Made by a program: the position numbers and the translations under genes
The notes under the pieces: model-generated
Seen by the model: the letters and a program-made list of their open reading frames with translations, nothing else
What the model was told of the DNA's origin: nothing
Database searches by the model: none
Assembly (NCBI GenBank): GCA_028693165.1
Contig: JAQUVX010000003.1
Coordinates: forward strand, 124,001 to 188,000
DNA: 64,000 nt
Reading direction: 5' to 3'
From: Lachnospiraceae bacterium
GTDB taxonomy: Bacteria > Bacillota > Clostridia > Lachnospirales > Lachnospiraceae
Shown: one piece after another, positions 1 through 64,000 of the stretch
Position numbering within the stretch: position 1 is the stretch's first letter
How the letters are laid out: each line of letters opens with the position of its first letter

Positions 1-12
1 AAAGTGCGTAAT

Positions 13-152
13 CCCTTATTCAGAGTGATGGAGATACAAAGGATCTGTGAAGTCACGGCAACCCCGAGAGAAGTGCAGTTTCTGACCGACTGGTCGGAGC
101 GGCAGGAGCAATCGGAAGGTGCCAACCTGAGCGAGAAATCGAGCAATAAGAG
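13..152 (+). promoter_or_regulatory. SAM-I (S-box) riboswitch upstream of metK
   Basis: The closing P1 helix is visible as CTTATT at about 15-20 pairing with AATAAG at about 145-150. Between them are the S-box signatures CAGAG...GATGGAG, the GTCACGGCAACC core near 52-63 and GGTGCCAACCTG near 118-130. Position directly ahead of metK, the SAM-making enzyme, fits the usual feedback control in which SAM binding favours termination. The riboswitch core is complete, but its promoter lies outside the window. Confidence 0.9.
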
Positions 153-175
153 GATTTGATGTGCCCCGATATATC

Positions 176-213
176 AAGTCCGCAGTATGATTGCTACGGA
201 CTTTTTCTTTTGT
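176..213 (+). terminator. Riboswitch-controlled intrinsic terminator
   Basis: A 10-bp stem (176-185 with 194-203, one G-U pair) and an 8-nt loop run into a T-rich tract. It lies between the SAM aptamer and the metK ribosome site, so it is the likely expression platform that forms when SAM is bound. Confidence 0.85.
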
Positions 214-242
214 TAAAAAACAATTCTAAGGAGGATTTTCAA

Positions 243-1430
243 ATGGAAAAATTATTATTTACGTCTGAATCAGTAACCGAAGGCCATCCGGATAAAATGT
301 GCGATGCCATTTCGGATGCGATTCTTGATGCGCTGATGGCGAAGGATCCGATGAGCCGTGTGGCCTGTGAGACCTGTACGACCACCGGACTGGTGATGGT
401 GATGGGCGAGATCACGACCAACGCCTATGTGGATATTCAGAGCATTGTGCGTGAAACCGTGCGTGAAATCGGCTACGACCGTGCAAAGTATGGCTTCGAC
501 TGTGATACCTGCGGCGTGATGGTGGTGCTGGATGAGCAGTCTGCCGATATCGCTCTGGGCGTTGACAAGGCGCTGGAGTGCAAGGAAAACAACATGGATG
601 ACGATGCACTGGACGCCATCGGTGCCGGGGATCAGGGTATGATGTTTGGCTTTGCGAGCAACGAGACCGAGGAATATATGCCTTATCCGATCGCTCTGGC
701 TCACAAGCTGGCGCGCCGTCTGACGGAAGTGCGGAAGAACGGAACCCTTTCCTATCTGCGCCCGGACGGAAAGACACAGGTAACCGTAGAGTACGATGAA
801 AATGGCAAGCCATATCGCCTGGATGCGGTGGTTCTTTCCACGCAGCATGATGAGAACGTGACCCAGGAGCAGATCCACGAGGATATCAAGCGGGAAGTCT
901 TTGACGTGATTCTGCCGGCAGAGCTGGTGGATGCGGAGACAAAATTTTTCATCAATCCTACCGGACGTTTCGTGATCGGCGGCCCGCATGGCGACAGCGG
1001 ACTGACCGGACGTAAGATCATCGTAGACACCTACGGCGGCTATGCACGTCATGGCGGCGGCGCTTTCTCCGGAAAGGACTGCACCAAGGTAGACCGTTCT
1101 GCTGCTTATGCGGCACGCTATGTGGCAAAGAATATCGTGGCAGCCGGCCTTGCAGACAAGTGTGAGATTCAGTTGTCCTACGCGATCGGCGTGGCACATC
1201 CGACCTCCATCATGATCGATACCTTCGGCACCGGCAAGCTGAGCAATGAGAAGCTGGTGGACATCGTCCGCGAGAACTTCGACCTGCGCCCGGCCGGCAT
1301 CATCAAGATGCTTGACCTGCGCCGCCCGATCTATCGCCAGACCGCGGCCTACGGTCATTTCGGCAGACTGGATCTGGATCTGCCGTGGGAGAAGCTCGAC
1401 CGCGTGGATGCATTGAAGAAGTATCTGTAA
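243..1430 (+). CDS. metK: S-adenosylmethionine synthase
   Basis: Makes S-adenosylmethionine from methionine and ATP in the cytoplasm. The 395-residue protein has the usual family length. It opens with the N-terminal [11 protein letters not shown] motif and carries [10 protein letters not shown], the P-loop-like [15 protein letters not shown] segment and GGGAFSGKD, all hallmark MetK sequences. The ATG at 243 is chosen because AGGAGG stands about 8 nt upstream and the protein then starts at the conserved [10 protein letters not shown]. An in-frame TTG/ATG near 156-159 lies before the terminator and would add 29 unconserved residues. Expression is probably controlled by the SAM riboswitch upstream. 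Confidence 0.97.
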
Positions 1431-1463
1431 AGAAATCTTAAGACAACGTAAGCTGCGTCCTAC

Positions 1464-1491
1464 TTGTAATTGTCATGATTTGGGATATAAT
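1464..1491 (+). promoter_or_regulatory. Sigma-A-type promoter for the secreted hydrolase gene
   Basis: TTGTAA (1464-1469) and a perfect TATAAT (1486-1491) are separated by 16 bp and lie about 50 nt before the start at 1541. Confidence 0.6.
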
Positions 1492-1540
1492 AGGGAAGCG
1501 TACTCAAAGCAAATTGATGACAGCAAGAAGGAGGCATAAT

Positions 1541-3286
1541 ATGATTTTACGAAACCATTTCATGGGACGTCTGGCAGCAGCGGCGCTGGTCGCGGCGGCT
1601 ATGATGGGCATGAGCAGCATAGAAGCTCTGGCGGCAACGGAAGAGAGCGCGGCGCAGACGGCAGAAGCACAGACAGAGGCAGTGCAGATTCCGGCACCGA
1701 CCGAGTTTGCACACATTTTATCCTGCGGTATCCAGCGCGGGAACCAGATCGCCATACGCGGTCAGATGGAGGGCACCTGGTCGGATCCGGCGTACTATGA
1801 CAACTACCTGTACCTGTTTGAACTGAAGCCGTATGAGGATGACCTTGGCAGCAGAACCGATTATATGGCATGGATTACCAAGGGCGATGATTTGTCCTTT
1901 GACGTAGCACTCAACCTGGGAACAGCGGATGACCGGCTGTATTCCAAGTTCGTGGTTGCCGTCTTTGACGGCGAGAAGTACACGAAGGTCAGCAATACCG
2001 CTTACGTGTCCAACCCGGAGAGTGTCGCGAAGCACACGGATGTTTACAAGAATGCCCAGACCAAGAAGGGACTGCTGATAGAGAATACGGAGAGCATGGT
2101 GGCGGATGCCTTTGATCTTGGCGTCAACCACGTGATTGTAAATATTCCCTTCCACCACATTCTCGGAGAGGGTATCAATTACGAATACGACGGAAAGACC
2201 TACAGCTTCAACAAGGCCCTCATGCAGACCTATGACAGCACGATTCGCCGGATGTCAGAGAAAAACATGACGGTGACGGCAGTCATCTTAAACGGCTGGA
2301 ACGATGCGACCCCGCAGCTTATCTATCCGGGTGTGACGAAGCAGCCGGAGAATCAGGTATTCTACTATGGCTTCAATGCATCGACGCCGGAGGGCTACGA
2401 GACGATCAAGGCGATTGCGTCGTTCCTTGCGGACCGTTACAGCAGCCTGCAGTCTCCGTATGGCAAGATTTCCAACTGGATCATCGGCAACGAGATCAAC
2501 AACCAGCAGTGGAATTATGTGGGCCCGATGGGACTGGATCAGTACGTGCATGAATATGAGCGTGCATTCCGCGTCTTCTATACGGCGATCAAGAGCACCA
2601 ACCAGAACGACCGGCTGTTCTTCTCGACGGATTACAACTGGCTCCATGATGCGGACGGAACGAAGAAGTACAACGTGAAGGATCTGCTCGATCGCTTTGC
2701 AGACCAGAGCGGTGCCGGCGGCCCGATGGACTGGGGACTGGCGTATCATCCGTATTCCATGCCGCTGACTGAGCCGGAATTCTGGGATGATGATCAGACC
2801 GGACTGGTTCGCGGGGATGTAAGTTCTCCGGTTGTGAACCTGAAGAATCTGAATGTGCTGACCGATTATTTGCAGACACCATCGATGCTCAGTCCCACCG
2901 GAGAGGTGCGGAATGTGATCCTTTCCGAGCAGGGCTTTACCTCAAAGAGCGCAACCCGCGGTGAGAACAATGATCTGCAAGCGGCAGCGATTGCCTATGC
3001 GTATTATATCGCGGACAGCAATCCTTATATCGATGCGTTCATCATGAGCCGTCAGGTAGATGCGCCGCAGGAGGTGAATTCATCCCTGCAATTTGGCCTG
3101 TGGTACTGTGACATGAACCAGCCCAATGCCATCGTCCCGACGATGCGTAAGAAATCCTGGGTGATCTATAAGAATATCGACAACAAAAAGACGACCTTGG
3201 AGACGACAGAATTTGCAAAAGCGCTGATTGGAATTTCCAAGTGGAGTGATGTGATTCCGAACTTCCGGTGGAGGTCTCAGGAGTAG
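1541..3286 (+). CDS. Secreted glycoside-hydrolase-like protein (DUF5722-type)
   Basis: The 581-residue product has an N-terminal signal peptide (basic start, Ala-rich core, likely cleavage after EALA near residue 33) followed by a Gln/Ala/Glu-rich linker. The body resembles a TIM-barrel clan-A glycosidase. WIIGNEINN places a candidate acid/base Glu near residue 318, and VILSEQGFT a candidate nucleophile Glu near residue 463, matching the expected spacing on strands 4 and 7. The family resembles DUF5722 proteins common in gut Lachnospiraceae. Substrate cannot be read from sequence. The start at 1541 is taken for its AGGAGG site; a longer in-frame ORF from 1475 would spoil the signal peptide. 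It is probably exported and acts outside the membrane on polysaccharide. Confidence 0.72.
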   Translation: MILRNHFMGRLAAAALVAAAMMGMSSIEALAATEESAAQTAEAQTEAVQIPAPTEFAHILSCGIQRGNQIAIRGQMEGTWSDPAYYDNYLYLFELKPYEDDLGSRTDYMAWITKGDDLSFDVALNLGTADDRLYSKFVVAVFDGEKYTKVSNTAYVSNPESVAKHTDVYKNAQTKKGLLIENTESMVADAFDLGVNHVIVNIPFHHILGEGINYEYDGKTYSFNKALMQTYDSTIRRMSEKNMTVTAVILNGWNDATPQLIYPGVTKQPENQVFYYGFNASTPEGYETIKAIASFLADRYSSLQSPYGKISNWIIGNEINNQQWNYVGPMGLDQYVHEYERAFRVFYTAIKSTNQNDRLFFSTDYNWLHDADGTKKYNVKDLLDRFADQSGAGGPMDWGLAYHPYSMPLTEPEFWDDDQTGLVRGDVSSPVVNLKNLNVLTDYLQTPSMLSPTGEVRNVILSEQGFTSKSATRGENNDLQAAAIAYAYYIADSNPYIDAFIMSRQVDAPQEVNSSLQFGLWYCDMNQPNAIVPTMRKKSWVIYKNIDNKKTTLETTEFAKALIGISKWSDVIPNFRWRSQE

Positions 3287-3302
3287 AATAAACAAAAGAA
3301 AT

Positions 3303-3488
3303 GGGGGGATCGGGGCAAGCCTGCTTGAAGAAGCAGAAAGAGAATACCCGAATCCGCATACTAAAGTAAGCCTCTGTGGTTCAGAGAAAAATGCGGGCAA
3401 CTTTTTTGAACACTGTGGATATGGAAAATCCGACCAGCAAGGGGAACATACGATTTACCAAAAAATATACAATAGGGAGGAATCATTC
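3303..3488 (+). pseudogene. GNAT acetyltransferase remnant (3' half)
   Basis: This stretch is open in one frame and translates to a typical GNAT C-terminal half. It begins with a GGIGASLL segment resembling the acetyl-CoA-binding motif A, continues with EEAEREYPNPHTKVSL, and ends with NAGNFFEHCGYGKSD, the beta5/alpha4 region of GNAT folds. The N-terminal half is missing: the preceding hydrolase gene ends at 3286. There is no stop before the cupin ATG at 3489, so the remnant is in frame with the cupin and also contains its ribosome site. It is read as a truncated gene rather than a functional one. Confidence 0.65.
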
Positions 3489-3818
3489 ATGCAAGAGTTT
3501 ATTACACCACCCAACCATAAGGGATTTTCAGCAAAGAGGTTGTTTGATGAAGGCGGTAAAATCAAATGGGGCGCAATCGCTTATATTGACAAAGACGGCG
3601 GCGGGCCGGAGGGCAACCATACGCATAGGGAAAACCATATTTTTATTGTTGTTGATGGAGAAGCAAGGGTAATGCTTGATGATAAAGCGGTGATTGTCAA
3701 AAAGAATGAATCTTTCTTTGTCAATGGAATGACGCCACATTCCATATGGAATAATTCCGAAGAAACCACTGTGGTAATTAAAATCTCTACGGAATGTGAA
3801 TCAGAGGAAAACCATTGA
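3489..3818 (+). CDS. Small cupin-domain protein
   Basis: This 109-residue single-domain cupin has metal-site motif 1 as GNHTHRENHIFIVVDGEA and motif 2 in the GMTPHSIWNN segment. His residues and the Glu in these motifs could bind a divalent metal. The fold is shared by many sugar-modifying, dioxygenase-like and sensor proteins, so no substrate is assigned. AGGGAGG lies about 8 nt before the ATG. It sits among gene fragments (a GNAT remnant upstream, an SDR remnant downstream) and is more A/T-rich than the surrounding core genes, suggesting an acquired patch of which this is the only intact member. Confidence 0.75.
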   Translation: MQEFITPPNHKGFSAKRLFDEGGKIKWGAIAYIDKDGGGPEGNHTHRENHIFIVVDGEARVMLDDKAVIVKKNESFFVNGMTPHSIWNNSEETTVVIKISTECESEENH

Positions 3819-3958
3819 AAGGACGAGGAAATATATTTTCCAATGGCGATCATATAAAAACAGCGGTTGTTACCGGTGGAAGCTCTAGAGTAGGGCTTGG
3901 AACAAAAGTGATATCTCTTATCCAGAAAAATCATAAAATTTCAACAGAGGGGCTGTAA
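3815..3958 (+). pseudogene. Short-chain dehydrogenase remnant cut by the palindromic element
   Basis: One frame reads through a Rossmann nucleotide-binding start, KTAVVTGGSSRVGLGTKVI, typical of the first beta-alpha unit of short-chain dehydrogenases. After about 47 codons it runs into the palindromic element beginning at 3949 and stops at a TAA inside it. Nothing resembling the rest of a dehydrogenase follows the element. The frame can be followed back to a TTG overlapping the cupin stop codon. Read as a disrupted gene. Confidence 0.6.
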
Positions 3959-4080
3959 AATAAGTCCCTAAAAGAAAAATCGCCCAGACCGTGAAATGAT
4001 ATGCCCCCTGTCTACTTGACAGGGGGCATATCATTTGTCGGAACTGGCGATTCTTAATTAGGGACTTATTTTACAGCCCC
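3949..4080. mobile_element. 132-bp palindromic MITE-like element
   Basis: Both ends carry the same 23-bp inverted repeat beginning GGGGCTGTAAAATAAGTC. Inside it, ATCGCC and then an AAATGATATGCCCCCTGTC arm pair with their complements on the other side, so almost the whole element folds into one hairpin. It has no coding capacity. Terminal repeats, small size and insertion into a dehydrogenase fragment point to a non-autonomous transposable element; the ends resemble those of insertion sequences that begin with GGGGCTGT. No target duplication is obvious. Confidence 0.7.
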
Positions 4081-4101
4081 ATTTACATATCACAGAAAAA
4101 A

Positions 4102-4452
4102 TCATGTTTCCGGCGCCACAATCCTGGCGATCATGCGGTTGGGAAGGCAGACGATCATGTCGCCGTTTAAGGAGACGTGACCCTGGTGGACACAGATCTT
4201 ATCCGGGCAGGAGGCATCGCTGATCCAGACAGCGCCATCCTGGATGATCAGGTGGTTTGTACCGTCCTTGTAGCCGTGGATGACGGTGTCAATATCCTTT
4301 GAGAGATCAAAGGTTTCTACAAGCTCGGAATCGACGGTTACTTCTACGACCGCCGCGGGACGCTGGTGCATGTTGTGGTTGATCCAGAAGCCAATTGCAG
4401 CAATCAGCAGAATGATGACAACCAGCAGTAAATCTTTTTTTCGTTTCTGCAT
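4102..4452 (-). CDS. NusG domain II-containing membrane-anchored protein
   Basis: A 116-residue protein with a basic N-terminus and one membrane segment (about residues 7-24), then an extracytoplasmic domain matching the NusG_II (DUF1312) family. A conserved SCPDKICVHQG segment contains two cysteines five residues apart, and the C-terminus has IVCLPNRMIARIV, also typical. Family members often lie beside Gx-transporter and ApbE/Rnf-type genes; a Gx transporter is encoded divergently 94 bp away and an apbE lies 4 kb downstream. The biochemical role is unknown. The stop lies only 21 bp from the palindromic element. Confidence 0.85.
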   Translation of the reverse strand: MQKRKKDLLLVVIILLIAAIGFWINHNMHQRPAAVVEVTVDSELVETFDLSKDIDTVIHGYKDGTNHLIIQDGAVWISDASCPDKICVHQGHVSLNGDMIVCLPNRMIARIVAPET

Positions 4453-4546
4453 GGGATATCCTCTTTCTAAAATGCGTTTGGAATGATATAATGAATGAAA
4501 CTATAACATAGATGTCTGCGGATGTCAAATAAGGAGTTTAGACAGC

Positions 4547-5074
4547 ATGAAGAAAAGATACACGGGAGGCAGAAACAGTGCGGGAGGTGTGGCGCTGTAT
4601 GGCCTGCTGATTGCGCTGGCGTTTATTTTCAGTTATATTGAGGCGATGATCCCCATGCCGGTTCCGGTGCCGGGGGTGAAACTTGGGCTGGCGAACCTGG
4701 TCAATGTGGTGGGACTTTATACCGTGGGAGTGGCCGGGACGGCGGCGGTGGCGCTGGTTCGCATTGTGTTGGTTGGATTTACCTTTGGCAACCCGGCCAG
4801 TATGATGTACGCCCTGTCCGGCGGCTGCCTGAGTCTGGCGGTGATGATTCTGGCGAAGAAGAGCGGCTGGTTTGAGAAGACCGGTGTGAGTATTCTCGGA
4901 GGGATTTTTCACAATATCGGCCAGCTTGCGATGGCGGCTTATGTGACGCAGACCGCGGGAGTCTTTACCTATCTTCCGGTGCTGCTGGTGACGGGTGTGG
5001 TGACGGGCGGCGTGATCGGATTGTTAGGCGGTCTGGTGGTAGAGCGGATTACACCGATTCTTCGGAATCTGTAG
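4547..5074 (+). CDS. Gx transporter family membrane protein (HepI-like)
   Basis: A 175-residue polytopic protein with about five hydrophobic segments and frequent Gly pairs. It contains AMIPMPVPVPGVKLGLANL and FGNPASMMYALSGG, characteristic of the family once annotated as heptaprenyl diphosphate synthase component I and now called Gx transporter (ECF-S-like fold). Substrate is not established. It is divergent from the NusG-II gene, an arrangement repeated in related bacteria. A ribosome site AAGGAG lies about 11 nt before the ATG. Confidence 0.82.
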   Translation: MKKRYTGGRNSAGGVALYGLLIALAFIFSYIEAMIPMPVPVPGVKLGLANLVNVVGLYTVGVAGTAAVALVRIVLVGFTFGNPASMMYALSGGCLSLAVMILAKKSGWFEKTGVSILGGIFHNIGQLAMAAYVTQTAGVFTYLPVLLVTGVVTGGVIGLLGGLVVERITPILRNL

Positions 5075-5109
5075 AACATAAAACAAAGGGAAATGCAGGA
5101 GGGGAAGGC

Positions 5110-6624
5110 ATGATTTACAATGTGGTAAGAAACTTGGTACAGTATGGACTTGAGACGGGGGTGCTCGCACAGCAGGATGCAATTTATGCGAGGAATCAGA
5201 TCCTGGAGACGCTTAAGCTGGATGCTTATGAGGAGGTGCAGGCAGAAGAGGAGAACGCAGTCTGCGGGGATCTGGAAGCGATTCTGAAGGAGCTTTTGGA
5301 CTATGCCGCCGGGGAGGGACTGATTGAGGACAGCATCGGTTACCGGGATCTGTTTGATACGAAGCTGATGAACTGTCTGATGCCGCGGCCATCTGAGGTG
5401 TCGGCGAAGTTCTGGGATCTGTATGAGCAGGCGGGGGCGGAGGCTGCCACGGATTATTTCTATAAACTGAGTCAGGATTCGGATTATATCCGTCGCTACC
5501 GCGTGTGTAAGGATCAGAAGTGGGTCACAAAGACCGCTTACGGGGATCTGGACATCACCATCAATCTGTCCAAGCCGGAGAAAGATCCGAAGGCCATCGC
5601 GGCGGCAAAGCTGGCGAAGCAGAGCGGTTATCCGAAATGTTTGCTCTGTATGGAGAATGAGGGCTATGCAGGACGCCTGGATCACCCGGCCCGCAACAAT
5701 CACCGGATTATCCGCATCACCGTCAATGACAGTCAGTGGGGATTCCAGTATTCTCCGTATGTATATTACAATGAGCACTGCATCGTGTTCAACGGACAGC
5801 ACACACCGATGAAGATCGAGCGGGCTGCATTTGTGAAGCTGTTTGATTTTGTAAAGCAATTTCCGCACTATTTCCTGGGATCCAATGCGGATCTGCCAAT
5901 CGTGGGCGGATCGATTCTGAGCCATGATCATTTTCAGGGAGGACATTACACCTTTGCCATGGCGAAAGCGCCAATGGAAAAGACCTATCGCATGGAGGGC
6001 TACGAGGATGTGGAGGCAGGGATCGTCCACTGGCCGATGTCCGTGCTGCGTCTGCGGAGTGAAAACCCGGATCGTCTGATCGAACTGGGCGACAAGGTAC
6101 TGGGCGCATGGAGAGGCTACACCGATGAGGCGGCGTTTGTTTTTGCCGAGACGGAGGGAGAGCCGCACAACACGATCACGCCGATCGCCCGGAAGAAGGG
6201 CAAAGATTACGAGCTGGATCTGGTGCTGCGCAACAATATTACCACGGAGGAATACCCGCTGGGCGTGTACCATCCGCACCAGGAGCTGCATCACATCAAG
6301 AAGGAAAACATCGGGCTGATCGAGGTCATGGGACTGGCCGTGCTGCCGTCCCGACTGAAGGATGAACTGGCGCTGCTGGGTGAATACCTGGTGGAAGGAA
6401 AGGATGTTCGGAGCAATGAAATGCTTGAGAAGCACGCCGACTGGGTGGACGGGTTCCGTCCGCAGTATGGAGCGCTGACCAGCGAGAATGTGGAAGGAAT
6501 TCTGCAGGAGGAGGTCGGAAAGGTATTTGCCCGCGTGCTGGAGGACGCCGGTGTTTACAAGTGTACCAAAGAGGGACGGGCGGCGTTTGAACGCTTCTTA
6601 AACCGGGTTGGCTTTACCGGCTGA
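5110..6624 (+). CDS. galT: UDP-glucose--hexose-1-phosphate uridylyltransferase (class II)
   Basis: Exchanges UMP between UDP-glucose and galactose-1-phosphate in the Leloir pathway. The 504-residue size and sequence match the Firmicutes-type GalT. Visible marks are NHRIIRITVND, PYVYYNEHCIVFNGQH and the active-site segment GGSILSHDHFQGGHYTF with its His-x-His-x-Gln core. GGAGGGGAAGG precedes the ATG. No galK or galE is adjacent. It starts 36 bp after the Gx transporter gene and may be read from the same transcript. Confidence 0.95.
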   Translation: MIYNVVRNLVQYGLETGVLAQQDAIYARNQILETLKLDAYEEVQAEEENAVCGDLEAILKELLDYAAGEGLIEDSIGYRDLFDTKLMNCLMPRPSEVSAKFWDLYEQAGAEAATDYFYKLSQDSDYIRRYRVCKDQKWVTKTAYGDLDITINLSKPEKDPKAIAAAKLAKQSGYPKCLLCMENEGYAGRLDHPARNNHRIIRITVNDSQWGFQYSPYVYYNEHCIVFNGQHTPMKIERAAFVKLFDFVKQFPHYFLGSNADLPIVGGSILSHDHFQGGHYTFAMAKAPMEKTYRMEGYEDVEAGIVHWPMSVLRLRSENPDRLIELGDKVLGAWRGYTDEAAFVFAETEGEPHNTITPIARKKGKDYELDLVLRNNITTEEYPLGVYHPHQELHHIKKENIGLIEVMGLAVLPSRLKDELALLGEYLVEGKDVRSNEMLEKHADWVDGFRPQYGALTSENVEGILQEEVGKVFARVLEDAGVYKCTKEGRAAFERFLNRVGFTG

Positions 6625-6685
6625 AGCACAATAAAAATATTGTGGTAATTGCAGTAAAATTGGTGTTTGTAATGGTTGCTTCGCA

Positions 6686-6714
6686 GATGTATATTCTTCT
6701 AATTAATATACATC
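6686..6714 (+). promoter_or_regulatory. Perfect 10-bp stem-loop abutting a ribosome site
   Basis: GATGTATATT (6686-6695) pairs perfectly with AATATACATC (6705-6714) around a 9-nt loop. The right arm ends directly at the ACGGAGG ribosome site of the next gene. It lacks a T-tract, so it is not an ordinary terminator; it may be an operator or a translation-control hairpin. Confidence 0.45.
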
Positions 6715-6729
6715 ACGGAGGACAAAAGG

Positions 6730-8385
6730 ATGGAGAAACTAGAGAGAAATGCGGCTGACCTGCTGGTGGAGTGTTTGCAGGAAGAGGGCGTAGAATATAT
6801 TTTTGGGATTCCGGGAGAAGAAAATCTGGCGATGATGAATGCCATTTTTTCTTCTCCCATCTGCTTTATTACCACACGGCACGAGCAGGGAGCGGCGTTT
6901 ATGGCGGATGTCTATGGAAGGCTGACCGGCAGGGCCGGCGTGTGTCTGGCGACGCTGGGGCCGGGGGCAACCAATCTGGTGACCGGTGTGGCGGATGCGG
7001 ACAGCGACGGTGCGCCGCTGGTGGCGATCACCGGGCAGGTGGGGACGGAGCGGATGCACATTACCGGACATCAGTTCCTTGATCTGAGCAAGATGTTTGA
7101 ACCGATCACGAAGCGAACCAAGATGGTGGTGCGCCCGGATACGGTCAACGAGATCGTTCGTCTGGCGTTCAAATATGCAGAGAGCGAGAAGCCGCGAGCC
7201 ACGCACATCGATCTTCCGGTCAACATCGCCAAGATGCCGGTCGCGGAGACGGAAAAGCCAATGAAAAAGAAGATCGCGCCAAAGGAGTACGCAGAACTCG
7301 ATACGGTGCAGGATGCGGCAGGTATGATTTTCCGCGCGAAGAATCCGGTCATTTTGGCAGGCTGCGGTGTGGTGCGCGGCCGTGCGGCGAAAGAGCTGAC
7401 CGAGTTTGCAACCCGTCTGAAGATTCCGGTGGTCAATACGATGATGGCGAAGGGCGTGATTCCCTTTGACAATCAGTACGCCATGTGGACGATCGGCATT
7501 CCGCAGAAGGATTATCAGAACAAGATTCTGGAGGCGGCAGATCTGGTCATCGCGGTCGGCTATGATATCGTAGAATATGCTCCGGCTAAATGGAATCCGC
7601 AGGGGACGGTGGACATCGTCCATATCGATATGCGTCCGGCGCATATCAACAAGCTGTATCAGCCGGAGGTCGAGGTGGTCGGAGATATTGCAGACTCGCT
7701 GATTCAGATCGCGCGGCGTTCTTCCCGCAATGAGGAACCGGTGCGTGCACTTGAGATCAAGCAGAAGATGGTGGAGGAACATCAATCCTATGAGCATGAC
7801 AATGCATTTCCGATGAAGCCGCAGCGGATCCTAAACGATGTGCGAAAGGTCATGGGAGCAGAGGATATCGTGATTTCTGACGTGGGGGCACATAAGATGT
7901 GGGTAGCCCGTCATTATAATTGTTATGAACCGAATACCTGTATCATTTCCAATGGTTTCGCGACGATGGGGATTGCGGTTCCGGGAGCGATCGGTGCCAA
8001 GCTGGTACATCCGGAGAAGAAGGTACTGGCGGTCTGCGGTGACGGTGGTTTCATGATGAACTGTCAGGAGCTGGAGACAGCGCTGCGTGCGGGGACTCCG
8101 TTCGTGACCTTGATTTTCAACGATGCCAGCTATGGCCTGATCAAGTGGAAGCAGATGGATCAGTACCAGAGAAGCTGCTACGTCGATTTCACCAATCCGG
8201 ATTTTGTGAAATTTGCGGAGAGCATGGGAGCGATTGGCTATCGGATTGAGAAGGCGGAGGAGCTGATCCCGACGCTGGAAAAGGCGTTCGAGCAGAAGGT
8301 CCCGGTGATCATCGATTGTCCGGTGGATTATTCGGAGAACACAAAGCTGACCGCACATCTGAGGGAATTGATGGAGGAGCTGTAA
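6730..8385 (+). CDS. Acetolactate synthase large-subunit-like ThDP enzyme
   Basis: A 551-residue thiamine-diphosphate enzyme of the acetolactate synthase family, condensing pyruvate to acetolactate if the assignment is right. The N-terminal Pyr domain has GIPGEENL and TRHEQGAAFMADVYGR, the latter holding the cofactor-activating Glu. The middle Rossmann-like domain spans about 190-325. The C-terminal PP domain carries the ThDP/Mg motif starting GDGGFMMNCQELETAL and ending at the ND of FNDASYGL. No ilvN regulatory subunit or alsD gene is adjacent, which favours a catabolic AlsS-like or stand-alone role over the IlvBN holoenzyme. The start has a good GGAGG site. Confidence 0.82.
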   Translation: MEKLERNAADLLVECLQEEGVEYIFGIPGEENLAMMNAIFSSPICFITTRHEQGAAFMADVYGRLTGRAGVCLATLGPGATNLVTGVADADSDGAPLVAITGQVGTERMHITGHQFLDLSKMFEPITKRTKMVVRPDTVNEIVRLAFKYAESEKPRATHIDLPVNIAKMPVAETEKPMKKKIAPKEYAELDTVQDAAGMIFRAKNPVILAGCGVVRGRAAKELTEFATRLKIPVVNTMMAKGVIPFDNQYAMWTIGIPQKDYQNKILEAADLVIAVGYDIVEYAPAKWNPQGTVDIVHIDMRPAHINKLYQPEVEVVGDIADSLIQIARRSSRNEEPVRALEIKQKMVEEHQSYEHDNAFPMKPQRILNDVRKVMGAEDIVISDVGAHKMWVARHYNCYEPNTCIISNGFATMGIAVPGAIGAKLVHPEKKVLAVCGDGGFMMNCQELETALRAGTPFVTLIFNDASYGLIKWKQMDQYQRSCYVDFTNPDFVKFAESMGAIGYRIEKAEELIPTLEKAFEQKVPVIIDCPVDYSENTKLTAHLRELMEEL

Positions 8386-8413
8386 CGGGCTGTAAAAGAT
8401 AAGAAAATGCAAG

Positions 8414-8450
8414 AAAAGAGAGTGATGGACTTTGCATCATTCTCTTTTTA
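8414..8450 (+). terminator. Intrinsic terminator after the acetolactate-synthase-like gene
   Basis: A 14-bp stem (AAAAGAGAGTGATG with its complement, one G-U) closes a 7-nt loop and ends in TTTTT. Confidence 0.8.
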
Positions 8451-8511
8451 TGTTATGATAAGAAAGTCTGCGCTTTTGGAAATGCAGAGATGGAAAGGAA
8501 TGGATTGTGCG

Positions 8512-9567
8512 ATGAAAAATAGATGGAGCATGGGGTGCCTGGCTGCGCTTCTGGTGCTGTGCGGCGGCCTGAGCGGATGCAGCGGGAAGGAAAAGCCTCT
8601 GGAAGCCTTCGATGTGCAGTATATGGATTATTTTGACACGTTTACAACTGTGACGATTTATGCGGAGGATCAGAAGCAGTTCGACGGGTATACAGAGATT
8701 TTGCAGGAGAATCTGGAGTATTACCATCGGTTGTTTGATATTTACAACAATTACGATGATATGAATAATATCAAGACGATCAACGACAATGCAGGCATTA
8801 CGCCGGTGCAGGTGGATCAGGAGATTTTGGACCTTTTGGAGTTTGCACGTTCGGAATATCAGGTGACGGGCGGAAAGATGAATGTGGCGATGGGAAGTGT
8901 GCTTTCGATCTGGCATGATTACCGGGAGATGGCTTCTGAGAATCCGGAGCTTGCCCAGGTGCCGCCGATGAATGAGCTTGTGGAGGCAGACAAATACACG
9001 GACATCGGACAGCTTCAGGTGGACGAGACGGCTTCCACGGTCTATCTTCCGGTGCGGGAGATGAAGTTGGATGTGGGGGCGATCGCAAAGGGCTACGCGA
9101 CGCAGCGGATCACGGATAAGCTGCGGGAAGCGGGCGTGACATCGGCACTGCTCAATGTGGGCGGCAATGTGGAGACCATAGGAAAGCGGGGCGACGGCAA
9201 GGACTGGAAGGTCGGGGTGCAGAACCCGGATACCTCCTCGAACCAGAACTATTTGAATGTGGTCAAGCTGGACGATCTGGCGCTGGTGACCAGCGGAACC
9301 TATCAGCGTTTTTATGAGGTGGATGGTGTGCGTTATCATCATATCATCAACCCGGATACCCTGATGCCCTGGAATGAATATGGCTCGGTGACGATTCTGT
9401 GCCGGGACGGCGGAAGAGCCGATGCACTTTCCACGGCGGTGTTTAATATGAAGCTGGAGGACGGGAAGAAGCTGATCGAGTCGCTGGAGGGAGTCGAGGC
9501 GATCTGGGTGCTGCCGGACGGAACAGAGGTTCAGAGTTCGGGCGTTAAAGCGTTTCTTGTGGAGTAA
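8512..9567 (+). CDS. apbE: FAD:protein FMN transferase (ApbE) lipoprotein
   Basis: Attaches FMN covalently to Thr/Ser of extracytoplasmic flavoproteins such as Rnf/Nqr subunits. The 351-residue protein starts with a lipoprotein signal (MKNRWSMGC..., lipobox LSGC with the lipid Cys near residue 23). ApbE marks include YFDTFTTVTIYA, KLDVGAIAKGYATQR, LLNVGGNVETIG and the HHIINPDT metal-site region. ATG 8512 was chosen because the signal peptide begins there and AAAGGA lies upstream; ATG 8500 is an alternative. Its target flavoprotein is not encoded in this window. Confidence 0.92.
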   Translation: MKNRWSMGCLAALLVLCGGLSGCSGKEKPLEAFDVQYMDYFDTFTTVTIYAEDQKQFDGYTEILQENLEYYHRLFDIYNNYDDMNNIKTINDNAGITPVQVDQEILDLLEFARSEYQVTGGKMNVAMGSVLSIWHDYREMASENPELAQVPPMNELVEADKYTDIGQLQVDETASTVYLPVREMKLDVGAIAKGYATQRITDKLREAGVTSALLNVGGNVETIGKRGDGKDWKVGVQNPDTSSNQNYLNVVKLDDLALVTSGTYQRFYEVDGVRYHHIINPDTLMPWNEYGSVTILCRDGGRADALSTAVFNMKLEDGKKLIESLEGVEAIWVLPDGTEVQSSGVKAFLVE

Positions 9568-9621
9568 GAGCGGCTGCCTTCACGGCAGGATTGAATACAT
9601 GAGATAAGGAGTAAAGATGTG

Positions 9622-10569
9622 ATGGAAGCGAAACGAAGGAAGTCTTTGGTAAGCAGCGGATTGCTGGCCCTGACGGCTTTGATCTGGGGCGTGGCGTTTG
9701 TAGCCCAGAGCGAAGGGATGAATTACGTTGGCGGGTTTACGTTTAATGGCTGCCGATTTCTGATTGGCGGTGTGATGCTGATTCCCTGCATTTTTCTGCT
9801 GCGCAGGGTAAACGGAGCACAGCAGGAGAAGAAAAGTTTGCAGGAACGGAAGCTGGAACGCAGAAACGGCGTGATCGGCGGAATCTGTTGTGGGGTGTTC
9901 CTCTGTCTGGCGAGCAGTTTGCAGCAGTTTGGCATTGCGTATACGACGGTGGGAAAGGCGGGCTTTATCACGGCGCTGTATATTGTGATTGTGCCGCTTT
10001 TCGGACTGTTTCTGAAACGGAAGGTGGGGCTTAATATCTGGATCAGTGTGGCGATTGCGGCGGTTGGAATGTATCTGCTGTGTATTACGGAAGACTTTTC
10101 CATTGGCCGCGGTGATTTCCTGGTATTTTTGTGTGCGATCGGGTTTTCCATGCATATTCTGGTCATTGATTACTTTTCACCGAAAGCCGATGGGGTGGTC
10201 ATTTCCTGTGTCCAGTTTTTTACCGCAGGTGTGATTTCCTGTGTGCTGATGTTTCTGTTTGAGAAGCCGTCCTGGTCGGCGATTTTCTCCGCATGGGCTC
10301 CGGTTCTTTATGCAGGCATCATGTCCTGCGGCGTGGCGTATACACTTCAGGTCGTGGCGCAGAAGAATATTGAGCCAACCATAGCCTCCCTGATTATGAG
10401 CCTTGAGTCCGTATTTTCACTCCTGGCCGGCTGGGTTTTACTGGGGCAAAAGCTCAATTCTAAGGAACTGTTCGGCTGCGCCCTGGTATTTGGAGCCATC
10501 CTCTTAGCGCAGATTCCGGTCCGTGTTTTCGTAAGGAATACGAAAACCATCAAGGAGCCGGTTCAGTAA
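9622..10569 (+). CDS. DMT-superfamily (EamA) transporter
   Basis: A 315-residue membrane protein with about ten transmembrane segments arranged as two EamA repeats (roughly 10-150 and 165-305). The first begins ALIWGVAFVAQS, the classic EamA start; the second contains SCGVAYTLQVVAQKNIEPT and SLESVFSLLAGW. Family members export amino acids, metabolites or drugs, and the cargo here cannot be told. AAGGAGT sits about 9 nt before ATG 9622; a GTG three bases earlier is also possible. It converges on argG across a shared terminator. Confidence 0.88.
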   Translation: MEAKRRKSLVSSGLLALTALIWGVAFVAQSEGMNYVGGFTFNGCRFLIGGVMLIPCIFLLRRVNGAQQEKKSLQERKLERRNGVIGGICCGVFLCLASSLQQFGIAYTTVGKAGFITALYIVIVPLFGLFLKRKVGLNIWISVAIAAVGMYLLCITEDFSIGRGDFLVFLCAIGFSMHILVIDYFSPKADGVVISCVQFFTAGVISCVLMFLFEKPSWSAIFSAWAPVLYAGIMSCGVAYTLQVVAQKNIEPTIASLIMSLESVFSLLAGWVLLGQKLNSKELFGCALVFGAILLAQIPVRVFVRNTKTIKEPVQ

Positions 10570-10591
10570 TATATTCTATATTGATATCAAA

Positions 10592-10630
10592 AAAGATCGG
10601 CCCGGAGCATGGCGCTCTTAGCCGATCTTT
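10592..10630. terminator. Bidirectional terminator between the DMT gene and argG
   Basis: AAGATCGG-type arms (10592-10601 with 10621-10630) are flanked by an A-run on the left and T-rich sequence on the right, so the hairpin can stop transcription from both converging genes. Confidence 0.85.
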
Positions 10631-10648
10631 CTTTATCTAAGGTTCTCT

Positions 10649-11878
10649 TTATTTCTTGTTGTTCTTCTCCAGCTCTGCCATCTTCATCGCGCGAACCTTC
10701 AGCGGCAGTCCAAACAGCGTGATAAATCCGTCCGCATCGTGATGATCATAAAGCTCTCCGGTCGTGAAGGAGGCAAGAGATTCACTGTACAGAGAATATG
10801 GGGATGTGGTGCCGGCCTTGATGATATTGCCCTTGTACAGCTTGAACTTGACTTCACCGGTCACATATTCCTGCGTGGATTCGATGAAGGCCTGAACCGC
10901 CTCGCGCAGCGGGGTAAACCACTTGCCCTCGTATACGATCTGGGCAAATTTGTTTGCCATATCCTTCTTCACTTCCATGGTTGCACGGTCGAGCACCAGC
11001 TCTTCCAGCTGCTCGTGCGCTTCCATCAGGATCGTTCCGCCAGGAGTCTCATAGACACCGCGGGACTTCATGCCGACAACACGGTTCTCAACGATATCCA
11101 CGATACCGATTCCGTTTCTTCCGCCCATCTCATTCAAGGTGGTAATGATCTCGGAAACCTTCATCTCCTTGCCGTTGACGGTTTTCGGAACTCCTTTTTC
11201 AAAGGTCATGGTCACATATTCGGCCTTGTCCGGTGCTTTCTCAGGGGAAACGCCGAGCACCAGCAGGTGATCGTAGTTCGGTTCATTGGCCGGATCTTCC
11301 AGTTCCAGACCCTCGTGGCTGATGTGCCACAGGTTGCGGTCACGGCTATAGCTGGAATCTGCGGAGAACGGCAGATCGATGCCATGCTGCTTGCAGAAGT
11401 CGATCTCATCTTCACGGGACTGCATGGTCCATACATCCGTCATACGCCATGGAGCGATGATCTTGATGTCCGGAGCAAGTGCCTTGATGCCAAGCTCGAA
11501 ACGAATCTGGTCGTTGCCCTTGCCGGTAGCGCCGTGGCAGATGGCAACCGCGCCTTCTTTTCTTGCGATGTCAACCAGGCGTTTTGCGATGGCCGGACGT
11601 GCCATGGATGTGCCAAGCAGATATTTGTTCTCGTAGATGGCATTGGCCTGAACACACGGAACAATATAATTGTCGCAGAAATCATCTACCAGATCTTCAA
11701 TATATAATTTGGAAGCGCCGGATAATTTTGCGCGCTCCTGCAGGCCGTCTAATTCGTTGCCCTGACCGCAGTTGATGCAGCAGCAGATAACTTCATAATC
11801 AAAATTTTCTTTCAGCCACGGAATGATCGCGGTGGTATCCAATCCGCCGGAATAAGCTAAAACGACTTTCTCTTTCAT
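10649..11878 (-). CDS. argG: Argininosuccinate synthase
   Basis: Joins citrulline and aspartate with ATP hydrolysis, the penultimate arginine step. The 409-residue protein starts with the nucleotide-binding PP-loop [18 protein letters not shown], followed by [15 protein letters not shown] and the substrate segment [14 protein letters not shown]. Two close ATGs exist (first at 11884); the one at 11878 is preferred because it gives about 9 nt to AGGAGG. The gene is divergent from argC across a 280-bp region and is followed by a bidirectional terminator. No argH is present in the window. Confidence 0.97.
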
Positions 11879-11942
11879 AATCATGATCCTCCTTGGATTT
11901 TATAATGGGTAAATAATTGTATTTGTGTTTTAAGACTTCATA

Positions 11943-11971
11943 AATATACAACATTTTTTTTCATAATGCAA
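11943..11971 (-). promoter_or_regulatory. Probable argG promoter
   Basis: On the minus strand TTGCAT (11966-11971) and TATATT (11943-11948) are spaced by 17 bp, about 65 bp before the argG start. No other candidate in this AT-rich region is as good. Confidence 0.5.
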
Positions 11972-12000
11972 GTATAAAAACAAAAAATTTGAAAAATATA

Positions 12001-12038
12001 TTGCATAATATACATAATGGTTGTATAATTATGAAATC
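12001..12038. promoter_or_regulatory. Possible tandem ARG-box operators
   Basis: Two 18-bp AT-rich, roughly palindromic blocks lie in tandem, TTGCATAATATACATAAT (12001-12018) and TTGTATAATTATGAAATC (12021-12038). They are 2 bp apart and resemble ArgR/AhrC boxes, which occur as tandem 18-bp sites. Position between divergent argG and argC supports an arginine-repressor site. Match to consensus is loose. Confidence 0.4.
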
Positions 12039-12158
12039 CTGAAAACGACAGGAACGATTGCTTCCATAGAAATATTTGGAAAAGGACTTTCTTTATAACA
12101 GAAAACTTACTATAATAAAGAAAACCAATGTATCTTTATGAAAAAGAGGAAGAGGATT

Positions 12159-13199
12159 ATGATTAAAGTTGGAATTATCGGAGCTACCGGATATGCCGGT
12201 GCAGAACTGGTGCGTCTGCTGCTGCAGCGCGAGGATGTTGAGATTGTATGGTATGGATCAAGAAGCTATGTCGGCGAGGATTTTGCTTCTATTTATAGAA
12301 ATGTGGCGCATGAGGTGTCAGAGCCGTGCAAAGATGATGATATGGAGAAGCTGGCGGAGTTAGCAGATGTGATTTTCACGGCGACGCCCCAGGGTTTCTG
12401 CGCGGCGCAGGTGACGGAAGAGATGTTGGCAAAGACGAAGATCATCGATTTGAGCGCGGATTTCCGAATCAAGGATGTGGATATTTATGAAGAGTGGTAC
12501 AAGATCAAGCACCCGACTCCGCAGTTCATCGGGGAGGCCGTCTACGGTCTGCCGGAGATCAACCGTGAGAAGATTAAGGGTGCGCGCCTGATCGCCAATC
12601 CGGGCTGCTTCCCAACCTGTTCCTTCTTATCGGTCTATCCGATGGTCAAGGAAGGGCTGATCGACCCGAACACCCTGATCATCGATGCCAAGTCCGGTAC
12701 TTCAGGAGCAGGCAGAAGCGCGAAGGTGCCGAGCCTTTATTGTGAGGTCAACGAGAGCATGAAGCCTTACGGCGTGGCGAGCCACCGTCACACACCGGAG
12801 ATTGAGGAACAGCTTGGCTATGCGGCTGGAAAGCCGGTAACCATCAGCTTTACCCCGCATCTGGTTCCGATGAACCGGGGCATTTTGGTGACGGCCTATG
12901 CGACTCTGACGAAGCCGGTGACCGCCGAGGAAGTCAAGGCGATTTATGACAATTATTATAAAGACGAATATTTTGTCCGTGTGATGAAGCCGGGGAACGT
13001 TCCCCAGACCAGATGGGTCGAGGGCAGCAACTTCGCGGACGTGGCATTCCAGATCGATCCGCGTACCAACCGCATCGTGATGATGGGTGCGATCGATAAT
13101 ATGGTAAAAGGCGCCGCAGGACAGGCAATGCAGAATATGAATCTGCTGTTTGGTCTGCCGGAGAACACCGGGTTAAAACAGATTCCGGTATTCCCGTAA
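12159..13199 (+). CDS. argC: N-acetyl-gamma-glutamyl-phosphate reductase
   Basis: NADPH-dependent reduction of N-acetylglutamyl phosphate to the semialdehyde. The 346-residue protein has the Rossmann start KVGIIGATGYAGAELVRLL, the catalytic-cysteine segment ANPGCFPTCSFL, and SGTSGAGRSAK. The ATG at 12159 gives the canonical start with AGAGGAAGAGGA upstream; seven extra residues from ATG 12138 are not conserved. It begins the argC-GNAT-argJ-argB-argD cluster, 17 bp ahead of the GNAT gene. Confidence 0.96.
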   Translation: MIKVGIIGATGYAGAELVRLLLQREDVEIVWYGSRSYVGEDFASIYRNVAHEVSEPCKDDDMEKLAELADVIFTATPQGFCAAQVTEEMLAKTKIIDLSADFRIKDVDIYEEWYKIKHPTPQFIGEAVYGLPEINREKIKGARLIANPGCFPTCSFLSVYPMVKEGLIDPNTLIIDAKSGTSGAGRSAKVPSLYCEVNESMKPYGVASHRHTPEIEEQLGYAAGKPVTISFTPHLVPMNRGILVTAYATLTKPVTAEEVKAIYDNYYKDEYFVRVMKPGNVPQTRWVEGSNFADVAFQIDPRTNRIVMMGAIDNMVKGAAGQAMQNMNLLFGLPENTGLKQIPVFP

Positions 13200-13217
13200 A
13201 GCCGGGAGGAGCAGATA

Positions 13218-13682
13218 ATGGCAGGAACCATGAGTATCCTGATCCGGGAGATGACGCCGGAGGATTACGATCATGTATACGATTTGTGGATGAGCATTCA
13301 GGGCTTCGGAATTCGCTCCATTGATGACTCGAAAGAGGGGGTGACCCGCTTCCTGAAGCGCAATCCGACCACCAGCGTGGTGGCAGAGCAGAACGGGCGC
13401 ATTGTCGGAAGCATTCTCTGCGGACACGACGGGCGGACCGGATTCTTCTATCATGTGTGCGTGGCGGGGGATTACCGGAAGCACGGGGTCGGGCATCGGA
13501 TGGCGCATTTTGCCATGTTGGCGTTACAGGCGGAAGGCATCAACAAGGTCAGCCTGGTGGCGTTTAAGTCCAATGAGGTCGGCAACCAGTTCTGGCAGGA
13601 GGTGGGCTGGACCCGCCGTGATGATTTTAATTATTATGATTTCATATTGAATGAAGAAAATATCACGAAATTCAATCGATAA
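13218..13682 (+). CDS. GNAT-family N-acetyltransferase inside the arg cluster
   Basis: A 154-residue single-domain GNAT. The acetyl-CoA motif A is VCVAGDYRKHGVGHRM (R-x-x-G-x-G type), preceded by GRIVGSILCGHDG and followed by NEVGNQFWQEVGW, the late GNAT helix. It lies between argC (17-bp gap) and argJ (14-bp gap), so it is surely cotranscribed with arginine genes. Short GNATs can act as N-acetylglutamate synthases (the S-NAGS type known from actinobacteria). Since ArgJ normally recycles acetyl groups and needs priming, that role is a plausible inference, but acetylation of another substrate is equally open. Confidence 0.85.
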   Translation: MAGTMSILIREMTPEDYDHVYDLWMSIQGFGIRSIDDSKEGVTRFLKRNPTTSVVAEQNGRIVGSILCGHDGRTGFFYHVCVAGDYRKHGVGHRMAHFAMLALQAEGINKVSLVAFKSNEVGNQFWQEVGWTRRDDFNYYDFILNEENITKFNR

Positions 13683-13696
13683 CGGGAGGAAAGACA

Positions 13697-14920
13697 ATGA
13701 AGGCAATCGAAGGAGGCGTGACTGCGGCGACCGGATTTATGGCGGCGTCCACAGCAGCCGGGATCAAATATAAGAACCGGAAGGATATGGCAATGATTTT
13801 CAGCATTTCCCCATGCCGCGCGGCGGGAACCTTTACGACCAATGTGGTCAAGGCGGCACCGGTCAAATGGGATCAGCAGGTGGTCGAGAAGTCACTGTAC
13901 GCGCAGGCGGTCGTGGTCAATGCAGGAATCGCCAATGCCTGTACGGGTGCGGAGGGACTTGGGTACTGTAAGGAGACCGCGGAGGCGGCTGCGGAGGCGC
14001 TCTGTATCAACGAGGATTCGGTGCTGGTGGCTTCTACCGGTGTGATCGGGAAGCAGCTTCCCATGGACCGGTTAAAGGCGGGCATTCAGACCATGGCACC
14101 GACGCTGGACGGCAGTCTGGAGAGCGGAACGGAAGCAGCCCAGGCCATCATGACCACGGACACGAAGAAGAAGGAAGTGGCAGTGCAGGTGGAGATCGGC
14201 GGCAAGACCGTGACCGTCGGCGGCATGTGCAAGGGCTCCGGCATGATTCATCCGAATATGTGCACCATGCTGGCTTTCGTGACGACGGATCTGCTGATTT
14301 CGAAGGAGCTTTTGCAGGAGGCGCTGCGTGAAGATATCAAGGATACTTACAATATGATCTCTGTGGACGGCGACACGTCTACCAATGACACGGTGCTTCT
14401 GCTGGCAAATGGGATGGCTGGCAATCCGGAGATTACGGAGAAGAATGCGGATTATGAGGTGTTCTGCGAGGCGCTTCGTTATGTCAATGAGAGTCTGGCC
14501 AAGAAGATGGCGGGCGACGGCGAGGGCTGTACGGCGCTGTTTGAGGTGAAGGTGATCGGTGCGGAGAGCAAGGCGCAGGCGGTGACCTTGTCAAAATCCA
14601 TCATTACCTCCAGTCTTACCAAGGCGGCGATCTTTGGACACGATGCCAACTGGGGACGAATTCTGTGTGCAATGGGGTATTCCGGCGCACAGTTTGATCC
14701 GGAGAAGGTGGATTTGTTCTTTGAGAGTGCGGCGGGCAGGATGCAGATCATCAAGGATGGCGTGGCGCTGGATTACAGCGAGGACGAGGCCACGAAGATC
14801 CTTTCTGAGCCGGAAGTGACGGCGATCGCAGATGTGAAGATGGGCGATGCGGCGGCGACGGCCTGGGGGTGTGATTTGACGTTTGATTATGTGAAGATTA
14901 ATGCGGATTACAGGTCGTAA
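13697..14920 (+). CDS. argJ: Bifunctional ornithine acetyltransferase / N-acetylglutamate synthase
   Basis: Transfers the acetyl group from N-acetylornithine to glutamate. The 407-residue precursor normally self-cleaves before a conserved Thr, giving alpha and beta chains. The cleavage motif is seen as KGSGMIHPNMCTMLAF, with the nucleophile Thr after Cys instead of the more usual Ala. GDTSTNDTVLLLANG and GHDANWGRILCAMGYSG are further family marks. Whether it is mono- or bifunctional cannot be read reliably. Just downstream comes a large palindrome rather than argB directly. Confidence 0.93.
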   Translation: MKAIEGGVTAATGFMAASTAAGIKYKNRKDMAMIFSISPCRAAGTFTTNVVKAAPVKWDQQVVEKSLYAQAVVVNAGIANACTGAEGLGYCKETAEAAAEALCINEDSVLVASTGVIGKQLPMDRLKAGIQTMAPTLDGSLESGTEAAQAIMTTDTKKKEVAVQVEIGGKTVTVGGMCKGSGMIHPNMCTMLAFVTTDLLISKELLQEALREDIKDTYNMISVDGDTSTNDTVLLLANGMAGNPEITEKNADYEVFCEALRYVNESLAKKMAGDGEGCTALFEVKVIGAESKAQAVTLSKSIITSSLTKAAIFGHDANWGRILCAMGYSGAQFDPEKVDLFFESAAGRMQIIKDGVALDYSEDEATKILSEPEVTAIADVKMGDAAATAWGCDLTFDYVKINADYRS

Positions 14921-14925
14921 CATAC

Positions 14926-15117
14926 GCGGTAAATCGACTGAATTGTTTGCGGGTTTCGGGTTGAGAAGTTCTAGGCTCGCAGATGTTTGTTAAATGCGTT
15001 CTGAAAAATCAGAACTCGCTTCGCTCAAACATACTGATTTTTCAGAACAACACAAACATCTGCGGGCCAAGAACTTCTAAAACCCTGCAAATGCAAACAA
15101 TTCAGTCGATTTACCGC
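14926..15117. repeat. Large intergenic palindrome, copy A (about 192 nt)
   Basis: The outer arms are a perfect 25-bp inverted repeat (14926-14950 with 15093-15117). The middle arms pair around GAAGTTCTaGGCtCGCAG, with a few mismatches, and the inner arms pair through GTTCTGAAAAATCAG. The apical loop contains TCGCTTCGCTCA. No T-tract follows, and it has no ORF of its own. A second copy lies at 23946-24145. It occupies most of the argJ-argB gap. Confidence 0.85.
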
Positions 15118-15234
15118 TGATAGTTGGCGGCGCTGGGTTGGAAGAGCAAGAGCGAAAAGCAAGAGCGGAAAAGCGAGAGTGAAAGATGAGATTGGAAAAG
15201 ATAAAGATAAATTAGGATAATGGGGAGGTTTGGG
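15118..15234 (+). other. Purine-rich repetitive leader before argB
   Basis: Between the palindrome and argB lies a strongly purine-rich stretch built from loose AAGAGC/GAAAAGC units, ending in the ribosome site GGGGAGG and TTTGGG before the ATG. A very similar arrangement follows the other palindrome copy before trkA. No coding sequence is seen. Confidence 0.6.
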
Positions 15235-16122
15235 ATGGAGATGAATGAGATGCAGAAGGCGGAGGTGCTGATTGAGGCGCTTCCTTATATTCAGCGGTTT
15301 AACCGGAAGATTATTGTGGTGAAGTATGGTGGGAGTGCTATGGTGGATGAGCAGTTGAAGCATCAGGTGATTCAGGATGTGGTGCTGCTGAAGCTGGTGG
15401 GATTTAAGCCGATCATCGTTCACGGGGGCGGCAAGGAGATCAGCAAGTGGGTTGGGAAGGTGGGCATGGAGCCGCATTTTGTCAATGGGCTGCGTGTGAC
15501 GGATGAGGCGACCATGGAAATTGCTGAGATGGTACTCAATAAGGTGAATAAAAGTCTGGTTCAGCTTGTGAATGAGCTTGGTATCAAGGCAGTTGGAATC
15601 AGCGGTAAGGATGGGATGATGCTGCACTGCGAGAAAAAATATTCCAAGGGCGAGGACATCGGCTACGTCGGAGATGTGACGAAGGTGGACCCGGAGATTA
15701 TTTATGATCTGCTGGAGAAGGATTTTTTGCCGATCATCTGTCCGATTGGGTTTGATGAGGAGTTTAAGAGCTACAACATTAATGCGGATGATGCGGCGTG
15801 CGCGATTGCGCGTGCGGTGCATGCGGAGAAGCTGGCATTTTTGACGGACGTGGAGGGTGTTTACCGCGATTTTGAGGATAAGAGTTCTCTGATTTCCGAG
15901 ATGTCCGTGGATGAGGCACAGGCCTTTGTCGAGAGCGGAAGTCTGGGCGGGGGTATGCTCCCGAAGCTGCAAAACTGTATCGACGCGATCCGCAACGGCG
16001 TATCCCGCGTACATATTCTGGACGGACGGATTGCACATTGTCTGCTGCTGGAGATTTTTACCAACCGTGGTATTGGTACGGCGCTTGTGGGAAATGATGC
16101 AGAGCGTTATTCACATGAATAA
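15235..16122 (+). CDS. argB: Acetylglutamate kinase
   Basis: Phosphorylates N-acetylglutamate. The 295-residue protein carries [11 protein letters not shown] (phosphate-binding Lys), [26 protein letters not shown] and [19 protein letters not shown], all amino-acid-kinase/ArgB landmarks. ATG 15235 is preferred over an in-frame start at 15220 because GGGAGG is 6-8 nt upstream. The first 150 bp of the gene are unusually poor in C on the coding strand compared with its 3' end. It follows palindrome A and precedes argD by 25 bp. Confidence 0.96.
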
Positions 16123-16147
16123 AAGAACATTCTTGAGGAGATAAATG

Positions 16148-17362
16148 ATGGAAAAACAGCAGTATATTGACCGTGCGGAACACGCGTTATACAAAATTTA
16201 CAATCGGTTTCCGGTGGTGTTTGACCACGGGGACGGGGTGAAGCTCTACGATACGGACGGACAGGAATATCTGGATTTCGGTGCGGGAATCGCGGTGTTG
16301 GGACTGGGCTACAACTGCCAGGAACTGAACGATGCGGTGAAAGCGCAGATCGACAAGCTCTGGCACACTTCGAATCTGTTCTACAATGAACCGGCGGTCG
16401 CGGCAGGCGAGAAACTGCAAAAGGCGGCCGGGATGGAAAAGGTGTTCTTCACCAACAGTGGAACTGAGGCCATCGAAGGTGCTCTTAAGATTGCAAAGCG
16501 CTATGCGTACAATAAGGGCATGGCCCCGGATTACGAGATTATCGCGATGAAGCATTCCTTCCACGGGCGCAGCCTGGGTGCACTTTCCGTGACGGGCAAT
16601 GATCATTATCAGGAACCGTTTGCTCCGCTGATTCCCAATATTAAATTTGCGGAATTCAACAATCTGGACAGCGTAAAATCGCTTATGAATGAAAAGACAG
16701 TGGCGGTTCTCATGGAGACGGTTCAGGGCGAGGGCGGCATCTACCCGGCGACGGAGGAATTTATCAAGGGTGTTCGGACTCTGTGTGATGAGCATGACGC
16801 GCTGCTGATGCTGGATGAGATTCAGTGCGGCATGGGGCGGACGGGCGATATGTTCGCATGGCAGGGATACGGCGTGAAGCCGGATGTGATGACGGTGGCA
16901 AAAGCGCTGGGCAATGGCGTGCCGATCGGTGCATTTCTGGCCAGCGGCAAGGCGGCGACGGCGATGGTGCCGGGGGATCACGGAACCACCTACGGCGGCA
17001 ATCCGCTGGTGTGCGCGACGGCGTCGAAGGTGCTGGATCTGTTTGAGGAAAAGAAGATCACGGAGCATGTGAAAGAGGTTGGAGCATATCTGTGGGAGAA
17101 GCTGGACGGACTTGCGGCGCAGTATGACTGCATCGCGGCGCATCGCGGAAAAGGTTTGATTCAGGGATTGGAATTTCAGATGCCGGTGGCCCCGGTTGTG
17201 GCGAATGCACTGCTGGAACAGAAGCTGGTGCTCATCAGTGCGGGCACGCAGATCATCCGGTTTGTACCGCCGCTTGTGATTGAGCGCGCGGATGTGGATG
17301 AGATGGTGCAGAAGCTGAGTGCGGCGATCGAGGCGGTTCTCGCGGCAGAAAAGCAGAAATAA
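16148..17362 (+). CDS. argD: Acetylornithine aminotransferase
   Basis: PLP-dependent class III aminotransferase converting N-acetylglutamate semialdehyde to N-acetylornithine. In the 404-residue protein the PLP-site features are TNSGTEAIEGALK, HSFHGRSLGALSVTG, LMLDEIQCGMGRTG and the Schiff-base Lys in TVAKALGNG. ATG 16148 is preferred to ATG 16145 for spacing to GAGGAG. Last gene of the arg cluster, followed by a strong terminator. Confidence 0.95.
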   Translation: MEKQQYIDRAEHALYKIYNRFPVVFDHGDGVKLYDTDGQEYLDFGAGIAVLGLGYNCQELNDAVKAQIDKLWHTSNLFYNEPAVAAGEKLQKAAGMEKVFFTNSGTEAIEGALKIAKRYAYNKGMAPDYEIIAMKHSFHGRSLGALSVTGNDHYQEPFAPLIPNIKFAEFNNLDSVKSLMNEKTVAVLMETVQGEGGIYPATEEFIKGVRTLCDEHDALLMLDEIQCGMGRTGDMFAWQGYGVKPDVMTVAKALGNGVPIGAFLASGKAATAMVPGDHGTTYGGNPLVCATASKVLDLFEEKKITEHVKEVGAYLWEKLDGLAAQYDCIAAHRGKGLIQGLEFQMPVAPVVANALLEQKLVLISAGTQIIRFVPPLVIERADVDEMVQKLSAAIEAVLAAEKQK

Positions 17363-17376
17363 GAAAATGGAAGATA

Positions 17377-17436
17377 AAATCCCCGCAGGGACGCAGATAT
17401 GTGAAGCATAAGCGTCCCTGCGGGGATTTCATTTTT
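17377..17436 (+). terminator. Strong terminator ending the arg cluster
   Basis: An 18-bp perfect stem (17377-17394 with 17412-17429), core CCCCGCAGGGACGC, is followed by CATTTTT. Confidence 0.9.
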
Positions 17437-17448
17437 ACGGAAACCTGA

Positions 17449-17478
17449 TTGTCAATGAAGAAGGAGTTGTGCTATACT
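17449..17478 (+). promoter_or_regulatory. Promoter for the fchA-folD operon
   Basis: TTGTCA (17449-17454) and TATACT (17473-17478) are 18 bp apart, about 35 bp before the fchA start. Confidence 0.6.
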
Positions 17479-17512
17479 GTGTTAAAATCACACAGGAAGC
17501 GAGGAATTATTT

Positions 17513-18148
17513 ATGATAGAAACAAACACAATCGGGCAGTGGGTGGATGCGCTGGCATCGAAAGCGGCTGTTCCGGGCGGCGGCGGGGCCTCGGCGCTGG
17601 GCGGTGCGCTGGCGGCGGCACTGGGACAGATGGTAGCCAATCTGACCGTAGGAAAGAAACGTTATATCGATGTGGAAGAGGAGATGCAGCAGAGTCTGTT
17701 TGCCTTAAATATCCTGCAGATGGAGCTGTTAGCACTGGTCGATAAGGATGCGCAGGTGTTTGCACCGCTGGCCGCGGCGTACGGAATGCCGACGGAGACG
17801 GACGAGCAGAAGGCGGAAAAGGCGCGTGTGATGGAAGAAAATCTTCTGGCAGCCAGCCTGGTGCCGATGCAGATGCTGGAGAAAACCTCGGCGGTGCTGG
17901 ATATTCTGGCGCTGCTGGAGGCGAAGGGAAGCCGTATGGCGGTGTCGGATGTGGGCGTGGCGGTGCAATTTGCCAGAGCGGCACTCACCGGCGCGGTGAT
18001 GAATATTTACATTAATACCAAATCCATGAGCAATCAGGAAAAGGCTGCGGAGCTGAATGCGAAGGCCGGGAAGCTGGTGGAGATCGGAACGAAGCAGGCC
18101 GATGAAATTTATGGAAAGGTTCTGGAAAAACTCAGGAGGAATGGCTGA
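17513..18148 (+). CDS. fchA: Cyclodeaminase/cyclohydrolase family protein (FchA-like)
   Basis: A 211-residue, all-helical protein of the formiminotetrahydrofolate cyclodeaminase / methenyltetrahydrofolate cyclohydrolase family. The N-terminal VPGGGGASALGGALAAALG glycine-rich segment and NLTVGKKRY are hallmarks. In acetogens and related clostridia the stand-alone protein hydrolyses 5,10-methenyl-THF to 10-formyl-THF. It shares its last base with the folD start (TGATG), so the two are translationally coupled. FolD here lacks cyclohydrolase residues, supporting that activity for FchA. A histidine-degradation role is less likely because no hut genes are near. Confidence 0.85.
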   Translation: MIETNTIGQWVDALASKAAVPGGGGASALGGALAAALGQMVANLTVGKKRYIDVEEEMQQSLFALNILQMELLALVDKDAQVFAPLAAAYGMPTETDEQKAEKARVMEENLLAASLVPMQMLEKTSAVLDILALLEAKGSRMAVSDVGVAVQFARAALTGAVMNIYINTKSMSNQEKAAELNAKAGKLVEIGTKQADEIYGKVLEKLRRNG

Positions 18149-19002
18149 TGATTTTATTAAAGGGAGCAGAGGTCTCTGCGAAGATTAAGGAGCAGGTACA
18201 GACAGAACTGGCACAGATGGAAGCAAACGCTCCGGGCACAGCGGCGCCGAAGCTTGCGATCGTGCGTGTGGGGGAGCGCCCGGACGATCTGTCCTACGAG
18301 CGCGGTGCAACCAAAAAGATGGAGAGCTTTGGCCTGCGGGTGCAGTCCTATGTGTATCCTGCGGACATCAGCGACGCGGATTTTAAACGTGCGTTTGCAG
18401 CGGTAAACAGTGACCCGGACGTGACCGGAATCCTGCTGCTCCGCCCGTTGCCGAAGCAGATCTGTGAAAAGGACGTGGAGCAGATGATCAGCCCGGAAAA
18501 AGATTTAGACGGGATCGGACCGGCCAATATCGCGAAGGTATTTGCCGGAGACGAGACCGGCTTTGCGCCCTGCACGGCGGAGGCGGTGATCGAGGTGCTG
18601 AAGGCGAACGAGATTCCCATCAGTGGAAAGCGCGTGACGATCGTTGGGCGCAGCATGGTGGTGGGCAAGCCGTTGTCCATGCTGATGCTGAAGGAAAATG
18701 CCACGGTCACGATCTGCCATACCCGCACGGCGGATTTGAAGGGCACATGCAGGCAGGCGGAGATCCTTGTGGCGGCTGCGGGGCGCGCAAAGATGCTGAA
18801 TGCGGATTATGTGGGAAACGATGCGGTTGTCATTGATGTGGGGATTAACGTGGACGAGAACGGGAAGCTCTGCGGCGATGTGGAGCTGGAGTCGGTTCAG
18901 GAGCTTGCTTCCATGGCAACCCCGGTGCCGGGCGGCGTAGGGGCCGTGACGACCGCGGTGCTGGCAAAACATTTGATGCGGGCCGCCAGACAGAGCCGAT
19001 GA
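18148..19002 (+). CDS. folD: Methylenetetrahydrofolate dehydrogenase (FolD) lacking cyclohydrolase residues
   Basis: The 284-residue protein has the FolD dehydrogenase fold: KDLDGIGPANIAK, the Rossmann segment VTIVGRSMVVGKPLSMLM, and PVPGGVGAVTTAVLAKH. Compared with the bifunctional family signature YxxxKxK, residue 54 is Ala (SYERGATKKM) where the catalytic Lys (Lys56 in the human enzyme) belongs. GILLLRPLP replaces GILVQLPLP, losing the Gln100 equivalent. The Asp of DLDG is kept. It is therefore probably a dehydrogenase only, working with FchA next door. The C-terminus runs into an 18-bp tandem repeat shared with the following gene. Confidence 0.9.
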   Translation: MILLKGAEVSAKIKEQVQTELAQMEANAPGTAAPKLAIVRVGERPDDLSYERGATKKMESFGLRVQSYVYPADISDADFKRAFAAVNSDPDVTGILLLRPLPKQICEKDVEQMISPEKDLDGIGPANIAKVFAGDETGFAPCTAEAVIEVLKANEIPISGKRVTIVGRSMVVGKPLSMLMLKENATVTICHTRTADLKGTCRQAEILVAAAGRAKMLNADYVGNDAVVIDVGINVDENGKLCGDVELESVQELASMATPVPGGVGAVTTAVLAKHLMRAARQSR

Positions 19003-19076
19003 GTCAGACAGAGCCGATGAGCCGGACAAAGCCGATGCGTCAGACAGCGCCGATGCGCGAAACAGCGCTTGCGGGG
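18987..19076 (+). repeat. 18-bp tandem repeat spanning the folD end and the next start
   Basis: Four clear units and one degenerate unit of CAGACAGAGCCGATGAGT type run from 18987 to about 19076. In the next gene's frame they encode repeated SQTEPM/SRTKPM/RQTAPM/RETA units; in folD they supply the last residues and the stop codon. Confidence 0.75.
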
Positions 19077-19778
19077 GAAGAGCAGTTTGTTCGCATCACA
19101 CAGGGACAGGAACTCTATTATGGCGGCGATCAGGCGTGGTTTGAGTTCACCGTGAGCCAATATGGCGGCTGCGGGACGGTGGCTGCCGCGAATATGACGG
19201 CGTATCTCGCGGAGAGAAACCCGGCTTTGCGCGCCCTGTACCGCTATCCGGCTTATCGGAAAGGCGAGTTTTTGCGGCATATGGAAGAAGTCTATGCCTT
19301 CGTGCACCCGTGGAAGCTTCCGCTTGTCCGAAAGGAACGGCCCGCGTGTCAGATTTTTGGCAGATCCTTTGGCTGGACCTTCGGCGTGTGGCCGATGAGC
19401 CGCTTTACCCGTGGCGTGAAGCGTTTCGCGTGCTCCCGCGGTGTGCGGCTTTGCTGTACCGTGATTCACAGCAGAAGTTCCCTGGAAACGTTGACGGCAT
19501 GGATTCGCGACAGTCTCAAAGAGGACTGCCCGGTTGCCATGCTGATCGGGAAGCATCCGAAATATGAGCGGGAGCGCGTCGAACGGCCGGACGGAACCGG
19601 CTGGCATCAGACACATTTTTCGATGCACTGGGTCGTGATCACCCGCTTACGCGAGCAGGGCGGTCAGGTGTATGTGAAGGTCTCCACCTGGGGCGGCGCT
19701 TCCTGGCTGGATCTAAGGGCGTGGCAGCAGGCCGGAGGATTCGTGCCGGGATTGGTGCGGGTGTGCGGCGTGAAGTGA
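18999..19778 (+). CDS. Uncharacterised protein with C39-like cysteine-peptidase features
   Basis: 259 residues. After the repeat-derived N-terminus (about 1-24), the protein has a YGGCGTVAAANMTAYL segment resembling a Cys-protease catalytic helix (Q...GGCG), a later HFSMHWVVITRL segment with a candidate His, and STWGGASWLDL where an Asn/Asp normally follows. These match the order Cys-His-X of C39/papain-like peptidases. No signal peptide is seen. The start is uncertain: ATG 18999 overlaps folD by 4 bp without a clear ribosome site, and several in-frame ATGs lie in the repeat. Coupled translation from folD is likely. Function and substrate unknown. Confidence 0.55.
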   Translation: MSQTEPMSRTKPMRQTAPMRETALAGEEQFVRITQGQELYYGGDQAWFEFTVSQYGGCGTVAAANMTAYLAERNPALRALYRYPAYRKGEFLRHMEEVYAFVHPWKLPLVRKERPACQIFGRSFGWTFGVWPMSRFTRGVKRFACSRGVRLCCTVIHSRSSLETLTAWIRDSLKEDCPVAMLIGKHPKYERERVERPDGTGWHQTHFSMHWVVITRLREQGGQVYVKVSTWGGASWLDLRAWQQAGGFVPGLVRVCGVK

Positions 19779-19925
19779 TATAAGAAGAAAGGTTATCGAG
19801 AATGAAAAACAGGCGGCGTCCTTCCTTTTGCAGAAAAAGTGTGATACAATAGGAAGCACGTCGGTGTTTGCGCGGATATTTGGTCCGTGAAACGACGGCA
19901 AAAGCAATAGAAAGCAGGAATCAAG

Positions 19926-20999
19926 ATGAAGAAGAACCGGGTACTGTGCCAGCTTCTGGCACTCGTCCTGATAGGGACGTTTTCCCTTTTCGGATGTGCG
20001 GCGAAGAAAACGCAGCCGGACGCCGGATTAGCGGCAGAGAAGGCACCCGATAAATTAAATGTAGTGACGACGTTATTTCCTTATTACGATTTTGTGCGCC
20101 AGGTTGCGGGCGATGATGTGAAGCTGACCCTGGTGGTTCCGGCGGGAATGGACAGCCATTCCTTCGAGCCGACTCCGGCGGATATGCGTCTGATCCAGAG
20201 CGCGGATGTCCTGATCAGCAATGGCGGGGCGATGGAACACTGGCTTACCGAAGTCCTGGGTGCGGTGGATACGGAGCAGATGACCGTGGTGACGATGATG
20301 GATCATGTGAATGCGGTCGAAGAACAGCTTGTGGAAGGCATGGAAGCGGAGGCGCATGACCACGATCATGAGGCCGGAGAAGCTGACGAAGCTGACGAAT
20401 CCGACGAATCCGACGAAGCCGACGATCACAAGTCCTATGTGGATTATGATGGCCACGAGGAGGAAATCGAGTACGATGAACACATCTGGACCTCCCCGGT
20501 CAATGCCATGACCATGGTGGAAGTGATTCGCGATACCCTTGCGGAGGCAGACCCGGAGCATGCGGCAGATTATCAGGCCCATGCCGAGGCATATCTGGGC
20601 GAATTGCAGCAGATCGATGCCGGCCTGCGGGAGGTATCGGAAAACCGCGTCCGCAATATGATTGTGATCGGTGATAAGTTCCCGTTCCGCTATCTGGCAG
20701 ATGAATATCAGCTGGATTACCGGGCTGCGTTCTCCGGGTGCAGTACGGATACGGAGCCGAGCGCGAAGACGATCGCCTATCTGATTGACAAGATCCGGGA
20801 AGAACAGATTCCGGTGGTGTATTATCTGGAACTGAGCACGCACAGGGTATCGGAGATCATCGGGGAGGAGACCGGTGCCACACCGCTGCTTTTACATTCC
20901 TGTCACAATGTGACCCGGCAGCAGTTTGATGCAGGGGTTACCTATGTGGAATTGATGCGCGGAAACATTGAGAGCTTAAGAAAAGGATTGGACGAATGA
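19926..20999 (+). CDS. Zinc-type ABC transporter substrate-binding lipoprotein
   Basis: A cluster A-I metal-binding protein of 357 residues. The lipoprotein signal ends at FGCAA (Cys near residue 24). The mature domain starts LNVVTTLFPYYDFVRQVAG and contains GMDSHSFEPTPADM (first metal His), a charged loop of about residues 140-180, DEHIWTSPVNAM (second His), and late DKFPFRYLADEY (metal-site acidic/aromatic region). The long His/Asp/Glu loop is typical of zinc rather than manganese binders; here it includes repeated DEADESDES units encoded by near-identical 9-bp blocks. First of a three-gene overlapping operon. Confidence 0.88.
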   Translation: MKKNRVLCQLLALVLIGTFSLFGCAAKKTQPDAGLAAEKAPDKLNVVTTLFPYYDFVRQVAGDDVKLTLVVPAGMDSHSFEPTPADMRLIQSADVLISNGGAMEHWLTEVLGAVDTEQMTVVTMMDHVNAVEEQLVEGMEAEAHDHDHEAGEADEADESDESDEADDHKSYVDYDGHEEEIEYDEHIWTSPVNAMTMVEVIRDTLAEADPEHAADYQAHAEAYLGELQQIDAGLREVSENRVRNMIVIGDKFPFRYLADEYQLDYRAAFSGCSTDTEPSAKTIAYLIDKIREEQIPVVYYLELSTHRVSEIIGEETGATPLLLHSCHNVTRQQFDAGVTYVELMRGNIESLRKGLDE

Positions 21000-21712
21000 A
21001 ACCGTTTATTACTTGTGAACACGTAGACTTTGGATATGAGAACCACGATGCGGTCATCGATCTGAACCTGGAGATTTCCCCGGGAGATTATCTGTGTGTG
21101 GTGGGAGCGAATGGCTCCGGCAAGAGTACATTGATCAAAGGGCTGCTGGGGCTGTTAAAGCCTACGGCGGGAGTGCTGACCGTGGATGAGGAGCTGCGGC
21201 GGGGCGGGATCGGATACCTGCCTCAGCAGACGGCGGCACAGAGGGATTTTCCGGCGACAGTGCAGGAAGTGGTGCTGTCCGGGACCCTGAGCCGGCGCGG
21301 CAACCGCCCGTTTTATTCTGCGGCGGAGAAGCGGTTGGCTCTGCACAATATGGAGCGTCTGGGCATTGCCGATTTAAACCGTAAATGCTACCGGGAGCTT
21401 TCCGGCGGTCAGCAGCAGCGTGTATTGATCGCACGGGCGCTGTGTGCGACAGAACAGGTGCTGATTCTGGACGAGCCGATCACCGGACTGGATCCGTCGG
21501 CAATTCAGGATTTTTATCGTTTGATCCGAAAACTCAATCACGAAGATCAGATTACGATCATCATGGTCTCACACGATATCCGCAATGTCATCACGCAGGC
21601 AAACAAAGTCCTGCATATGCAGCAGCGGGTGCTGTTTTGCGGCACGACGGCGGAGTATCAGAAGAGCGATGCCGGAAAAGAATTTCTGGGAGGTGAGGAG
21701 GCATGGGTATGA
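20996..21712 (+). CDS. Metal ABC transporter ATP-binding protein
   Basis: A 238-residue ABC ATPase: Walker A VGANGSGKSTLIKGLLG, Q-loop GYLPQQTA, signature LSGGQQQRVLIARAL, Walker B VLILDEPITGLD and the switch His in MVSHDI. Starts inside the stop of the binding-protein gene (ATGA overlap) and overlaps the permease by 10 bp, so it energises the same zinc/manganese-type importer. Confidence 0.92.
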   Translation: MKPFITCEHVDFGYENHDAVIDLNLEISPGDYLCVVGANGSGKSTLIKGLLGLLKPTAGVLTVDEELRRGGIGYLPQQTAAQRDFPATVQEVVLSGTLSRRGNRPFYSAAEKRLALHNMERLGIADLNRKCYRELSGGQQQRVLIARALCATEQVLILDEPITGLDPSAIQDFYRLIRKLNHEDQITIIMVSHDIRNVITQANKVLHMQQRVLFCGTTAEYQKSDAGKEFLGGEEAWV

Positions 21713-22536
21713 TACGGGAAATGCTGTCCTATCCCTTTTTGGTACGAGCCCTTTTAGGCGGCGTGATGGTGTCGCTGTGTGCGGCGCTTCTGGGCGTCAG
21801 CCTGGTGCTGAAACGGTATTCCATGATTGGCGACGGGCTGTCCCACGTGTCTTTTGGCGCGCTGTCCATCGCGGTTGCGGTAGGCTGGTCACCGCTTAAG
21901 GTGTCCATTCCGGTGGTGATCCTGGCGGCCTTTTTCCTGCTTCGGATTACGGAACACGGAAAGGTCAAGAGCGACGCGGCCATCGCCATGATCTCGGCAA
22001 GTGCGCTGGCCATCGGCATTATCGTGACCTCGCTGACCACGGGCATGACTACAGATGTCAGCAGCTATATGTTCGGAAGCATTCTGGCAATGAGCCGGGC
22101 GGACGTTTATTTAAGCGCGGGACTTTCCGTCGTGGTGCTGTTTTTGTTTCTTCTGTGCTACAACAAACTGTTCGCGGTTACGTTTGACGAGAACTTCGCC
22201 AAGGCCACCGGCGTGCAGGTGGAGCGGTACAATGTTCTGATCGCGGTACTGACGGCGGTGACCATCGTGCTTGGGATGCGCATGATGGGCGCGATGCTGA
22301 TTTCCAGCCTGATTATTTTTCCGGCACTGACTTCGATGCGGATCTTCAAGAGCTTTCGCGGTGTCGTCGTATGTTCGGGAATTCTGGCTGTGATCTGCTT
22401 TTGTATTGGACTGCTGTTTTCCTACGGTTTGTCCACTCCGGCAGGCGCCAGTGTCGTCATGGTCAATCTGGCAGCATTTCTGATTTTCTCGGCGGCGCAG
22501 ATTGTTTGCCGGGTCAGCGGGAAGAGCGGCCGGTAG
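21703..22536 (+). CDS. Metal ABC transporter permease
   Basis: A 277-residue ABC-3 family permease with about eight membrane segments. GDGLSHVSFGALSIAVAVGW, FDENFAKATGVQVERYN and GAMLISSLIIFPALTSMR are standard ZnuB/MntB-type motifs. Overlaps the ATPase gene by 10 bp and has GAGGTGAGGAGG before the ATG. Completes the zinc-type importer. Confidence 0.92.
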   Translation: MGMIREMLSYPFLVRALLGGVMVSLCAALLGVSLVLKRYSMIGDGLSHVSFGALSIAVAVGWSPLKVSIPVVILAAFFLLRITEHGKVKSDAAIAMISASALAIGIIVTSLTTGMTTDVSSYMFGSILAMSRADVYLSAGLSVVVLFLFLLCYNKLFAVTFDENFAKATGVQVERYNVLIAVLTAVTIVLGMRMMGAMLISSLIIFPALTSMRIFKSFRGVVVCSGILAVICFCIGLLFSYGLSTPAGASVVMVNLAAFLIFSAAQIVCRVSGKSGR

Positions 22537-22567
22537 CAGATAGAAAAAGAAAAATGTGGAGACGGAT

Positions 22568-23932
22568 ATGGGGAATATTGTGACAAGAAAGCTGTATCAG
22601 GTGCGCAGCCATCTGACGCAGACACAGTTTATTGCATATGGATTTATCGGAATCATTTTGACCGGCACGCTTCTTTTGATGCTGCCGTTCTCAAGCAGGA
22701 ATGGGGAGGTTTCTCCGTTTATCAACTGTCTGTTTACGGCGACCAGCGCTTCCTGCGTGACCGGACTGGTCGTCTATGATACCTGGACGCACTGGTCGCT
22801 GTTCGGGCAGCTTGTGATCCTGACGCTGATTCAGATCGGCGGACTTGGTTTCATCACCATCGGTGTATTTCTTTCCATGATTTTGCGGCGCAAGATCGGA
22901 CTGAAGGAGCGGGGGCTGATGCAGGAGAGCGTCAATACCCTGCAAATCGGCGGTATGGTTAAGCTGGCAAGAAAGATTATAATCGGGACAGCGATCTTTG
23001 AGGGGACAGGCGCTCTCATTCTGGCGATTCGGTTTATCCCGGAGCTTGGCATTTTGAAGGGAATTTATTACGGGGTGTTCCATTCGATTTCCGCGTTCTG
23101 TAATGCGGGCTTCGACCTGATGGGGCGGCAGGGGGCTTACAGCTCATTGGTCAATTATTACGATGACTGGACGGTCAATCTGGTGGTGATGTCTCTGATC
23201 GTCATCGGCGGTATCGGCTTTGTAGTGTGGGATGATCTGAGCCGCCATGGCTTGAAATTCAACAAATACATGCTGCACACAAAGATCGTGGTGTTGACGA
23301 CATTTGTACTGGTTTTCGGAGGCGCGTACCTGTTCTATCGTTTTGAGAAGGATTATCTGATCGCGGGAATGAACCCCAGCGGACAGATTCTGACCTCGCT
23401 GTTCAGCTCGGTAACGGCGAGAACGGCCGGCTTTAATACGGTCGACACGGCGAAACTGACGGACGCGAGCAAATTATTGACGGTGATTCTGATGTTCATC
23501 GGCGGAAGCCCGGGGTCAACGGCGGGCGGTGTCAAGACGACGACCATTGTAGTCATGTATCTGTACCTTCGCTCGACCATTCAGCGAAGCTATGGCGTCA
23601 ATGTATTTGGACGCAGGCTGGAGGACGATGCAATCAAGCGTGCAAGTACGATTTTTCTGATCAACTTGACGCTGGCGCTGACGGCGGCGGTTTATATCAT
23701 GGCAGGTCAGCAGATTCCGATGTCGGATGTGCTTTTTGAGACATTTTCTGCGATCGGTACGGTGGGAATGACCACAGGCATTACCCGTATGCTCAATCCC
23801 ATGTCGCGGCTGACGATTGTATTTTTGATGTATTGCGGACGTGTGGGAAGTTTGTCCTTTGCGCTGTCGTTTACGCAGGGCAAGCGGGTGGCACATGTGC
23901 GGCAGCCGGAGGAGCGGATTAATATTGGGTAA
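22568..23932 (+). CDS. TrkH-family potassium uptake channel subunit (first system)
   Basis: A 454-residue membrane protein of the Trk/Ktr/HKT superfamily with four M1-P-M2 units. Pore-loop glycine regions appear as TSASCVTGLVVYDT, HSISAFCNAGFDLMG, SSVTARTAGFNTVD and FSAIGTVGMTTGI; the intramembrane loop region includes FIGGSPGSTAGGVKTTT. The short cytoplasmic tails resemble KtrB. ATG 22568 is chosen for a GGAG site 6 nt away; GTG 22556 is an alternative. Its partner, the 217-residue regulator at 24241, is separated by palindrome B. Confidence 0.92.
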   Translation: MGNIVTRKLYQVRSHLTQTQFIAYGFIGIILTGTLLLMLPFSSRNGEVSPFINCLFTATSASCVTGLVVYDTWTHWSLFGQLVILTLIQIGGLGFITIGVFLSMILRRKIGLKERGLMQESVNTLQIGGMVKLARKIIIGTAIFEGTGALILAIRFIPELGILKGIYYGVFHSISAFCNAGFDLMGRQGAYSSLVNYYDDWTVNLVVMSLIVIGGIGFVVWDDLSRHGLKFNKYMLHTKIVVLTTFVLVFGGAYLFYRFEKDYLIAGMNPSGQILTSLFSSVTARTAGFNTVDTAKLTDASKLLTVILMFIGGSPGSTAGGVKTTTIVVMYLYLRSTIQRSYGVNVFGRRLEDDAIKRASTIFLINLTLALTAAVYIMAGQQIPMSDVLFETFSAIGTVGMTTGITRMLNPMSRLTIVFLMYCGRVGSLSFALSFTQGKRVAHVRQPEERINIG

Positions 23933-23945
23933 GAGCCAAGGGTCC

Positions 23946-24145
23946 GCGGATTCAAATTGTCGGATTGCTTTGCGGGTTGCAGAATCCGGATGTTCTAAGC
24001 TCGCAGAAGTTTGCTAAGGGCGTTATGAAAAATCAAAACTTGCTTCGCTCAGACATCTTGATTTTTCATAACAACGCAAATTTCTGCAAGCTAAGAACTT
24101 CTGCGGATTCTGCAAATGCAAAGAAATCCGACAATTTGAATCCGC
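23946..24145. repeat. Large intergenic palindrome, copy B (about 200 nt)
   Basis: Outer arms starting GCGGATTCAAATTGTCGGAT (23946 on) pair with 24125-24145 and beyond. Middle arms around GTTCTaAGCTcGCAGAA and an inner TTATGAAAAATCAA arm follow, with the loop CTTGCTTCGCTCA. The middle, inner and loop parts resemble copy A (14926-15117), while the outer arms are different but still self-complementary. No T-tract follows. Confidence 0.85.
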
Positions 24146-24240
24146 TGCATACTTGGCTTCATAAGAGAGAGAAGAGCGAAGAGCAAAGCAAAGAGCAAAA
24201 CATAGATAAAAAAATAAATAAAATTTGATGGAGGTTTGGG
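24146..24240 (+). other. Purine-rich leader before trkA
   Basis: This A/G-rich stretch with GAGCGAAGAGCAAAGCAAAG repeats ends in GGAGGTTTGGG immediately before the ATG. Composition, repeat style and the final ribosome-site block match the leader of argB. No gene is seen. Confidence 0.6.
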
Positions 24241-24894
24241 ATGAAGTCTATTTTGATTATTGGAATGGGGCGGTTTGGGCGGCATCTTTGTAAGAACTTG
24301 TCTGAGCTGGGAAATCAGGTTATGATTGTGGATGAGAAGGAAGAGAATCTGGAGGAGCTGTTCCCTTATGTGGTCAGTGCGAAGATCGGGGACTGTACGA
24401 ATGAGGCCGTGTTGAAGAGCCTGGGAATCTCGAATTTTGATCTGTGCTTTGTGTGCATTGGGACGAATTTCCAGAGCAGTCTGGAGATCACGAGTCTGGT
24501 GAAGGAGCTGGGCGGCCGTCATGTGATCAGCAAGGCGAACCGCGACATTCATGCGAAGTTCCTGCTGCGAAATGGTGCGGACGAGGTCATTTATCCAGAT
24601 CGGGATATCGCGGAGAAACTGGCGGTTCGTTACAGCGCAAACCATGTCTTTGATTATATCGAGCTGACGGATGAGTATTCTATTTACGAGATTCCGCCGC
24701 TACCGGAATGGGTCAACAAGAGCCTGAAGGATTTGAGCATTCGAAATGAATATCATATCAGTATTCTCGGAAGCAAGGAGAACGGCAAGGCAAAGCTGAT
24801 GCCGGGGGCGGATTATGTGATCCGTGAGGATGAACATCTGATGATCATCGGAAAAAAAGTAGATGTGGATAAGATTTTGAAGGAATTGCCATAA
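24241..24894 (+). CDS. KtrA/TrkA-type potassium channel regulatory subunit
   Basis: A 217-residue cytoplasmic protein with one RCK-N domain (KSILIIGMGRFGRHLCKNL, with NAD(H)/ATP-binding GxGxxG, and the acidic VDEKEEN strand end) and one RCK-C domain from about 135. The single-copy length matches KtrA rather than full TrkA. RCK-C domains of this group can bind c-di-AMP, and a diadenylate cyclase gene lies at the end of this window. It gates the TrkH-family channel encoded upstream. Confidence 0.92.
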   Translation: MKSILIIGMGRFGRHLCKNLSELGNQVMIVDEKEENLEELFPYVVSAKIGDCTNEAVLKSLGISNFDLCFVCIGTNFQSSLEITSLVKELGGRHVISKANRDIHAKFLLRNGADEVIYPDRDIAEKLAVRYSANHVFDYIELTDEYSIYEIPPLPEWVNKSLKDLSIRNEYHISILGSKENGKAKLMPGADYVIREDEHLMIIGKKVDVDKILKELP

Positions 24895-24905
24895 AAGGGA
24901 AGTGA

Positions 24906-24934
24906 GGGGGTCTGGTTTGTGCCGGACCCCTTTT
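24906..24934 (+). terminator. Terminator after the first potassium-uptake genes
   Basis: GGGGTCTGG pairs with CCGGACCCC around a 6-nt loop, followed by TTTT. Confidence 0.85.
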
Positions 24935-24954
24935 ACATACAAAAAAATCCTTAT

Positions 24955-24969
24955 TGAGAAAAGTTCTCA
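24955..24969. promoter_or_regulatory. 7-1-7 inverted repeat upstream of feo (Fur/PerR-like)
   Basis: TGAGAAA-A-GTTCTCA is a 15-bp 7-1-7 inverted repeat 9 bp before the -35 element. The architecture matches Fur/PerR boxes, though the sequence match to TGATAAT-N-ATTATCA is only partial. Confidence 0.4.
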
Positions 24970-24978
24970 TTTAAATGC

Positions 24979-25007
24979 TTGACAAATATTGGCTGTTAGC
25001 TTATGAT
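24979..25007 (+). promoter_or_regulatory. Promoter of the feo operon
   Basis: Perfect TTGACA (24979-24984), a 17-bp spacer and TATGAT (25002-25007). Confidence 0.8.
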
Positions 25008-25013
25008 AACTAA

Positions 25014-25032
25014 GAAAATGATAATCAATCTC
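25014..25032. promoter_or_regulatory. Fur box at the feo transcription start
   Basis: GAAAATGATAATCAATCTC agrees with the classic 19-bp Fur box GATAATGATAATCATTATC at 16 of 19 positions. It begins 7 bp after the -10, where a bound repressor would block initiation. Confidence 0.75.
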
Positions 25033-25077
25033 AAGTGTGCTGGGATTGAAACAATCAGAAGAAAGGAAGCGTGTCGT

Positions 25078-25293
25078 ATGCCGTTATCAATGATGGAACA
25101 GGGTGAGACAAGAGTAATTACAGACTTTAAGGGACAGGAAGAGATGAAACGTCATCTTCAGGATCTTGGATTTATCAAGGGCGAGACCGTACGTGTCGTT
25201 GGCGAGAATGCAAGTGGTATGATTCTGGTCGTGAAAGGTGTTAAGGTTGCTCTGAACCGCGCGCTGGCAACCCGAATCATCGTAGCGGATTAA
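25078..25293 (+). CDS. feoA: FeoA family protein (first copy)
   Basis: 71-residue SH3-like FeoA, an accessory to ferrous-iron import by FeoB. It shows the typical MEQGETRVITDF, HLQDLGFIKGETVRVV and VALNRALATRIIV pattern. The longer in-frame ORF from 25003 would start inside the promoter -10 and is rejected; ATG 25078 has GAAAGGAAG upstream. Followed 21 bp later by a second feoA. Confidence 0.9.
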   Translation: MPLSMMEQGETRVITDFKGQEEMKRHLQDLGFIKGETVRVVGENASGMILVVKGVKVALNRALATRIIVAD

Positions 25294-25314
25294 GACACAA
25301 GAGGAGGAAGAGTT

Positions 25315-25533
25315 ATGACGCTGAAAGAATTAAAGCCTGGTCAGCAGGGAACTGTGACTTCCATCGGAACGACCGGACCGATGAAACGCCGCATCATGGA
25401 CATGGGAATTACCCCGGGTGTTGAGATCAAAGTGATCAAGGTTGCACCGTTGGGAGACCCGATTGAAGTAAATGTAAGAGGCTATGAGCTGAGCCTTCGG
25501 AAAGAGGAAGCACAGCAGATTCAGATGCAGTAA
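25315..25533 (+). CDS. feoA: FeoA family protein (second copy)
   Basis: 72 residues with LKPGQQGTVTSIG, RRIMDMGITPGVEIKVI and GYELSLRKEEAQQIQM, a standard FeoA. Two tandem FeoA proteins before FeoB are common in clostridia. AGGAGGAAGAG precedes the ATG. Confidence 0.93.
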   Translation: MTLKELKPGQQGTVTSIGTTGPMKRRIMDMGITPGVEIKVIKVAPLGDPIEVNVRGYELSLRKEEAQQIQMQ

Positions 25534-25643
25534 CTTGATATCTGCGTACATTCCTTTTTCTTTGGATAGACGGTTAGCCTCGACTAACCCAAGGGGAAAT
25601 GCATACAGACAAGACAGAAAATCAATGAGGAGAATGAAATGCT

Positions 25644-27692
25644 ATGAGTATGACGATTGCACTGGCGGGTAACCCAAACTGTGGTAAAACAACGTTGTTT
25701 AATGAACTGACCGGTTCCAAACAGCATGTAGGAAACTGGCCTGGCGTTACGGTAGATAAGAAAGATGGTGTCTATAAGAAAAACAAGGAAGTGGTTATCC
25801 TGGATCTTCCGGGAACATATTCCCTGTCTCCGTATTCCGCGGAGGAGATTGTAGCGCGTGATTATATTGTAAAAGAAAAACCGGATGCGGTGATTAACAT
25901 CGTGGATGGTACCAGCATCGAACGGAACCTGTATCTCTCCCTTCAGGTGATGGAGACCCAGATCCCGATGATCATTGCCATGAACATGATGGATGAGGTA
26001 GAGGCAAGAGGCGATAAGATCGACTGCGTGAAGCTTTCCGAACTGCTGGGAGTTCCGGTTATTCCGATCACAGCCCGCAGCGGCAAGGGATTGAAAGAAC
26101 TGATGGATGCGGCGATCGAGGTGGCGAAGAACCACCAGAAGCCGACCCAAAATGACTTGTTCGACAAAGAACTGGAAGATACCATTGAGGCGATTGCAGA
26201 TGTGCTGGGCGGCGACAATGCCGATGAAAGCTACTGGGAAGCAATCAAACTGGTTGAGAACGATGAGGTAGTAGGAAAGACGGTTCCTGCGTCAAAAAAA
26301 GATGCAGTGAAGGCACTCGTTGATACGGCAAACAAGAACGCAGACGGAGATGCCGAGGCGAAGATTGCAGATTACCGCTATCAGTACATAAGCAAGCTCG
26401 TGAAACAGTGTGTAAAGAAAGCGCATCAGGGTCACGTGGAAACCAAATCAGATAAGCTGGATAAGGTTCTGACCAACCGTTTCCTGGCACTTCCGATCTT
26501 TGCGGGCGTGATGTATATCCTGTTTGCCTGCGTGTTCAGTGAGAACTTCATGTTCATCGAAGGGCTTCCGAGTCCGGGCGTATGGCTGGCTGGTATTGTG
26601 GAAACCGTATGGGGCGCAATTCAGGGCGGAGTTGTCGGCGCAGTAGAAGCCGCCGGTGCATCGGCCTGGGCCGTAGATCTGATCAACAGCTGTATGGATG
26701 GTATTGGTGCGGTAGCAGGCTTCCTGCCGCTGGTTCTGGTTCTGTTCCTGCTGATGTCATTCCTTGAGGACAGTGGTTACATGGCGCGTGTCGCGTTCGT
26801 TATGGACCGTATTTTCCGCCACTTCGGACTGAGCGGACGTTCCTTCATCCCGATGCTGATGGGCTTCGGCTGTTCTGTTCCGGCTCTGATGGCTGCAAGA
26901 ACGCTGGAGAGTGATAAAGACCGTAAGATTACCATGATGATCACACCCTTCATGTCCTGCGGTGCAAAACTTCCGATTTATGCGATGTTTGCTGCAACTT
27001 TGTTTGCAGATCATAACCAGACCTCGATTATCTTCTCGATCTACATGCTGGGTATCGTTGTTGCGATCATCTCGGCACTGATCCTGAACAAGTTTGTATT
27101 TAAGAGCGATACTTCGAACTTCATTATGGAGCTGCCGACTTACCGTATCCCGACCTTAAAGAGCGTTCTGATCCATGCATGGGAGAAGGTAAAGGGCTTT
27201 GCAGTCAAGGCCGGTACCGTAATCTTTGCATCGACCGTTCTGATCTGGTTCTTGTCCAGCTTCAATTTCAGCGGCATGTGTGACATGGAAGAAAGCTTCC
27301 TGGCATCCATCGGTAATGCGATCAAATGGATCTTCCTTCCGCTTGGCTTTGCAGACTGGAGAGCATCCGTCGGTGTTGTAACCGGATGGATTGCAAAGGA
27401 GAATATCGTAGCAACCTTCGGACAGCTGTTCGGCGGTGTCAGCGATGAGGCGATTGAGGCAATTTCAGCCGGCGAGCAGGCACTTCCTGCAATCGGTGAA
27501 GTATTTAACAAGGTTTCCGCGTATTCGTATATGGCATTCAACCTGCTGTGTATGCCGTGTTTTGCGGCGGTTGGCGCAATCCGCAGAGAGATGGGTTCCT
27601 TAAAATGGACCTTGCGTGCAGTGGGCTTCCAGATGCTGACTGCATACATCGTAGCGCTCATCGTCAATACGGTTGGCAACCTGATTTTCTAA
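25644..27692 (+). CDS. feoB: Ferrous iron transporter FeoB
   Basis: GTP-gated Fe(II) importer of 682 residues. The N-terminal G domain has G1 GNPNCGKTTLFN, the switch/G2 WPGVTVDKK, G3 DLPGTYSL and G4 NMMD. A helical GDI-like domain follows to about 265. The membrane part contains two Gate motifs, visible around MGFGCSVPALMAART and FMSCGAKLPIYA, the latter with the conserved Cys proposed for iron passage. Likely Fur-regulated with the upstream feoA genes. Confidence 0.96.
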   Translation: MSMTIALAGNPNCGKTTLFNELTGSKQHVGNWPGVTVDKKDGVYKKNKEVVILDLPGTYSLSPYSAEEIVARDYIVKEKPDAVINIVDGTSIERNLYLSLQVMETQIPMIIAMNMMDEVEARGDKIDCVKLSELLGVPVIPITARSGKGLKELMDAAIEVAKNHQKPTQNDLFDKELEDTIEAIADVLGGDNADESYWEAIKLVENDEVVGKTVPASKKDAVKALVDTANKNADGDAEAKIADYRYQYISKLVKQCVKKAHQGHVETKSDKLDKVLTNRFLALPIFAGVMYILFACVFSENFMFIEGLPSPGVWLAGIVETVWGAIQGGVVGAVEAAGASAWAVDLINSCMDGIGAVAGFLPLVLVLFLLMSFLEDSGYMARVAFVMDRIFRHFGLSGRSFIPMLMGFGCSVPALMAARTLESDKDRKITMMITPFMSCGAKLPIYAMFAATLFADHNQTSIIFSIYMLGIVVAIISALILNKFVFKSDTSNFIMELPTYRIPTLKSVLIHAWEKVKGFAVKAGTVIFASTVLIWFLSSFNFSGMCDMEESFLASIGNAIKWIFLPLGFADWRASVGVVTGWIAKENIVATFGQLFGGVSDEAIEAISAGEQALPAIGEVFNKVSAYSYMAFNLLCMPCFAAVGAIRREMGSLKWTLRAVGFQMLTAYIVALIVNTVGNLIF

Positions 27693-27723
27693 AGGCGAAG
27701 CAACAACGTAAGGAGGTAAATTT

Positions 27724-27990
27724 ATGTCTGTCGAGGCAAAAAAAGGATTCATTATACAGGAGTTAAAGAAGAGCGGATGCAGAATCACCACACAGAGACA
27801 ATTATTGATTGATATTATCCTGAAGGACGAGTGCAGCTGCTGCAAGGAAATCTACTACCGCGCGGCGAAAAAGGACCCGAGCATCGGCATGGCAACGGTT
27901 TACCGCATGGTCAAGACTCTGGAGGAAGCCGGTCTGATTCAGCGCAAGAATATGTATCGCATCGACTGCGAGGCCGTTGCGACTGCTTGA
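27724..27990 (+). CDS. Mini-Fur: Fur-family winged-helix domain without the C-terminal half
   Basis: 88 residues match only the DNA-binding part of Fur proteins: LKKSGCRITTQRQLLIDIIL, then EIYYRAAKKDPSIGMATVYRMVKTLEEAGLIQR. The protein stops soon after the winged-helix wing; the dimerisation domain and its His/Cys/Glu metal sites are absent, and no continuation is seen in other frames before the terminator. A CSCC cluster at about residues 38-41 (ECSCCKEI) is the only obvious metal ligand group. Last gene of the feo operon, with AAGGAGG before the start. It may modulate feo or compete with full Fur. Confidence 0.8.
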   Translation: MSVEAKKGFIIQELKKSGCRITTQRQLLIDIILKDECSCCKEIYYRAAKKDPSIGMATVYRMVKTLEEAGLIQRKNMYRIDCEAVATA

Positions 27991-28031
27991 AGGGAAGCGG
28001 ATTCGGAACCAGACGAGGAGTAGAATTATGC

Positions 28032-28073
28032 AAAAACGGAATTTCCGGAAAATCCGGGGATTCCGTTTTTTTC
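28032..28073 (+). terminator. Terminator of the feo operon
   Basis: AAAACGGAATTTCCGG pairs with CCGGGGATTCCGTTTT around a short A-rich loop, followed by a run of T. Confidence 0.88.
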
Positions 28074-28141
28074 CTTCAAAGACTGGACGAGAAGACAAAA
28101 TTCGTATATGATAGGAGTAAACGATGCGGGGAGGGATACGC

Positions 28142-28510
28142 ATGCAAGAATCAGGGGAAAACTATCTGGAGACGATATTGATGCTGAAAGAGCGGCGGGG
28201 AACTGTCCGTTCCATTGATGTTGCCCGCGAACTGAATTTCAGCAAGCCGAGTGTCAGCCGTGCGATGGGAATTCTGAGGGAGAATGGGTTTATCACGATG
28301 GAGGGTTCCGGCGAGATCAAGCTGACCGAGACCGGACGGGCGAAGGCCGAGGAGATTTATGGCCGCCATCGCCTGCTGACTGCGTTTTTGCAGGAGGTTG
28401 CCGGTGTTTCTGACGAGATGGCAGAGGAGAATGCCTGCCGGATGGAACATATTCTGGATCAGGAGGTTGTGGACGGAATCAGCCAGTATATGAGGCAAAG
28501 ATCCACGTGA
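28142..28510 (+). CDS. DtxR/MntR-family metal-dependent regulator
   Basis: 122 residues. The N-terminal winged helix is ENYLETILMLKERRGTVRSIDVARELNFSKPSVSRAM, and the dimerisation/metal region has GRHRLLTAFLQEV and ACRMEHILDQEVVDGI, with His and Glu residues used for metal binding in MntR. The C-terminal SH3 domain of DtxR is absent, as in MntR. GGGAGGG stands 7 nt before ATG 28142; six extra residues from 28124 are unlikely. It lies between the feo operon and the G3E GTPases, and could regulate either. Confidence 0.9.
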   Translation: MQESGENYLETILMLKERRGTVRSIDVARELNFSKPSVSRAMGILRENGFITMEGSGEIKLTETGRAKAEEIYGRHRLLTAFLQEVAGVSDEMAEENACRMEHILDQEVVDGISQYMRQRST

Positions 28511-28526
28511 GAATTTATGCTCAGAG

Positions 28527-28562
28527 AACTGCCGTGGGGTGTCTTGACATTCCACGGCAGTT
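28527..28562. promoter_or_regulatory. Perfect 11-bp inverted repeat around the cobW-type promoter -35
   Basis: AACTGCCGTGG (28527-28537) and CCACGGCAGTT (28552-28562) are exact complements flanking a 14-nt centre that contains the TTGACA -35 box. No T-tract follows, so a repressor operator is more likely than a terminator. Confidence 0.6.
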
Positions 28563-28572
28563 GTGACAAAAT
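28544..28572 (+). promoter_or_regulatory. Promoter of the G3E GTPase genes
   Basis: TTGACA (28544-28549), 17 bp, then CAAAAT (28567-28572), about 55 bp before the start codon. Confidence 0.6.
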
Positions 28573-28626
28573 AGAGAGTTGTAGCAGGATAACTGCACAC
28601 TGAAAAGAAAAGAAGGTAAGAATACG

Positions 28627-29895
28627 ATGACAAAGATTGATATTATTTCCGGATTCTTAGGAGCCGGCAAGACTACATTTATTAAAAAGCTTCTGCAGGA
28701 GGCGATCGCAGGGGAGCAGGTTGTGCTGATTGAGAATGAGTTTGGCGAGATCGGCATTGACGGTGGATTTTTAAAGGATGCAGGGATCGAGATCCGTGAG
28801 ATGAACTCCGGCTGCATCTGCTGTTCTCTGGTGGGAGATTTCGGAAAGTCTCTGGAAGAGGTTCTGACCAAATATAAACCGGAGCGCGTGATCATCGAGC
28901 CGTCCGGCGTAGGCAAGCTGTCCGATGTCATGAATGCGGTCCGCAACGTGGCGAAAGATCTGGATGTGAAGCTGAACAGTGCCGTGACGATCGTGGATGC
29001 GAGCAAATGTAAGATGTATATGAAGAACTTCGGTGAATTCTTCAACAATCAGGTGGAGAATGCCGGAACCATCGTTCTGAGCCGCACGGACGTGGCGGAC
29101 GCGAAGAAGGTGCAGGATGACGTGGAGCTGCTTCGTCAGCACAATGGCGCAGCCAGCATCGTGACGACCCCGATCGAGCAGCTGAGCGGCGAACAGCTTC
29201 TGGAGCTGATCGAGAAGCCGGACACCATGATGGAGGAGCTGCTGGCTCAGGTCAAGGAGGAGCATGAGCATCATCATGACCATGGCGACGACTGCGGCTG
29301 TGGTTGTCATGACCATGAGCACGAGCACCACCATGATGGCGATGACTGCGACTGTCACGATCATGAGCATCATCATGACGATGATGACGATGACTGCGAT
29401 TGTCACGATCATGAGCACCACGAGCACCATCATCACGACGACGACCACGGCGACGACTGTGACTGCGGCTGCCATGACCATGAGCACGAGCACCATCACG
29501 ATGATGATGACGATGACCACGATCACGATCATGAGCACCATGACCATCACCACGATCACGGCGACGACTGCGATTGCGGTTGCCACGATCATGACCATCA
29601 TCACCATCATGCAGATGAGGTATTCAGCAGCTGGGGGTTGGAAACCATCATTCCCTGCGATAAGAAGGCGCTGACGGAGATCCTTGAGGAGCTGGCTTAT
29701 GGCAATGCATACGGCGATGTACTGCGTGCGAAGGGGATGCTTCCGGGCGAAAATCCGGGTGAATGGTACTACTTCGACCTGGTGCCGGAGGAGTATGAGA
29801 TTCGCATCGGCAAACCGGACTACACCGGCAAGCTCTGCGTAATCGGTGCGAATTTAAAAGAAGAAGCCTTGAACAAGGCATTTGGCAGAAGCTGA
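28627..29895 (+). CDS. CobW/G3E GTPase metallochaperone with a His/Asp/Cys-rich insert
   Basis: 422 residues. The G domain has Walker A SGFLGAGKTTFIKKLL, the metal-binding NSGCICCSL (CxCC) motif, a VIIEPSGVG Walker B region and SRTDVAD in the place of NKxD. The CobW C-terminal domain follows from about 330. Between them, residues 213-328 are almost only His, Asp, Glu, Cys and Gly, built from five modules containing DDCxC..HDH, with 13 cysteines in total. Such proteins deliver zinc or cobalt to client enzymes; the tract may store or sense metal. DNA of this stretch is repetitive and prone to length change. Confidence 0.9.
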   Translation: MTKIDIISGFLGAGKTTFIKKLLQEAIAGEQVVLIENEFGEIGIDGGFLKDAGIEIREMNSGCICCSLVGDFGKSLEEVLTKYKPERVIIEPSGVGKLSDVMNAVRNVAKDLDVKLNSAVTIVDASKCKMYMKNFGEFFNNQVENAGTIVLSRTDVADAKKVQDDVELLRQHNGAASIVTTPIEQLSGEQLLELIEKPDTMMEELLAQVKEEHEHHHDHGDDCGCGCHDHEHEHHHDGDDCDCHDHEHHHDDDDDDCDCHDHEHHEHHHHDDDHGDDCDCGCHDHEHEHHHDDDDDDHDHDHEHHDHHHDHGDDCDCGCHDHDHHHHHADEVFSSWGLETIIPCDKKALTEILEELAYGNAYGDVLRAKGMLPGENPGEWYYFDLVPEEYEIRIGKPDYTGKLCVIGANLKEEALNKAFGRS

Positions 29896-29923
29896 AAAAC
29901 AGCCAGAGGAGTAAATATAGATT

Positions 29924-30874
29924 ATGGGACCAATGATTGAAGATGAGGTGACACCGGTATTTCTGATTAATGGATTTCTGGAAGCCGGTAAGACGGAGTT
30001 CTTATCCTTTACGATGGAACAGGATTATTTCCAGACAGAAGGCAAGACATTGCTGATCGTGTGTGAGGAAGGCGATACCGAGTATGATCCGGCACTTTTG
30101 AAGGACACGAAGACTTCTGTGGTGTATGTGGACAGCCTGGCGGACATCTCCCCGGACCGGCTGACAGAGCTTGAGCTTCTGCACAATCCGGAACGTGTTC
30201 TGATTGAGTGGAATGGCATGTGGAATCAGGATGACCTGAAGCTGCCGAAGGACTGGACGATCTATCAGCAGATCACGATTGTAGATATGTCGACGTTCGA
30301 CCTCTATGTGAAGAATATGAAGTCGCTTCTGGCAGCGATGGTGCGCAACACGGAGCTGATTATCTGCAACCGGTGTGACGGAATCGAAGATCTGGAGCGC
30401 TATAAACGTATGCTGAAATCCATGAATACCAAATGCGATATCGTATTCGAGGACGAAAACGGCGAGATCGACGAGATTTCAGAGGAGGATCTTCCGTATG
30501 ATCTGAAGGCGGACGTGGTGAAAATCAGTCCGGAGGCATACGGTATCTGGTACATTGACTGTATGGATAAGCCGCAGCGTTATGTGGATAAGGTGGTGGA
30601 GTTTACGGCGATGGTACTCAAGTCTCCGGAATTTCCGAAGAATTATTTTGTGCCGGGCCGCATGGCGATGACCTGCTGCGCGGACGATATGACGTTCTTG
30701 GGCTATGTCTGCAAAGCGAAAGAGGCGAAGAACCTGGAAACGAAGCAGTGGGTTAAGGTTCGCGCGAAGGTAAAGCTGGAATACTGGCAGGACTATGACG
30801 GAGAAGGACCGGTGCTCTATGCGGAAGAAGTGGTTCCGGCAGAGCCGATCAAAGACGTGGTACAGTTTGGCTAG
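29924..30874 (+). CDS. G3E-type GTPase fused to a YcgQ/DUF1980-like domain
   Basis: 316 residues. The N-terminal half is a CobW-like G domain (INGFLEAGKTEFLSF Walker A, CNRCD in the guanine-recognition position) but lacks the CxCC metal motif. The C-terminal part from about 220 matches the extracytosolic domain family of YcgQ (DUF1980/TIGR03943): NYFVPGRMAMTCCADDM, LGYVCKA and WVKVRAKVKLEYW. No membrane segment is present, so here the domain is cytosolic and fused to a GTPase. It is 28 bp after the first GTPase gene and probably works with it in metal trafficking; that role is inferred. Confidence 0.8.
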   Translation: MGPMIEDEVTPVFLINGFLEAGKTEFLSFTMEQDYFQTEGKTLLIVCEEGDTEYDPALLKDTKTSVVYVDSLADISPDRLTELELLHNPERVLIEWNGMWNQDDLKLPKDWTIYQQITIVDMSTFDLYVKNMKSLLAAMVRNTELIICNRCDGIEDLERYKRMLKSMNTKCDIVFEDENGEIDEISEEDLPYDLKADVVKISPEAYGIWYIDCMDKPQRYVDKVVEFTAMVLKSPEFPKNYFVPGRMAMTCCADDMTFLGYVCKAKEAKNLETKQWVKVRAKVKLEYWQDYDGEGPVLYAEEVVPAEPIKDVVQFG

Positions 30875-30895
30875 ATTTGGCAGAACAAGATCGAT

Positions 30896-30943
30896 AAAAG
30901 AGGCGCAGCACGCGGAAGAATATCCTGTGTGCTGCGCCTTTTG
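30896..30943. terminator. Bidirectional terminator between the GTPase genes and arcC
   Basis: A long stem built on AAAAGAGGCGCAGCAC and GTGCTGCGCCTTTT, with A-run and T-run flanks, between converging genes. Confidence 0.88.
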
Positions 30944-30962
30944 AAACATCCATCAATGCGGG

Positions 30963-31901
30963 TTATTCGATCGTCGTGCCGGCCTTGCCGTCGATGCTGT
31001 CCTCTGCTTTTTCCATGGAGGTAATGATCGCGCTGCGGCCATTGCCTGCCTTGATGAAGGAGATGGAAGCCTCGATCTTCGGGAGCATGGAGGCAACTTC
31101 GAACTGCCCCTGTCTGCTGTATTCTTCTGCCTCTGCTGCGGTCATGCGGGTGATCGGTGTTTCCTGCGGGGTGTTGTAGTTTAATGCAACGTTGTCCACG
31201 CTGGTCAGAATCATCAGCACATCGGCGTCAACTTCCTTTGCAAGCAGTCCGCTTACCAGATCCTTCTCGATGACTGCGCTGGCGCCCTTTAAATCGGAAC
31301 CCTGTTCGAGAACCGGGATACCGCCGCCACCGCAGGAGATAACGATCTGATCCGCATCCAGCAGAGCACGGATCGCGTCAATCTCCACGATCGCTACCGG
31401 CTTCGGAGAAGAAACGATACGCTGGAAGCCCTTGCCTGGAACTTCGGTCACGTAGTTGCCCTTCGCCTCCTCGGCATCGGCTTCTTCGCGGCTCATGAAA
31501 CGGCCGATCTTCTTGATCGGATTGTAGAAGGATTCATCGTAAGGATCCACGGTAACCTGAGACAGCACGGTGGATACGGATTTGTAAATGCCGCGGCGCA
31601 GCAGTTCTGCGCGGATGCCGTTTTGCAGGTCATAGCCGATGTAACCCTGGCTCATGGCGGAGCAGACAGACATGGGAGCCGGGGTAAAGCCCTCATTCTC
31701 ATGGTTCTTGCACAACTCATTCATAGCGGTATGAATCATGCCGACCTGCGGTGCGTTGCTGTGTACGACAGCGACCTGCCAGCCATTCTGGATGAAGTCT
31801 GCAATGACTTTGGCGGTGGGGCCGACTGCGGCTTTCTGCTCCGGAAGATTAGTTCCAAGGGCATTGTGCCCAAGGGCCATAACGATTCTTTTCTTTGCCA
31901 T
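30963..31901 (-). CDS. arcC: Carbamate kinase
   Basis: Makes ATP from carbamoyl phosphate (or the reverse). The 312-residue amino-acid-kinase-fold protein begins KKRIVMALGHNALGTNLPEQ and carries VVHSNAPQVG, QIVISCGGGGIPV, EKDLVSGLLAKEV and ILTSVDNVALNY. The start at 31901 has AAAGAGG upstream; an in-frame ATG at 31958 would add 19 unconserved residues. It stands alone, without arcA or arcB, so it may serve purine or allantoin-type degradation or carbamoyl-phosphate supply elsewhere. Confidence 0.93.
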   Translation of the reverse strand: MAKKRIVMALGHNALGTNLPEQKAAVGPTAKVIADFIQNGWQVAVVHSNAPQVGMIHTAMNELCKNHENEGFTPAPMSVCSAMSQGYIGYDLQNGIRAELLRRGIYKSVSTVLSQVTVDPYDESFYNPIKKIGRFMSREEADAEEAKGNYVTEVPGKGFQRIVSSPKPVAIVEIDAIRALLDADQIVISCGGGGIPVLEQGSDLKGASAVIEKDLVSGLLAKEVDADVLMILTSVDNVALNYNTPQETPITRMTAAEAEEYSRQGQFEVASMLPKIEASISFIKAGNGRSAIITSMEKAEDSIDGKAGTTIE

Positions 31902-32061
31902 ATCGATACCTCTTTCTTTTATTCGATTTGCAACTGACGGGCAGTTGGTTCTGAACAATCATTTTACTCAGATTTATAGTAACATTATAGTGTTTCTACT
32001 GGAAAAATGCAACCGCTTTGTGTTATACTGAAAAGCAGAGTGACCGGAAGGAGGACGTGTT

Positions 32062-32832
32062 ATGACGGTTCGGATGAAACGGGTCCTGCTCCTGATCTGG
32101 CGGATGCTTTATCCGCTGCTGCTGTATCAGTTGATCAGTGAATTGGTATTCCATACGTGGCTTTCCACGCACGGCGGGATCGCAGAATCGATGGCGCTTC
32201 CGCTTACGGCACTGGCGGCTGGCTTGTCCTTGGTTCCGTTGGGGATTTTGTACCGGGTGCGATCCGGGCGGGAGCATGCGTGCCAGACGGCGCGTACAGG
32301 GCTGACCGTTTTCTGGTCCGCATTGGCCGGAATCGGAGCCTGCCTGCTGTTTAATTATGTGGTACTGCTTTTACCGTTTGTCACAAGGCGATACGAGGAG
32401 GCACAGGCGCTGCTTTTTCAGCCGTCCCTGCCGCTTCAGATTCTCTGCACCGGACTGGTGATCCCGCTCACGGAGGAACTGATCTTTCGTGGTCTGGCAT
32501 ACAGGTGCCTGCGAAGAGAATTTCCCTTTGCAGGAGCGGCAGTGATATCCGCTATCTACTTTGGATTATTTCACGGCAATCTGTTACAGGGCACATATGC
32601 TTTTATTTTAGGGCTGCTTCTCGCGTGGTTATATGAGAAGGTTGGTCGGTTGTCCGCGGTGTGGGCATTTCATGCGGCGGCTAATGTAACGGCTGTTGTG
32701 TGTTCTGCATCTGCTCTGCCGGTACAGAACGGGAATTCCCCGGCGGGACTGGCGGCAGTGATTGGCGGAGTGCTGATGGCGGCAGCATGTTATCAGATTT
32801 TACAGAACAAAGAGAGAGGAACCAAACGATGA
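32062..32832 (+). CDS. CPBP-family intramembrane metalloprotease
   Basis: 256 residues with about seven membrane segments. The glutamic CPBP (Abi/Rce1-like) signature is present as PLTEELIFRGLAYRCL (EExxxR) and YFGLFHGNLLQGTYAFILG (FxxxH), with a late HAAANVTA. Function in bacteria ranges from peptide-pheromone or bacteriocin self-immunity to unknown. Overlaps the downstream glycosyltransferase start by 4 bp (ATGA). Confidence 0.88.
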   Translation: MTVRMKRVLLLIWRMLYPLLLYQLISELVFHTWLSTHGGIAESMALPLTALAAGLSLVPLGILYRVRSGREHACQTARTGLTVFWSALAGIGACLLFNYVVLLLPFVTRRYEEAQALLFQPSLPLQILCTGLVIPLTEELIFRGLAYRCLRREFPFAGAAVISAIYFGLFHGNLLQGTYAFILGLLLAWLYEKVGRLSAVWAFHAAANVTAVVCSASALPVQNGNSPAGLAAVIGGVLMAAACYQILQNKERGTKR

Positions 32833-33848
32833 AATTACTTTCTATAGCAATTCCCTGCTACAATTCAGAGGCATACATGAGACATTGCATCGATTCTCTT
32901 CTTCCGGGCGGAGACGAGGTGGAGATTCTGATCGTGGATGATGGGTCCACGAAGGACAATACGGCGCAGATCGCCGACGAATATGAGGCACGTTATCCGG
33001 GGATCTGTTACGCGATTCACCAGGAGAACGGCGGCCACGGTGAGGCGGTCAATGCCGGTCTGCGGGCAGCTACCGGCATCTATTTCAAGGTGGTTGACAG
33101 CGACGACTGGGTCAATGAGGAGGCCTATGCGGAGGTTCTTCAGACGCTGCGGGAGTTCGTCATGGGCAATCAGACCCTGGATATGCTGATCACGAATTTC
33201 GTATATGAGAAGCAGGGCGCGAAGCACAAGCGTGTCATGCAGTACCGCACCGCGCTGCCGAAGCGTCAGCTCTGCACCTGGAATAAGGTAAAGATTTTTA
33301 TGCTGGGTCAGTACATTCTGATGCATTCCGTGATTTACCGCACAGAGATGCTGCGGGATTGTGGACTGGAGCTGCCGAAGCACACCTTTTATGTGGATAA
33401 CATTTTCGTCTTCCAGCCGCTTCCGTCGGTCAAGACCTTCTATTACCTGGATGTGAATTTTTACCGCTACTTTATCGGAAGAGACGATCAGTCGGTCAAC
33501 GAGTCGGTCATGATCGGCCGCATCGATCAGCAGCTGCTTGTGACGAAGCTGATGCTGGGCTATTATCATGAATCAAAGATTGTCAGCTACAAGCTGCGTC
33601 ATTACATGGTGCGTTATCTGGAGATCATGATGACGGTATCATCCATTCTGGCGATCAAATCCGGGACCGAGGAGAACATGGAGAAAAAGCAGGAGCTGTG
33701 GCATTATCTGCGCAAACAGGATTTACTGCTGTTCCTTCGCCTGCGCTGGGGTTTCCTCGGCCAGAGTATGAATCTGCCGGGCAAGAGCGGCCGCACGGTG
33801 TCGATTGCGGGCTACAAGATCAGCCAGAAATTCTTTGGATTTAACTAG
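32829..33848 (+). CDS. Family 2 glycosyltransferase
   Basis: 339 residues with a GT-A fold: LLSIAIPCYNSEAYM, EILIVDDGSTKDNT and the DxD-like KVVDSDDWVN. The C-terminal region (about 230-340) is an uncharacterised helical tail with no membrane span. The 4-bp overlap with the CPBP gene shows coupled translation. The acceptor, probably a cell-surface glycan, is unknown. An ORF read further upstream (from 32700) overlaps the CPBP gene and is not used. Confidence 0.9.
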   Translation: MKLLSIAIPCYNSEAYMRHCIDSLLPGGDEVEILIVDDGSTKDNTAQIADEYEARYPGICYAIHQENGGHGEAVNAGLRAATGIYFKVVDSDDWVNEEAYAEVLQTLREFVMGNQTLDMLITNFVYEKQGAKHKRVMQYRTALPKRQLCTWNKVKIFMLGQYILMHSVIYRTEMLRDCGLELPKHTFYVDNIFVFQPLPSVKTFYYLDVNFYRYFIGRDDQSVNESVMIGRIDQQLLVTKLMLGYYHESKIVSYKLRHYMVRYLEIMMTVSSILAIKSGTEENMEKKQELWHYLRKQDLLLFLRLRWGFLGQSMNLPGKSGRTVSIAGYKISQKFFGFN

Positions 33849-33880
33849 AAAAATTTTTGAAAAAAGTTGTAGAAAAAGTC

Positions 33881-33909
33881 TTGACAATTTACACAATAAA
33901 TTATATACT
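33881..33909 (+). promoter_or_regulatory. Promoter of the tRNA-Val/tRNA-Met pair
   Basis: TTGACA (33881-33886), 17 bp, TATACT (33904-33909), about 43 bp before tRNA-Val. Confidence 0.82.
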
Positions 33910-33952
33910 ACATAGGCAGTCTTGATGGAACACCAATCAGGACATCAGATAT

Positions 33953-34025
33953 GGGATCTTAGCTCAGCTGGGAGAGCATCTGCCTTACAAGCAGAGGGTC
34001 ATAGGTTCGAGCCCTATAGGTCCCA
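33953..34025 (+). tRNA. tRNA-Val (TAC)
   Basis: A full cloverleaf: acceptor GGGATCT/AGGTCCC, D-arm GCTC..GAGC, anticodon stem TCTGC/GCAGA with loop CTTACAA (anticodon TAC), and T-arm ATAGG/CCTAT with TTCGAGC. CCA is not encoded. Confidence 0.95.
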
Positions 34026-34041
34026 TACCTATCTAGAATAT

Positions 34042-34115
34042 GGCGGAATAGCTCAGTTGGCTAGAGCACACGGTTCATACCCGTGGTGTCGAGAGTTCAA
34101 ATCTCCCTTCCGCTA
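34042..34115 (+). tRNA. tRNA-Met (CAT), elongator type
   Basis: Acceptor GGCGGAA/TTCCGCT, D-arm GCTC..GAGC, anticodon stem CACGG/CCGTG with loop TTCATAC (CAT), T-arm GAGAG/CTCCC-type with TTCAAAT. It lacks initiator-tRNA features (the first pair is a normal G-U, and there is no GGG/CCC stack below the anticodon loop). An Ile2 tRNA with modified CAT is less likely. Confidence 0.88.
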
Positions 34116-34125
34116 CGAATCAAAG

Positions 34126-34152
34126 CCCCTTGAAAAATCAAGGGGTTTTTTG
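34126..34152 (+). terminator. Terminator of the tRNA pair
   Basis: CCCCTTGA pairs with TCAAGGGG around a 4-nt A loop, followed by TTTTTT. Confidence 0.9.
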
Positions 34153-34263
34153 TTGCACGCAGGCTTGCGAATAGTGCTGGCAAGTTTTGGAATATATTTG
34201 TGCATTGTATTATTCGTGCGAAAGGCATATGCTAAAGATGCCAGCAAGAGAGGAGATGATTGT

Positions 34264-34425
34264 ATGACTGGATCTACTACAAACATTAGCATTCGTATAG
34301 ATGCAGACTTGAAGACACAGGCAGAGACCATCGCTGCTATGCAGGAGGCGGAAAGGATTGCGAAAGACCCCGCGGTAAAGGGCTACACCGATTTGGATGA
34401 GCTGTTCGCAGACCTTAAAGGATAA
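34264..34425 (+). pseudogene. DinJ/RelB-type antitoxin with an internal deletion
   Basis: 53 residues. It begins with TNISIRIDADLKTQAE, the first strand and helix start of a RelB/DinJ ribbon-helix-helix domain, then jumps directly to TIAAMQEAERIAKDPAVKGY and DLDELFADLKG, the toxin-binding C-terminus. The middle of the usual about 85-95-residue protein, including the rest of the DNA-binding domain, is missing in frame. It cannot form a normal ribbon-helix-helix dimer, so it is probably non-functional. Confidence 0.75.
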
Positions 34426-34612
34426 GAGAAACCAAACTGACCGTCAACCGCTCCCGGAAAAGAACAAAGACCACGCCCTCGCGGGTGATTGGGGCGGACA
34501 TCGGGAATGCCATATCCTCCCGGATTGGCTGCTGGTCTATCGTGTGGAAAACGATGTACTGGTGCTGACGCTTGTCCGCACAGGGACACACGCTGATTTG
34601 TTTGGCAAATAA
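34426..34612 (+). pseudogene. YafQ/RelE-type toxin missing its N-terminal half
   Basis: The frame reads QPLPEKNKDHALAGDWGGH, RECHILPDWLLVYRVEND and LTLVRTGTHADLFGK, the C-terminal half of a YafQ mRNA interferase, with the catalytic-type His, Asp and C-terminal His/Phe positions kept. The first 40-odd residues of the family are absent. An ATG at 34397 inside the antitoxin gene could start the frame but has no ribosome site. Together with the damaged antitoxin this is a decayed toxin-antitoxin pair. Confidence 0.75.
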
Positions 34613-34683
34613 GAAACCGTGCTGCCGCCGTATGGAGTATTTCTCCATGCGGCGGTTTTTTGCCGTCGTGCGGCAGATAACAC

Positions 34684-35439
34684 TTATAAATTTGTTTCCC
34701 GGTGCAGTCTGTGCAAAGCCCATAGAAAGCTGATACACCCCATCACAAGGAGCATAACAGAAACGCCGAGGATCGTTTTGATTTCAATTCTGTTTTGCAG
34801 AACAAGCGACCGCAAAGCGTTGATCACATGAGTAAACGGGTTCAGATTCACTGCAATCTTCAAGCCGCCGGTAAGGGCATCCGCGGGGAACAAAGCGGTG
34901 CTTAAAAAGAAAACCGGGAGAATGATTGCGTTCAGAGCTGTTTCATAAACCACTTCATTGGGCAGGATCAGACTGATTGAATAGGTCAATCCGGCCATAA
35001 AGAAAGCCATTAGAAAGACAATCAGGACGATTAGCAGGAATCCCGTAAAGCCAGAGGCGATTTTGACTGAAAAAAGCAAACTGACGAAAAGCATAATGCC
35101 GATTTCAAGGAACGTACAGCAGACAGCCTCTAATATCTGCCCTAATACAATGGATGCCCGGCTGATCGGTGCAATCAGAACACGGTAGAAACTACCGTCC
35201 GTTTTCATCAGATAATTCATAATTCCACCGCTGCTGCATGAACTGAATGTCACAAGCACAAAAAGTCCCGGAAGAATAAATGCCGTGTAATTTTCAATTC
35301 CGACACCTTTCATGGATTGGCCTGCAACCGCGCTATACAGGATCAGCCACAGCATAGGTTGTAAAATGGTGATTACGATGGTAAAGGCGTTGTGGAAACG
35401 CCATTTCATGTTTCGCCAAAGAATCGGAATGACGCTCAT
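34684..35439 (-). CDS. ABC-2 type transporter permease
   Basis: 251 residues with six membrane segments, of the DrrB/NodJ-like ABC-2 family. FILPGLFVLVTFSSC and the late LNPFTHVINALRSLVL segment are typical. The start overlaps the ATPase stop (ATGA). Probably exports a drug or small lipophilic compound with the ATPase; substrate unknown. The pair is more A/T-rich and less biased in codon choice than the flanking core genes. Confidence 0.88.
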   Translation of the reverse strand: MSVIPILWRNMKWRFHNAFTIVITILQPMLWLILYSAVAGQSMKGVGIENYTAFILPGLFVLVTFSSCSSGGIMNYLMKTDGSFYRVLIAPISRASIVLGQILEAVCCTFLEIGIMLFVSLLFSVKIASGFTGFLLIVLIVFLMAFFMAGLTYSISLILPNEVVYETALNAIILPVFFLSTALFPADALTGGLKIAVNLNPFTHVINALRSLVLQNRIEIKTILGVSVMLLVMGCISFLWALHRLHRETNL

Positions 35440-36383
35440 GCGGGCACCTCCTTATGATCGGATGTCAGACGGACAAAAACATCCTCTATCGTGGGCTGCG
35501 CAATCTCAATTCTCAAAACAGGTGCACCACGTTTGATTACGAAGTCGGCCGCAGCGTGTAAATCTGCATAGTGATCCTTTGTTCCGACAGCAACCGTGTT
35601 TCCGTGAATTTCCACCCGCCGATCACGAAACAAGGTGGAAAGCTCCTGTAAATAGCGTTCAGCATACTGTTTCCTCGAAAAAGTGATTTTCAGCACATCC
35701 TGATGCAAATATTCCCGCAGCGCACAAGGCGTTCCCTGAATAACGGTTTTGCCATCTTTCACAATGCAGAGGGTATCGCTTAAACTGTCGGCCTCCTCTA
35801 AATAATGTGTCGTGAGAAAAATCGTAGTCCCGAATTTTTCACGGGTTTTGCAGATCATATCCCACATTGCCATGCGGGATTGCACATCCATTCCGACCGT
35901 CGGCTCGTCCAGAAACAGAATGTCAGGATTTGACATCATGTTAAGGGCAATATCCAAACGGCGCTTTACGCCGCCGGAGTAGGAAGAAACCGGGTAGTTC
36001 ATGAAATGCTCCAGACCAAAGCACGAGATGAGATTTCCCATTTGCTTTTTTGCGTCGGCGGTCTGTATTTTGTAGAGTTTACTTTGAAACAGCATATTTT
36101 CGCACAAGGACAAATGCGTATCAATGGAAACCCGCTGAGCCACACAGGCAATCCTTGAACGAATGGATAAAGCATCTTTGGAAATGTCCTTATCCAGCAT
36201 CATTACTTTGCCGGATGTAGGTTGAAGAAATGTTGTGAGTACATTGATCAGCGTTGATTTTCCAGCGCTGTTTTGTCCCAATAAGGAGAAAATCTCTCCC
36301 TGCCTGACGGTCAGCGAAATACCATCAAGCGCCTGTACTCCGTTGCGATATTGTTTGAATACATTTTCTACTTGAATTGCCAT
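35436..36383 (-). CDS. ABC transporter ATP-binding protein (DrrA-like)
   Basis: 315 residues. Walker A is GQNSAGKSTLINVL (Ser where Gly is usual), the signature is SYSGGVKRRLDIALNM, Walker B ILFLDEPTVGMD, and switch HYLEEAD. The long C-terminal region (about 220-315) with VLKITFSRK is typical of the DrrA/CcmA exporter group. ATG 36383 has AAGGAGG upstream; the ORF continues to 36437 without conservation. First gene of a two-gene operon. Confidence 0.9.
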   Translation of the reverse strand: MAIQVENVFKQYRNGVQALDGISLTVRQGEIFSLLGQNSAGKSTLINVLTTFLQPTSGKVMMLDKDISKDALSIRSRIACVAQRVSIDTHLSLCENMLFQSKLYKIQTADAKKQMGNLISCFGLEHFMNYPVSSYSGGVKRRLDIALNMMSNPDILFLDEPTVGMDVQSRMAMWDMICKTREKFGTTIFLTTHYLEEADSLSDTLCIVKDGKTVIQGTPCALREYLHQDVLKITFSRKQYAERYLQELSTLFRDRRVEIHGNTVAVGTKDHYADLHAAADFVIKRGAPVLRIEIAQPTIEDVFVRLTSDHKEVPA

Positions 36384-36495
36384 CCTATGATACCTCCTTG
36401 GAAACAGCATACAGGAAGAACGATTTTTATTCCTCACTTTTTCTGCACTCTTTTGTCAACTTTTTTTAAATAAAAATTTGGGATCGGGGGTTGAA

Positions 36496-36627
36496 ACAAG
36501 AGCATAACGATTGTTGACCTGCGCTATCAGGCAAACATTAAAAACGACGGGGAGATTCGTTTACAGGAGTTTAGCGAGTGGCTGAAGCTGCCTTGGCATT
36601 CGCTTTACGGCATTAAAGGATTATAGT
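36496..36627 (+). pseudogene. Short coding remnant of unknown family
   Basis: After a stop, one frame stays open for about 40 codons with protein-like content (IVDLRYQANIKNDGEI, EFSEWLKLPWHSLYGIKGL) and ends at TAG. It has no start codon with a ribosome site. It looks like the 3' end of a lost gene between the ABC operon and the chitosanase. Family not recognised. The rest of 36384-36735 shows only AT-rich sequence. Confidence 0.35.
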
Positions 36628-36735
36628 ATACTGGATATGGAAAACAATCTCCTGCTTTTGTTACAGCAACGCGGGACGAGTAAAATTTATATATTGTGTG
36701 CAATGACGAATTTAAATTTATGGAGGGTATATTAA

Positions 36736-37590
36736 ATGGCTTGTAGGAATCTAACAATAAAAAAGGGATATTTATGTTTAGTTTCATATCTCATTCTGGT
36801 TACCATGTTTTTGAATGGATGTGCGAGCGAGGATGTGAGACATACGGAAAATCCTGCGAACATTAGTACGGGAGTTCTTCGTAAGGAAGTTTTTGCGCTT
36901 GTTTCCAGTGCGGAAAACTCCAGCATTGATTACGGCAAGCAGTATGCCTACATCGAGGATATTGGAGATGGAAGAGGTTACACGGCGGGTGTCATTGGTT
37001 TTACGTCGGGAACTGGAGATTTGTTACAGGTGGTAACGGAATATATTAAGCTGAAGCCCCAAAATAATCTGTTGAAAAAATACCTTTCTGCGCTGGAATC
37101 GGTGGAGGGAACGGATTCACACGAAGGACTTGGCGATGCATTTCTTGCCGACTGGCAAACTGCGGCAGAAGATGCCGAGATGATACAGGCCCAGAATGCG
37201 ATTTTAGATGATTTATACCTCCATCCATCCATCACATTTGCCAACGAAGATGGACTCGGCGTTTTGGGACAATACATTTATTATGATGCAATGGTTGTGC
37301 ATGGGCCTGGGGACGATGAGGACAGCTTCAACGGAATTCGGATGAAAGCCAAAGCGTTGGCAGATACCCCCGCAATGGGTGGAGACGAGAAAACGTATTT
37401 GCAGGCGTTTTTAGATGCAAGAAGTGTGATTATGAAAAAGGAAGAAGCACATTCGGATTTGTCCCGATTAAATACACAGCAGGCATTTCTTGAGGCAGGA
37501 AATGAGACATTAGAGCTACCTCTTACATGGACGATGTATGGCGAAGCGTTTAAGCTGGATAAAAGAAGTTTGAGCACCATGAACGAATAA
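36736..37590 (+). CDS. GH46 chitosanase-like lipoprotein
   Basis: 284 residues: a lipoprotein signal ending at LNGCAS (Cys near residue 31), then a glycoside hydrolase family 46 domain. The catalytic Glu lies in FALVSSAENSSIDYGKQY and the catalytic Asp region in YIEDIGDGRGYTAGVIGFT, both nearly identical to the well-studied Streptomyces enzymes. ALESVEGTDSHEGLG and FANEDGLGVLGQYIYYDAM follow. Expected to cut chitosan at the cell surface. GGAGGG lies about 10 nt before the ATG. It sits alone in the accessory patch and is more A/T-rich than the core genes. Confidence 0.88.
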   Translation: MACRNLTIKKGYLCLVSYLILVTMFLNGCASEDVRHTENPANISTGVLRKEVFALVSSAENSSIDYGKQYAYIEDIGDGRGYTAGVIGFTSGTGDLLQVVTEYIKLKPQNNLLKKYLSALESVEGTDSHEGLGDAFLADWQTAAEDAEMIQAQNAILDDLYLHPSITFANEDGLGVLGQYIYYDAMVVHGPGDDEDSFNGIRMKAKALADTPAMGGDEKTYLQAFLDARSVIMKKEEAHSDLSRLNTQQAFLEAGNETLELPLTWTMYGEAFKLDKRSLSTMNE

Positions 37591-37829
37591 AAAGCCTTGA
37601 ATTTGTGAGAACAAGAAAATGGAACGTGACATTTTTCTAATGGGAGCGTCATGATGTTGCGAAGGGGGGAATCGCCGCCTCCTTCGGCATCCCCCCTCAC
37701 TCGCGTTAAGATTTCGTAAATTTTTACTCCCAAACAAAAATTCAAATGGTTGTATTCCCAACTTAGTGCTATACTGATGAGAATGGCATATGTTCTTCAA
37801 AAAAACATGCGATGATGAGGGAGAAAGAG
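37591..37829. other. Intergenic region before the second trkA
   Basis: 239 bp without a credible gene. A G/C-rich imperfect hairpin at about 37660-37695 (GGGGGAATCGCC with GGCATCCCCC) has no T-tract. A possible -10 TATACT lies at 37770-37775, with only a weak -35. No c-di-AMP riboswitch pattern was recognised. Confidence 0.4.
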
Positions 37830-39188
37830 ATGCAAATCATAGTTGTTGGATGCGGAAAAGTAGGTAGGACAATTATCGAGCAGCTGAGTATGGAAAATCA
37901 TGATGTGACGGTAATCGATACCAACAGTTCCGTGATTCATGATGTGACGAATAATTTTGATGTAATGGGAGTGGTTGGAAACGGGGCAAGCTATGGGGTA
38001 CAGACGGAGGCCGGCATTGAGCATGCAGACCTCCTGATTGCGATGACCGATTCGGACGAGCTGAATCTGCTCTGCTGCCTGATTGCCAAAAAGGCCGGCG
38101 GCTGCAATACGATTGCCCGTGTGCGAAACCCCGTCTATAATAACGAAATCGGATTTATCAAAGAAGAGCTGGGGCTTTCCATGGCGATCAATCCCGAGGC
38201 TGCGGCTGCGACTGAGATCGCGCGGATTCTGCGCTTCCCGTCGGCAATCAAGATCGAGACCTTTGCGAAGGGAAAGGTGGAACTGCTGAAATTCATCATC
38301 GGAGAAGATTCGATTTTGAACAACTGCAGCCTGATCGACGTGGCAAAATCAATCAAGTCAGAGGTTCTGGTGTGCGCGGTGGAGCGCGGGGACGATGTCA
38401 TTATCCCGAACGGCAGTTTTGTGCTGAAACACGATGATACCATCAGCATCGTGGCCTCACCGAAGAATTCCAGAGAATTCTTCCAGAAGATCGGAGTTGA
38501 GACGCATCAGGTCAAGAATTCCATGATCGTGGGAGGCGGAACCATCGCTTATTATCTGGCGAAGGAGCTGCTGAATTCCGGAATTGACGTCAAGATCATA
38601 GACAAGGATCATGCGCGATGCGAACAGTTAAGCGAGCTTCTGCCGGAAGCGGTCATCATCAACGGGGATGCAACCAATCAGGATACGCTGATGGAGGAGG
38701 GGCTGGTACATGCCGAATCCTTTGTCTCTCTGACGGGAATCGATGAGGGGAATATCTTTTTGTCGCTGTATGCAAAAAGCTGTTCCAAAGCAAAGATCGT
38801 GACCAAGATCAACCGTATTTCCTATGATGAGATCATCAACGATTTCCATTTGGGGAGCCTGATCTATCCGAAATTTATCACGGCAGAGAATATTGTGCGC
38901 TACGTGCGCGCCATGCAGAATACGGTCGGAAGCAATGTGGAGACATTGTACAAGATCATCGGCAACAAGGCGGAGGCGCTGGAATTCTTGATTACCGCAG
39001 ATGCCCCGGTGGTGGGAATTCCGCTTGGAGAATTGAAACTCAAAGATAATCTTCTGATTGCCAGCATCAACCGTGCAGGTGAGATCCTTACACCAAAAGG
39101 AAAATCTCAGATTCAGGTGGGAGATACCGTTATTATCGTGACGACCCACATGAGCCTGCATGATATAAAAGATATTTTGAGGGATTGA
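37830..39188 (+). CDS. trkA: Trk potassium transporter subunit TrkA (second system)
   Basis: 452 residues with two tandem RCK units. The first nucleotide-binding start is QIIVVGCGKVGRTII and the second SMIVGGGTIAYYLAKEL (about residue 230), each followed by an RCK-C domain. Cytoplasmic gating ring for the TrkH encoded 13 bp downstream. GAGGGAGAAAGAG precedes ATG 37830; the in-frame ATG at 37812 is not preferred. Confidence 0.94.
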   Translation: MQIIVVGCGKVGRTIIEQLSMENHDVTVIDTNSSVIHDVTNNFDVMGVVGNGASYGVQTEAGIEHADLLIAMTDSDELNLLCCLIAKKAGGCNTIARVRNPVYNNEIGFIKEELGLSMAINPEAAAATEIARILRFPSAIKIETFAKGKVELLKFIIGEDSILNNCSLIDVAKSIKSEVLVCAVERGDDVIIPNGSFVLKHDDTISIVASPKNSREFFQKIGVETHQVKNSMIVGGGTIAYYLAKELLNSGIDVKIIDKDHARCEQLSELLPEAVIINGDATNQDTLMEEGLVHAESFVSLTGIDEGNIFLSLYAKSCSKAKIVTKINRISYDEIINDFHLGSLIYPKFITAENIVRYVRAMQNTVGSNVETLYKIIGNKAEALEFLITADAPVVGIPLGELKLKDNLLIASINRAGEILTPKGKSQIQVGDTVIIVTTHMSLHDIKDILRD

Positions 39189-39201
39189 TGGAGGTCGTCT
39201 G

Positions 39202-40641
39202 ATGAATTATCCGATTATAGGTTACATATTGGGGTGGGTATTGCTGTTTGAATCTGCATTCATGACCTTGCCGTGCGTGACGGCCCTCATTTATAAAGAG
39301 CAGGAAGGCTATGCGTTTCTGGCGGTTGCAATTGCATGTTTTGTGCTGGGATTTGCGATCACGCGCAAAAAGCCGAAGAATCAGATTTACTTTGCGCGCG
39401 AGGGCTTTGTTACGGTTGCGCTCAGCTGGATTGTCATGAGTCTGTTTGGGGCAGCGCCATTTATCCTAAACGGCGATATTCCATCGTTTACGGATGCTAT
39501 GTTTGAGACGATTTCCGGCTTTACGACGACCGGTGCAAGTATCTTGACAAATGTGGAAGGGTTAAGCTACTGTAGTCTGATCTGGCGAAGCTTTACGCAC
39601 TGGATCGGAGGCATGGGCGTGTTCGTGTTCCTGCTGGCGGTGCTGCCGATGACCGGAGGCTACAATATGCATCTGATGCGTGCAGAGAGCCCGGGACCGT
39701 CGGTCGGCAAGATTGTTCCCCGCGTGCGCGATACCGCGAAGATTCTGTATGGAATTTACATTGCCATGACGGTTATGGAGATTGTTTTGCTGCTGCTTGC
39801 AAAGATGCCGCTCTTTGATGCGCTGGCGACCTCCTTCGGTACAGCCGGTACCGGTGGATTTGGAATCAAAAACGACAGTATGGCGGGGTATTCGATCCTG
39901 ATCCAGGCGATCGTGACGGTATTTATGATTCTGTTTGGTGTCAACTTCAACGCCTATTATCTGCTGCTGGGAAAAGACAAGAAGAGCGCCTTCAAGCTGG
40001 AGGAAGTGCGCTGGTATTTTGGGATCATTGTGGTGTGCGTGCTGGTCATCGCCTGGAATATTCACGATGTTTTGGGTAATGCATTTCTGGCGCTTCATGA
40101 GGCGGCGTTCCAGGTGGGTTCCATCATCACAACCACCGGTTTTGCCACGGCAAACTTTGACCTGTGGCCGCAGCTTTCCAGGACGATCCTGGTCATCATC
40201 ATGTTTATTGGTGCCTGTGCAGGCAGTACCGGCGGCGGTATCAAGGTTTCCAGAATTATCATTCTCTTAAAGACTGTGAAACAGGAGATCGGATATTTCA
40301 TCCATCCGCGAAGCGTCAAGGTCATCAAGATGGACGACAAGGCGCTGGACAAGAGTACGGTTCGGAGCGTCAGCGCCTTTCTGGTCACGTATGTAATTAT
40401 TTTTGGCGTATCCATGCTGATCCTGGCCTTTGACAATCTGGATATGGTGACCAATTTTACAGCCATTGCGGCAACCTTCAACAACATCGGACCGGGTCTG
40501 GAGCTGGTTGGACCAAACGGAAACTACAGTATGTTCACGCCGGTTGCCAAGTATGTACTGATGTTTGATATGCTGGCAGGACGTCTGGAGATCTACCCGC
40601 TGCTTTTGTTATTTACTCCTTCTGTATGGAAGAAAAATTAG
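39202..40641 (+). CDS. trkH: TrkH-family potassium transporter (second system)
   Basis: 479 residues, with four M1-P-M2 repeats and the long N-terminal extension of true TrkH. Pore segments include ETISGFTTTGASILTN, FGTAGTGGFGIKND, ITTTGFATANFDLWP and ATFNNIGPGLELVG; GACAGSTGGGIKVSR is the loop before the third gate. Follows trkA in an operon with GGAGG before the ATG. Confidence 0.94.
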   Translation: MNYPIIGYILGWVLLFESAFMTLPCVTALIYKEQEGYAFLAVAIACFVLGFAITRKKPKNQIYFAREGFVTVALSWIVMSLFGAAPFILNGDIPSFTDAMFETISGFTTTGASILTNVEGLSYCSLIWRSFTHWIGGMGVFVFLLAVLPMTGGYNMHLMRAESPGPSVGKIVPRVRDTAKILYGIYIAMTVMEIVLLLLAKMPLFDALATSFGTAGTGGFGIKNDSMAGYSILIQAIVTVFMILFGVNFNAYYLLLGKDKKSAFKLEEVRWYFGIIVVCVLVIAWNIHDVLGNAFLALHEAAFQVGSIITTTGFATANFDLWPQLSRTILVIIMFIGACAGSTGGGIKVSRIIILLKTVKQEIGYFIHPRSVKVIKMDDKALDKSTVRSVSAFLVTYVIIFGVSMLILAFDNLDMVTNFTAIAATFNNIGPGLELVGPNGNYSMFTPVAKYVLMFDMLAGRLEIYPLLLLFTPSVWKKN

Positions 40642-40650
40642 AAACGACTA

Positions 40651-40679
40651 TTGTACTCTCACGTCGATTGTGATATAAT
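40651..40679 (+). promoter_or_regulatory. Promoter of the PAP2-like gene
   Basis: TTGTAC (40651-40656), 17 bp, TATAAT (40674-40679). Confidence 0.65.
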
Positions 40680-40722
40680 CCGAAAAAGTTGGAACTTTTA
40701 TGTGCATGAAAGGCGATGCTGA

Positions 40723-41379
40723 GTGAAGAATCTGTTAAGAAAATATGATCATATTTGGGTAATGTGTTATATGCTGATTTATCTGCCGTGGTTTTTCCAT
40801 CTGGAACGCGTCGTGAAGGATGGGTATACGGTGATGCATGTGGCGCTGGACGATTACATTCCGTTTAATGAATATTTTATTGTGCCGTATCTGCTGTGGT
40901 TTGTGTATGTGTCCGGGACTGTGCTGTTCTTTTTCCTTACGAGCAGGACGGACTACTATCGGCTGTGTGCATTTTTGTTCATTGGGATGACCATCAGCAT
41001 GCTGATCTGCACCTTCTTCCCGAACGGGACGGACCTGCGGGTAGATGTGGACCCGAACAAGAATGTGTTCTGCTGGCTGGTGTCGGCACTGCATTCGGCG
41101 GATACCTCGACAAATGTATTTCCGAGCATCCACGCGTACAACTCGCTGGGGGTTCACTTTGCTATCATGAACAGCAGCCAGTTGCACGACAAGGTATGGG
41201 TGCGCAGAGGTTCGCTGGTGCTGATGATTGCCATCTGCCTGTCCACGGTGTTTTTGAAACAGCATTCCGCGATGGACGTGACGGGAGCCTTTATACTGGG
41301 CTATGTGATGTATCCGTTTATCTACGGCGTGGGTTACGCATCGAATCGAAAAACAGCCGGCCAGAAGGTGGCTGGATAA
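40723..41379 (+). CDS. PAP2-superfamily membrane phosphatase
   Basis: 218 residues with about six membrane segments. The PAP2 motifs are present as VFPSIHAYNSLGVHF (PSxHxxxS type) and LKQHSAMDVTGAFILGY (HxxxD). Likely dephosphorylates a lipid phosphate at the outer membrane face. It starts with GTG at 40723, after an AAAGG site. Followed by a terminator and then a lipid kinase gene. Confidence 0.82.
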   Translation: MKNLLRKYDHIWVMCYMLIYLPWFFHLERVVKDGYTVMHVALDDYIPFNEYFIVPYLLWFVYVSGTVLFFFLTSRTDYYRLCAFLFIGMTISMLICTFFPNGTDLRVDVDPNKNVFCWLVSALHSADTSTNVFPSIHAYNSLGVHFAIMNSSQLHDKVWVRRGSLVLMIAICLSTVFLKQHSAMDVTGAFILGYVMYPFIYGVGYASNRKTAGQKVAG

Positions 41380-41392
41380 AAATCAGGATTAC

Positions 41393-41427
41393 AAAAAGAC
41401 CGAAGAAGGGAATCGGTCTTTTTTTGT
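41393..41427 (+). terminator. Terminator after the PAP2-like gene
   Basis: AAAAAGACCGA pairs with TCGGTCTTTTT across an 8-9-nt loop and runs into more T. Confidence 0.85.
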
Positions 41428-41494
41428 ACAAAATTATTAGGTGTTTTCTGAAATATATGGTATACTTTAGGGTAGAAAGCTGTGGGAGGTTTCC

Positions 41495-42433
41495 ATGTAC
41501 TATTTTATCGTTAATCCAAATGCGCACAGTGGGCATGGGGAAAAGATATGGAGAAAACTGGAACGCCAGATTGAAAATTCCGGAATTGAATACGAAGTTT
41601 ACCTGACGGATGCACAGGGAGATGCCAGGCAGCTGGCAGAGAAACTGACGGGGCCGGGAAACGGAAGCTGCGATCAGCCGATGATCATTGTGGCGGTCGG
41701 CGGAGACGGGACGATCAACGAGATCCTTGACGGGCTGTCGTTTGACCGGCAGGTTACGCTGGGGTATATTCCGGCCGGCTCGGGGAATGATCTTGCCAGG
41801 AGTCTGAAGCTTCCGAACAATCCGAGACGATGTCTGAAGCGTATTTTAAATCCGAGATATTACCTTTCTCTGGATTATGGGATTCTTTCCTATGAGAAGG
41901 GGGAGCCGGTGCACCGCCGTTTCATGGTCAGCAGCGGGATCGGGCTGGATGCCGCGGTCTGTCATAATCTGCTGGATCTGTCCAGAAGGCATCAGGGCTG
42001 GCCGGGAATCTGCGGCCGTTTCGCCTATATTTTCCTGGGCATCAAACAGCTGGCGCTTGCGAAGCCGGTCAAAGGCTTCCTGCTTTTAGATGGAATCAAG
42101 AAAGTGGAATTTAACCATATTTATTTTGTTTCATCCCATATCCACGGCTATGAAGGCGGTGGCTTCAAACTGATACCAAAGGCGGATTACAGCGATGGTC
42201 TGCTGGATCTGTGTGTGATTCATAATTCATCGAAGCTGCGGGTTTTTCCGGTGCTGATGGATGCGCTGTGCGGAAGAATCGGGCACGCAAGGGGTGTCCG
42301 TTTCTATCAGTGCAGAGAGGTTACGATTCATGTGGAGCGGCCGATGCCGGTGCATGTGGATGGTGAGAGCTGTCTGAGCCAGACCGATATCCACCTGCGC
42401 TGTGTGGAAAAGAAATTACGCATGATTGTATAA
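41495..42433 (+). CDS. Diacylglycerol kinase-family lipid kinase
   Basis: 312 residues. YYFIVNPNAHSGHGEKIW opens the catalytic domain, IIVAVGGDGTINEILDGL is the ATP-binding GGDGT motif, and GYIPAGSGNDLARSL the following substrate motif. The C-terminal domain has GGGFKLIPKADYSDGLLDLCVI. Of the YegS/BmrU/DgkB type, phosphorylating diacylglycerol or another lipid. GGGAGG precedes the ATG. Confidence 0.92.
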   Translation: MYYFIVNPNAHSGHGEKIWRKLERQIENSGIEYEVYLTDAQGDARQLAEKLTGPGNGSCDQPMIIVAVGGDGTINEILDGLSFDRQVTLGYIPAGSGNDLARSLKLPNNPRRCLKRILNPRYYLSLDYGILSYEKGEPVHRRFMVSSGIGLDAAVCHNLLDLSRRHQGWPGICGRFAYIFLGIKQLALAKPVKGFLLLDGIKKVEFNHIYFVSSHIHGYEGGGFKLIPKADYSDGLLDLCVIHNSSKLRVFPVLMDALCGRIGHARGVRFYQCREVTIHVERPMPVHVDGESCLSQTDIHLRCVEKKLRMIV

Positions 42434-42466
42434 TAACTATAGAAAGAAGACAGAGGAGATTTTATT

Positions 42467-43015
42467 ATGAGAATCGGACAGGGATACGATGTCCATCGAC
42501 TGGTAGAGGGCCGCGCTTTGATTCTGGGCGGCGTTACGATTCCCTATGAGAAGGGTCTGCTGGGACATTCGGATGCGGATGTGCTGGTGCACGCGATCAT
42601 GGACGCACTGCTTGGAGCGGCGGCGCTGGGGGATATCGGACAGCATTTCCCGGATACAGATCCGGTTTACGAAGGGATTTCCAGTATCGCGCTGCTTGAG
42701 AAGGTGGGCGAACTGCTGGAGCGGGAAGGATACGTGATTGAGAATATCGACGCGACGATCATCGCGCAGCGGCCGAAGCTGGCACCGTATCGTCCGCAGA
42801 TGACAGAGAACATCGCGGCCGCACTTCACCTGGACAAACAGCAGGTCGGTGTGAAGGCAACTACGGAGGAAGGACTCGGCTTTACCGGAAGCGGAGAGGG
42901 GATTTCCTCTCAGGCGATTACGCTGCTTACCAGCGTCCGTGATTACGCATTCGACGACCGGATGCAGGGGAGAGACTGTGGAGGCTGTCCGGGCTGTTGC
43001 AAGAACGAGGCTTAG
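42467..43015 (+). CDS. ispF: 2-C-methyl-D-erythritol 2,4-cyclodiphosphate synthase with a Cys-rich tail
   Basis: Fifth step of the MEP isoprenoid pathway. [10 protein letters not shown] holds the metal Asp/His, [20 protein letters not shown] the third ligand, and [13 protein letters not shown] the C-terminal substrate motif. The family normally ends near residue 158-160; here a tail of about 25 residues follows, with a CGGCPGCC cluster. The tail is read without a frameshift and ends cleanly. Next gene is cysS. Confidence 0.94.
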
Positions 43016-43050
43016 GACAGTACAGAAAAAGAAAAAAGGAGAATCGTGCT

Positions 43051-44457
43051 ATGAAATTATTTAATACATTATCAAGAACCAAAGAAGAATTTGTGCCGTT
43101 GGAGCCGGGAAAAGTGAAGATGTATGTGTGCGGACCGACTGTATACAACTTTATCCATATCGGCAATGCGCGCCCGATGATCGTATTTGATACCGTGAGA
43201 CGATATTTCGAATATAAGGGCTACGAAGTGAATTATGTGTCCAACTTTACCGACGTGGATGACAAGATCATCAAGAAGGCCATCGAGGAGGGCGTGGATG
43301 CGGATACCATTTCCCAGCGCTACATTGCGGAGTGCAAGAAGGATATGGCATCGATGAATGTGAAGCCGGCGACCACCCACCCGCAGGCAACCCAGGAGAT
43401 CTGCGGCATGCTGGAGATGATCCAGACGCTGATCGACAAGGGCCACGCGTATATGGCGAAGGATGGCACGGTCTATTTCCGTACCAAATCGTTCAAGGAT
43501 TACGGCAAGCTGTCCCACAAGAATTTAGATGAGCTGCAGTCCGGTTTCCGTGAGATCAAGGTGACCGGCGATGAGAAGGAAGACCCGTCGGATTTCGTGC
43601 TCTGGAAGCCGAAGAAGGATGGCGAGCCATTCTGGGAGTCTCCGTGGTGTGAGGGCCGTCCGGGCTGGCACATCGAGTGCTCCGTGATGTCCAAGAAATA
43701 TCTGGGCGAACAGATCGACATCCATGCAGGCGGAGAGGATCTGGTATTCCCGCACCATGAGAATGAGATCGCGCAGTCTGAGGCAGCCAACGACAAGCCA
43801 TTTGCGACCTACTGGCTGCACAATGCATTTTTGAATATCGACAACCGCAAGATGTCCAAGTCTCTTGGAAACTTCTTTACGGTGCGTGAGATTGGCGAAA
43901 AGTATGATTTGCAGGTGCTGCGCTTCTTTATGCTGAGTGCCCATTACCGCAGTCCGCTGAACTTCAGCGCAGAGCTTATGGAGGCATCCCGGAATGGTCT
44001 GGAGCGAATCCTGACAGCGGTGGAACGCTTAAACGATCTGGACGGCAAGGTGAGCGGCGATGCCTTTGCAGCGGAGGAAGAGGCAGATGCAGCGGCAGTC
44101 AGAGAGCTGGTCGGCAAATACGAGGCGGCCATGGATGATGATTTCAATACCGCAGATGCGATCTCGGCTGTATTTGAGCTGGTAAAACTCAGCAACAGCA
44201 CGGCTTCCGAGAGCAGCACAAAGGCTTATGTGGATTATTTGAAGGATACGATTGCGAAGCTGTGTGATGTACTCGGTATCATCACAGAGCGCAAGGCAGA
44301 GGTTCTTGACAGTGAGGTCGAGGAGCTGATCGCGGCGAGACAGCAGGCGAGAAAAGACAAGAATTTCGCACGCGCCGATGAGATCCGCCAGCAGCTTCTG
44401 GATATGGGAATCGTGCTGGAGGACACCAGAGAGGGTGTAAAATGGAAGAGAGCATAA
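43051..44457 (+). CDS. cysS: Cysteinyl-tRNA synthetase
   Basis: 468-residue class I synthetase. [19 protein letters not shown] has a zinc Cys and the HIGH motif; [11 protein letters not shown] has KMSKS; zinc-site residues also appear in WHIECSVMS and [16 protein letters not shown] 43051 has AAAGGAG upstream; 18 extra residues from ATG 42997 overlap ispF and are not conserved. Overlaps mrnC by 16 bp. Its tandem position after ispF is common in Firmicutes. Confidence 0.96.
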
Positions 44458-44879
44458 TCAACCAGGATCTGATGATACAGGCGCTGAATTTGCAGGAGGT
44501 GGATATCCGGTCTTATTCTCCGCTGGTGCTGGCCTACATCGGGGATGCGGTTTACGAGCTGCTGATCCGAACCAAGGTCATCAACCACGGCAGTATGCAG
44601 GTCAATAAGATGCATAAGAAAAGCGCGGAGCTCGTCAAAGCAGAGACCCAGGCGAAGCTGGCAAAGCTTCTTGGCGAGAAGCTGACCGAGGAAGAACAGG
44701 TCGTGTACAAGCGCGGCCGCAACGCCAAGTCGGGTACCATGGCAAAGCATGCCACGATGATTGATTACCGGATGGCGACGGGATTTGAAGCCCTGATGGG
44801 CTATCTCTACCTGACGGGACAGAACGGGCGGCTGCTGGGACTGGTACATGACGGATTAGAAAAGATAGGAGAACTTTGA
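44442..44879 (+). CDS. mrnC: Mini-ribonuclease III
   Basis: 145 residues consisting only of an RNase III catalytic domain, without a double-stranded-RNA-binding domain: PLVLAYIGDAVYELLIRTKV is the signature, with further acidic residues in GFEALMGYLYLTG. Matures 23S rRNA ends in Gram-positives. It overlaps cysS at its start and the rlmB start codon at its end (TGATG). Confidence 0.93.
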   Translation: MEESIINQDLMIQALNLQEVDIRSYSPLVLAYIGDAVYELLIRTKVINHGSMQVNKMHKKSAELVKAETQAKLAKLLGEKLTEEEQVVYKRGRNAKSGTMAKHATMIDYRMATGFEALMGYLYLTGQNGRLLGLVHDGLEKIGEL

Positions 44880-45622
44880 TGAGATACGAAGAACTGACGA
44901 TTGAAGGAAGAAATGCGGTTATGGAGGCGTTTCGTTCCGGAAAGCCGATTGACAAGCTGTTCGTGCAGGACGGCTGCAAGGACGGCCCGATTCAGAGCAT
45001 CACGCGCGAGGCCCGCAAGCATGACACGATCATCAACTATGTGCCGCGGGAGCGCCTGGATCAGATGTCCGAGACAGGAAAGCATCAGGGCGTGATCGCA
45101 TATGCGGCCGCTTATGAATATGCTGAGGTAGAGGATCTTTTGAAGGCAGCCGAGGAGAAGGGCGAGCCGCCATTTCTCTTTTTGCTGGATGGGATCGAGG
45201 ACCCGCACAATCTCGGAGCGATCATCCGTACGGCAAATCTGGCCGGAGCACATGGTGTCATTATTCCGAAGCATCGCGCTTCCGGGCTGACGGCGACGGT
45301 GGCCCGCACTTCAGCGGGGGCACTGAACTACACGCCGGTGGCGAAGGTGACGAATCTGGCGGTTACGATTGAAGAGTTAAAGAAGCGCGGACTGTGGTTT
45401 GTGTGCGCGGACATGGGCGGAGAAGTGATGTACCGCCTGGATCTGAAAGGCCCGATCGGGATGGTGATTGGCAACGAAGGAAGCGGAGTTGGCAAGCTGA
45501 TCCGTGAAAAATGTGACATGATCGCCTCGATCCCCATGAACGGAAATATTGATTCCCTGAATGCATCCGTGGCTGCGGGGGTACTGGCGTATGAGATTGT
45601 GAGACAGAGACTGAATGGCTAG
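44879..45622 (+). CDS. rlmB: 23S rRNA (guanosine-2'-O)-methyltransferase RlmB-type
   Basis: 247-residue SPOUT methyltransferase. The N-terminal substrate-binding domain begins EELTIEGRNAVMEAFRSG. The knotted catalytic domain has FLFLLDGIEDPHNLGAIIRT (motif 1), IGMVIGNEGSGVGKLI (motif 2) and IPMNGNIDSLNASVAAG (motif 3). ATG 44879 follows AGGAG. Part of the cysS-mrnC-rlmB translation cluster. Confidence 0.93.
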   Translation: MRYEELTIEGRNAVMEAFRSGKPIDKLFVQDGCKDGPIQSITREARKHDTIINYVPRERLDQMSETGKHQGVIAYAAAYEYAEVEDLLKAAEEKGEPPFLFLLDGIEDPHNLGAIIRTANLAGAHGVIIPKHRASGLTATVARTSAGALNYTPVAKVTNLAVTIEELKKRGLWFVCADMGGEVMYRLDLKGPIGMVIGNEGSGVGKLIREKCDMIASIPMNGNIDSLNASVAAGVLAYEIVRQRLNG

Positions 45623-45639
45623 ACGATGAGGTGAACTGT

Positions 45640-46623
45640 ATGAAAATGGATGGGAAGACAAAACGATTCAAACCAATATTGCAAAAGCTGCTGCAGGTGT
45701 CGGCTGCTGCTGCCCTTCTGGCTGGAGGCCGCGTGAGCGCCTTCCCTGCGGCAGCGGCGGTGCAGGCACCTGTTGTGCCAATCGCACATGAGGCGATGAC
45801 ATTTCAGATGCGGGCAGGCGGGTATGTACGCACGCCGGTGGCTTCCGGGACGACGGTGTACGGAGAGGGAAAGGCGAAGATCGATGCCTCCAATATCAGC
45901 CAGGGCTATGTGATGATTCAGTACAGCGGAAGCCAGAACCGGATCAAGGTTCAGATTTCCAAGGGTGCCACGGTGTACACGTATGATTTGAATGCGAGGG
46001 ATGCCTATGAGGTGTTCCCGTTCACCGAGGGCAACGGAACCTACTCGGTCAAGGTGTTTGAGAATGTAACCGGCAACCAGTACGCGCAGGTGTTCAGCAA
46101 AGACATTGCAGTGACGCTGGCGGATCAGTTCGCTCCGTTTCTGACGCCGAACCAGTATGTGAATTTTTCGGCGGGAAGTGCGGCCGTGCAGACGGGTGCG
46201 CAGGTGGCTGCATCGGCGGCGGATGCGCTGGGCGTGATTACCAACGTATATGATTACGTGACCCAGAATGTCCGGTATGACACGAACAAAGCGCAGACGG
46301 TACAGAGCGGCTATCTTCCCAATGTCGATGCCGTGCTGGCGTCGAAGACGGGGATCTGCTTTGATTACGCGGCCCTGATGACGGCGATGCTCCGCTCGCA
46401 GAACATCCCGACGAAGCTCGTCATTGGCTATACCGGCAGCACTTACCATGCGTGGGTCAACGTTTATATTGACAGCGTGGGCTGGGTGGACAATATTATT
46501 TATTTTGACGGACAGAACTGGTCGCTGATGGATCCGACGTTTGCCTCATCGGGCGGACAGAGTGAGGAGATCAAGAAGTACATCGGCAATGCGTCCAATT
46601 ATCAGGCGAAATATACATACTGA
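45640..46623 (+). CDS. Secreted transglutaminase-like protein
   Basis: 327 residues: a signal peptide of about 40 residues (LLQVSAAAALLAGGRVSA...), a beta-rich N-terminal domain (about 55-165) and a transglutaminase-like domain. The Cys-His-Asp triad is visible as KTGICFDYAALM, TYHAWVNVYI and LMDPTFASSGG. Such proteins may act as proteases or cross-linkers on cell-wall peptides. ATG 45640 has GAGGTG 6 nt upstream. It lies 41 bp before the pilus-like genes and may belong to that locus. Confidence 0.85.
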   Translation: MKMDGKTKRFKPILQKLLQVSAAAALLAGGRVSAFPAAAAVQAPVVPIAHEAMTFQMRAGGYVRTPVASGTTVYGEGKAKIDASNISQGYVMIQYSGSQNRIKVQISKGATVYTYDLNARDAYEVFPFTEGNGTYSVKVFENVTGNQYAQVFSKDIAVTLADQFAPFLTPNQYVNFSAGSAAVQTGAQVAASAADALGVITNVYDYVTQNVRYDTNKAQTVQSGYLPNVDAVLASKTGICFDYAALMTAMLRSQNIPTKLVIGYTGSTYHAWVNVYIDSVGWVDNIIYFDGQNWSLMDPTFASSGGQSEEIKKYIGNASNYQAKYTY

Positions 46624-46663
46624 GATGCAGAACGAAAAGGTTCAGGAGGAAAGAGGAACGACT

Positions 46664-47707
46664 ATGGCAGGAAAGGTATACTCCAGCCGGGAACTCTCGG
46701 CGTTTTGTCTGCAGGTGTCCATGCTTTTGAAAGAGGCGGTGCCTCTGGATGAGGGATTTTCTATCATGGCAGAGGATGCTGCGACGAAGGAAGAGCGGGA
46801 TCTGCTTCGGCAGATTGCAGAGGATGTGGAGCTGGGAGAACCGTTGTTCTCAGCGATGGAGAAGACGGGAGAATTTCCGCCCTACGTGGTCAGCATGGCA
46901 AAGCTCGGTCAGAAGAGCGGAACTCTGGACCGCATCATGAAATCTCTTTCGATCTACTATGAGAAAGAATATCTCATGATGAAAAACATTCAGAATGCGA
47001 TCACCTATCCGATGATGATGGTGGTCATGCTGGTGGCGATTCTGTTCGTGTTGTTTACCTGGGTCATGCCGGTGTTTGAGCGGGTATATGTCCAGCTTGG
47101 CGTACAGATGTCTCCGATTTCCCTGATGGCCTCCCGGTTTGGCGGGCTGCTCAGTGGGGCTGCCCTGATTTTGTTTGCGATTCTTGCGGGGATCGTAGCG
47201 GCGGCTGCAATCGCGGCGGGGGCCGGACATACGTTTCGTCTGGTTGAGAAGCTGACGGAATGGTTTAAGCGGAAGAATAAGACGGCGCTTGCGGTGGCCG
47301 GCCGGCGGTTTACGGCAGTGCTTGCATTGACGCTGCAAAGCGGTATGGAGCTTGAGAAGGGCATGGAGCTTGCGGCGGAGATCGTAGACAATCATAAGAT
47401 GGAGGAGACGATCCGGGAATGTGCGCATAAGCTGGCGGGCGGTGTCGGATATTATGAGGCGATGAAGGACACCGGCCTGTTCAGCGGATTCCATGTTCAG
47501 ATGCTCAAGGTGGGGGCGCGCAGCGGACAGCTGGATGAGGTGATGAGATCGATCTCGAAGGACTACGAGCAGCAGGCGGACAATTCCATCGACAACATGA
47601 TCTCCCGCCTTGAGCCGACGCTGGTGGCGGTTCTTGCCGTGGCGGTGGGCCTGATTCTTCTGTCTGTCATGCTGCCGTTGGCAGGCGTGCTGGCCAGTGT
47701 TGGATGA
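46664..47707 (+). CDS. Type II secretion/type IV pilus inner-membrane protein (GspF/PilC)
   Basis: 347 residues with two T2SSF domains (about 8-130 and 208-330) and three membrane segments (about 125-145, 165-190, 318-340). ELSAFCLQVSMLLKEAVPL and GAGHTF..FTAVLALTLQSGMEL mark the repeats. Forms the membrane platform of pilus assembly machines. The start at 46664 has AGAGGA upstream; an overlapping longer reading from 46541 is rejected. First of six same-strand genes ending with pilT. Confidence 0.9.
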   Translation: MAGKVYSSRELSAFCLQVSMLLKEAVPLDEGFSIMAEDAATKEERDLLRQIAEDVELGEPLFSAMEKTGEFPPYVVSMAKLGQKSGTLDRIMKSLSIYYEKEYLMMKNIQNAITYPMMMVVMLVAILFVLFTWVMPVFERVYVQLGVQMSPISLMASRFGGLLSGAALILFAILAGIVAAAAIAAGAGHTFRLVEKLTEWFKRKNKTALAVAGRRFTAVLALTLQSGMELEKGMELAAEIVDNHKMEETIRECAHKLAGGVGYYEAMKDTGLFSGFHVQMLKVGARSGQLDEVMRSISKDYEQQADNSIDNMISRLEPTLVAVLAVAVGLILLSVMLPLAGVLASVG

Positions 47708-47722
47708 TGGAGGCGACAGACG

Positions 47723-48070
47723 ATGAAAAAGAAGACAGAGAGAGGGCGCTTTCCCTGGCGTCTGGTGGCAGGATGTGTCGCTGCGGCAGCCGTATTTTGC
47801 GTCGTGGTCAGTCTGTTTTTAAACGGCATATTCTCCATCCTGCATCGTGCGGAGACGGAGAGTGCGGCGAATCTTCAGGCGGCGATGACCAGGGCTTCCG
47901 TGCAGTGCTATGCGATCGAGGGGCGTTATCCGCCCAGTGCACAGTATCTGGAAGAGGAGTACGGAGTGAGTATTGACCGGGATCATTATGCCGTGTTCTA
48001 TCATGGTTTCGCCTCGAATATCATGCCGGAGATCACGGTAGTTCCTCTGGAAGGAGAGCAGGAATCATGA
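47723..48070 (+). CDS. Pseudopilin-like small membrane protein
   Basis: 115 residues: a basic start, one membrane segment (about 13-35) and a small outside domain with ALHR..MTRASVQCYAIEGRYPPSAQYLEEEYGV. The final part resembles pseudopilin domains, in which a helix is followed by an ALxxYxxxxGxYP pattern. The prepilin-peptidase motif is not evident. Overlaps the next gene by 4 bp. Confidence 0.6.
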   Translation: MKKKTERGRFPWRLVAGCVAAAAVFCVVVSLFLNGIFSILHRAETESAANLQAAMTRASVQCYAIEGRYPPSAQYLEEEYGVSIDRDHYAVFYHGFASNIMPEITVVPLEGEQES

Positions 48071-48558
48071 CGGACAGAAAAAACAGCCGGGGGCAGACGG
48101 TCAGTGTGTTGTTCACGATGCTGCTGTTCCTCGTATTTGTGATGTGTGCGCTTTTCACGGTGCTGTGCGGCGGGAAAGTGTATGAAAATATCAGCAGCCG
48201 CATGGAGCATACCTACACCGGAAGTGTTGCGCTGCAGTATATCGCGACCAAGGTGCGGCAGGGCGATGTGGCCGGTCAGATTTCGCTCTCCGAGGAGGAG
48301 GGGCAGCCGGTCTTAGAACTGTCCCAGGAAATTGGCGGAGAACGCTATGTGACCTGGATCTACTATCTGGATGGAAGTATACGCGAGCTGTTTACCTATG
48401 CGGACAGCGGGCTTACGCTGCAGGACGGACTGCGTGTCCTGGATTGCGAGGGGCTTGTGATGGAACAGACGGGGGATCTGCTTCATGTGGAGACGACCGG
48501 AGAAGGAGGAGGCGCTCTTTACCTGTCCCTGCGGAGCACGGGAGGTCAGGATGAATAA
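48067..48558 (+). CDS. DUF4860-like pilus-locus protein
   Basis: 163 residues with one membrane helix (about 13-35) and an extracytoplasmic beta-rich domain: YTGSVALQYIATKVRQGD and YYLDGSIRELFTYADSG. It resembles DUF4860 proteins that accompany GspF/PilT genes in Lachnospiraceae; the GQTVSVLFTMLLFLVF start recalls class III-like minor pilins. No function is known. Overlaps the next gene by 8 bp. Confidence 0.65.
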   Translation: MTDRKNSRGQTVSVLFTMLLFLVFVMCALFTVLCGGKVYENISSRMEHTYTGSVALQYIATKVRQGDVAGQISLSEEEGQPVLELSQEIGGERYVTWIYYLDGSIRELFTYADSGLTLQDGLRVLDCEGLVMEQTGDLLHVETTGEGGGALYLSLRSTGGQDE

Positions 48559-48985
48559 TAGAAAAAGTGGTTCCGGTTCCGGGATCTTTTTGATGGAAAT
48601 GATGATGGTTGTGGGCTTTTTTATCGTCTGCGCATCCGTGTGCATCCTGGCGTTTGCCAAATCGGATCATCTGAGCCGACTGGCGGAAGAACGCAATCAG
48701 GCGGTGCTGGCGGCACAGAGTCTGGCGGAGGTTTGGAAGGCAGAGGACACGGAGGGCCTGACGGCCAGATTTGGATCTGCCGAGACGAACGGAAGCTGGA
48801 TGACGGTCTGGGACAAAACATGGCAGCCGGTTTCGGAGACAGCTCCGGAGGCGGCGTTTGCGGCTGAGATGAAGATCACAGCGCCGGAGAGCGGACCGGA
48901 GCGCATGAGCGTGTCGGTCTGGAATCTGTCCGGGCATGAAGCGCTGTTTGAACTGGAAGCAAGCTGTTATCGGCAGACGGACTGA
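48551..48985 (+). CDS. Minor pilin-like protein
   Basis: 144 residues. After a polar start, GIFLMEMMMVVGFFIVCAS forms a hydrophobic helix with a Glu at the sixth position of the helix, similar to the Glu5 of type IV prepilins, followed by LAEERNQAVLAAQSLAEVWKA, typical of PilV/GspI-like proteins. The preceding GSGSG could be the peptidase cleavage context. No prepilin peptidase gene is present in the window. Confidence 0.6.
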   Translation: MNNRKSGSGSGIFLMEMMMVVGFFIVCASVCILAFAKSDHLSRLAEERNQAVLAAQSLAEVWKAEDTEGLTARFGSAETNGSWMTVWDKTWQPVSETAPEAAFAAEMKITAPESGPERMSVSVWNLSGHEALFELEASCYRQTD

Positions 48986-49013
48986 CTGGAGAGCAGCGGA
49001 GAGGAGGAGAACG

Positions 49014-49490
49014 ATGGCAGATTATGAAATCAAGAGAAAAGCGAATATTGGCAGTTCTTCTCTCATTCTGATTTTTATTGTGCTTTGTCTGGCTACATTT
49101 GGCATTCTCTCGCTGAGCAATGCGAGGCGTGAGACGGTTCTCTCCGAGAAGAATGCGGCTGCGGTGCAGGCATATTATCAGACGGACAGCAAGGGGACGG
49201 AGTTTTTCGCGCAGGCCGCGCAGAGCCTTAAGGCAGCTCCGGCAGATGCGGCTGCGGAGGTTGTGAAGGCAGAGGCACTGGCAGTCTTTGGCAGCTATTA
49301 TAATCAGGAAACCGGGCGGTTCAGCACGGATATTCCGATGGAGCACGGGCAGGCGCTCCGGGTCGAGTTAGAGCCGGATTGGGATGCGAGAAGGTGCCGG
49401 GTATGTGCCTGGAATGTCTATCAGAAAGAGGATTATGAGATCGACCAGTCGATTCCGGTTTGGACAGGAGGAAGTATAAATGGTAATTGA
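49014..49490 (+). CDS. Pilus-locus protein of unknown family
   Basis: 158 residues: cytoplasmic start MADYEIKRKANIG, one hydrophobic helix (about 14-35), then a soluble Ala-rich domain with FFAQAAQSLKAAPADAA and RCRVCAWNVYQKEDYEID. Not recognised. It overlaps pilT by 11 bp and has GAGGAGGAG upstream. Topology suggests another minor component of the pilus-like machine. Confidence 0.55.
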   Translation: MADYEIKRKANIGSSSLILIFIVLCLATFGILSLSNARRETVLSEKNAAAVQAYYQTDSKGTEFFAQAAQSLKAAPADAAAEVVKAEALAVFGSYYNQETGRFSTDIPMEHGQALRVELEPDWDARRCRVCAWNVYQKEDYEIDQSIPVWTGGSINGN

Positions 49491-50544
49491 AGATTTTTTG
49501 CGGGACGCTGTGGCAAAGGAAGCGGCTGATATATTTCTGATCCCAGGCATGCCGCTTGCGTATCGGGTCGGCGGAAAGATCACCAGCCAGTCGGAGGAGC
49601 GGATCATGCCGACACTGGCCGGACAGATGGTCGAGGAGATTTACAAGCTGGCAGGCAATCGTGATATGAAGAAGCTCAGAGAATGCGGCGACGATGATTT
49701 TTCCATCTCCCTTCCCGGCGTATCGCGTTTTCGTGCCAATGTATTCCGGCAGAGAGGTTCGCTGGCGGCGATTATCCGTGTGATCAATCTGGAACTGCCG
49801 GATTTTCGGAAGCTGCATATTCCGCAGCAGGTCATCGAGATTGCCGGGATGAAGAAGGGATTCGTCCTGATCACCGGTCCGGCAGGAAGCGGAAAAAGTA
49901 CGACGCTGGCCTGCATTATCAATGAGATCAACCGCACGCGCAATGCGCATGTGATTACGCTGGAGGACCCGATCGAGTATCTGCATCATCACAACAAGAG
50001 CGTGGTGACACAGAGGGAGGTTCTGACCGATACGGAGAGCTATGTGACCGGACTTCGCGCCGCGCTGCGCCAGGCACCGGATGTTATTTTAGTGGGAGAG
50101 ATGCGGGACGATGAGACGATCAAGACGGCCATGACGGCGGCCGAGACCGGTCATCTGGTTATTTCTACCCTGCACACGGTCGGCGCGGCCAATACCATCG
50201 ACCGTATTATAGATAACTTCCCGCCCAATCAGCAGCAGCAGATCCGCGCGCAGCTTTCCATGGTCATGCGGGCGGTGGTTTCCCAGCAGCTGATTCCGGC
50301 GACGGACGGCACGGTCATTCCGGCCTTTGAGATCATGTTCTTCAACAGTGCGATCCGCAATCTGGTCAGAGAATCGAAGGTACACCAGATCGACAACATC
50401 ATCGTCACCTCGCAGGAGGAGGGGATGATCGCGATGGACAACAGCCTGCTGGCTCTGTACCGGGAAGGCAAAATCAGCCGCGAGAATGCCGTGATTTACA
50501 GCAACAACGGTGAATTGATGGAAAAGAAACTGAATCGTATGTAA
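49480..50544 (+). CDS. pilT: Type IV pilus retraction ATPase PilT
   Basis: 354 residues. Walker A ITGPAGSGKSTTLACI, Asp box TLEDPIEYLHHH, Walker B DVILVGEMRDDETI, His box STLHTVGAANTIDRI, and the PilT-specific AIRNLVRESKVHQI are all present. The last motif separates PilT from PilB/GspE. It is the only pilus ATPase in the locus, so either an assembly ATPase is elsewhere or this one does both tasks. Confidence 0.92.
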   Translation: MVIEDFLRDAVAKEAADIFLIPGMPLAYRVGGKITSQSEERIMPTLAGQMVEEIYKLAGNRDMKKLRECGDDDFSISLPGVSRFRANVFRQRGSLAAIIRVINLELPDFRKLHIPQQVIEIAGMKKGFVLITGPAGSGKSTTLACIINEINRTRNAHVITLEDPIEYLHHHNKSVVTQREVLTDTESYVTGLRAALRQAPDVILVGEMRDDETIKTAMTAAETGHLVISTLHTVGAANTIDRIIDNFPPNQQQQIRAQLSMVMRAVVSQQLIPATDGTVIPAFEIMFFNSAIRNLVRESKVHQIDNIIVTSQEEGMIAMDNSLLALYREGKISRENAVIYSNNGELMEKKLNRM

Positions 50545-50585
50545 AATATGGTTTTGTGGGTATCCTACTACAAAAGGAGGCTCAC

Positions 50586-51533
50586 ATGAAAACAGATCGA
50601 AGAAAAGTAGTATTGATAGGAACGGGCATGGTAGGGATGAGTTATGCCTACAGTATGCTGAATCAGAATACCTGTGATGAACTGGTTCTGATTGATCTTG
50701 ACCGCAGACGGGCGGAGGGGGAGGCGATGGATCTAAACCATGGCCTTGCGTTTTCTGGTTCGCACATGCGGATTTATGCAGGCGCGTATGCGGACTGCCG
50801 GGATGCGGATGTTGTGGCAATCTGCGCAGGGGTGGCACAGAAACCGGGGGAAACCAGGCTGAATCTTCTAAAACGTAATAAGGAAGTGTTTCGGTCGATC
50901 GTCGGGCCGGTGACCGAGTCGGGCTTTAACGGGATTTTTCTGGTTGCGACGAATCCGGTGGATGTGATGACGCGCGTGACCTATGAACTGTCCGGGTTTA
51001 ACGCCAGGAGAGTGCTGGGTACCGGGACGGCGCTGGACACGGCGCGCCTGCGTTATCTTCTGGGGGAATACCTGCATGTGGATCCGCGCAATATTCATGC
51101 TTATGTCATGGGGGAGCATGGGGACAGTGAGTTTGTACCCTGGAGTCAGGCGATGATTGCGACCCGGCCGATCCGGGACATTGTGGAAGAAACAGAAAAT
51201 CCGGTCCAGATGGAAGAACTGGACCGGATTTCGGAAGAGGTGCGGGGTGCGGCGTATCGGATCATCGAAGCAAAGCATGCGACCTACTATGGGATCGGCA
51301 TGGCGATGACGCGCATTACCAAGGCGATCCTGGGCGATGAAAACAGTGTGCTGACGGTGTCGGCGCTGCTGTGCGGAGAGTATGGTCAAAACGGGGTCTT
51401 TGCCGGTGCGCCCTGCATCATCAATCAGGACGGCGTACAGCGTGTGTTAAAGCTCACCCTGTCTGAGGAGGAGCTGCAAAAGCTGGATCAGTCCTGTGGC
51501 ATTCTCAGGGAACATTATCAGGGGTTAGAGTAG
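50586..51533 (+). CDS. ldh: L-lactate dehydrogenase
   Basis: 315 residues. VVLIGTGMVGMSYAYSML is the NAD site; CAGVAQKPGETRLNLLKRN has Gln at the position that selects lactate rather than malate; VLGTGTALDTARLRYLL and YVMGEHGDSEFVPWS hold the catalytic Asp/His pair. ATG 50586 follows AAAGGAGG. It follows pilT by about 40 bp but is probably independent. Confidence 0.93.
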   Translation: MKTDRRKVVLIGTGMVGMSYAYSMLNQNTCDELVLIDLDRRRAEGEAMDLNHGLAFSGSHMRIYAGAYADCRDADVVAICAGVAQKPGETRLNLLKRNKEVFRSIVGPVTESGFNGIFLVATNPVDVMTRVTYELSGFNARRVLGTGTALDTARLRYLLGEYLHVDPRNIHAYVMGEHGDSEFVPWSQAMIATRPIRDIVEETENPVQMEELDRISEEVRGAAYRIIEAKHATYYGIGMAMTRITKAILGDENSVLTVSALLCGEYGQNGVFAGAPCIINQDGVQRVLKLTLSEEELQKLDQSCGILREHYQGLE

Positions 51534-51548
51534 CGGGCTGATGTGTGG

Positions 51549-52592
51549 TTAATCCTCGACCGTCAGCGCGCGGAGTCCGAGGTCGGACCAGGTGTTTCCG
51601 ATCAGGTAGGTGGTGTAGCTCTGTCCGGCAGCCATGTCAACCTGGAAGGAAACCAGCGGATTCGGCCGGTTAGTCATGGTACCGGCAGCACCGATGATGA
51701 TAATCGGAAGCTCCCGTGCCATCGGATAGTTTGCGGCCGTGGTCACGTAGAACTGGTAGGAGTTCGCCACCGCCTGTTTGTAGGAGGTTACGGTCTGGAA
51801 GCCGACACCGGTGAAGACCGGAGCGCCGCCGTAGAGCAGCAGGTCAAAGCGGGAGCCGCTGTAGGTCATGTTTGCAAAGCGGTAGCAGGACGAATTGTAC
51901 GGAAGATTGTTGCAGCCGCTGTCGACGACCCGGATCATTTCCAGACCGCCGGAAGCAGAATCGGTCAGAACCATGGTGACTTTCTGCCCGGAAGCGAACG
52001 GGAAATTCTGCTGAAGCAGGATGGACTGCAGACCGGAAGCCCGGCGCACCGTCACGGTATGGAAGCCGTCCGACACCCAGTCGTAATTCGTGATGGTTCC
52101 GAACCGGGAATTGATGGCATAGGCGGTTCCGTCGATGGAGATGGTAACCGGGAAGGTATTGGTGGAGGCGTTTAAAAAGCGCACCTGTCCGTAATAGCGT
52201 GGTGAAGTGCTGGGGAAACCCGGAATCCAGCCGATATTCGGCCAGCCGATGGAGCCGCCCGGCCGATTTCCGGAGCCGCCGGTGTTTCCTCCCGGGTAAA
52301 CCGGGCCGCCCTCGCCGAAGTCCGGAAGCGGAATGACGGGAGTACCGGCACTGGGACCATTGCCTGGGTAGACGGGGCCGCCGGCCCCCTCCTCTGGAAG
52401 CGGAATGACCGGGATGCCGGCCATGGAATCACTGGCAGAGCCATTGCCCGGATAGACCGGTGCGCCCTGCCCGAATTCCAGGTTCGGGGTGCTGATTCCG
52501 TAATCGTTTCCGGGGCGGTTCTCATTCGGAGTGCTTGGATTATTCTCGGAGGTATCCTGCGGTCCATTGTAATGCGTATCGTTTTCAGCCAT
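51549..52592 (-). CDS. DUF4397 protein with a Pro/Gly-rich repeat region
   Basis: 347 residues without a normal signal peptide. The N-terminal 115 residues are low-complexity, with near-repeats of GGPVYPGNG and IPVIPLP. From about 130 a DUF4397-like beta domain begins (YYGQVRFLNASTNTFPVTIS), followed by FANMTYSGSRFDLLLYGG and AGQSYTTYLIGN. Similar proteins occur at the surface or spore coat of clostridia; export by other means is possible. Converges on ldh with only 15 bp between stops. Confidence 0.75.
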   Translation of the reverse strand: MAENDTHYNGPQDTSENNPSTPNENRPGNDYGISTPNLEFGQGAPVYPGNGSASDSMAGIPVIPLPEEGAGGPVYPGNGPSAGTPVIPLPDFGEGGPVYPGGNTGGSGNRPGGSIGWPNIGWIPGFPSTSPRYYGQVRFLNASTNTFPVTISIDGTAYAINSRFGTITNYDWVSDGFHTVTVRRASGLQSILLQQNFPFASGQKVTMVLTDSASGGLEMIRVVDSGCNNLPYNSSCYRFANMTYSGSRFDLLLYGGAPVFTGVGFQTVTSYKQAVANSYQFYVTTAANYPMARELPIIIIGAAGTMTNRPNPLVSFQVDMAAGQSYTTYLIGNTWSDLGLRALTVED

Positions 52593-52688
52593 AAAAATGC
52601 CTCATTGCTTTTTTAATTTACAGTATGTGCGCCAATCGAATCCGGTGCCGGAAATGGCAAAAATGGGACGGAAAAATCAGATTACAGG

Positions 52689-52717
52689 TTGACAAAAGAA
52701 AAAAGCCATGATACGAT
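52689..52717 (+). promoter_or_regulatory. Promoter of tRNA-Thr
   Basis: TTGACA (52689-52694), 17 bp, TACGAT (52712-52717), 15 bp before the tRNA. Confidence 0.75.
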
Positions 52718-52732
52718 ATTTAAGGTTTTGAT

Positions 52733-52805
52733 GCTGCTGTGGCTCAGTCGGTAGAGCGTCGCATTGGTAGTGCGGAGGTCACGGGTCCGATTCCCGTCAG
52801 CAGCT
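52733..52805 (+). tRNA. tRNA-Thr (GGT)
   Basis: Acceptor GCTGCTG/CAGCAGC, D-arm GCTC..GAGC, anticodon loop TTGGTAG (GGT) on a TCGCA/TGCGG stem, T-arm ACGGG/CCCGT with TCCGATT. CCA is not encoded; a short T-run follows. Confidence 0.94.
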
Positions 52806-52855
52806 TTTTCCTGCAAAGGGGAATAAAGGGGATAAACAAACGAACAGATATTGAT

Positions 52856-52879
52856 AAGCGGAAGTTCTCCGCTTTTTTT
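52856..52879 (+). terminator. Terminator between tRNA-Thr and glnS
   Basis: AAGCGGA pairs with TCCGCTT around a 5-nt loop, followed by six or more T. Confidence 0.8.
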
Positions 52880-52916
52880 GTATCTTATAAGAACAGGCAA
52901 GGGATGGAGGCACGAG

Positions 52917-54614
52917 ATGGAAAAAGAGAGAGAAGCTGCATTAGAGAACGCGGAGAAGGAAGTGGTCTCTAAAAATTTTATTGAGCAGGAGATTGAGATG
53001 GATCTGGCAGAAGGGGTGTACAACCATGTACAGACCCGTTTCCCACCGGAGCCGAACGGCTATCTGCATATTGGTCATGCCAAATCGATTCTGTTAAACT
53101 ACGGTCTGGCACAGAAGTACGACGGCAAATTCAACATGCGTTTTGACGATACCAACCCGACCAAGGAGAAGACGGAGTTTGTGGAATCCATCATTGCCGA
53201 CGTGAAGTGGCTCGGCGCGGATTTCGGAGATCGTCTGTTTTTTGCATCCAACTATTTCCAGCAGATGTACGAGTGCGCCGTGTTCCTGATCAAGAAGGGC
53301 AAGGCATTTGTCTGTGATCTGAGCGCGGAAGAGATCCGGGAATACCGCGGAGATTTCACCACACCGGGCAAGGAAAGCCCATGCCGCAGCCGCAGCATCG
53401 AAGAGAATCTGCGTCTGTTTGAGGAGATGAAGGCAGGCGTGTATCAGGACGGCGAGAAGGTTCTTCGTGCCAAGATTGATATGGCCTCCCCGAACATCAA
53501 CATGAGAGATCCGGTTATCTACCGTGTGGCCCGCATGAGCCATCACAATACGGGGGATGCGTGGTGCATTTATCCGATGTATGATTTTGCCCATCCGATT
53601 GAGGATGCGATTGAGCAGATTACCCATTCCATCTGTACGCTGGAGTTTGAGGATCATCGCCCGCTGTATGACTGGGTGGTTCGCGAATGCGAGTTTGAGA
53701 ATCCGCCGAGACAGATCGAATTTGCAAAGCTGTATCTGACCAACGTGGTAACCGGAAAACGCTACATCAAGAAGCTGGTTGAGGATGGTATCGTGGACGG
53801 CTGGGATGACCCGCGCCTGGTATCCATCGCGGCGCTGCGCAGACGCGGCTACACACCGGAGTCGATCCGTATGTTCGTGGATCTGGTCGGCGTATCCAAG
53901 GCGAACAGCTCCGTGGATTACGCGATGTTAGAGTATTGTATCCGCGAGGATTTAAAACTCAAGAAAGCCCGCATGATGGCGATCTTAGATCCGATCAAGC
54001 TGGTGATCGACAACTATCCGGAGGGACAGACCGAGCAGCTTGAGGTTCCGAACAACCTGGAGAACCCGGAGCTTGGGTCCCGCATGGTGCCGTTTGGCAG
54101 AGAACTGTATATCGAGCGTGAGGACTTCATGGAGGAGCCGCCGCGCAAGTATTTTCGTCTGTTCCCAGGCAATGAAGTGCGCCTGATGAGTGCGTATTTT
54201 GTGACCTGCACCGGTTTTGAGAAGGATGAGAACGGCAACATAACCGTGGTACACGCGACTTACGATCCGGCGACCAAGAGCGGTTCCGGTTTCTGCGAGC
54301 GCAAGGTCAAGGGAACCATCCACTGGGTGGCAGCCGAGACAGCGAAGCAGGTGGAATGCCGCCTGTATGAGAATATCGTGGACGAGGAGAAGGGCAAGCT
54401 CAATGAAGACGGAAGCCTGAACTTAAATCCGAACTCTCTGACGATTCTCAAGGAATGTTATGTGGAGCCGGCACTGGCAGAGGCGAAGGAGTACGACAGC
54501 TTCCAGTTTGTGAGAAATGGATATTTCTGTGCGGACTGTAAGGACAGCCGGCCCGGTAATCCGGTCTTTAACCGCATTGTATCACTTAAGAGTTCTTTCA
54601 AGATTCAGAAATAG
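52917..54614 (+). CDS. glnS: Glutaminyl-tRNA synthetase
   Basis: 565-residue class Ib synthetase. [19 protein letters not shown] has the HIGH motif; [19 protein letters not shown], and the GlnRS insert [19 protein letters not shown] follow. The C-terminal anticodon-binding beta-barrels run from about 340. In place of the usual VMSKRKL (KMSKS) loop this protein has [11 protein letters not shown] at about residues 277-287. ATG 52917 follows GATGGAGG. Having GlnRS does not exclude a parallel GatCAB route. Confidence 0.93.
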
Positions 54615-54631
54615 GATAGGATTACTGCTGA

Positions 54632-54665
54632 CAAGGGACGGGCCGGATGGGCCTGCCCCTTTTTC
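54632..54665 (+). terminator. Terminator after glnS
   Basis: A G/C-rich stem around GGGCC-GGAT-GGCCTGCCCC with AA/TT closing and a TTTTT tail. Confidence 0.75.
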
Positions 54666-54683
54666 AATCGAAAGGAGGCAACT

Positions 54684-56129
54684 ATGGAGTTATTGATTCC
54701 GCTTGTTCCCCCATCACAGATGCCGTTATACGAACAGATTTACCGCCACATCTGTCAGGAGATCCGCACAGGAGGGCTGAAGGCTGGAGACCGCCTGCCC
54801 TCCACACGGGTGCTGGCAGAGCATTTGAAGGTGAGCCGCAGTACGACGCAGATGGCCTACGACCAGCTTCTGGCAGAGGGTTATATTGATTCACAGCCTT
54901 ATCGCGGCTATTTTATTGCACAGATCGATGAGCTGGTGGAGGCCGGGGCCGGAGCCGGAGTCGGGAGCGAGGCGCCCATGGAGACGACAGAGCCGGAAAT
55001 CCCGGACTGCCGGATCGACTTTTCTCCGCGTGGAATCGATCTCGACAGTTTTCCGTACAATACCTGGCGCAAATTGAGCCGCAATACATTGGTAAATGAT
55101 AATAAAGAGATGTTTCAGTCCGGCAATCATCAGGGCGAACCGGGGCTGCGGGAGGCGATTCGCAGCTATCTGCACGCGGCACGCGGAGTCTGCTGCAGCG
55201 CGGAGCAGATCATCGTGGGTGCAGGAAGTGAGTATCTGCTGATGCTCCTGTCTCAGGTGCTGGGGCGCGACCGCCGGATTGCCATGGAGAATCCGACTTA
55301 CAAGCAGGCTTACCGGGTATTTCACAGCCTGGGCTATCCGGTCAGCCCGGTGGAGATGGATGACAACGGCATGGATCCGGAGCTTCTGGAGCAGAGCGGT
55401 GCGGACGTGGCTTACGTGATGCCGTCCCACCAGTTTCCGACGGGCATCGTGATGCCGGTTGGCCGCAGGCAGGAGCTGCTGCATTGGGCGGAGGCGGGAG
55501 CGGGGACGGCCGGGGATGGAGCCGCGCGGGAACGTTATCTGATTGAGGATGACTACGACAGTGAGTTCCGCTACAAAGGAAAGCCGATCCCGGCACTACA
55601 GGGAATGGACCGAAATGGCCGTGTGATTTATCTGGGAACGTTTTCCAAATGCATTGCTCCGGCGATTCGTGTCAGCTATCTGGTACTGCCCGTTCAGCTC
55701 ATGAAGCGCTACCGGGAGCAGGCCGGGTTCTATGCTTCTACGGTATCCCGGATCGATCAGAACATTCTCTATCAGTTCCTGGCGCAGGGCTATTTTGAAC
55801 GCCACTTAAACCGGATGCGCGCGATCTATAAAGCGAAGCACGATGCGCTCATGGCGGCGGTCCGCCCGCTGGATGATCTGTTTGAAATTAGCGGAGAATA
55901 TGCGGGAATCCACATTCTTCTGACCGGAAAATGCGGACAGCCGGAAGCGGAACTGATCGCGCAGGCGGAGGCAGCCGGTGTGAAGGTGTATGGACTCAGC
56001 AGCTATTACATTCATCCGGAACACAACCACAATCCGGCGACGGTGGTGCTTGGATATGCCAACTTAAGCGAAGCGCAGATTCGGGAGGGGATACGCCTTC
56101 TGGCGGGGGCGTGGACGGTGCGCGTGTAG
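54684..56129 (+). CDS. MocR/GntR-family regulator with aminotransferase domain
   Basis: 481 residues. An N-terminal GntR winged helix (LYEQIYRHICQEIRTGG, LPSTRVLAEHLKVSRSTTQ) is joined by a linker rich in Gly/Ala/Glu to a class I aminotransferase-like domain: GAGSEYLLMLLSQVL, VMPSHQFPTG, and YLGTFSKCIAPAIRVSY with the PLP Lys. PdxR-like members sense PLP and control vitamin B6 genes, others control GABA or taurine genes. No such genes adjoin, so the regulon is unknown. AAAGGAGG precedes the ATG. Confidence 0.9.
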   Translation: MELLIPLVPPSQMPLYEQIYRHICQEIRTGGLKAGDRLPSTRVLAEHLKVSRSTTQMAYDQLLAEGYIDSQPYRGYFIAQIDELVEAGAGAGVGSEAPMETTEPEIPDCRIDFSPRGIDLDSFPYNTWRKLSRNTLVNDNKEMFQSGNHQGEPGLREAIRSYLHAARGVCCSAEQIIVGAGSEYLLMLLSQVLGRDRRIAMENPTYKQAYRVFHSLGYPVSPVEMDDNGMDPELLEQSGADVAYVMPSHQFPTGIVMPVGRRQELLHWAEAGAGTAGDGAARERYLIEDDYDSEFRYKGKPIPALQGMDRNGRVIYLGTFSKCIAPAIRVSYLVLPVQLMKRYREQAGFYASTVSRIDQNILYQFLAQGYFERHLNRMRAIYKAKHDALMAAVRPLDDLFEISGEYAGIHILLTGKCGQPEAELIAQAEAAGVKVYGLSSYYIHPEHNHNPATVVLGYANLSEAQIREGIRLLAGAWTVRV

Positions 56130-56157
56130 GCGCTATAGAGGTATCTTTCTATGATAA

Positions 56158-56193
56158 AAACGGCTATCCTGCTTGAATGCAGAATAGCCGTTT
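56158..56193. terminator. Bidirectional terminator after the MocR gene
   Basis: AAACGGCTATCCTGC (56158-56172) pairs with GCAGAATAGCCGTTT (56179-56193), with one internal mismatch, between two converging genes. Confidence 0.8.
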
Positions 56194-56223
56194 GGTCGTC
56201 TGTGCATTTACGAACGAGAGCTG

Positions 56224-56772
56224 TTATTTAGACAGCGTGTCCTCCACATCTTCGCTGATGGTGGTTGCGGCATCCTTCACGGTGTCAGCCACATCGGAAA
56301 CAGCATCAGTGACGGTATCGGCGACATCCTTTGCCGCATCGACAGCGTCCTCTGCCGCATCGGAGATCTCGTCGGAAACATCAGCCGTGGTCTCGTCATC
56401 TTCGTCGTCCTCGGTGAAGCTTGCCTTGGCGGCAGCAGCGGTGTCCGTGGCCGCAGTGACTGCTTCGCGGGTAGTATCTGCTACGATTGCGGCAGCGTCC
56501 TTCACCACATTTTTCGCAGCGCCAGCTACGTCCTTGGCGGCGTTTAACATATCACCGGCGGCAACCAGAAGTTCGTCCTTGTCTGCATGAAGGGAAACGT
56601 AATTGCGGTTCATGGTGCTGTCCGGAACCGGCTCATCCTCCTCAAAATCATGAAAATCCTCGTCCAGTTCTTTATTGAAAGACTGATATTTCTTCAGGTA
56701 AGAGATTCCTGCGGCAGCAGCGCCTGCTACGGCGGCCACGACTACAAACTTGCCAAATCCTTTCTTTGCCAT
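56224..56772 (-). CDS. Membrane-anchored low-complexity helical protein
   Basis: 182 residues: short basic start and one Ala/Gly-rich hydrophobic helix (about 7-24), then an acidic segment and a long region of repeating 11-residue-like amphipathic units (AAKDVAGAAKNVVKDAA, DAAKDVADTVTDAVSDVAD). The pattern recalls LEA-like or apolipoprotein-like stress proteins and YtxH-type proteins. No enzyme motif. It lies divergent from groESL. Function unknown; stress protection or envelope association is an inference. Confidence 0.6.
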   Translation of the reverse strand: MAKKGFGKFVVVAAVAGAAAAGISYLKKYQSFNKELDEDFHDFEEDEPVPDSTMNRNYVSLHADKDELLVAAGDMLNAAKDVAGAAKNVVKDAAAIVADTTREAVTAATDTAAAAKASFTEDDEDDETTADVSDEISDAAEDAVDAAKDVADTVTDAVSDVADTVKDAATTISEDVEDTLSK

Positions 56773-56938
56773 CTTAAAACTCCTTTCTGCCAGCCTGATG
56801 GGCGGCGCGGCTGACTTGTCTTATATAATGGGTGGTGTTCGAAACGTGGTTTTCCAGCCTGTCGTTTTGAACTGCTATGTGTATTGTAATACGAAAGCGG
56901 GAAAAAAGAAAGGGTACAGTTGTAAAAAATTTATAAAA

Positions 56939-56965
56939 TTAGCACTCGATACTTGACAGTGCTAA
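56939..56965. promoter_or_regulatory. CIRCE operator of groESL
   Basis: TTAGCACTC (56939-56947), a 9-bp spacer and CAGTGCTAA (56957-56965) match the HrcA-bound CIRCE element, with one difference in the right arm (C for G at its first base). Confidence 0.92.
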
Positions 56966-56981
56966 CAACACGTGGTATAAA
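56953..56981 (+). promoter_or_regulatory. groESL promoter overlapping CIRCE
   Basis: TTGACA (56953-56958), exactly 17 bp, TATAAA (56976-56981). The -35 box lies partly in the CIRCE spacer and right arm. Confidence 0.8.
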
Positions 56982-57015
56982 TGGGTAAGAAAATGAATTT
57001 AAGGAGGAATCATCC

Positions 57016-57300
57016 ATGAAATTAGTACCATTATTTGACCGCGTTGTATTAAAACAGCTGGTAGCAGAGGAGACCACGAAATCCGGGATCGTACTGCCAG
57101 GTCAGGCAAAGGAGAAACCGCAGCAGGCAGAAGTGATCGCAGTAGGCCCGGGCGGGATTGTAGACGGAAAGGAGATTACCATGCAGGTGAAGGTCGGCGA
57201 TAAGGTGATCTTCTCGAAATATTCCGGAACCGAGGTTGAGGTTGAGGAAGAGAAATACGTTGTAGTAAAACAGAACGATATTCTGGCAGTGATCGAGTAG
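57016..57300 (+). CDS. groES: Co-chaperonin GroES
   Basis: 94 residues with LVPLFDRVVLKQLVAEETTKSGIVLP (given here in part: the mobile loop region is EETTKSGIVLP) and VGDKVIFSKYSGTEVE. Caps GroEL. Follows CIRCE and a perfect AAGGAGG site. Confidence 0.97.
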   Translation: MKLVPLFDRVVLKQLVAEETTKSGIVLPGQAKEKPQQAEVIAVGPGGIVDGKEITMQVKVGDKVIFSKYSGTEVEVEEEKYVVVKQNDILAVIE

Positions 57301-57373
57301 ATCCCGGACTGCACAGGATACAGGCATCAACTTATGGAAGATTCAATCATGAATGATAATATTGGAGGAATGA

Positions 57374-58999
<1,626 letters not shown>

Positions 59000-59019
59000 T
59001 CCAGTCGTGACCGACATCT

Positions 59020-59051
59020 CCCGCGGCAGCAAACGTAGCTGCCGCGGGTTT
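59020..59051 (+). terminator. Terminator after groEL
   Basis: CCCGCGGCAGC pairs perfectly with GCTGCCGCGGG around 7 nt; the T-tract (TTTCT) is short. Confidence 0.7.
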
Positions 59052-59082
59052 CTGTATATAAAAGGAAGGAATAATCCCGAAT

Positions 59083-59577
59083 ATGAACGATAGTTATGTA
59101 GAATGGCTGATCAAGCGAAAAGTACCGTTTTATGCATATCTCCTGAATGCTGTGCTGGGAATCGTCACAGCGGTCAGCATCGTCCTGGCATTTACCACCG
59201 GTGTTCTGGCGGTGCTCATCATGTTTGTCTGCGTGTTTGTCACCTATCTGTCTTATCGCAACACGCGTGTGGAATTTGAGTATCTGTATGTGGATGACCA
59301 GTTTTCTATCGACCGGATCTTCGGCAAGGCGAAACGGAAAAAATATTTTGAGTGTAGCACCGAGGCGATTCAGATGATCGCTCCGTCGGAATCCGATGCA
59401 CTGAAGGCTTACCCGAACGCGGCGAAGGTTCTGGATGCATCCTCCCATCAGCCGGGTGCGAAGACCTATACCGTGATGGTTCAGCAGGATGGAGAGACCA
59501 GAAAACTCATTATCGAACCGAATGACAAGCTGCTGCAGAGCTTCCGCCGGAGCATGCCGCGCAAGGTCGTACAGTGA
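59083..59577 (+). CDS. DUF6106-like small membrane protein
   Basis: 164 residues. MNDSYVEWLIKRKVPFYAY is followed by two membrane helices (about 18-58) and a soluble domain with EFEYLYVDDQFSIDRIFGKAKRKK, YTVMVQQDGETRKLIIEPND and LLQSFRR. The pattern matches the DUF6106 family of Clostridia. No function is known. Lies between the groESL terminator and the guaB promoter, so it may be a single-gene unit. Confidence 0.7.
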   Translation: MNDSYVEWLIKRKVPFYAYLLNAVLGIVTAVSIVLAFTTGVLAVLIMFVCVFVTYLSYRNTRVEFEYLYVDDQFSIDRIFGKAKRKKYFECSTEAIQMIAPSESDALKAYPNAAKVLDASSHQPGAKTYTVMVQQDGETRKLIIEPNDKLLQSFRRSMPRKVVQ

Positions 59578-59634
59578 TCAAAAAGGCCCTGCGTCTGTGT
59601 GCGTGGCACGAACATTTGTAGGTTACAAAAGTGT

Positions 59635-59663
59635 TTGACAAGCAGACGTATTTTTGTTAAACT
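59635..59663 (+). promoter_or_regulatory. guaB promoter
   Basis: TTGACA (59635-59640), 17 bp, TAAACT (59658-59663). No purine riboswitch was recognised in the short leader. Confidence 0.7.
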
Positions 59664-59669
59664 ATGTAA

Positions 59670-61163
<1,494 letters not shown>

Positions 61164-61174
61164 AGAGAGTGATA

Positions 61175-61210
61175 AAATACCGCCGTGTGGTTTTACATGG
61201 CGGTATTTTT
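61175..61210 (+). terminator. Terminator after guaB
   Basis: AAATACCGCC pairs with GGCGGTATTT around a 14-nt loop, followed by TT. Confidence 0.82.
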
Positions 61211-61262
61211 ATGTTATACTGAATGCAATGACCGAATAAAAAACATGGACAAGGAGACACTT

Positions 61263-62102
61263 ATGAATTACGGGATGCGCTGCCATGACATCTGCCCAAA
61301 AGGGGATATGGATACGGTTTTTGATGCGGTAAAGACAAACGGAATCCACCAGATTCAGCTTGCCTTTGGAAAGTCGATTTCGGGTTTTGATTTTGGCCCG
61401 GGGCATTACTCTCCGGGATTGGCACACATGATTGCGGACAAACTAAAGAAGCGGGAGATCCATGTGGCGATTCTGGGCTGCTATATCAATCCGACAGACC
61501 CGGACGAGGATCGCAGGAAGGCTTCGGTGGCGAAGTTTATCGAACATCTGAAATATGCACGGATTCTGGGCGCCGACATGGTCGGGACGGAGACCGGGCG
61601 TTACAGCAGCGATTTCAAAGTGGTGCCGGAAACCTATACGGAACCGTGTTATCAGCTGCTTTTAAAGAGTATGCGGGAGATTACAGCTGCGGCGGAAAAG
61701 CTGGGCATGATCGTGGGCGTGGAGGCTGTGCATGACCACACCTTATACAGCCCCGAGATGATGCGGCGTTTTCTGGATGATATGGATTCTCCGAATGTGG
61801 AGGCGATTCTCGATCCGGTCAATCTGATCAGTGCGGAGAATTATTTGAATCAGGAGGCCGTGATCGGAAGTGCCTTTGAGCTGTACGGTGATCGCATTTC
61901 CATGGTTCATATCAAGGATTTTCGCATGGAGGGCGGCGAGCCGCAGTTTGAGCATGTCGGGGATGGGCTGCTGCACCATGAGCCGATTCTGGCTTGGCTG
62001 AAGAAGGAAAAGCCATACATCACCATCCTGCTGGAGAATTCCAACGCCGGGCGCTACCACAGGGATGTTGCATATCTGCAAAAAATATATGAGGAAGTAT
62101 AG
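61263..62102 (+). CDS. Xylose-isomerase-like TIM-barrel (sugar phosphate isomerase/epimerase)
   Basis: 279 residues of the AP-endonuclease-2 superfamily. LAFGKSISGFDFGPG, VAILGCYINPTDPD, VGTETGRY, VGVEAVHDHTLYSP, ILDPVNLIS, MVHIKDFRM and ILLENSNAG give the metal-binding Glu, His and Asp positions in order along the barrel. Specific isomerase or epimerase substrate unknown. ATG 61263 follows AAGGAG; the ORF extends into the guaB terminator, so earlier starts are rejected. Confidence 0.82.
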   Translation: MNYGMRCHDICPKGDMDTVFDAVKTNGIHQIQLAFGKSISGFDFGPGHYSPGLAHMIADKLKKREIHVAILGCYINPTDPDEDRRKASVAKFIEHLKYARILGADMVGTETGRYSSDFKVVPETYTEPCYQLLLKSMREITAAAEKLGMIVGVEAVHDHTLYSPEMMRRFLDDMDSPNVEAILDPVNLISAENYLNQEAVIGSAFELYGDRISMVHIKDFRMEGGEPQFEHVGDGLLHHEPILAWLKKEKPYITILLENSNAGRYHRDVAYLQKIYEEV

Positions 62103-62163
62103 CGTCATATCGATTAATATGGTATACTAAATTGATATTGTTTGAGGATGAAGAGGAAGTATT

Positions 62164-62610
62164 ATGCTGAACGAAGACAAGATGAAGCTTATGACCGGAA
62201 TTGCCATGTTTGAAAAGAAAGAGGGGAAATCCATATTCCCTGCAAACCGGTATTTTCGGAGTGATTATATCAGCAGCCGCATGCTGCGGTCTTTCTTTTC
62301 CTATACATGCTGCTATATTCTGTGTGTGATGGTCTGGATTTTGTACAGTATGGAACGTCTGCTCAATGCCATGAATTTGGACGAGATCATTCTGGCAGCG
62401 AAGATGGCTGGGATCGGTTACGTGGCGGGTCTTGTTCTGTACCTTATGATAACCTTTTTTGTCTATCGCCGGCGTTATGAGTACGCCAGACGCGGCATGA
62501 AAGTCTATGTTGCGAAATTGAAACGACTGGAAAAACGCTACGAATTTCAGAGTCGTACGAAAGAACTGACAAAGGAGGGCGGCCGCTATGATGATGTTTC
62601 TCGTGCTTAA
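62164..62610 (+). CDS. Uncharacterised two-helix membrane protein
   Basis: 148 residues: a soluble N-terminus, two hydrophobic helices (about 45-65 and 80-102) and a basic, coiled-coil-like C-terminus (RRRYEYARRGMKVYVAKL). No family recognised. Overlaps the next gene by 23 bp and lies upstream of cdaA, a position that suggests a shared unit. Confidence 0.6.
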   Translation: MLNEDKMKLMTGIAMFEKKEGKSIFPANRYFRSDYISSRMLRSFFSYTCCYILCVMVWILYSMERLLNAMNLDEIILAAKMAGIGYVAGLVLYLMITFFVYRRRYEYARRGMKVYVAKLKRLEKRYEFQSRTKELTKEGGRYDDVSRA

Positions 62611-63538
62611 AGAACAACTAAAATCATTTTATGGAAGATTTGCAACCTTCTCGAACGGCGCCGTCAAATTCGTGTATGCGCTGACCGGGTTCTTACTGTT
62701 AAACCAGAACCTTGGATTTATGACGCAGTTAAAGAGTCCGGTTGTTCCGCTGATTCTGGCACTTGCGAGTGCCTTTTTGCCATATGGGGCGATCAGTTTT
62801 CTGCTGGCGCTGTTCATGCTGGCGCATATTTATACGGTTTCTTTTGAGATCGCGCTGGTGACGGCCGTGTTCCTGATTGTCGTGGCCCTTTTGTACTACG
62901 GTTTTCAGCCGGGGGACAGCTTCTGGCTGGTTCTGACACCGATGGCGTTTCTGTTCAAGATTCCGTTTGTGATTCCGCTTCTGGCGGGACTGGCAGGCAG
63001 TCTGGTGACCGTCATTCCGGTGAGCTGTGGGATCGTGCTGTATTACATTTTGCAGTACGTCAAACAGAATGCGGGACTGTTGACCAACGATGCTTCGGTG
63101 GACATCACACAGAAATTTGTACAGGTGATCAAGGCACTGGTTTCCAACCAGGCGATGATGGTTATGATCGCGGTCGCCGTTGCAGGTGTTTTGGTTGTTT
63201 ATCTGATCCGCATGCTCTCCGTTGATTATGCCTGGATCCTAGCGATTGTGCTGGGGACAATTGTCCAGCTTGCAGCGGTATTTGTGGGCGATTATTTATT
63301 TGATGTATCGGTCCCGATCGGGGAGCTGGTGGCAGGAGCGTTTCTGTCCGTGCTTCTTGCGGGAATTTATCACTTCTTTGTCTTTGCTGTGGATTACAGC
63401 AGGACCGAGTATACGCAGTTTGAAGATGACGAATATGTTTATTACGTGAAGGCGGTACCAAAGGTAGCAGTATCGAAGCCGGATGTACGGGTTCAGCGGA
63501 TCAACAATCCGGCCGGAGGCCGGCGTGCCCGCAGATAA
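62588..63538 (+). CDS. Uncharacterised polytopic membrane protein
   Basis: 316 residues with about eight membrane segments and a charged C-terminal tail (EYTQFEDDEYVYYVKAVPK, then a basic RINNPAGGRRARR end). The start is a run of three ATGs. Resembles a permease-type protein conserved beside cdaA in Lachnospiraceae, but no transport motif is seen and no ATPase is adjacent. Its long overlap with the upstream gene implies coupled translation. Confidence 0.6.
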   Translation: MMMFLVLKEQLKSFYGRFATFSNGAVKFVYALTGFLLLNQNLGFMTQLKSPVVPLILALASAFLPYGAISFLLALFMLAHIYTVSFEIALVTAVFLIVVALLYYGFQPGDSFWLVLTPMAFLFKIPFVIPLLAGLAGSLVTVIPVSCGIVLYYILQYVKQNAGLLTNDASVDITQKFVQVIKALVSNQAMMVMIAVAVAGVLVVYLIRMLSVDYAWILAIVLGTIVQLAAVFVGDYLFDVSVPIGELVAGAFLSVLLAGIYHFFVFAVDYSRTEYTQFEDDEYVYYVKAVPKVAVSKPDVRVQRINNPAGGRRARR

Positions 63539-63592
63539 GCGAGACCGAAAGCCGACACCATTGATCATGATACAGGAAAGAGAGGCGCATGT

Positions 63593-64000
63593 ATGGCGGG
63601 CATCATTCAGGATATAGGAACGTTTTTTCAGGGAGCACGTTCCTGGATTTCCTTTTTGCCGAGAATATCAGTTGGAAATATAATTGAAATCATTATCATT
63701 GCTGTCCTGGTCTATTTTGCATTGCTGTGGATCAAGAACAGCCGCGCATGGTACCTGCTTCGCGGTGTTGGTATGATTTTGGCATTTGCACTGCTGGCGG
63801 CATTTTTTCACTGGGACACGATCCTGTGGATCCTTGAAAAGACGGGCGCGATCGCGGTAACGGCACTGATGATTATCTTTCAGCCGGAGCTGCGCAAGGC
63901 GCTGGAACAGCTTGGAAGCAAGAACCTGATTTCGGATCTGTTTTCACTGGATGACAGCCGGGAGAATCAGGTGTTTTCGGAGCGCACGGCCAACGAGATC
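63593..64000 (+). CDS. cdaA: Diadenylate cyclase CdaA (5' part, cut by the window end)
   Basis: The first 136 codons. Three membrane helices (about 25-45, 50-70, 75-92) are followed by ALMIIFQPELRKALEQLG, the conserved junction into the DAC domain of CdaA. The catalytic DGA and RHR motifs lie beyond the window. Makes c-di-AMP, which controls potassium uptake proteins such as the two Trk/Ktr systems in this window. The start at 63593 follows GAAAGAGAGG. Confidence 0.88.
   Translation, partial: MAGIIQDIGTFFQGARSWISFLPRISVGNIIEIIIIAVLVYFALLWIKNSRAWYLLRGVGMILAFALLAAFFHWDTILWILEKTGAIAVTALMIIFQPELRKALEQLGSKNLISDLFSLDDSRENQVFSERTANEI

Follow-up and report, generated by a model that had tools for sequence, protein, structure and literature searches.

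Two long intergenic hairpins in a Lachnospiraceae genome as probable insertions of a mobile palindromic repeat, with arms probably matched at the DNA level

The window, which is the whole stretch of 64,000 nucleotides that was analysed, contains two long hairpins located between neighbouring genes. The two hairpins, copies A and B, have a common core, and their outer arms differ in sequence between the copies and yet are self-complementary within each. This raises the question of what keeps the arms matched: selection on an RNA structure, selection on folded DNA, or a process that rewrites one arm from the other in a mobile element.

Position and fold of the two hairpins

We aligned the cores of 34 copies (alignment A2) and derived a covariance model, R1, from this alignment. 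The features of the two copies in the window and of their neighbours, all on the plus strand, are as follows.

13697..14920, +, argJ, upstream neighbour of copy A (NF003802, 480.9 bits)
14926..15117, +, copy A of the hairpin repeat, between argJ and argB (R1 core match 14950-15093, 144.9 bits)
14926..14950, +, copy A outer arm, 5' side, copy-specific (25 nt, 100% complementary to 15093-15117)
14958..14990, +, copy A middle arm, 5' side (88% complementary to 15052-15084)
14998..15012, +, copy A inner arm, 5' side (15 nt, 100% complementary to 15034-15048)
15013..15033, +, copy A conserved apical segment AACTC-(GCTTCGC)-TCAAACA (from sequence; conserved in alignment A2)
15034..15048, +, copy A inner arm, 3' side (pairs with 14998-15012)
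15052..15084, +, copy A middle arm, 3' side (pairs with 14958-14990)
15093..15117, +, copy A outer arm, 3' side (pairs with 14926-14950, 25/25)
15220..16122, +, argB, downstream neighbour of copy A (TIGR00761, 263.9 bits)
22556..23932, +, trkH-like gene, upstream neighbour of copy B (TIGR00933, 326.2 bits, just under the NCBIfam cut-off of 331.15)
23946..24145, +, copy B of the hairpin repeat, between trkH and trkA (R1 core match 23974-24118, 126.3 bits)
23946..23973, +, copy B outer arm, 5' side, copy-specific (28 nt, 96% complementary to 24118-24145, 27/28 with one mismatch)
23977..23988, +, copy B 5' internal-loop stretch matching the 3' side (TTGCAGAATCCG), a probable partial rewrite (12 nt, 100% complementary)
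24022..24036, +, copy B inner arm, 5' side (15 nt, 100% complementary to 24058-24072)
24037..24057, +, copy B conserved apical segment (from sequence)
24058..24072, +, copy B inner arm, 3' side (pairs with 24022-24036)
24104..24115, +, copy B, 3' partner of 23977-23988 (complementarity over 12 nt, 100%)
24118..24145, +, copy B outer arm, 3' side (pairs with 23946-23973)
24241..24894, +, trkA-like gene, downstream neighbour of copy B (TrkA model matches, all under their cut-offs)

The coordinates, arms and loop that an earlier sequence-only reading had assigned to the two copies proved exact. That reading had described outer arms that differ between the copies and remain self-complementary, which is the case (25 of 25 pairs in copy A and 27 of 28 in copy B), and middle arms, an inner arm and a loop common to the two, which is also the case: each copy has the loop string GCTTCGCTCA without change, and the cores of copies A, B and C, the last being a further copy in the same genome, are 71-83% identical, as against 44-72% for the outer arms. 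Its placement of the hairpins between argJ and argB and between trkH and trkA holds, all four genes lying on the plus strand, and, as it had stated, neither copy A nor copy B is followed by a T-run in the sequence read. Copy A folds with an energy of -113.2 kcal/mol (z -16.9) and copy B with -112.1 kcal/mol (z -14.6), and none of 200 shuffles folded as well as either.

Copy C, located at G000:C1 near 59,900-60,140, was the sole further locus that a DNA search found in the window's own genome. The six R1 matches in this genome correspond to three places, since one place may count on both strands. A search of the same genome for the loop motif with up to one mismatch gave 21 matches, compared to 10 with the reversed control, and three of the 21 are the hairpin repeat. 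The hairpins matched no Rfam family, either in the whole window at gathering scores or in 14850-15250 at E values up to 1, and the single Rfam match among further copies was to a 16S rRNA adjoining one copy and not to the hairpin element. The only terminator-like site in the surroundings of copy A (14850-15300) is at 15261-15284, inside argB.

Spread of the repeat and its insertion sites

R1 matched in 10 of the 24 genomes of the genus, the window's own included. Match numbers in these genus scans, as in the family scan, can score one place on both strands; relative G017 has at least 132 matches at no fewer than 104 distinct places, G013 has 113 matches at a minimum of 37 distinct places, and G004 has 43 matches. 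Beyond the genus, R1 matched in at least 43 of the 299 family genomes scanned (one per genus, with a single exception) and in at least 23 of 295 genomes of the order, 15 of these belonging to other families; both counts are too low, because these scans were filtered more strictly and limited to ten scored candidates in each genome. In another search with ten matching genomes, two of the ten (G003 and G022) matched only 30 nt of the query, a part that lies beyond the hairpin. All four loci read from the order scan (L296-L299) have AACTC, a short stem that is variable but paired, and then TCARACA at the tip. The only named genome that matched a strict 31-nt core pattern was the goat-rumen Lachnospiraceae MAG RGIG3649, the copies of which have arms of their own sequence. 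The copies retrieved for the analyses below were mostly the top-scoring matches rather than a random sample.

The sequence-only reading had listed a new family of palindromic mobile repeats among its possibilities and had proposed a covariance-model search as the check. This search recovered further copies, dispersed in related genomes and with their pairing kept, and the hairpins almost certainly belong to a dispersed mobile family. We found no published description of the repeat in the open-licence literature, as judged by titles and the openings of abstracts.

An origin in a phage or a plasmid was considered and rejected: copy A was unmatched in phage and plasmid searches, and the G017 element had no match among plasmids and one match to a faecal scaffold labelled phage. 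The scaffold, an unannotated record from human faeces labelled Bacteriophage sp. (L351), contains a hairpin copy at 1501-1612; its big neighbouring open reading frames resemble carbohydrate enzymes by eye, so it may be bacterial. The loop string was present in eight viral contigs, and the long hairpin fold in none of the eight. In viral contig L290, the tip string ACTCGCTTCGCTCAGACA lies in two shorter hairpins, at 6513 on the plus strand and at 6670 on the reverse complement, which suggests that the tip motif may occur beyond the hairpin-repeat family.

We compared the two insertion sites with the corresponding spacers in other genomes. The argJ-argB spacer is 299 nt long in the window and 4-234 nt in 21 other genus members with a readable locus; the trkH-trkA spacer is 308 nt long in the window and 10-204 nt in 27 other loci, comprising 17 close orthologs and 10 distant pairs. 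R1 matched nothing in these spacers of other genus members; the other matches across the 51 loci were two in number, one truncated at the edge of L240 and one weak (19.2 bits) at the trkA 3' end in L272. Because the element is missing from both spacers in relatives, it was most simply gained in the window's genome, and the spacer comparison suggests that copies A and B would most simply be lineage-specific insertions between argJ and argB and between trkH and trkA.

The ends of the element are most clearly seen in relatives. In G017 the terminal inverted repeat is 18 bp long, CAATGTCAGT(A/T)AGTTAAG, with a variant in G013; full elements in G017 appear as inverted repeat pairs recurring at exactly 309 bp, and the pattern CAATGTCANTNAGTTAAG occurs 158 times in this genome, compared to zero for the reversed control. 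From G017 and G013, 20 stretches picked by the spacing of the repeats were retrieved and 18 were scanned, of which 17 had a pair; exact direct repeats of 9-10 bp flank eight of these 17 pairs, and an exact target duplication is absent at the other nine. Remnants were found as elements of 258-259 bp that have lost the tip, and as stretches of 63-64 bp (L333 and L346) that consist of two terminal repeats with little between them, L333 with an intact 9-bp duplication. Both sizes fit palindrome-driven deletion. In G069 the arms extend to a different end, near GTTACTGTTCAC, and since this end is unlike that of G017, the terminal sequences vary by lineage. The 18-bp terminal repeat was not found near copies A, B and C, and neither clear ends nor a target duplication were seen by eye at these copies. 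No transposase was found, and one long inverted terminal-repeat pair, L331, encloses no transposase-like open reading frame by eye.

The hairpin repeat is like MITEs in being short, non-coding, dispersed and mostly intergenic and, in relatives, in having terminal inverted repeats and target-site duplications. It differs from them in that nearly all of it is one long hairpin, with arms that are hypervariable yet matched and with a conserved asymmetric core, and in that its parent transposon was not found here.

Matching of the arms

The mismatches between the arms distinguish pairing kept in RNA from pairing kept in DNA. A G.U pair works in RNA and an A.C pair fails, so selection on RNA should favour G.U; the mismatches of the hairpin repeat show no such preference. 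In the outer arms of 163 distinct copies, a set from which copies cut by contig ends, with less than 60 nt of flank or identical to another copy were left out, 6,554 of the 6,951 aligned pairs were Watson-Crick, and the mismatches included 129 G.T and 109 A.C. The G.T:A.C ratio was 40:47 in the 113 copies with arms at least 93% Watson-Crick, 14:15 in the 73 copies with arms at least 96% Watson-Crick, and 22:26 in the core of 34 copies. The ratio was 29:1 in the SAM riboswitch of the same genus, which was used as the RNA control (RNAalifold consensus structure; 19 of the 21 riboswitches found, two long ones, L329 and L330, being left out). The window itself has a SAM riboswitch at 13-152 (61.1 bits), and it is the relatives of this riboswitch within the genus that served as the control. 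The near equality of G.T and A.C in the hairpin repeat, compared to 29:1 in the SAM riboswitch, indicates that the arms are very probably kept matched at the DNA level.

The arms of the repeat drift fast yet pair almost perfectly. Nine copies in G069 (of ten distinct copies, L204 being left out because of a shifted match) have a mean identity of 60% in the arms and 91% in the cores. Changes were counted on pairs taken from RNAfold, which admits G.U and not A.C in the reference copy and so favours G.U, and the copy pairs share related copies, so that the changes are not independent events. On this basis, the 14 copy pairs of greatest similarity differed in their outer arms by 47 double Watson-Crick changes, by 10 single changes that gave G.U and by 12 single breaking changes, the remaining six being five double breaks and one double change with G.U. 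Counted in the same way, the next band of 94 copy pairs, with an arm identity of 70-85%, showed 574 double Watson-Crick changes, 146 single changes to G.U and 165 single breaking changes, and the remaining 66 were 55 double breaks and 11 double changes with G.U. Single changes are common in these less alike copy pairs.

Some copies have footprints of rewriting. In at least four of 162 copies, an internal loop that is asymmetric in other copies has been replaced by the reverse complement of the opposite arm, on the left in L205 and L216, on the right in L081, and in part on the left in copy B of the window. These four were kept on reading from 16 that a motif test had flagged (the other 12 were discounted because the motif occurred elsewhere), and 37 of the 162 copies had neither motif and were not judgeable. 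A search for rewritten arms as perfect blocks of 26 nt returned one copy, L187, in which a perfect block of 31 nt covers positions that are mismatched in its kin. The loop rewriting and the block in L187 are what template switching predicts.

We conclude, with a probability of roughly 0.7, that copies A and B arose by insertion of a mobile palindromic repeat resembling MITEs, and that template switching homogenises its arms around an asymmetric core that is under selection. In the mechanism that we propose, one arm would mutate, the nascent strand would fold on the palindrome during replication, and template switching (quasipalindrome correction) would copy the mutation to the other arm, which would restore the pairing at the DNA level. 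The asymmetric core, with its unequal internal loops and its AACTC-stem-TCARACA tip, would be held by selection, because arm copying would otherwise erase the asymmetry, yet most copies keep it. The likeliest reason for this selection would be that a mobilising enzyme recognises the folded DNA. Copies A and B, located after argJ and trkH, would fold in any read-through mRNA as a by-product.

Template switching has been proposed to make and keep hairpins in RNA genes (PMC8794818) and to explain the concerted palindromes of Nematomorpha mitochondria (PMC6649704). With these and with quasipalindromes the hairpin repeat has in common the paired changes of the arms and the rewriting of one arm from the other; it differs from them in being a dispersed mobile family with more than 100 places in one genome, which amount to replicate measurements. 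The family is therefore a natural assay for the frequency at which replication rewrites the arms of a palindrome.

Alternative explanations

Template switching is deduced from the mismatch pattern and a few footprints, and selection on a DNA cruciform also gives equal G.T and A.C. According to this alternative, only copies that form a near-perfect hairpin or cruciform transpose or survive. The near equality of the two mismatches fits a structure needed on both strands, and the conserved asymmetric loops of the core resemble recognition features. However, paired changes should accumulate slowly by selection alone in arms that vary freely, and selection on pairing does not itself produce the block rewriting of one arm from the other that a few copies show. 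We consider template switching the probable cause of the matching when the two are compared, and selection on folded DNA not very likely.

It is unlikely that the repeat is a transposon whose mobile form is a folded single strand of DNA, with one arm re-synthesised from the other at each round and with the asymmetric core as the recognition structure of the enzyme. If it were to move in this way, each new copy would begin with freshly matched arms.

We regard it as quite unlikely that the hairpins are a structured RNA, such as an attenuator, an RNase III site or a 3'-end stabiliser, with arms that covary by selection on RNA. The position of the copies is in favour of such a role: in the sequence read around 144 copies, a crude ORF caller, which misses argB at copy A, placed a gene 5' of 136, and 88 of these copies are sense to it and 48 antisense (binomial p 0.0008). 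This preference for the space after a gene also fits survival after 3' ends, with incidental effects on the mRNA possible. The covariation of the core is in favour as well, since 95.2% of the cells are paired, both partners have changed in 30 of the 39 pairs and none of 500 shuffles is as strong, and covariation is commonly treated as proof of functional RNA. However, the mismatch counts of the core imply that its strong covariation need not mean RNA, and the preference for wobble pairs seen in the SAM riboswitch is missing from arms and core alike, which undercuts the earlier step from compensation to selection on RNA. The G.T:A.C ratio was 77:66 in copies sense to the 3' end of the neighbouring gene and 17:13 in antisense copies, with no clear difference between the two. 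Furthermore, the element has no Rfam match, its stems have no T-run after them, and both spacers are without it in the other genus members read; this last result weakens the interpretation as attenuators or mRNA processing elements in the sequence-only reading. Because the G.T/A.C test assigns very strong covariation to a DNA-level process in this family, mobile palindromes can mislead covariance-based RNA discovery.

It is very improbable that the repeat is of the REPIN type and is moved by a RAYT (Y1) transposase, and the RAYT link was rejected, because Y1_Tnp (PF01797) does not track the hairpin family, being unmatched in four of the ten hairpin-bearing genus genomes (G012, G013, G016 and G018, 86-95% complete) and present in hairpin-free genomes (for example, seven matches in G001), because the 9-10 bp target duplications in G017 and G013 are not typical of Y1 elements, and because size and layout differ, REPs being 20-40 bp long with GTAG or CGTC tags and REPINs having conserved outer parts and a variable spacer, whereas the hairpin repeat is about 200 nt long in the window and 309 bp in G017 and has variable outer arms and a conserved centre. 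The points of likeness are one Y1_Tnp match in the window's own genome and three in G017, the intergenic hairpin-forming inverted repeats with compensatory changes described for REPINs (PMC3116915), and the preference for the space after genes described for REPs (PMC3733652). A CGTC string is found 5' of several G320 copies, the ends of which were read by eye only.

Other repeats and structured inserts were noticed in the window and at the compared loci. A separate hairpin of 132 bp at 3949-4080 of the window ends in GGGGCTGTAAAATAAGTCCCTAA and its complement (23 nt, 100%) and has a second inverted repeat of 38 nt inside; it looks like another MITE-like element. The argJ-argB spacer of G009 (L255) contains a different structured insert of 234 nt (fold -97.8 kcal/mol), and the trkH-trkA spacer of G021 (L275) contains another of 204 nt (fold -45.9 kcal/mol), neither with an R1 match. 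The two inserts have similar GTAGCGG..CTAA.TTCGC strings, and it is possible that they represent a second repeat family and that the two spacers are insertion hot spots. Just after argD, at 17371-17435 of the window, lies an inverted repeat of 24 nt, with arms that are 17 nt apart and 92% complementary.
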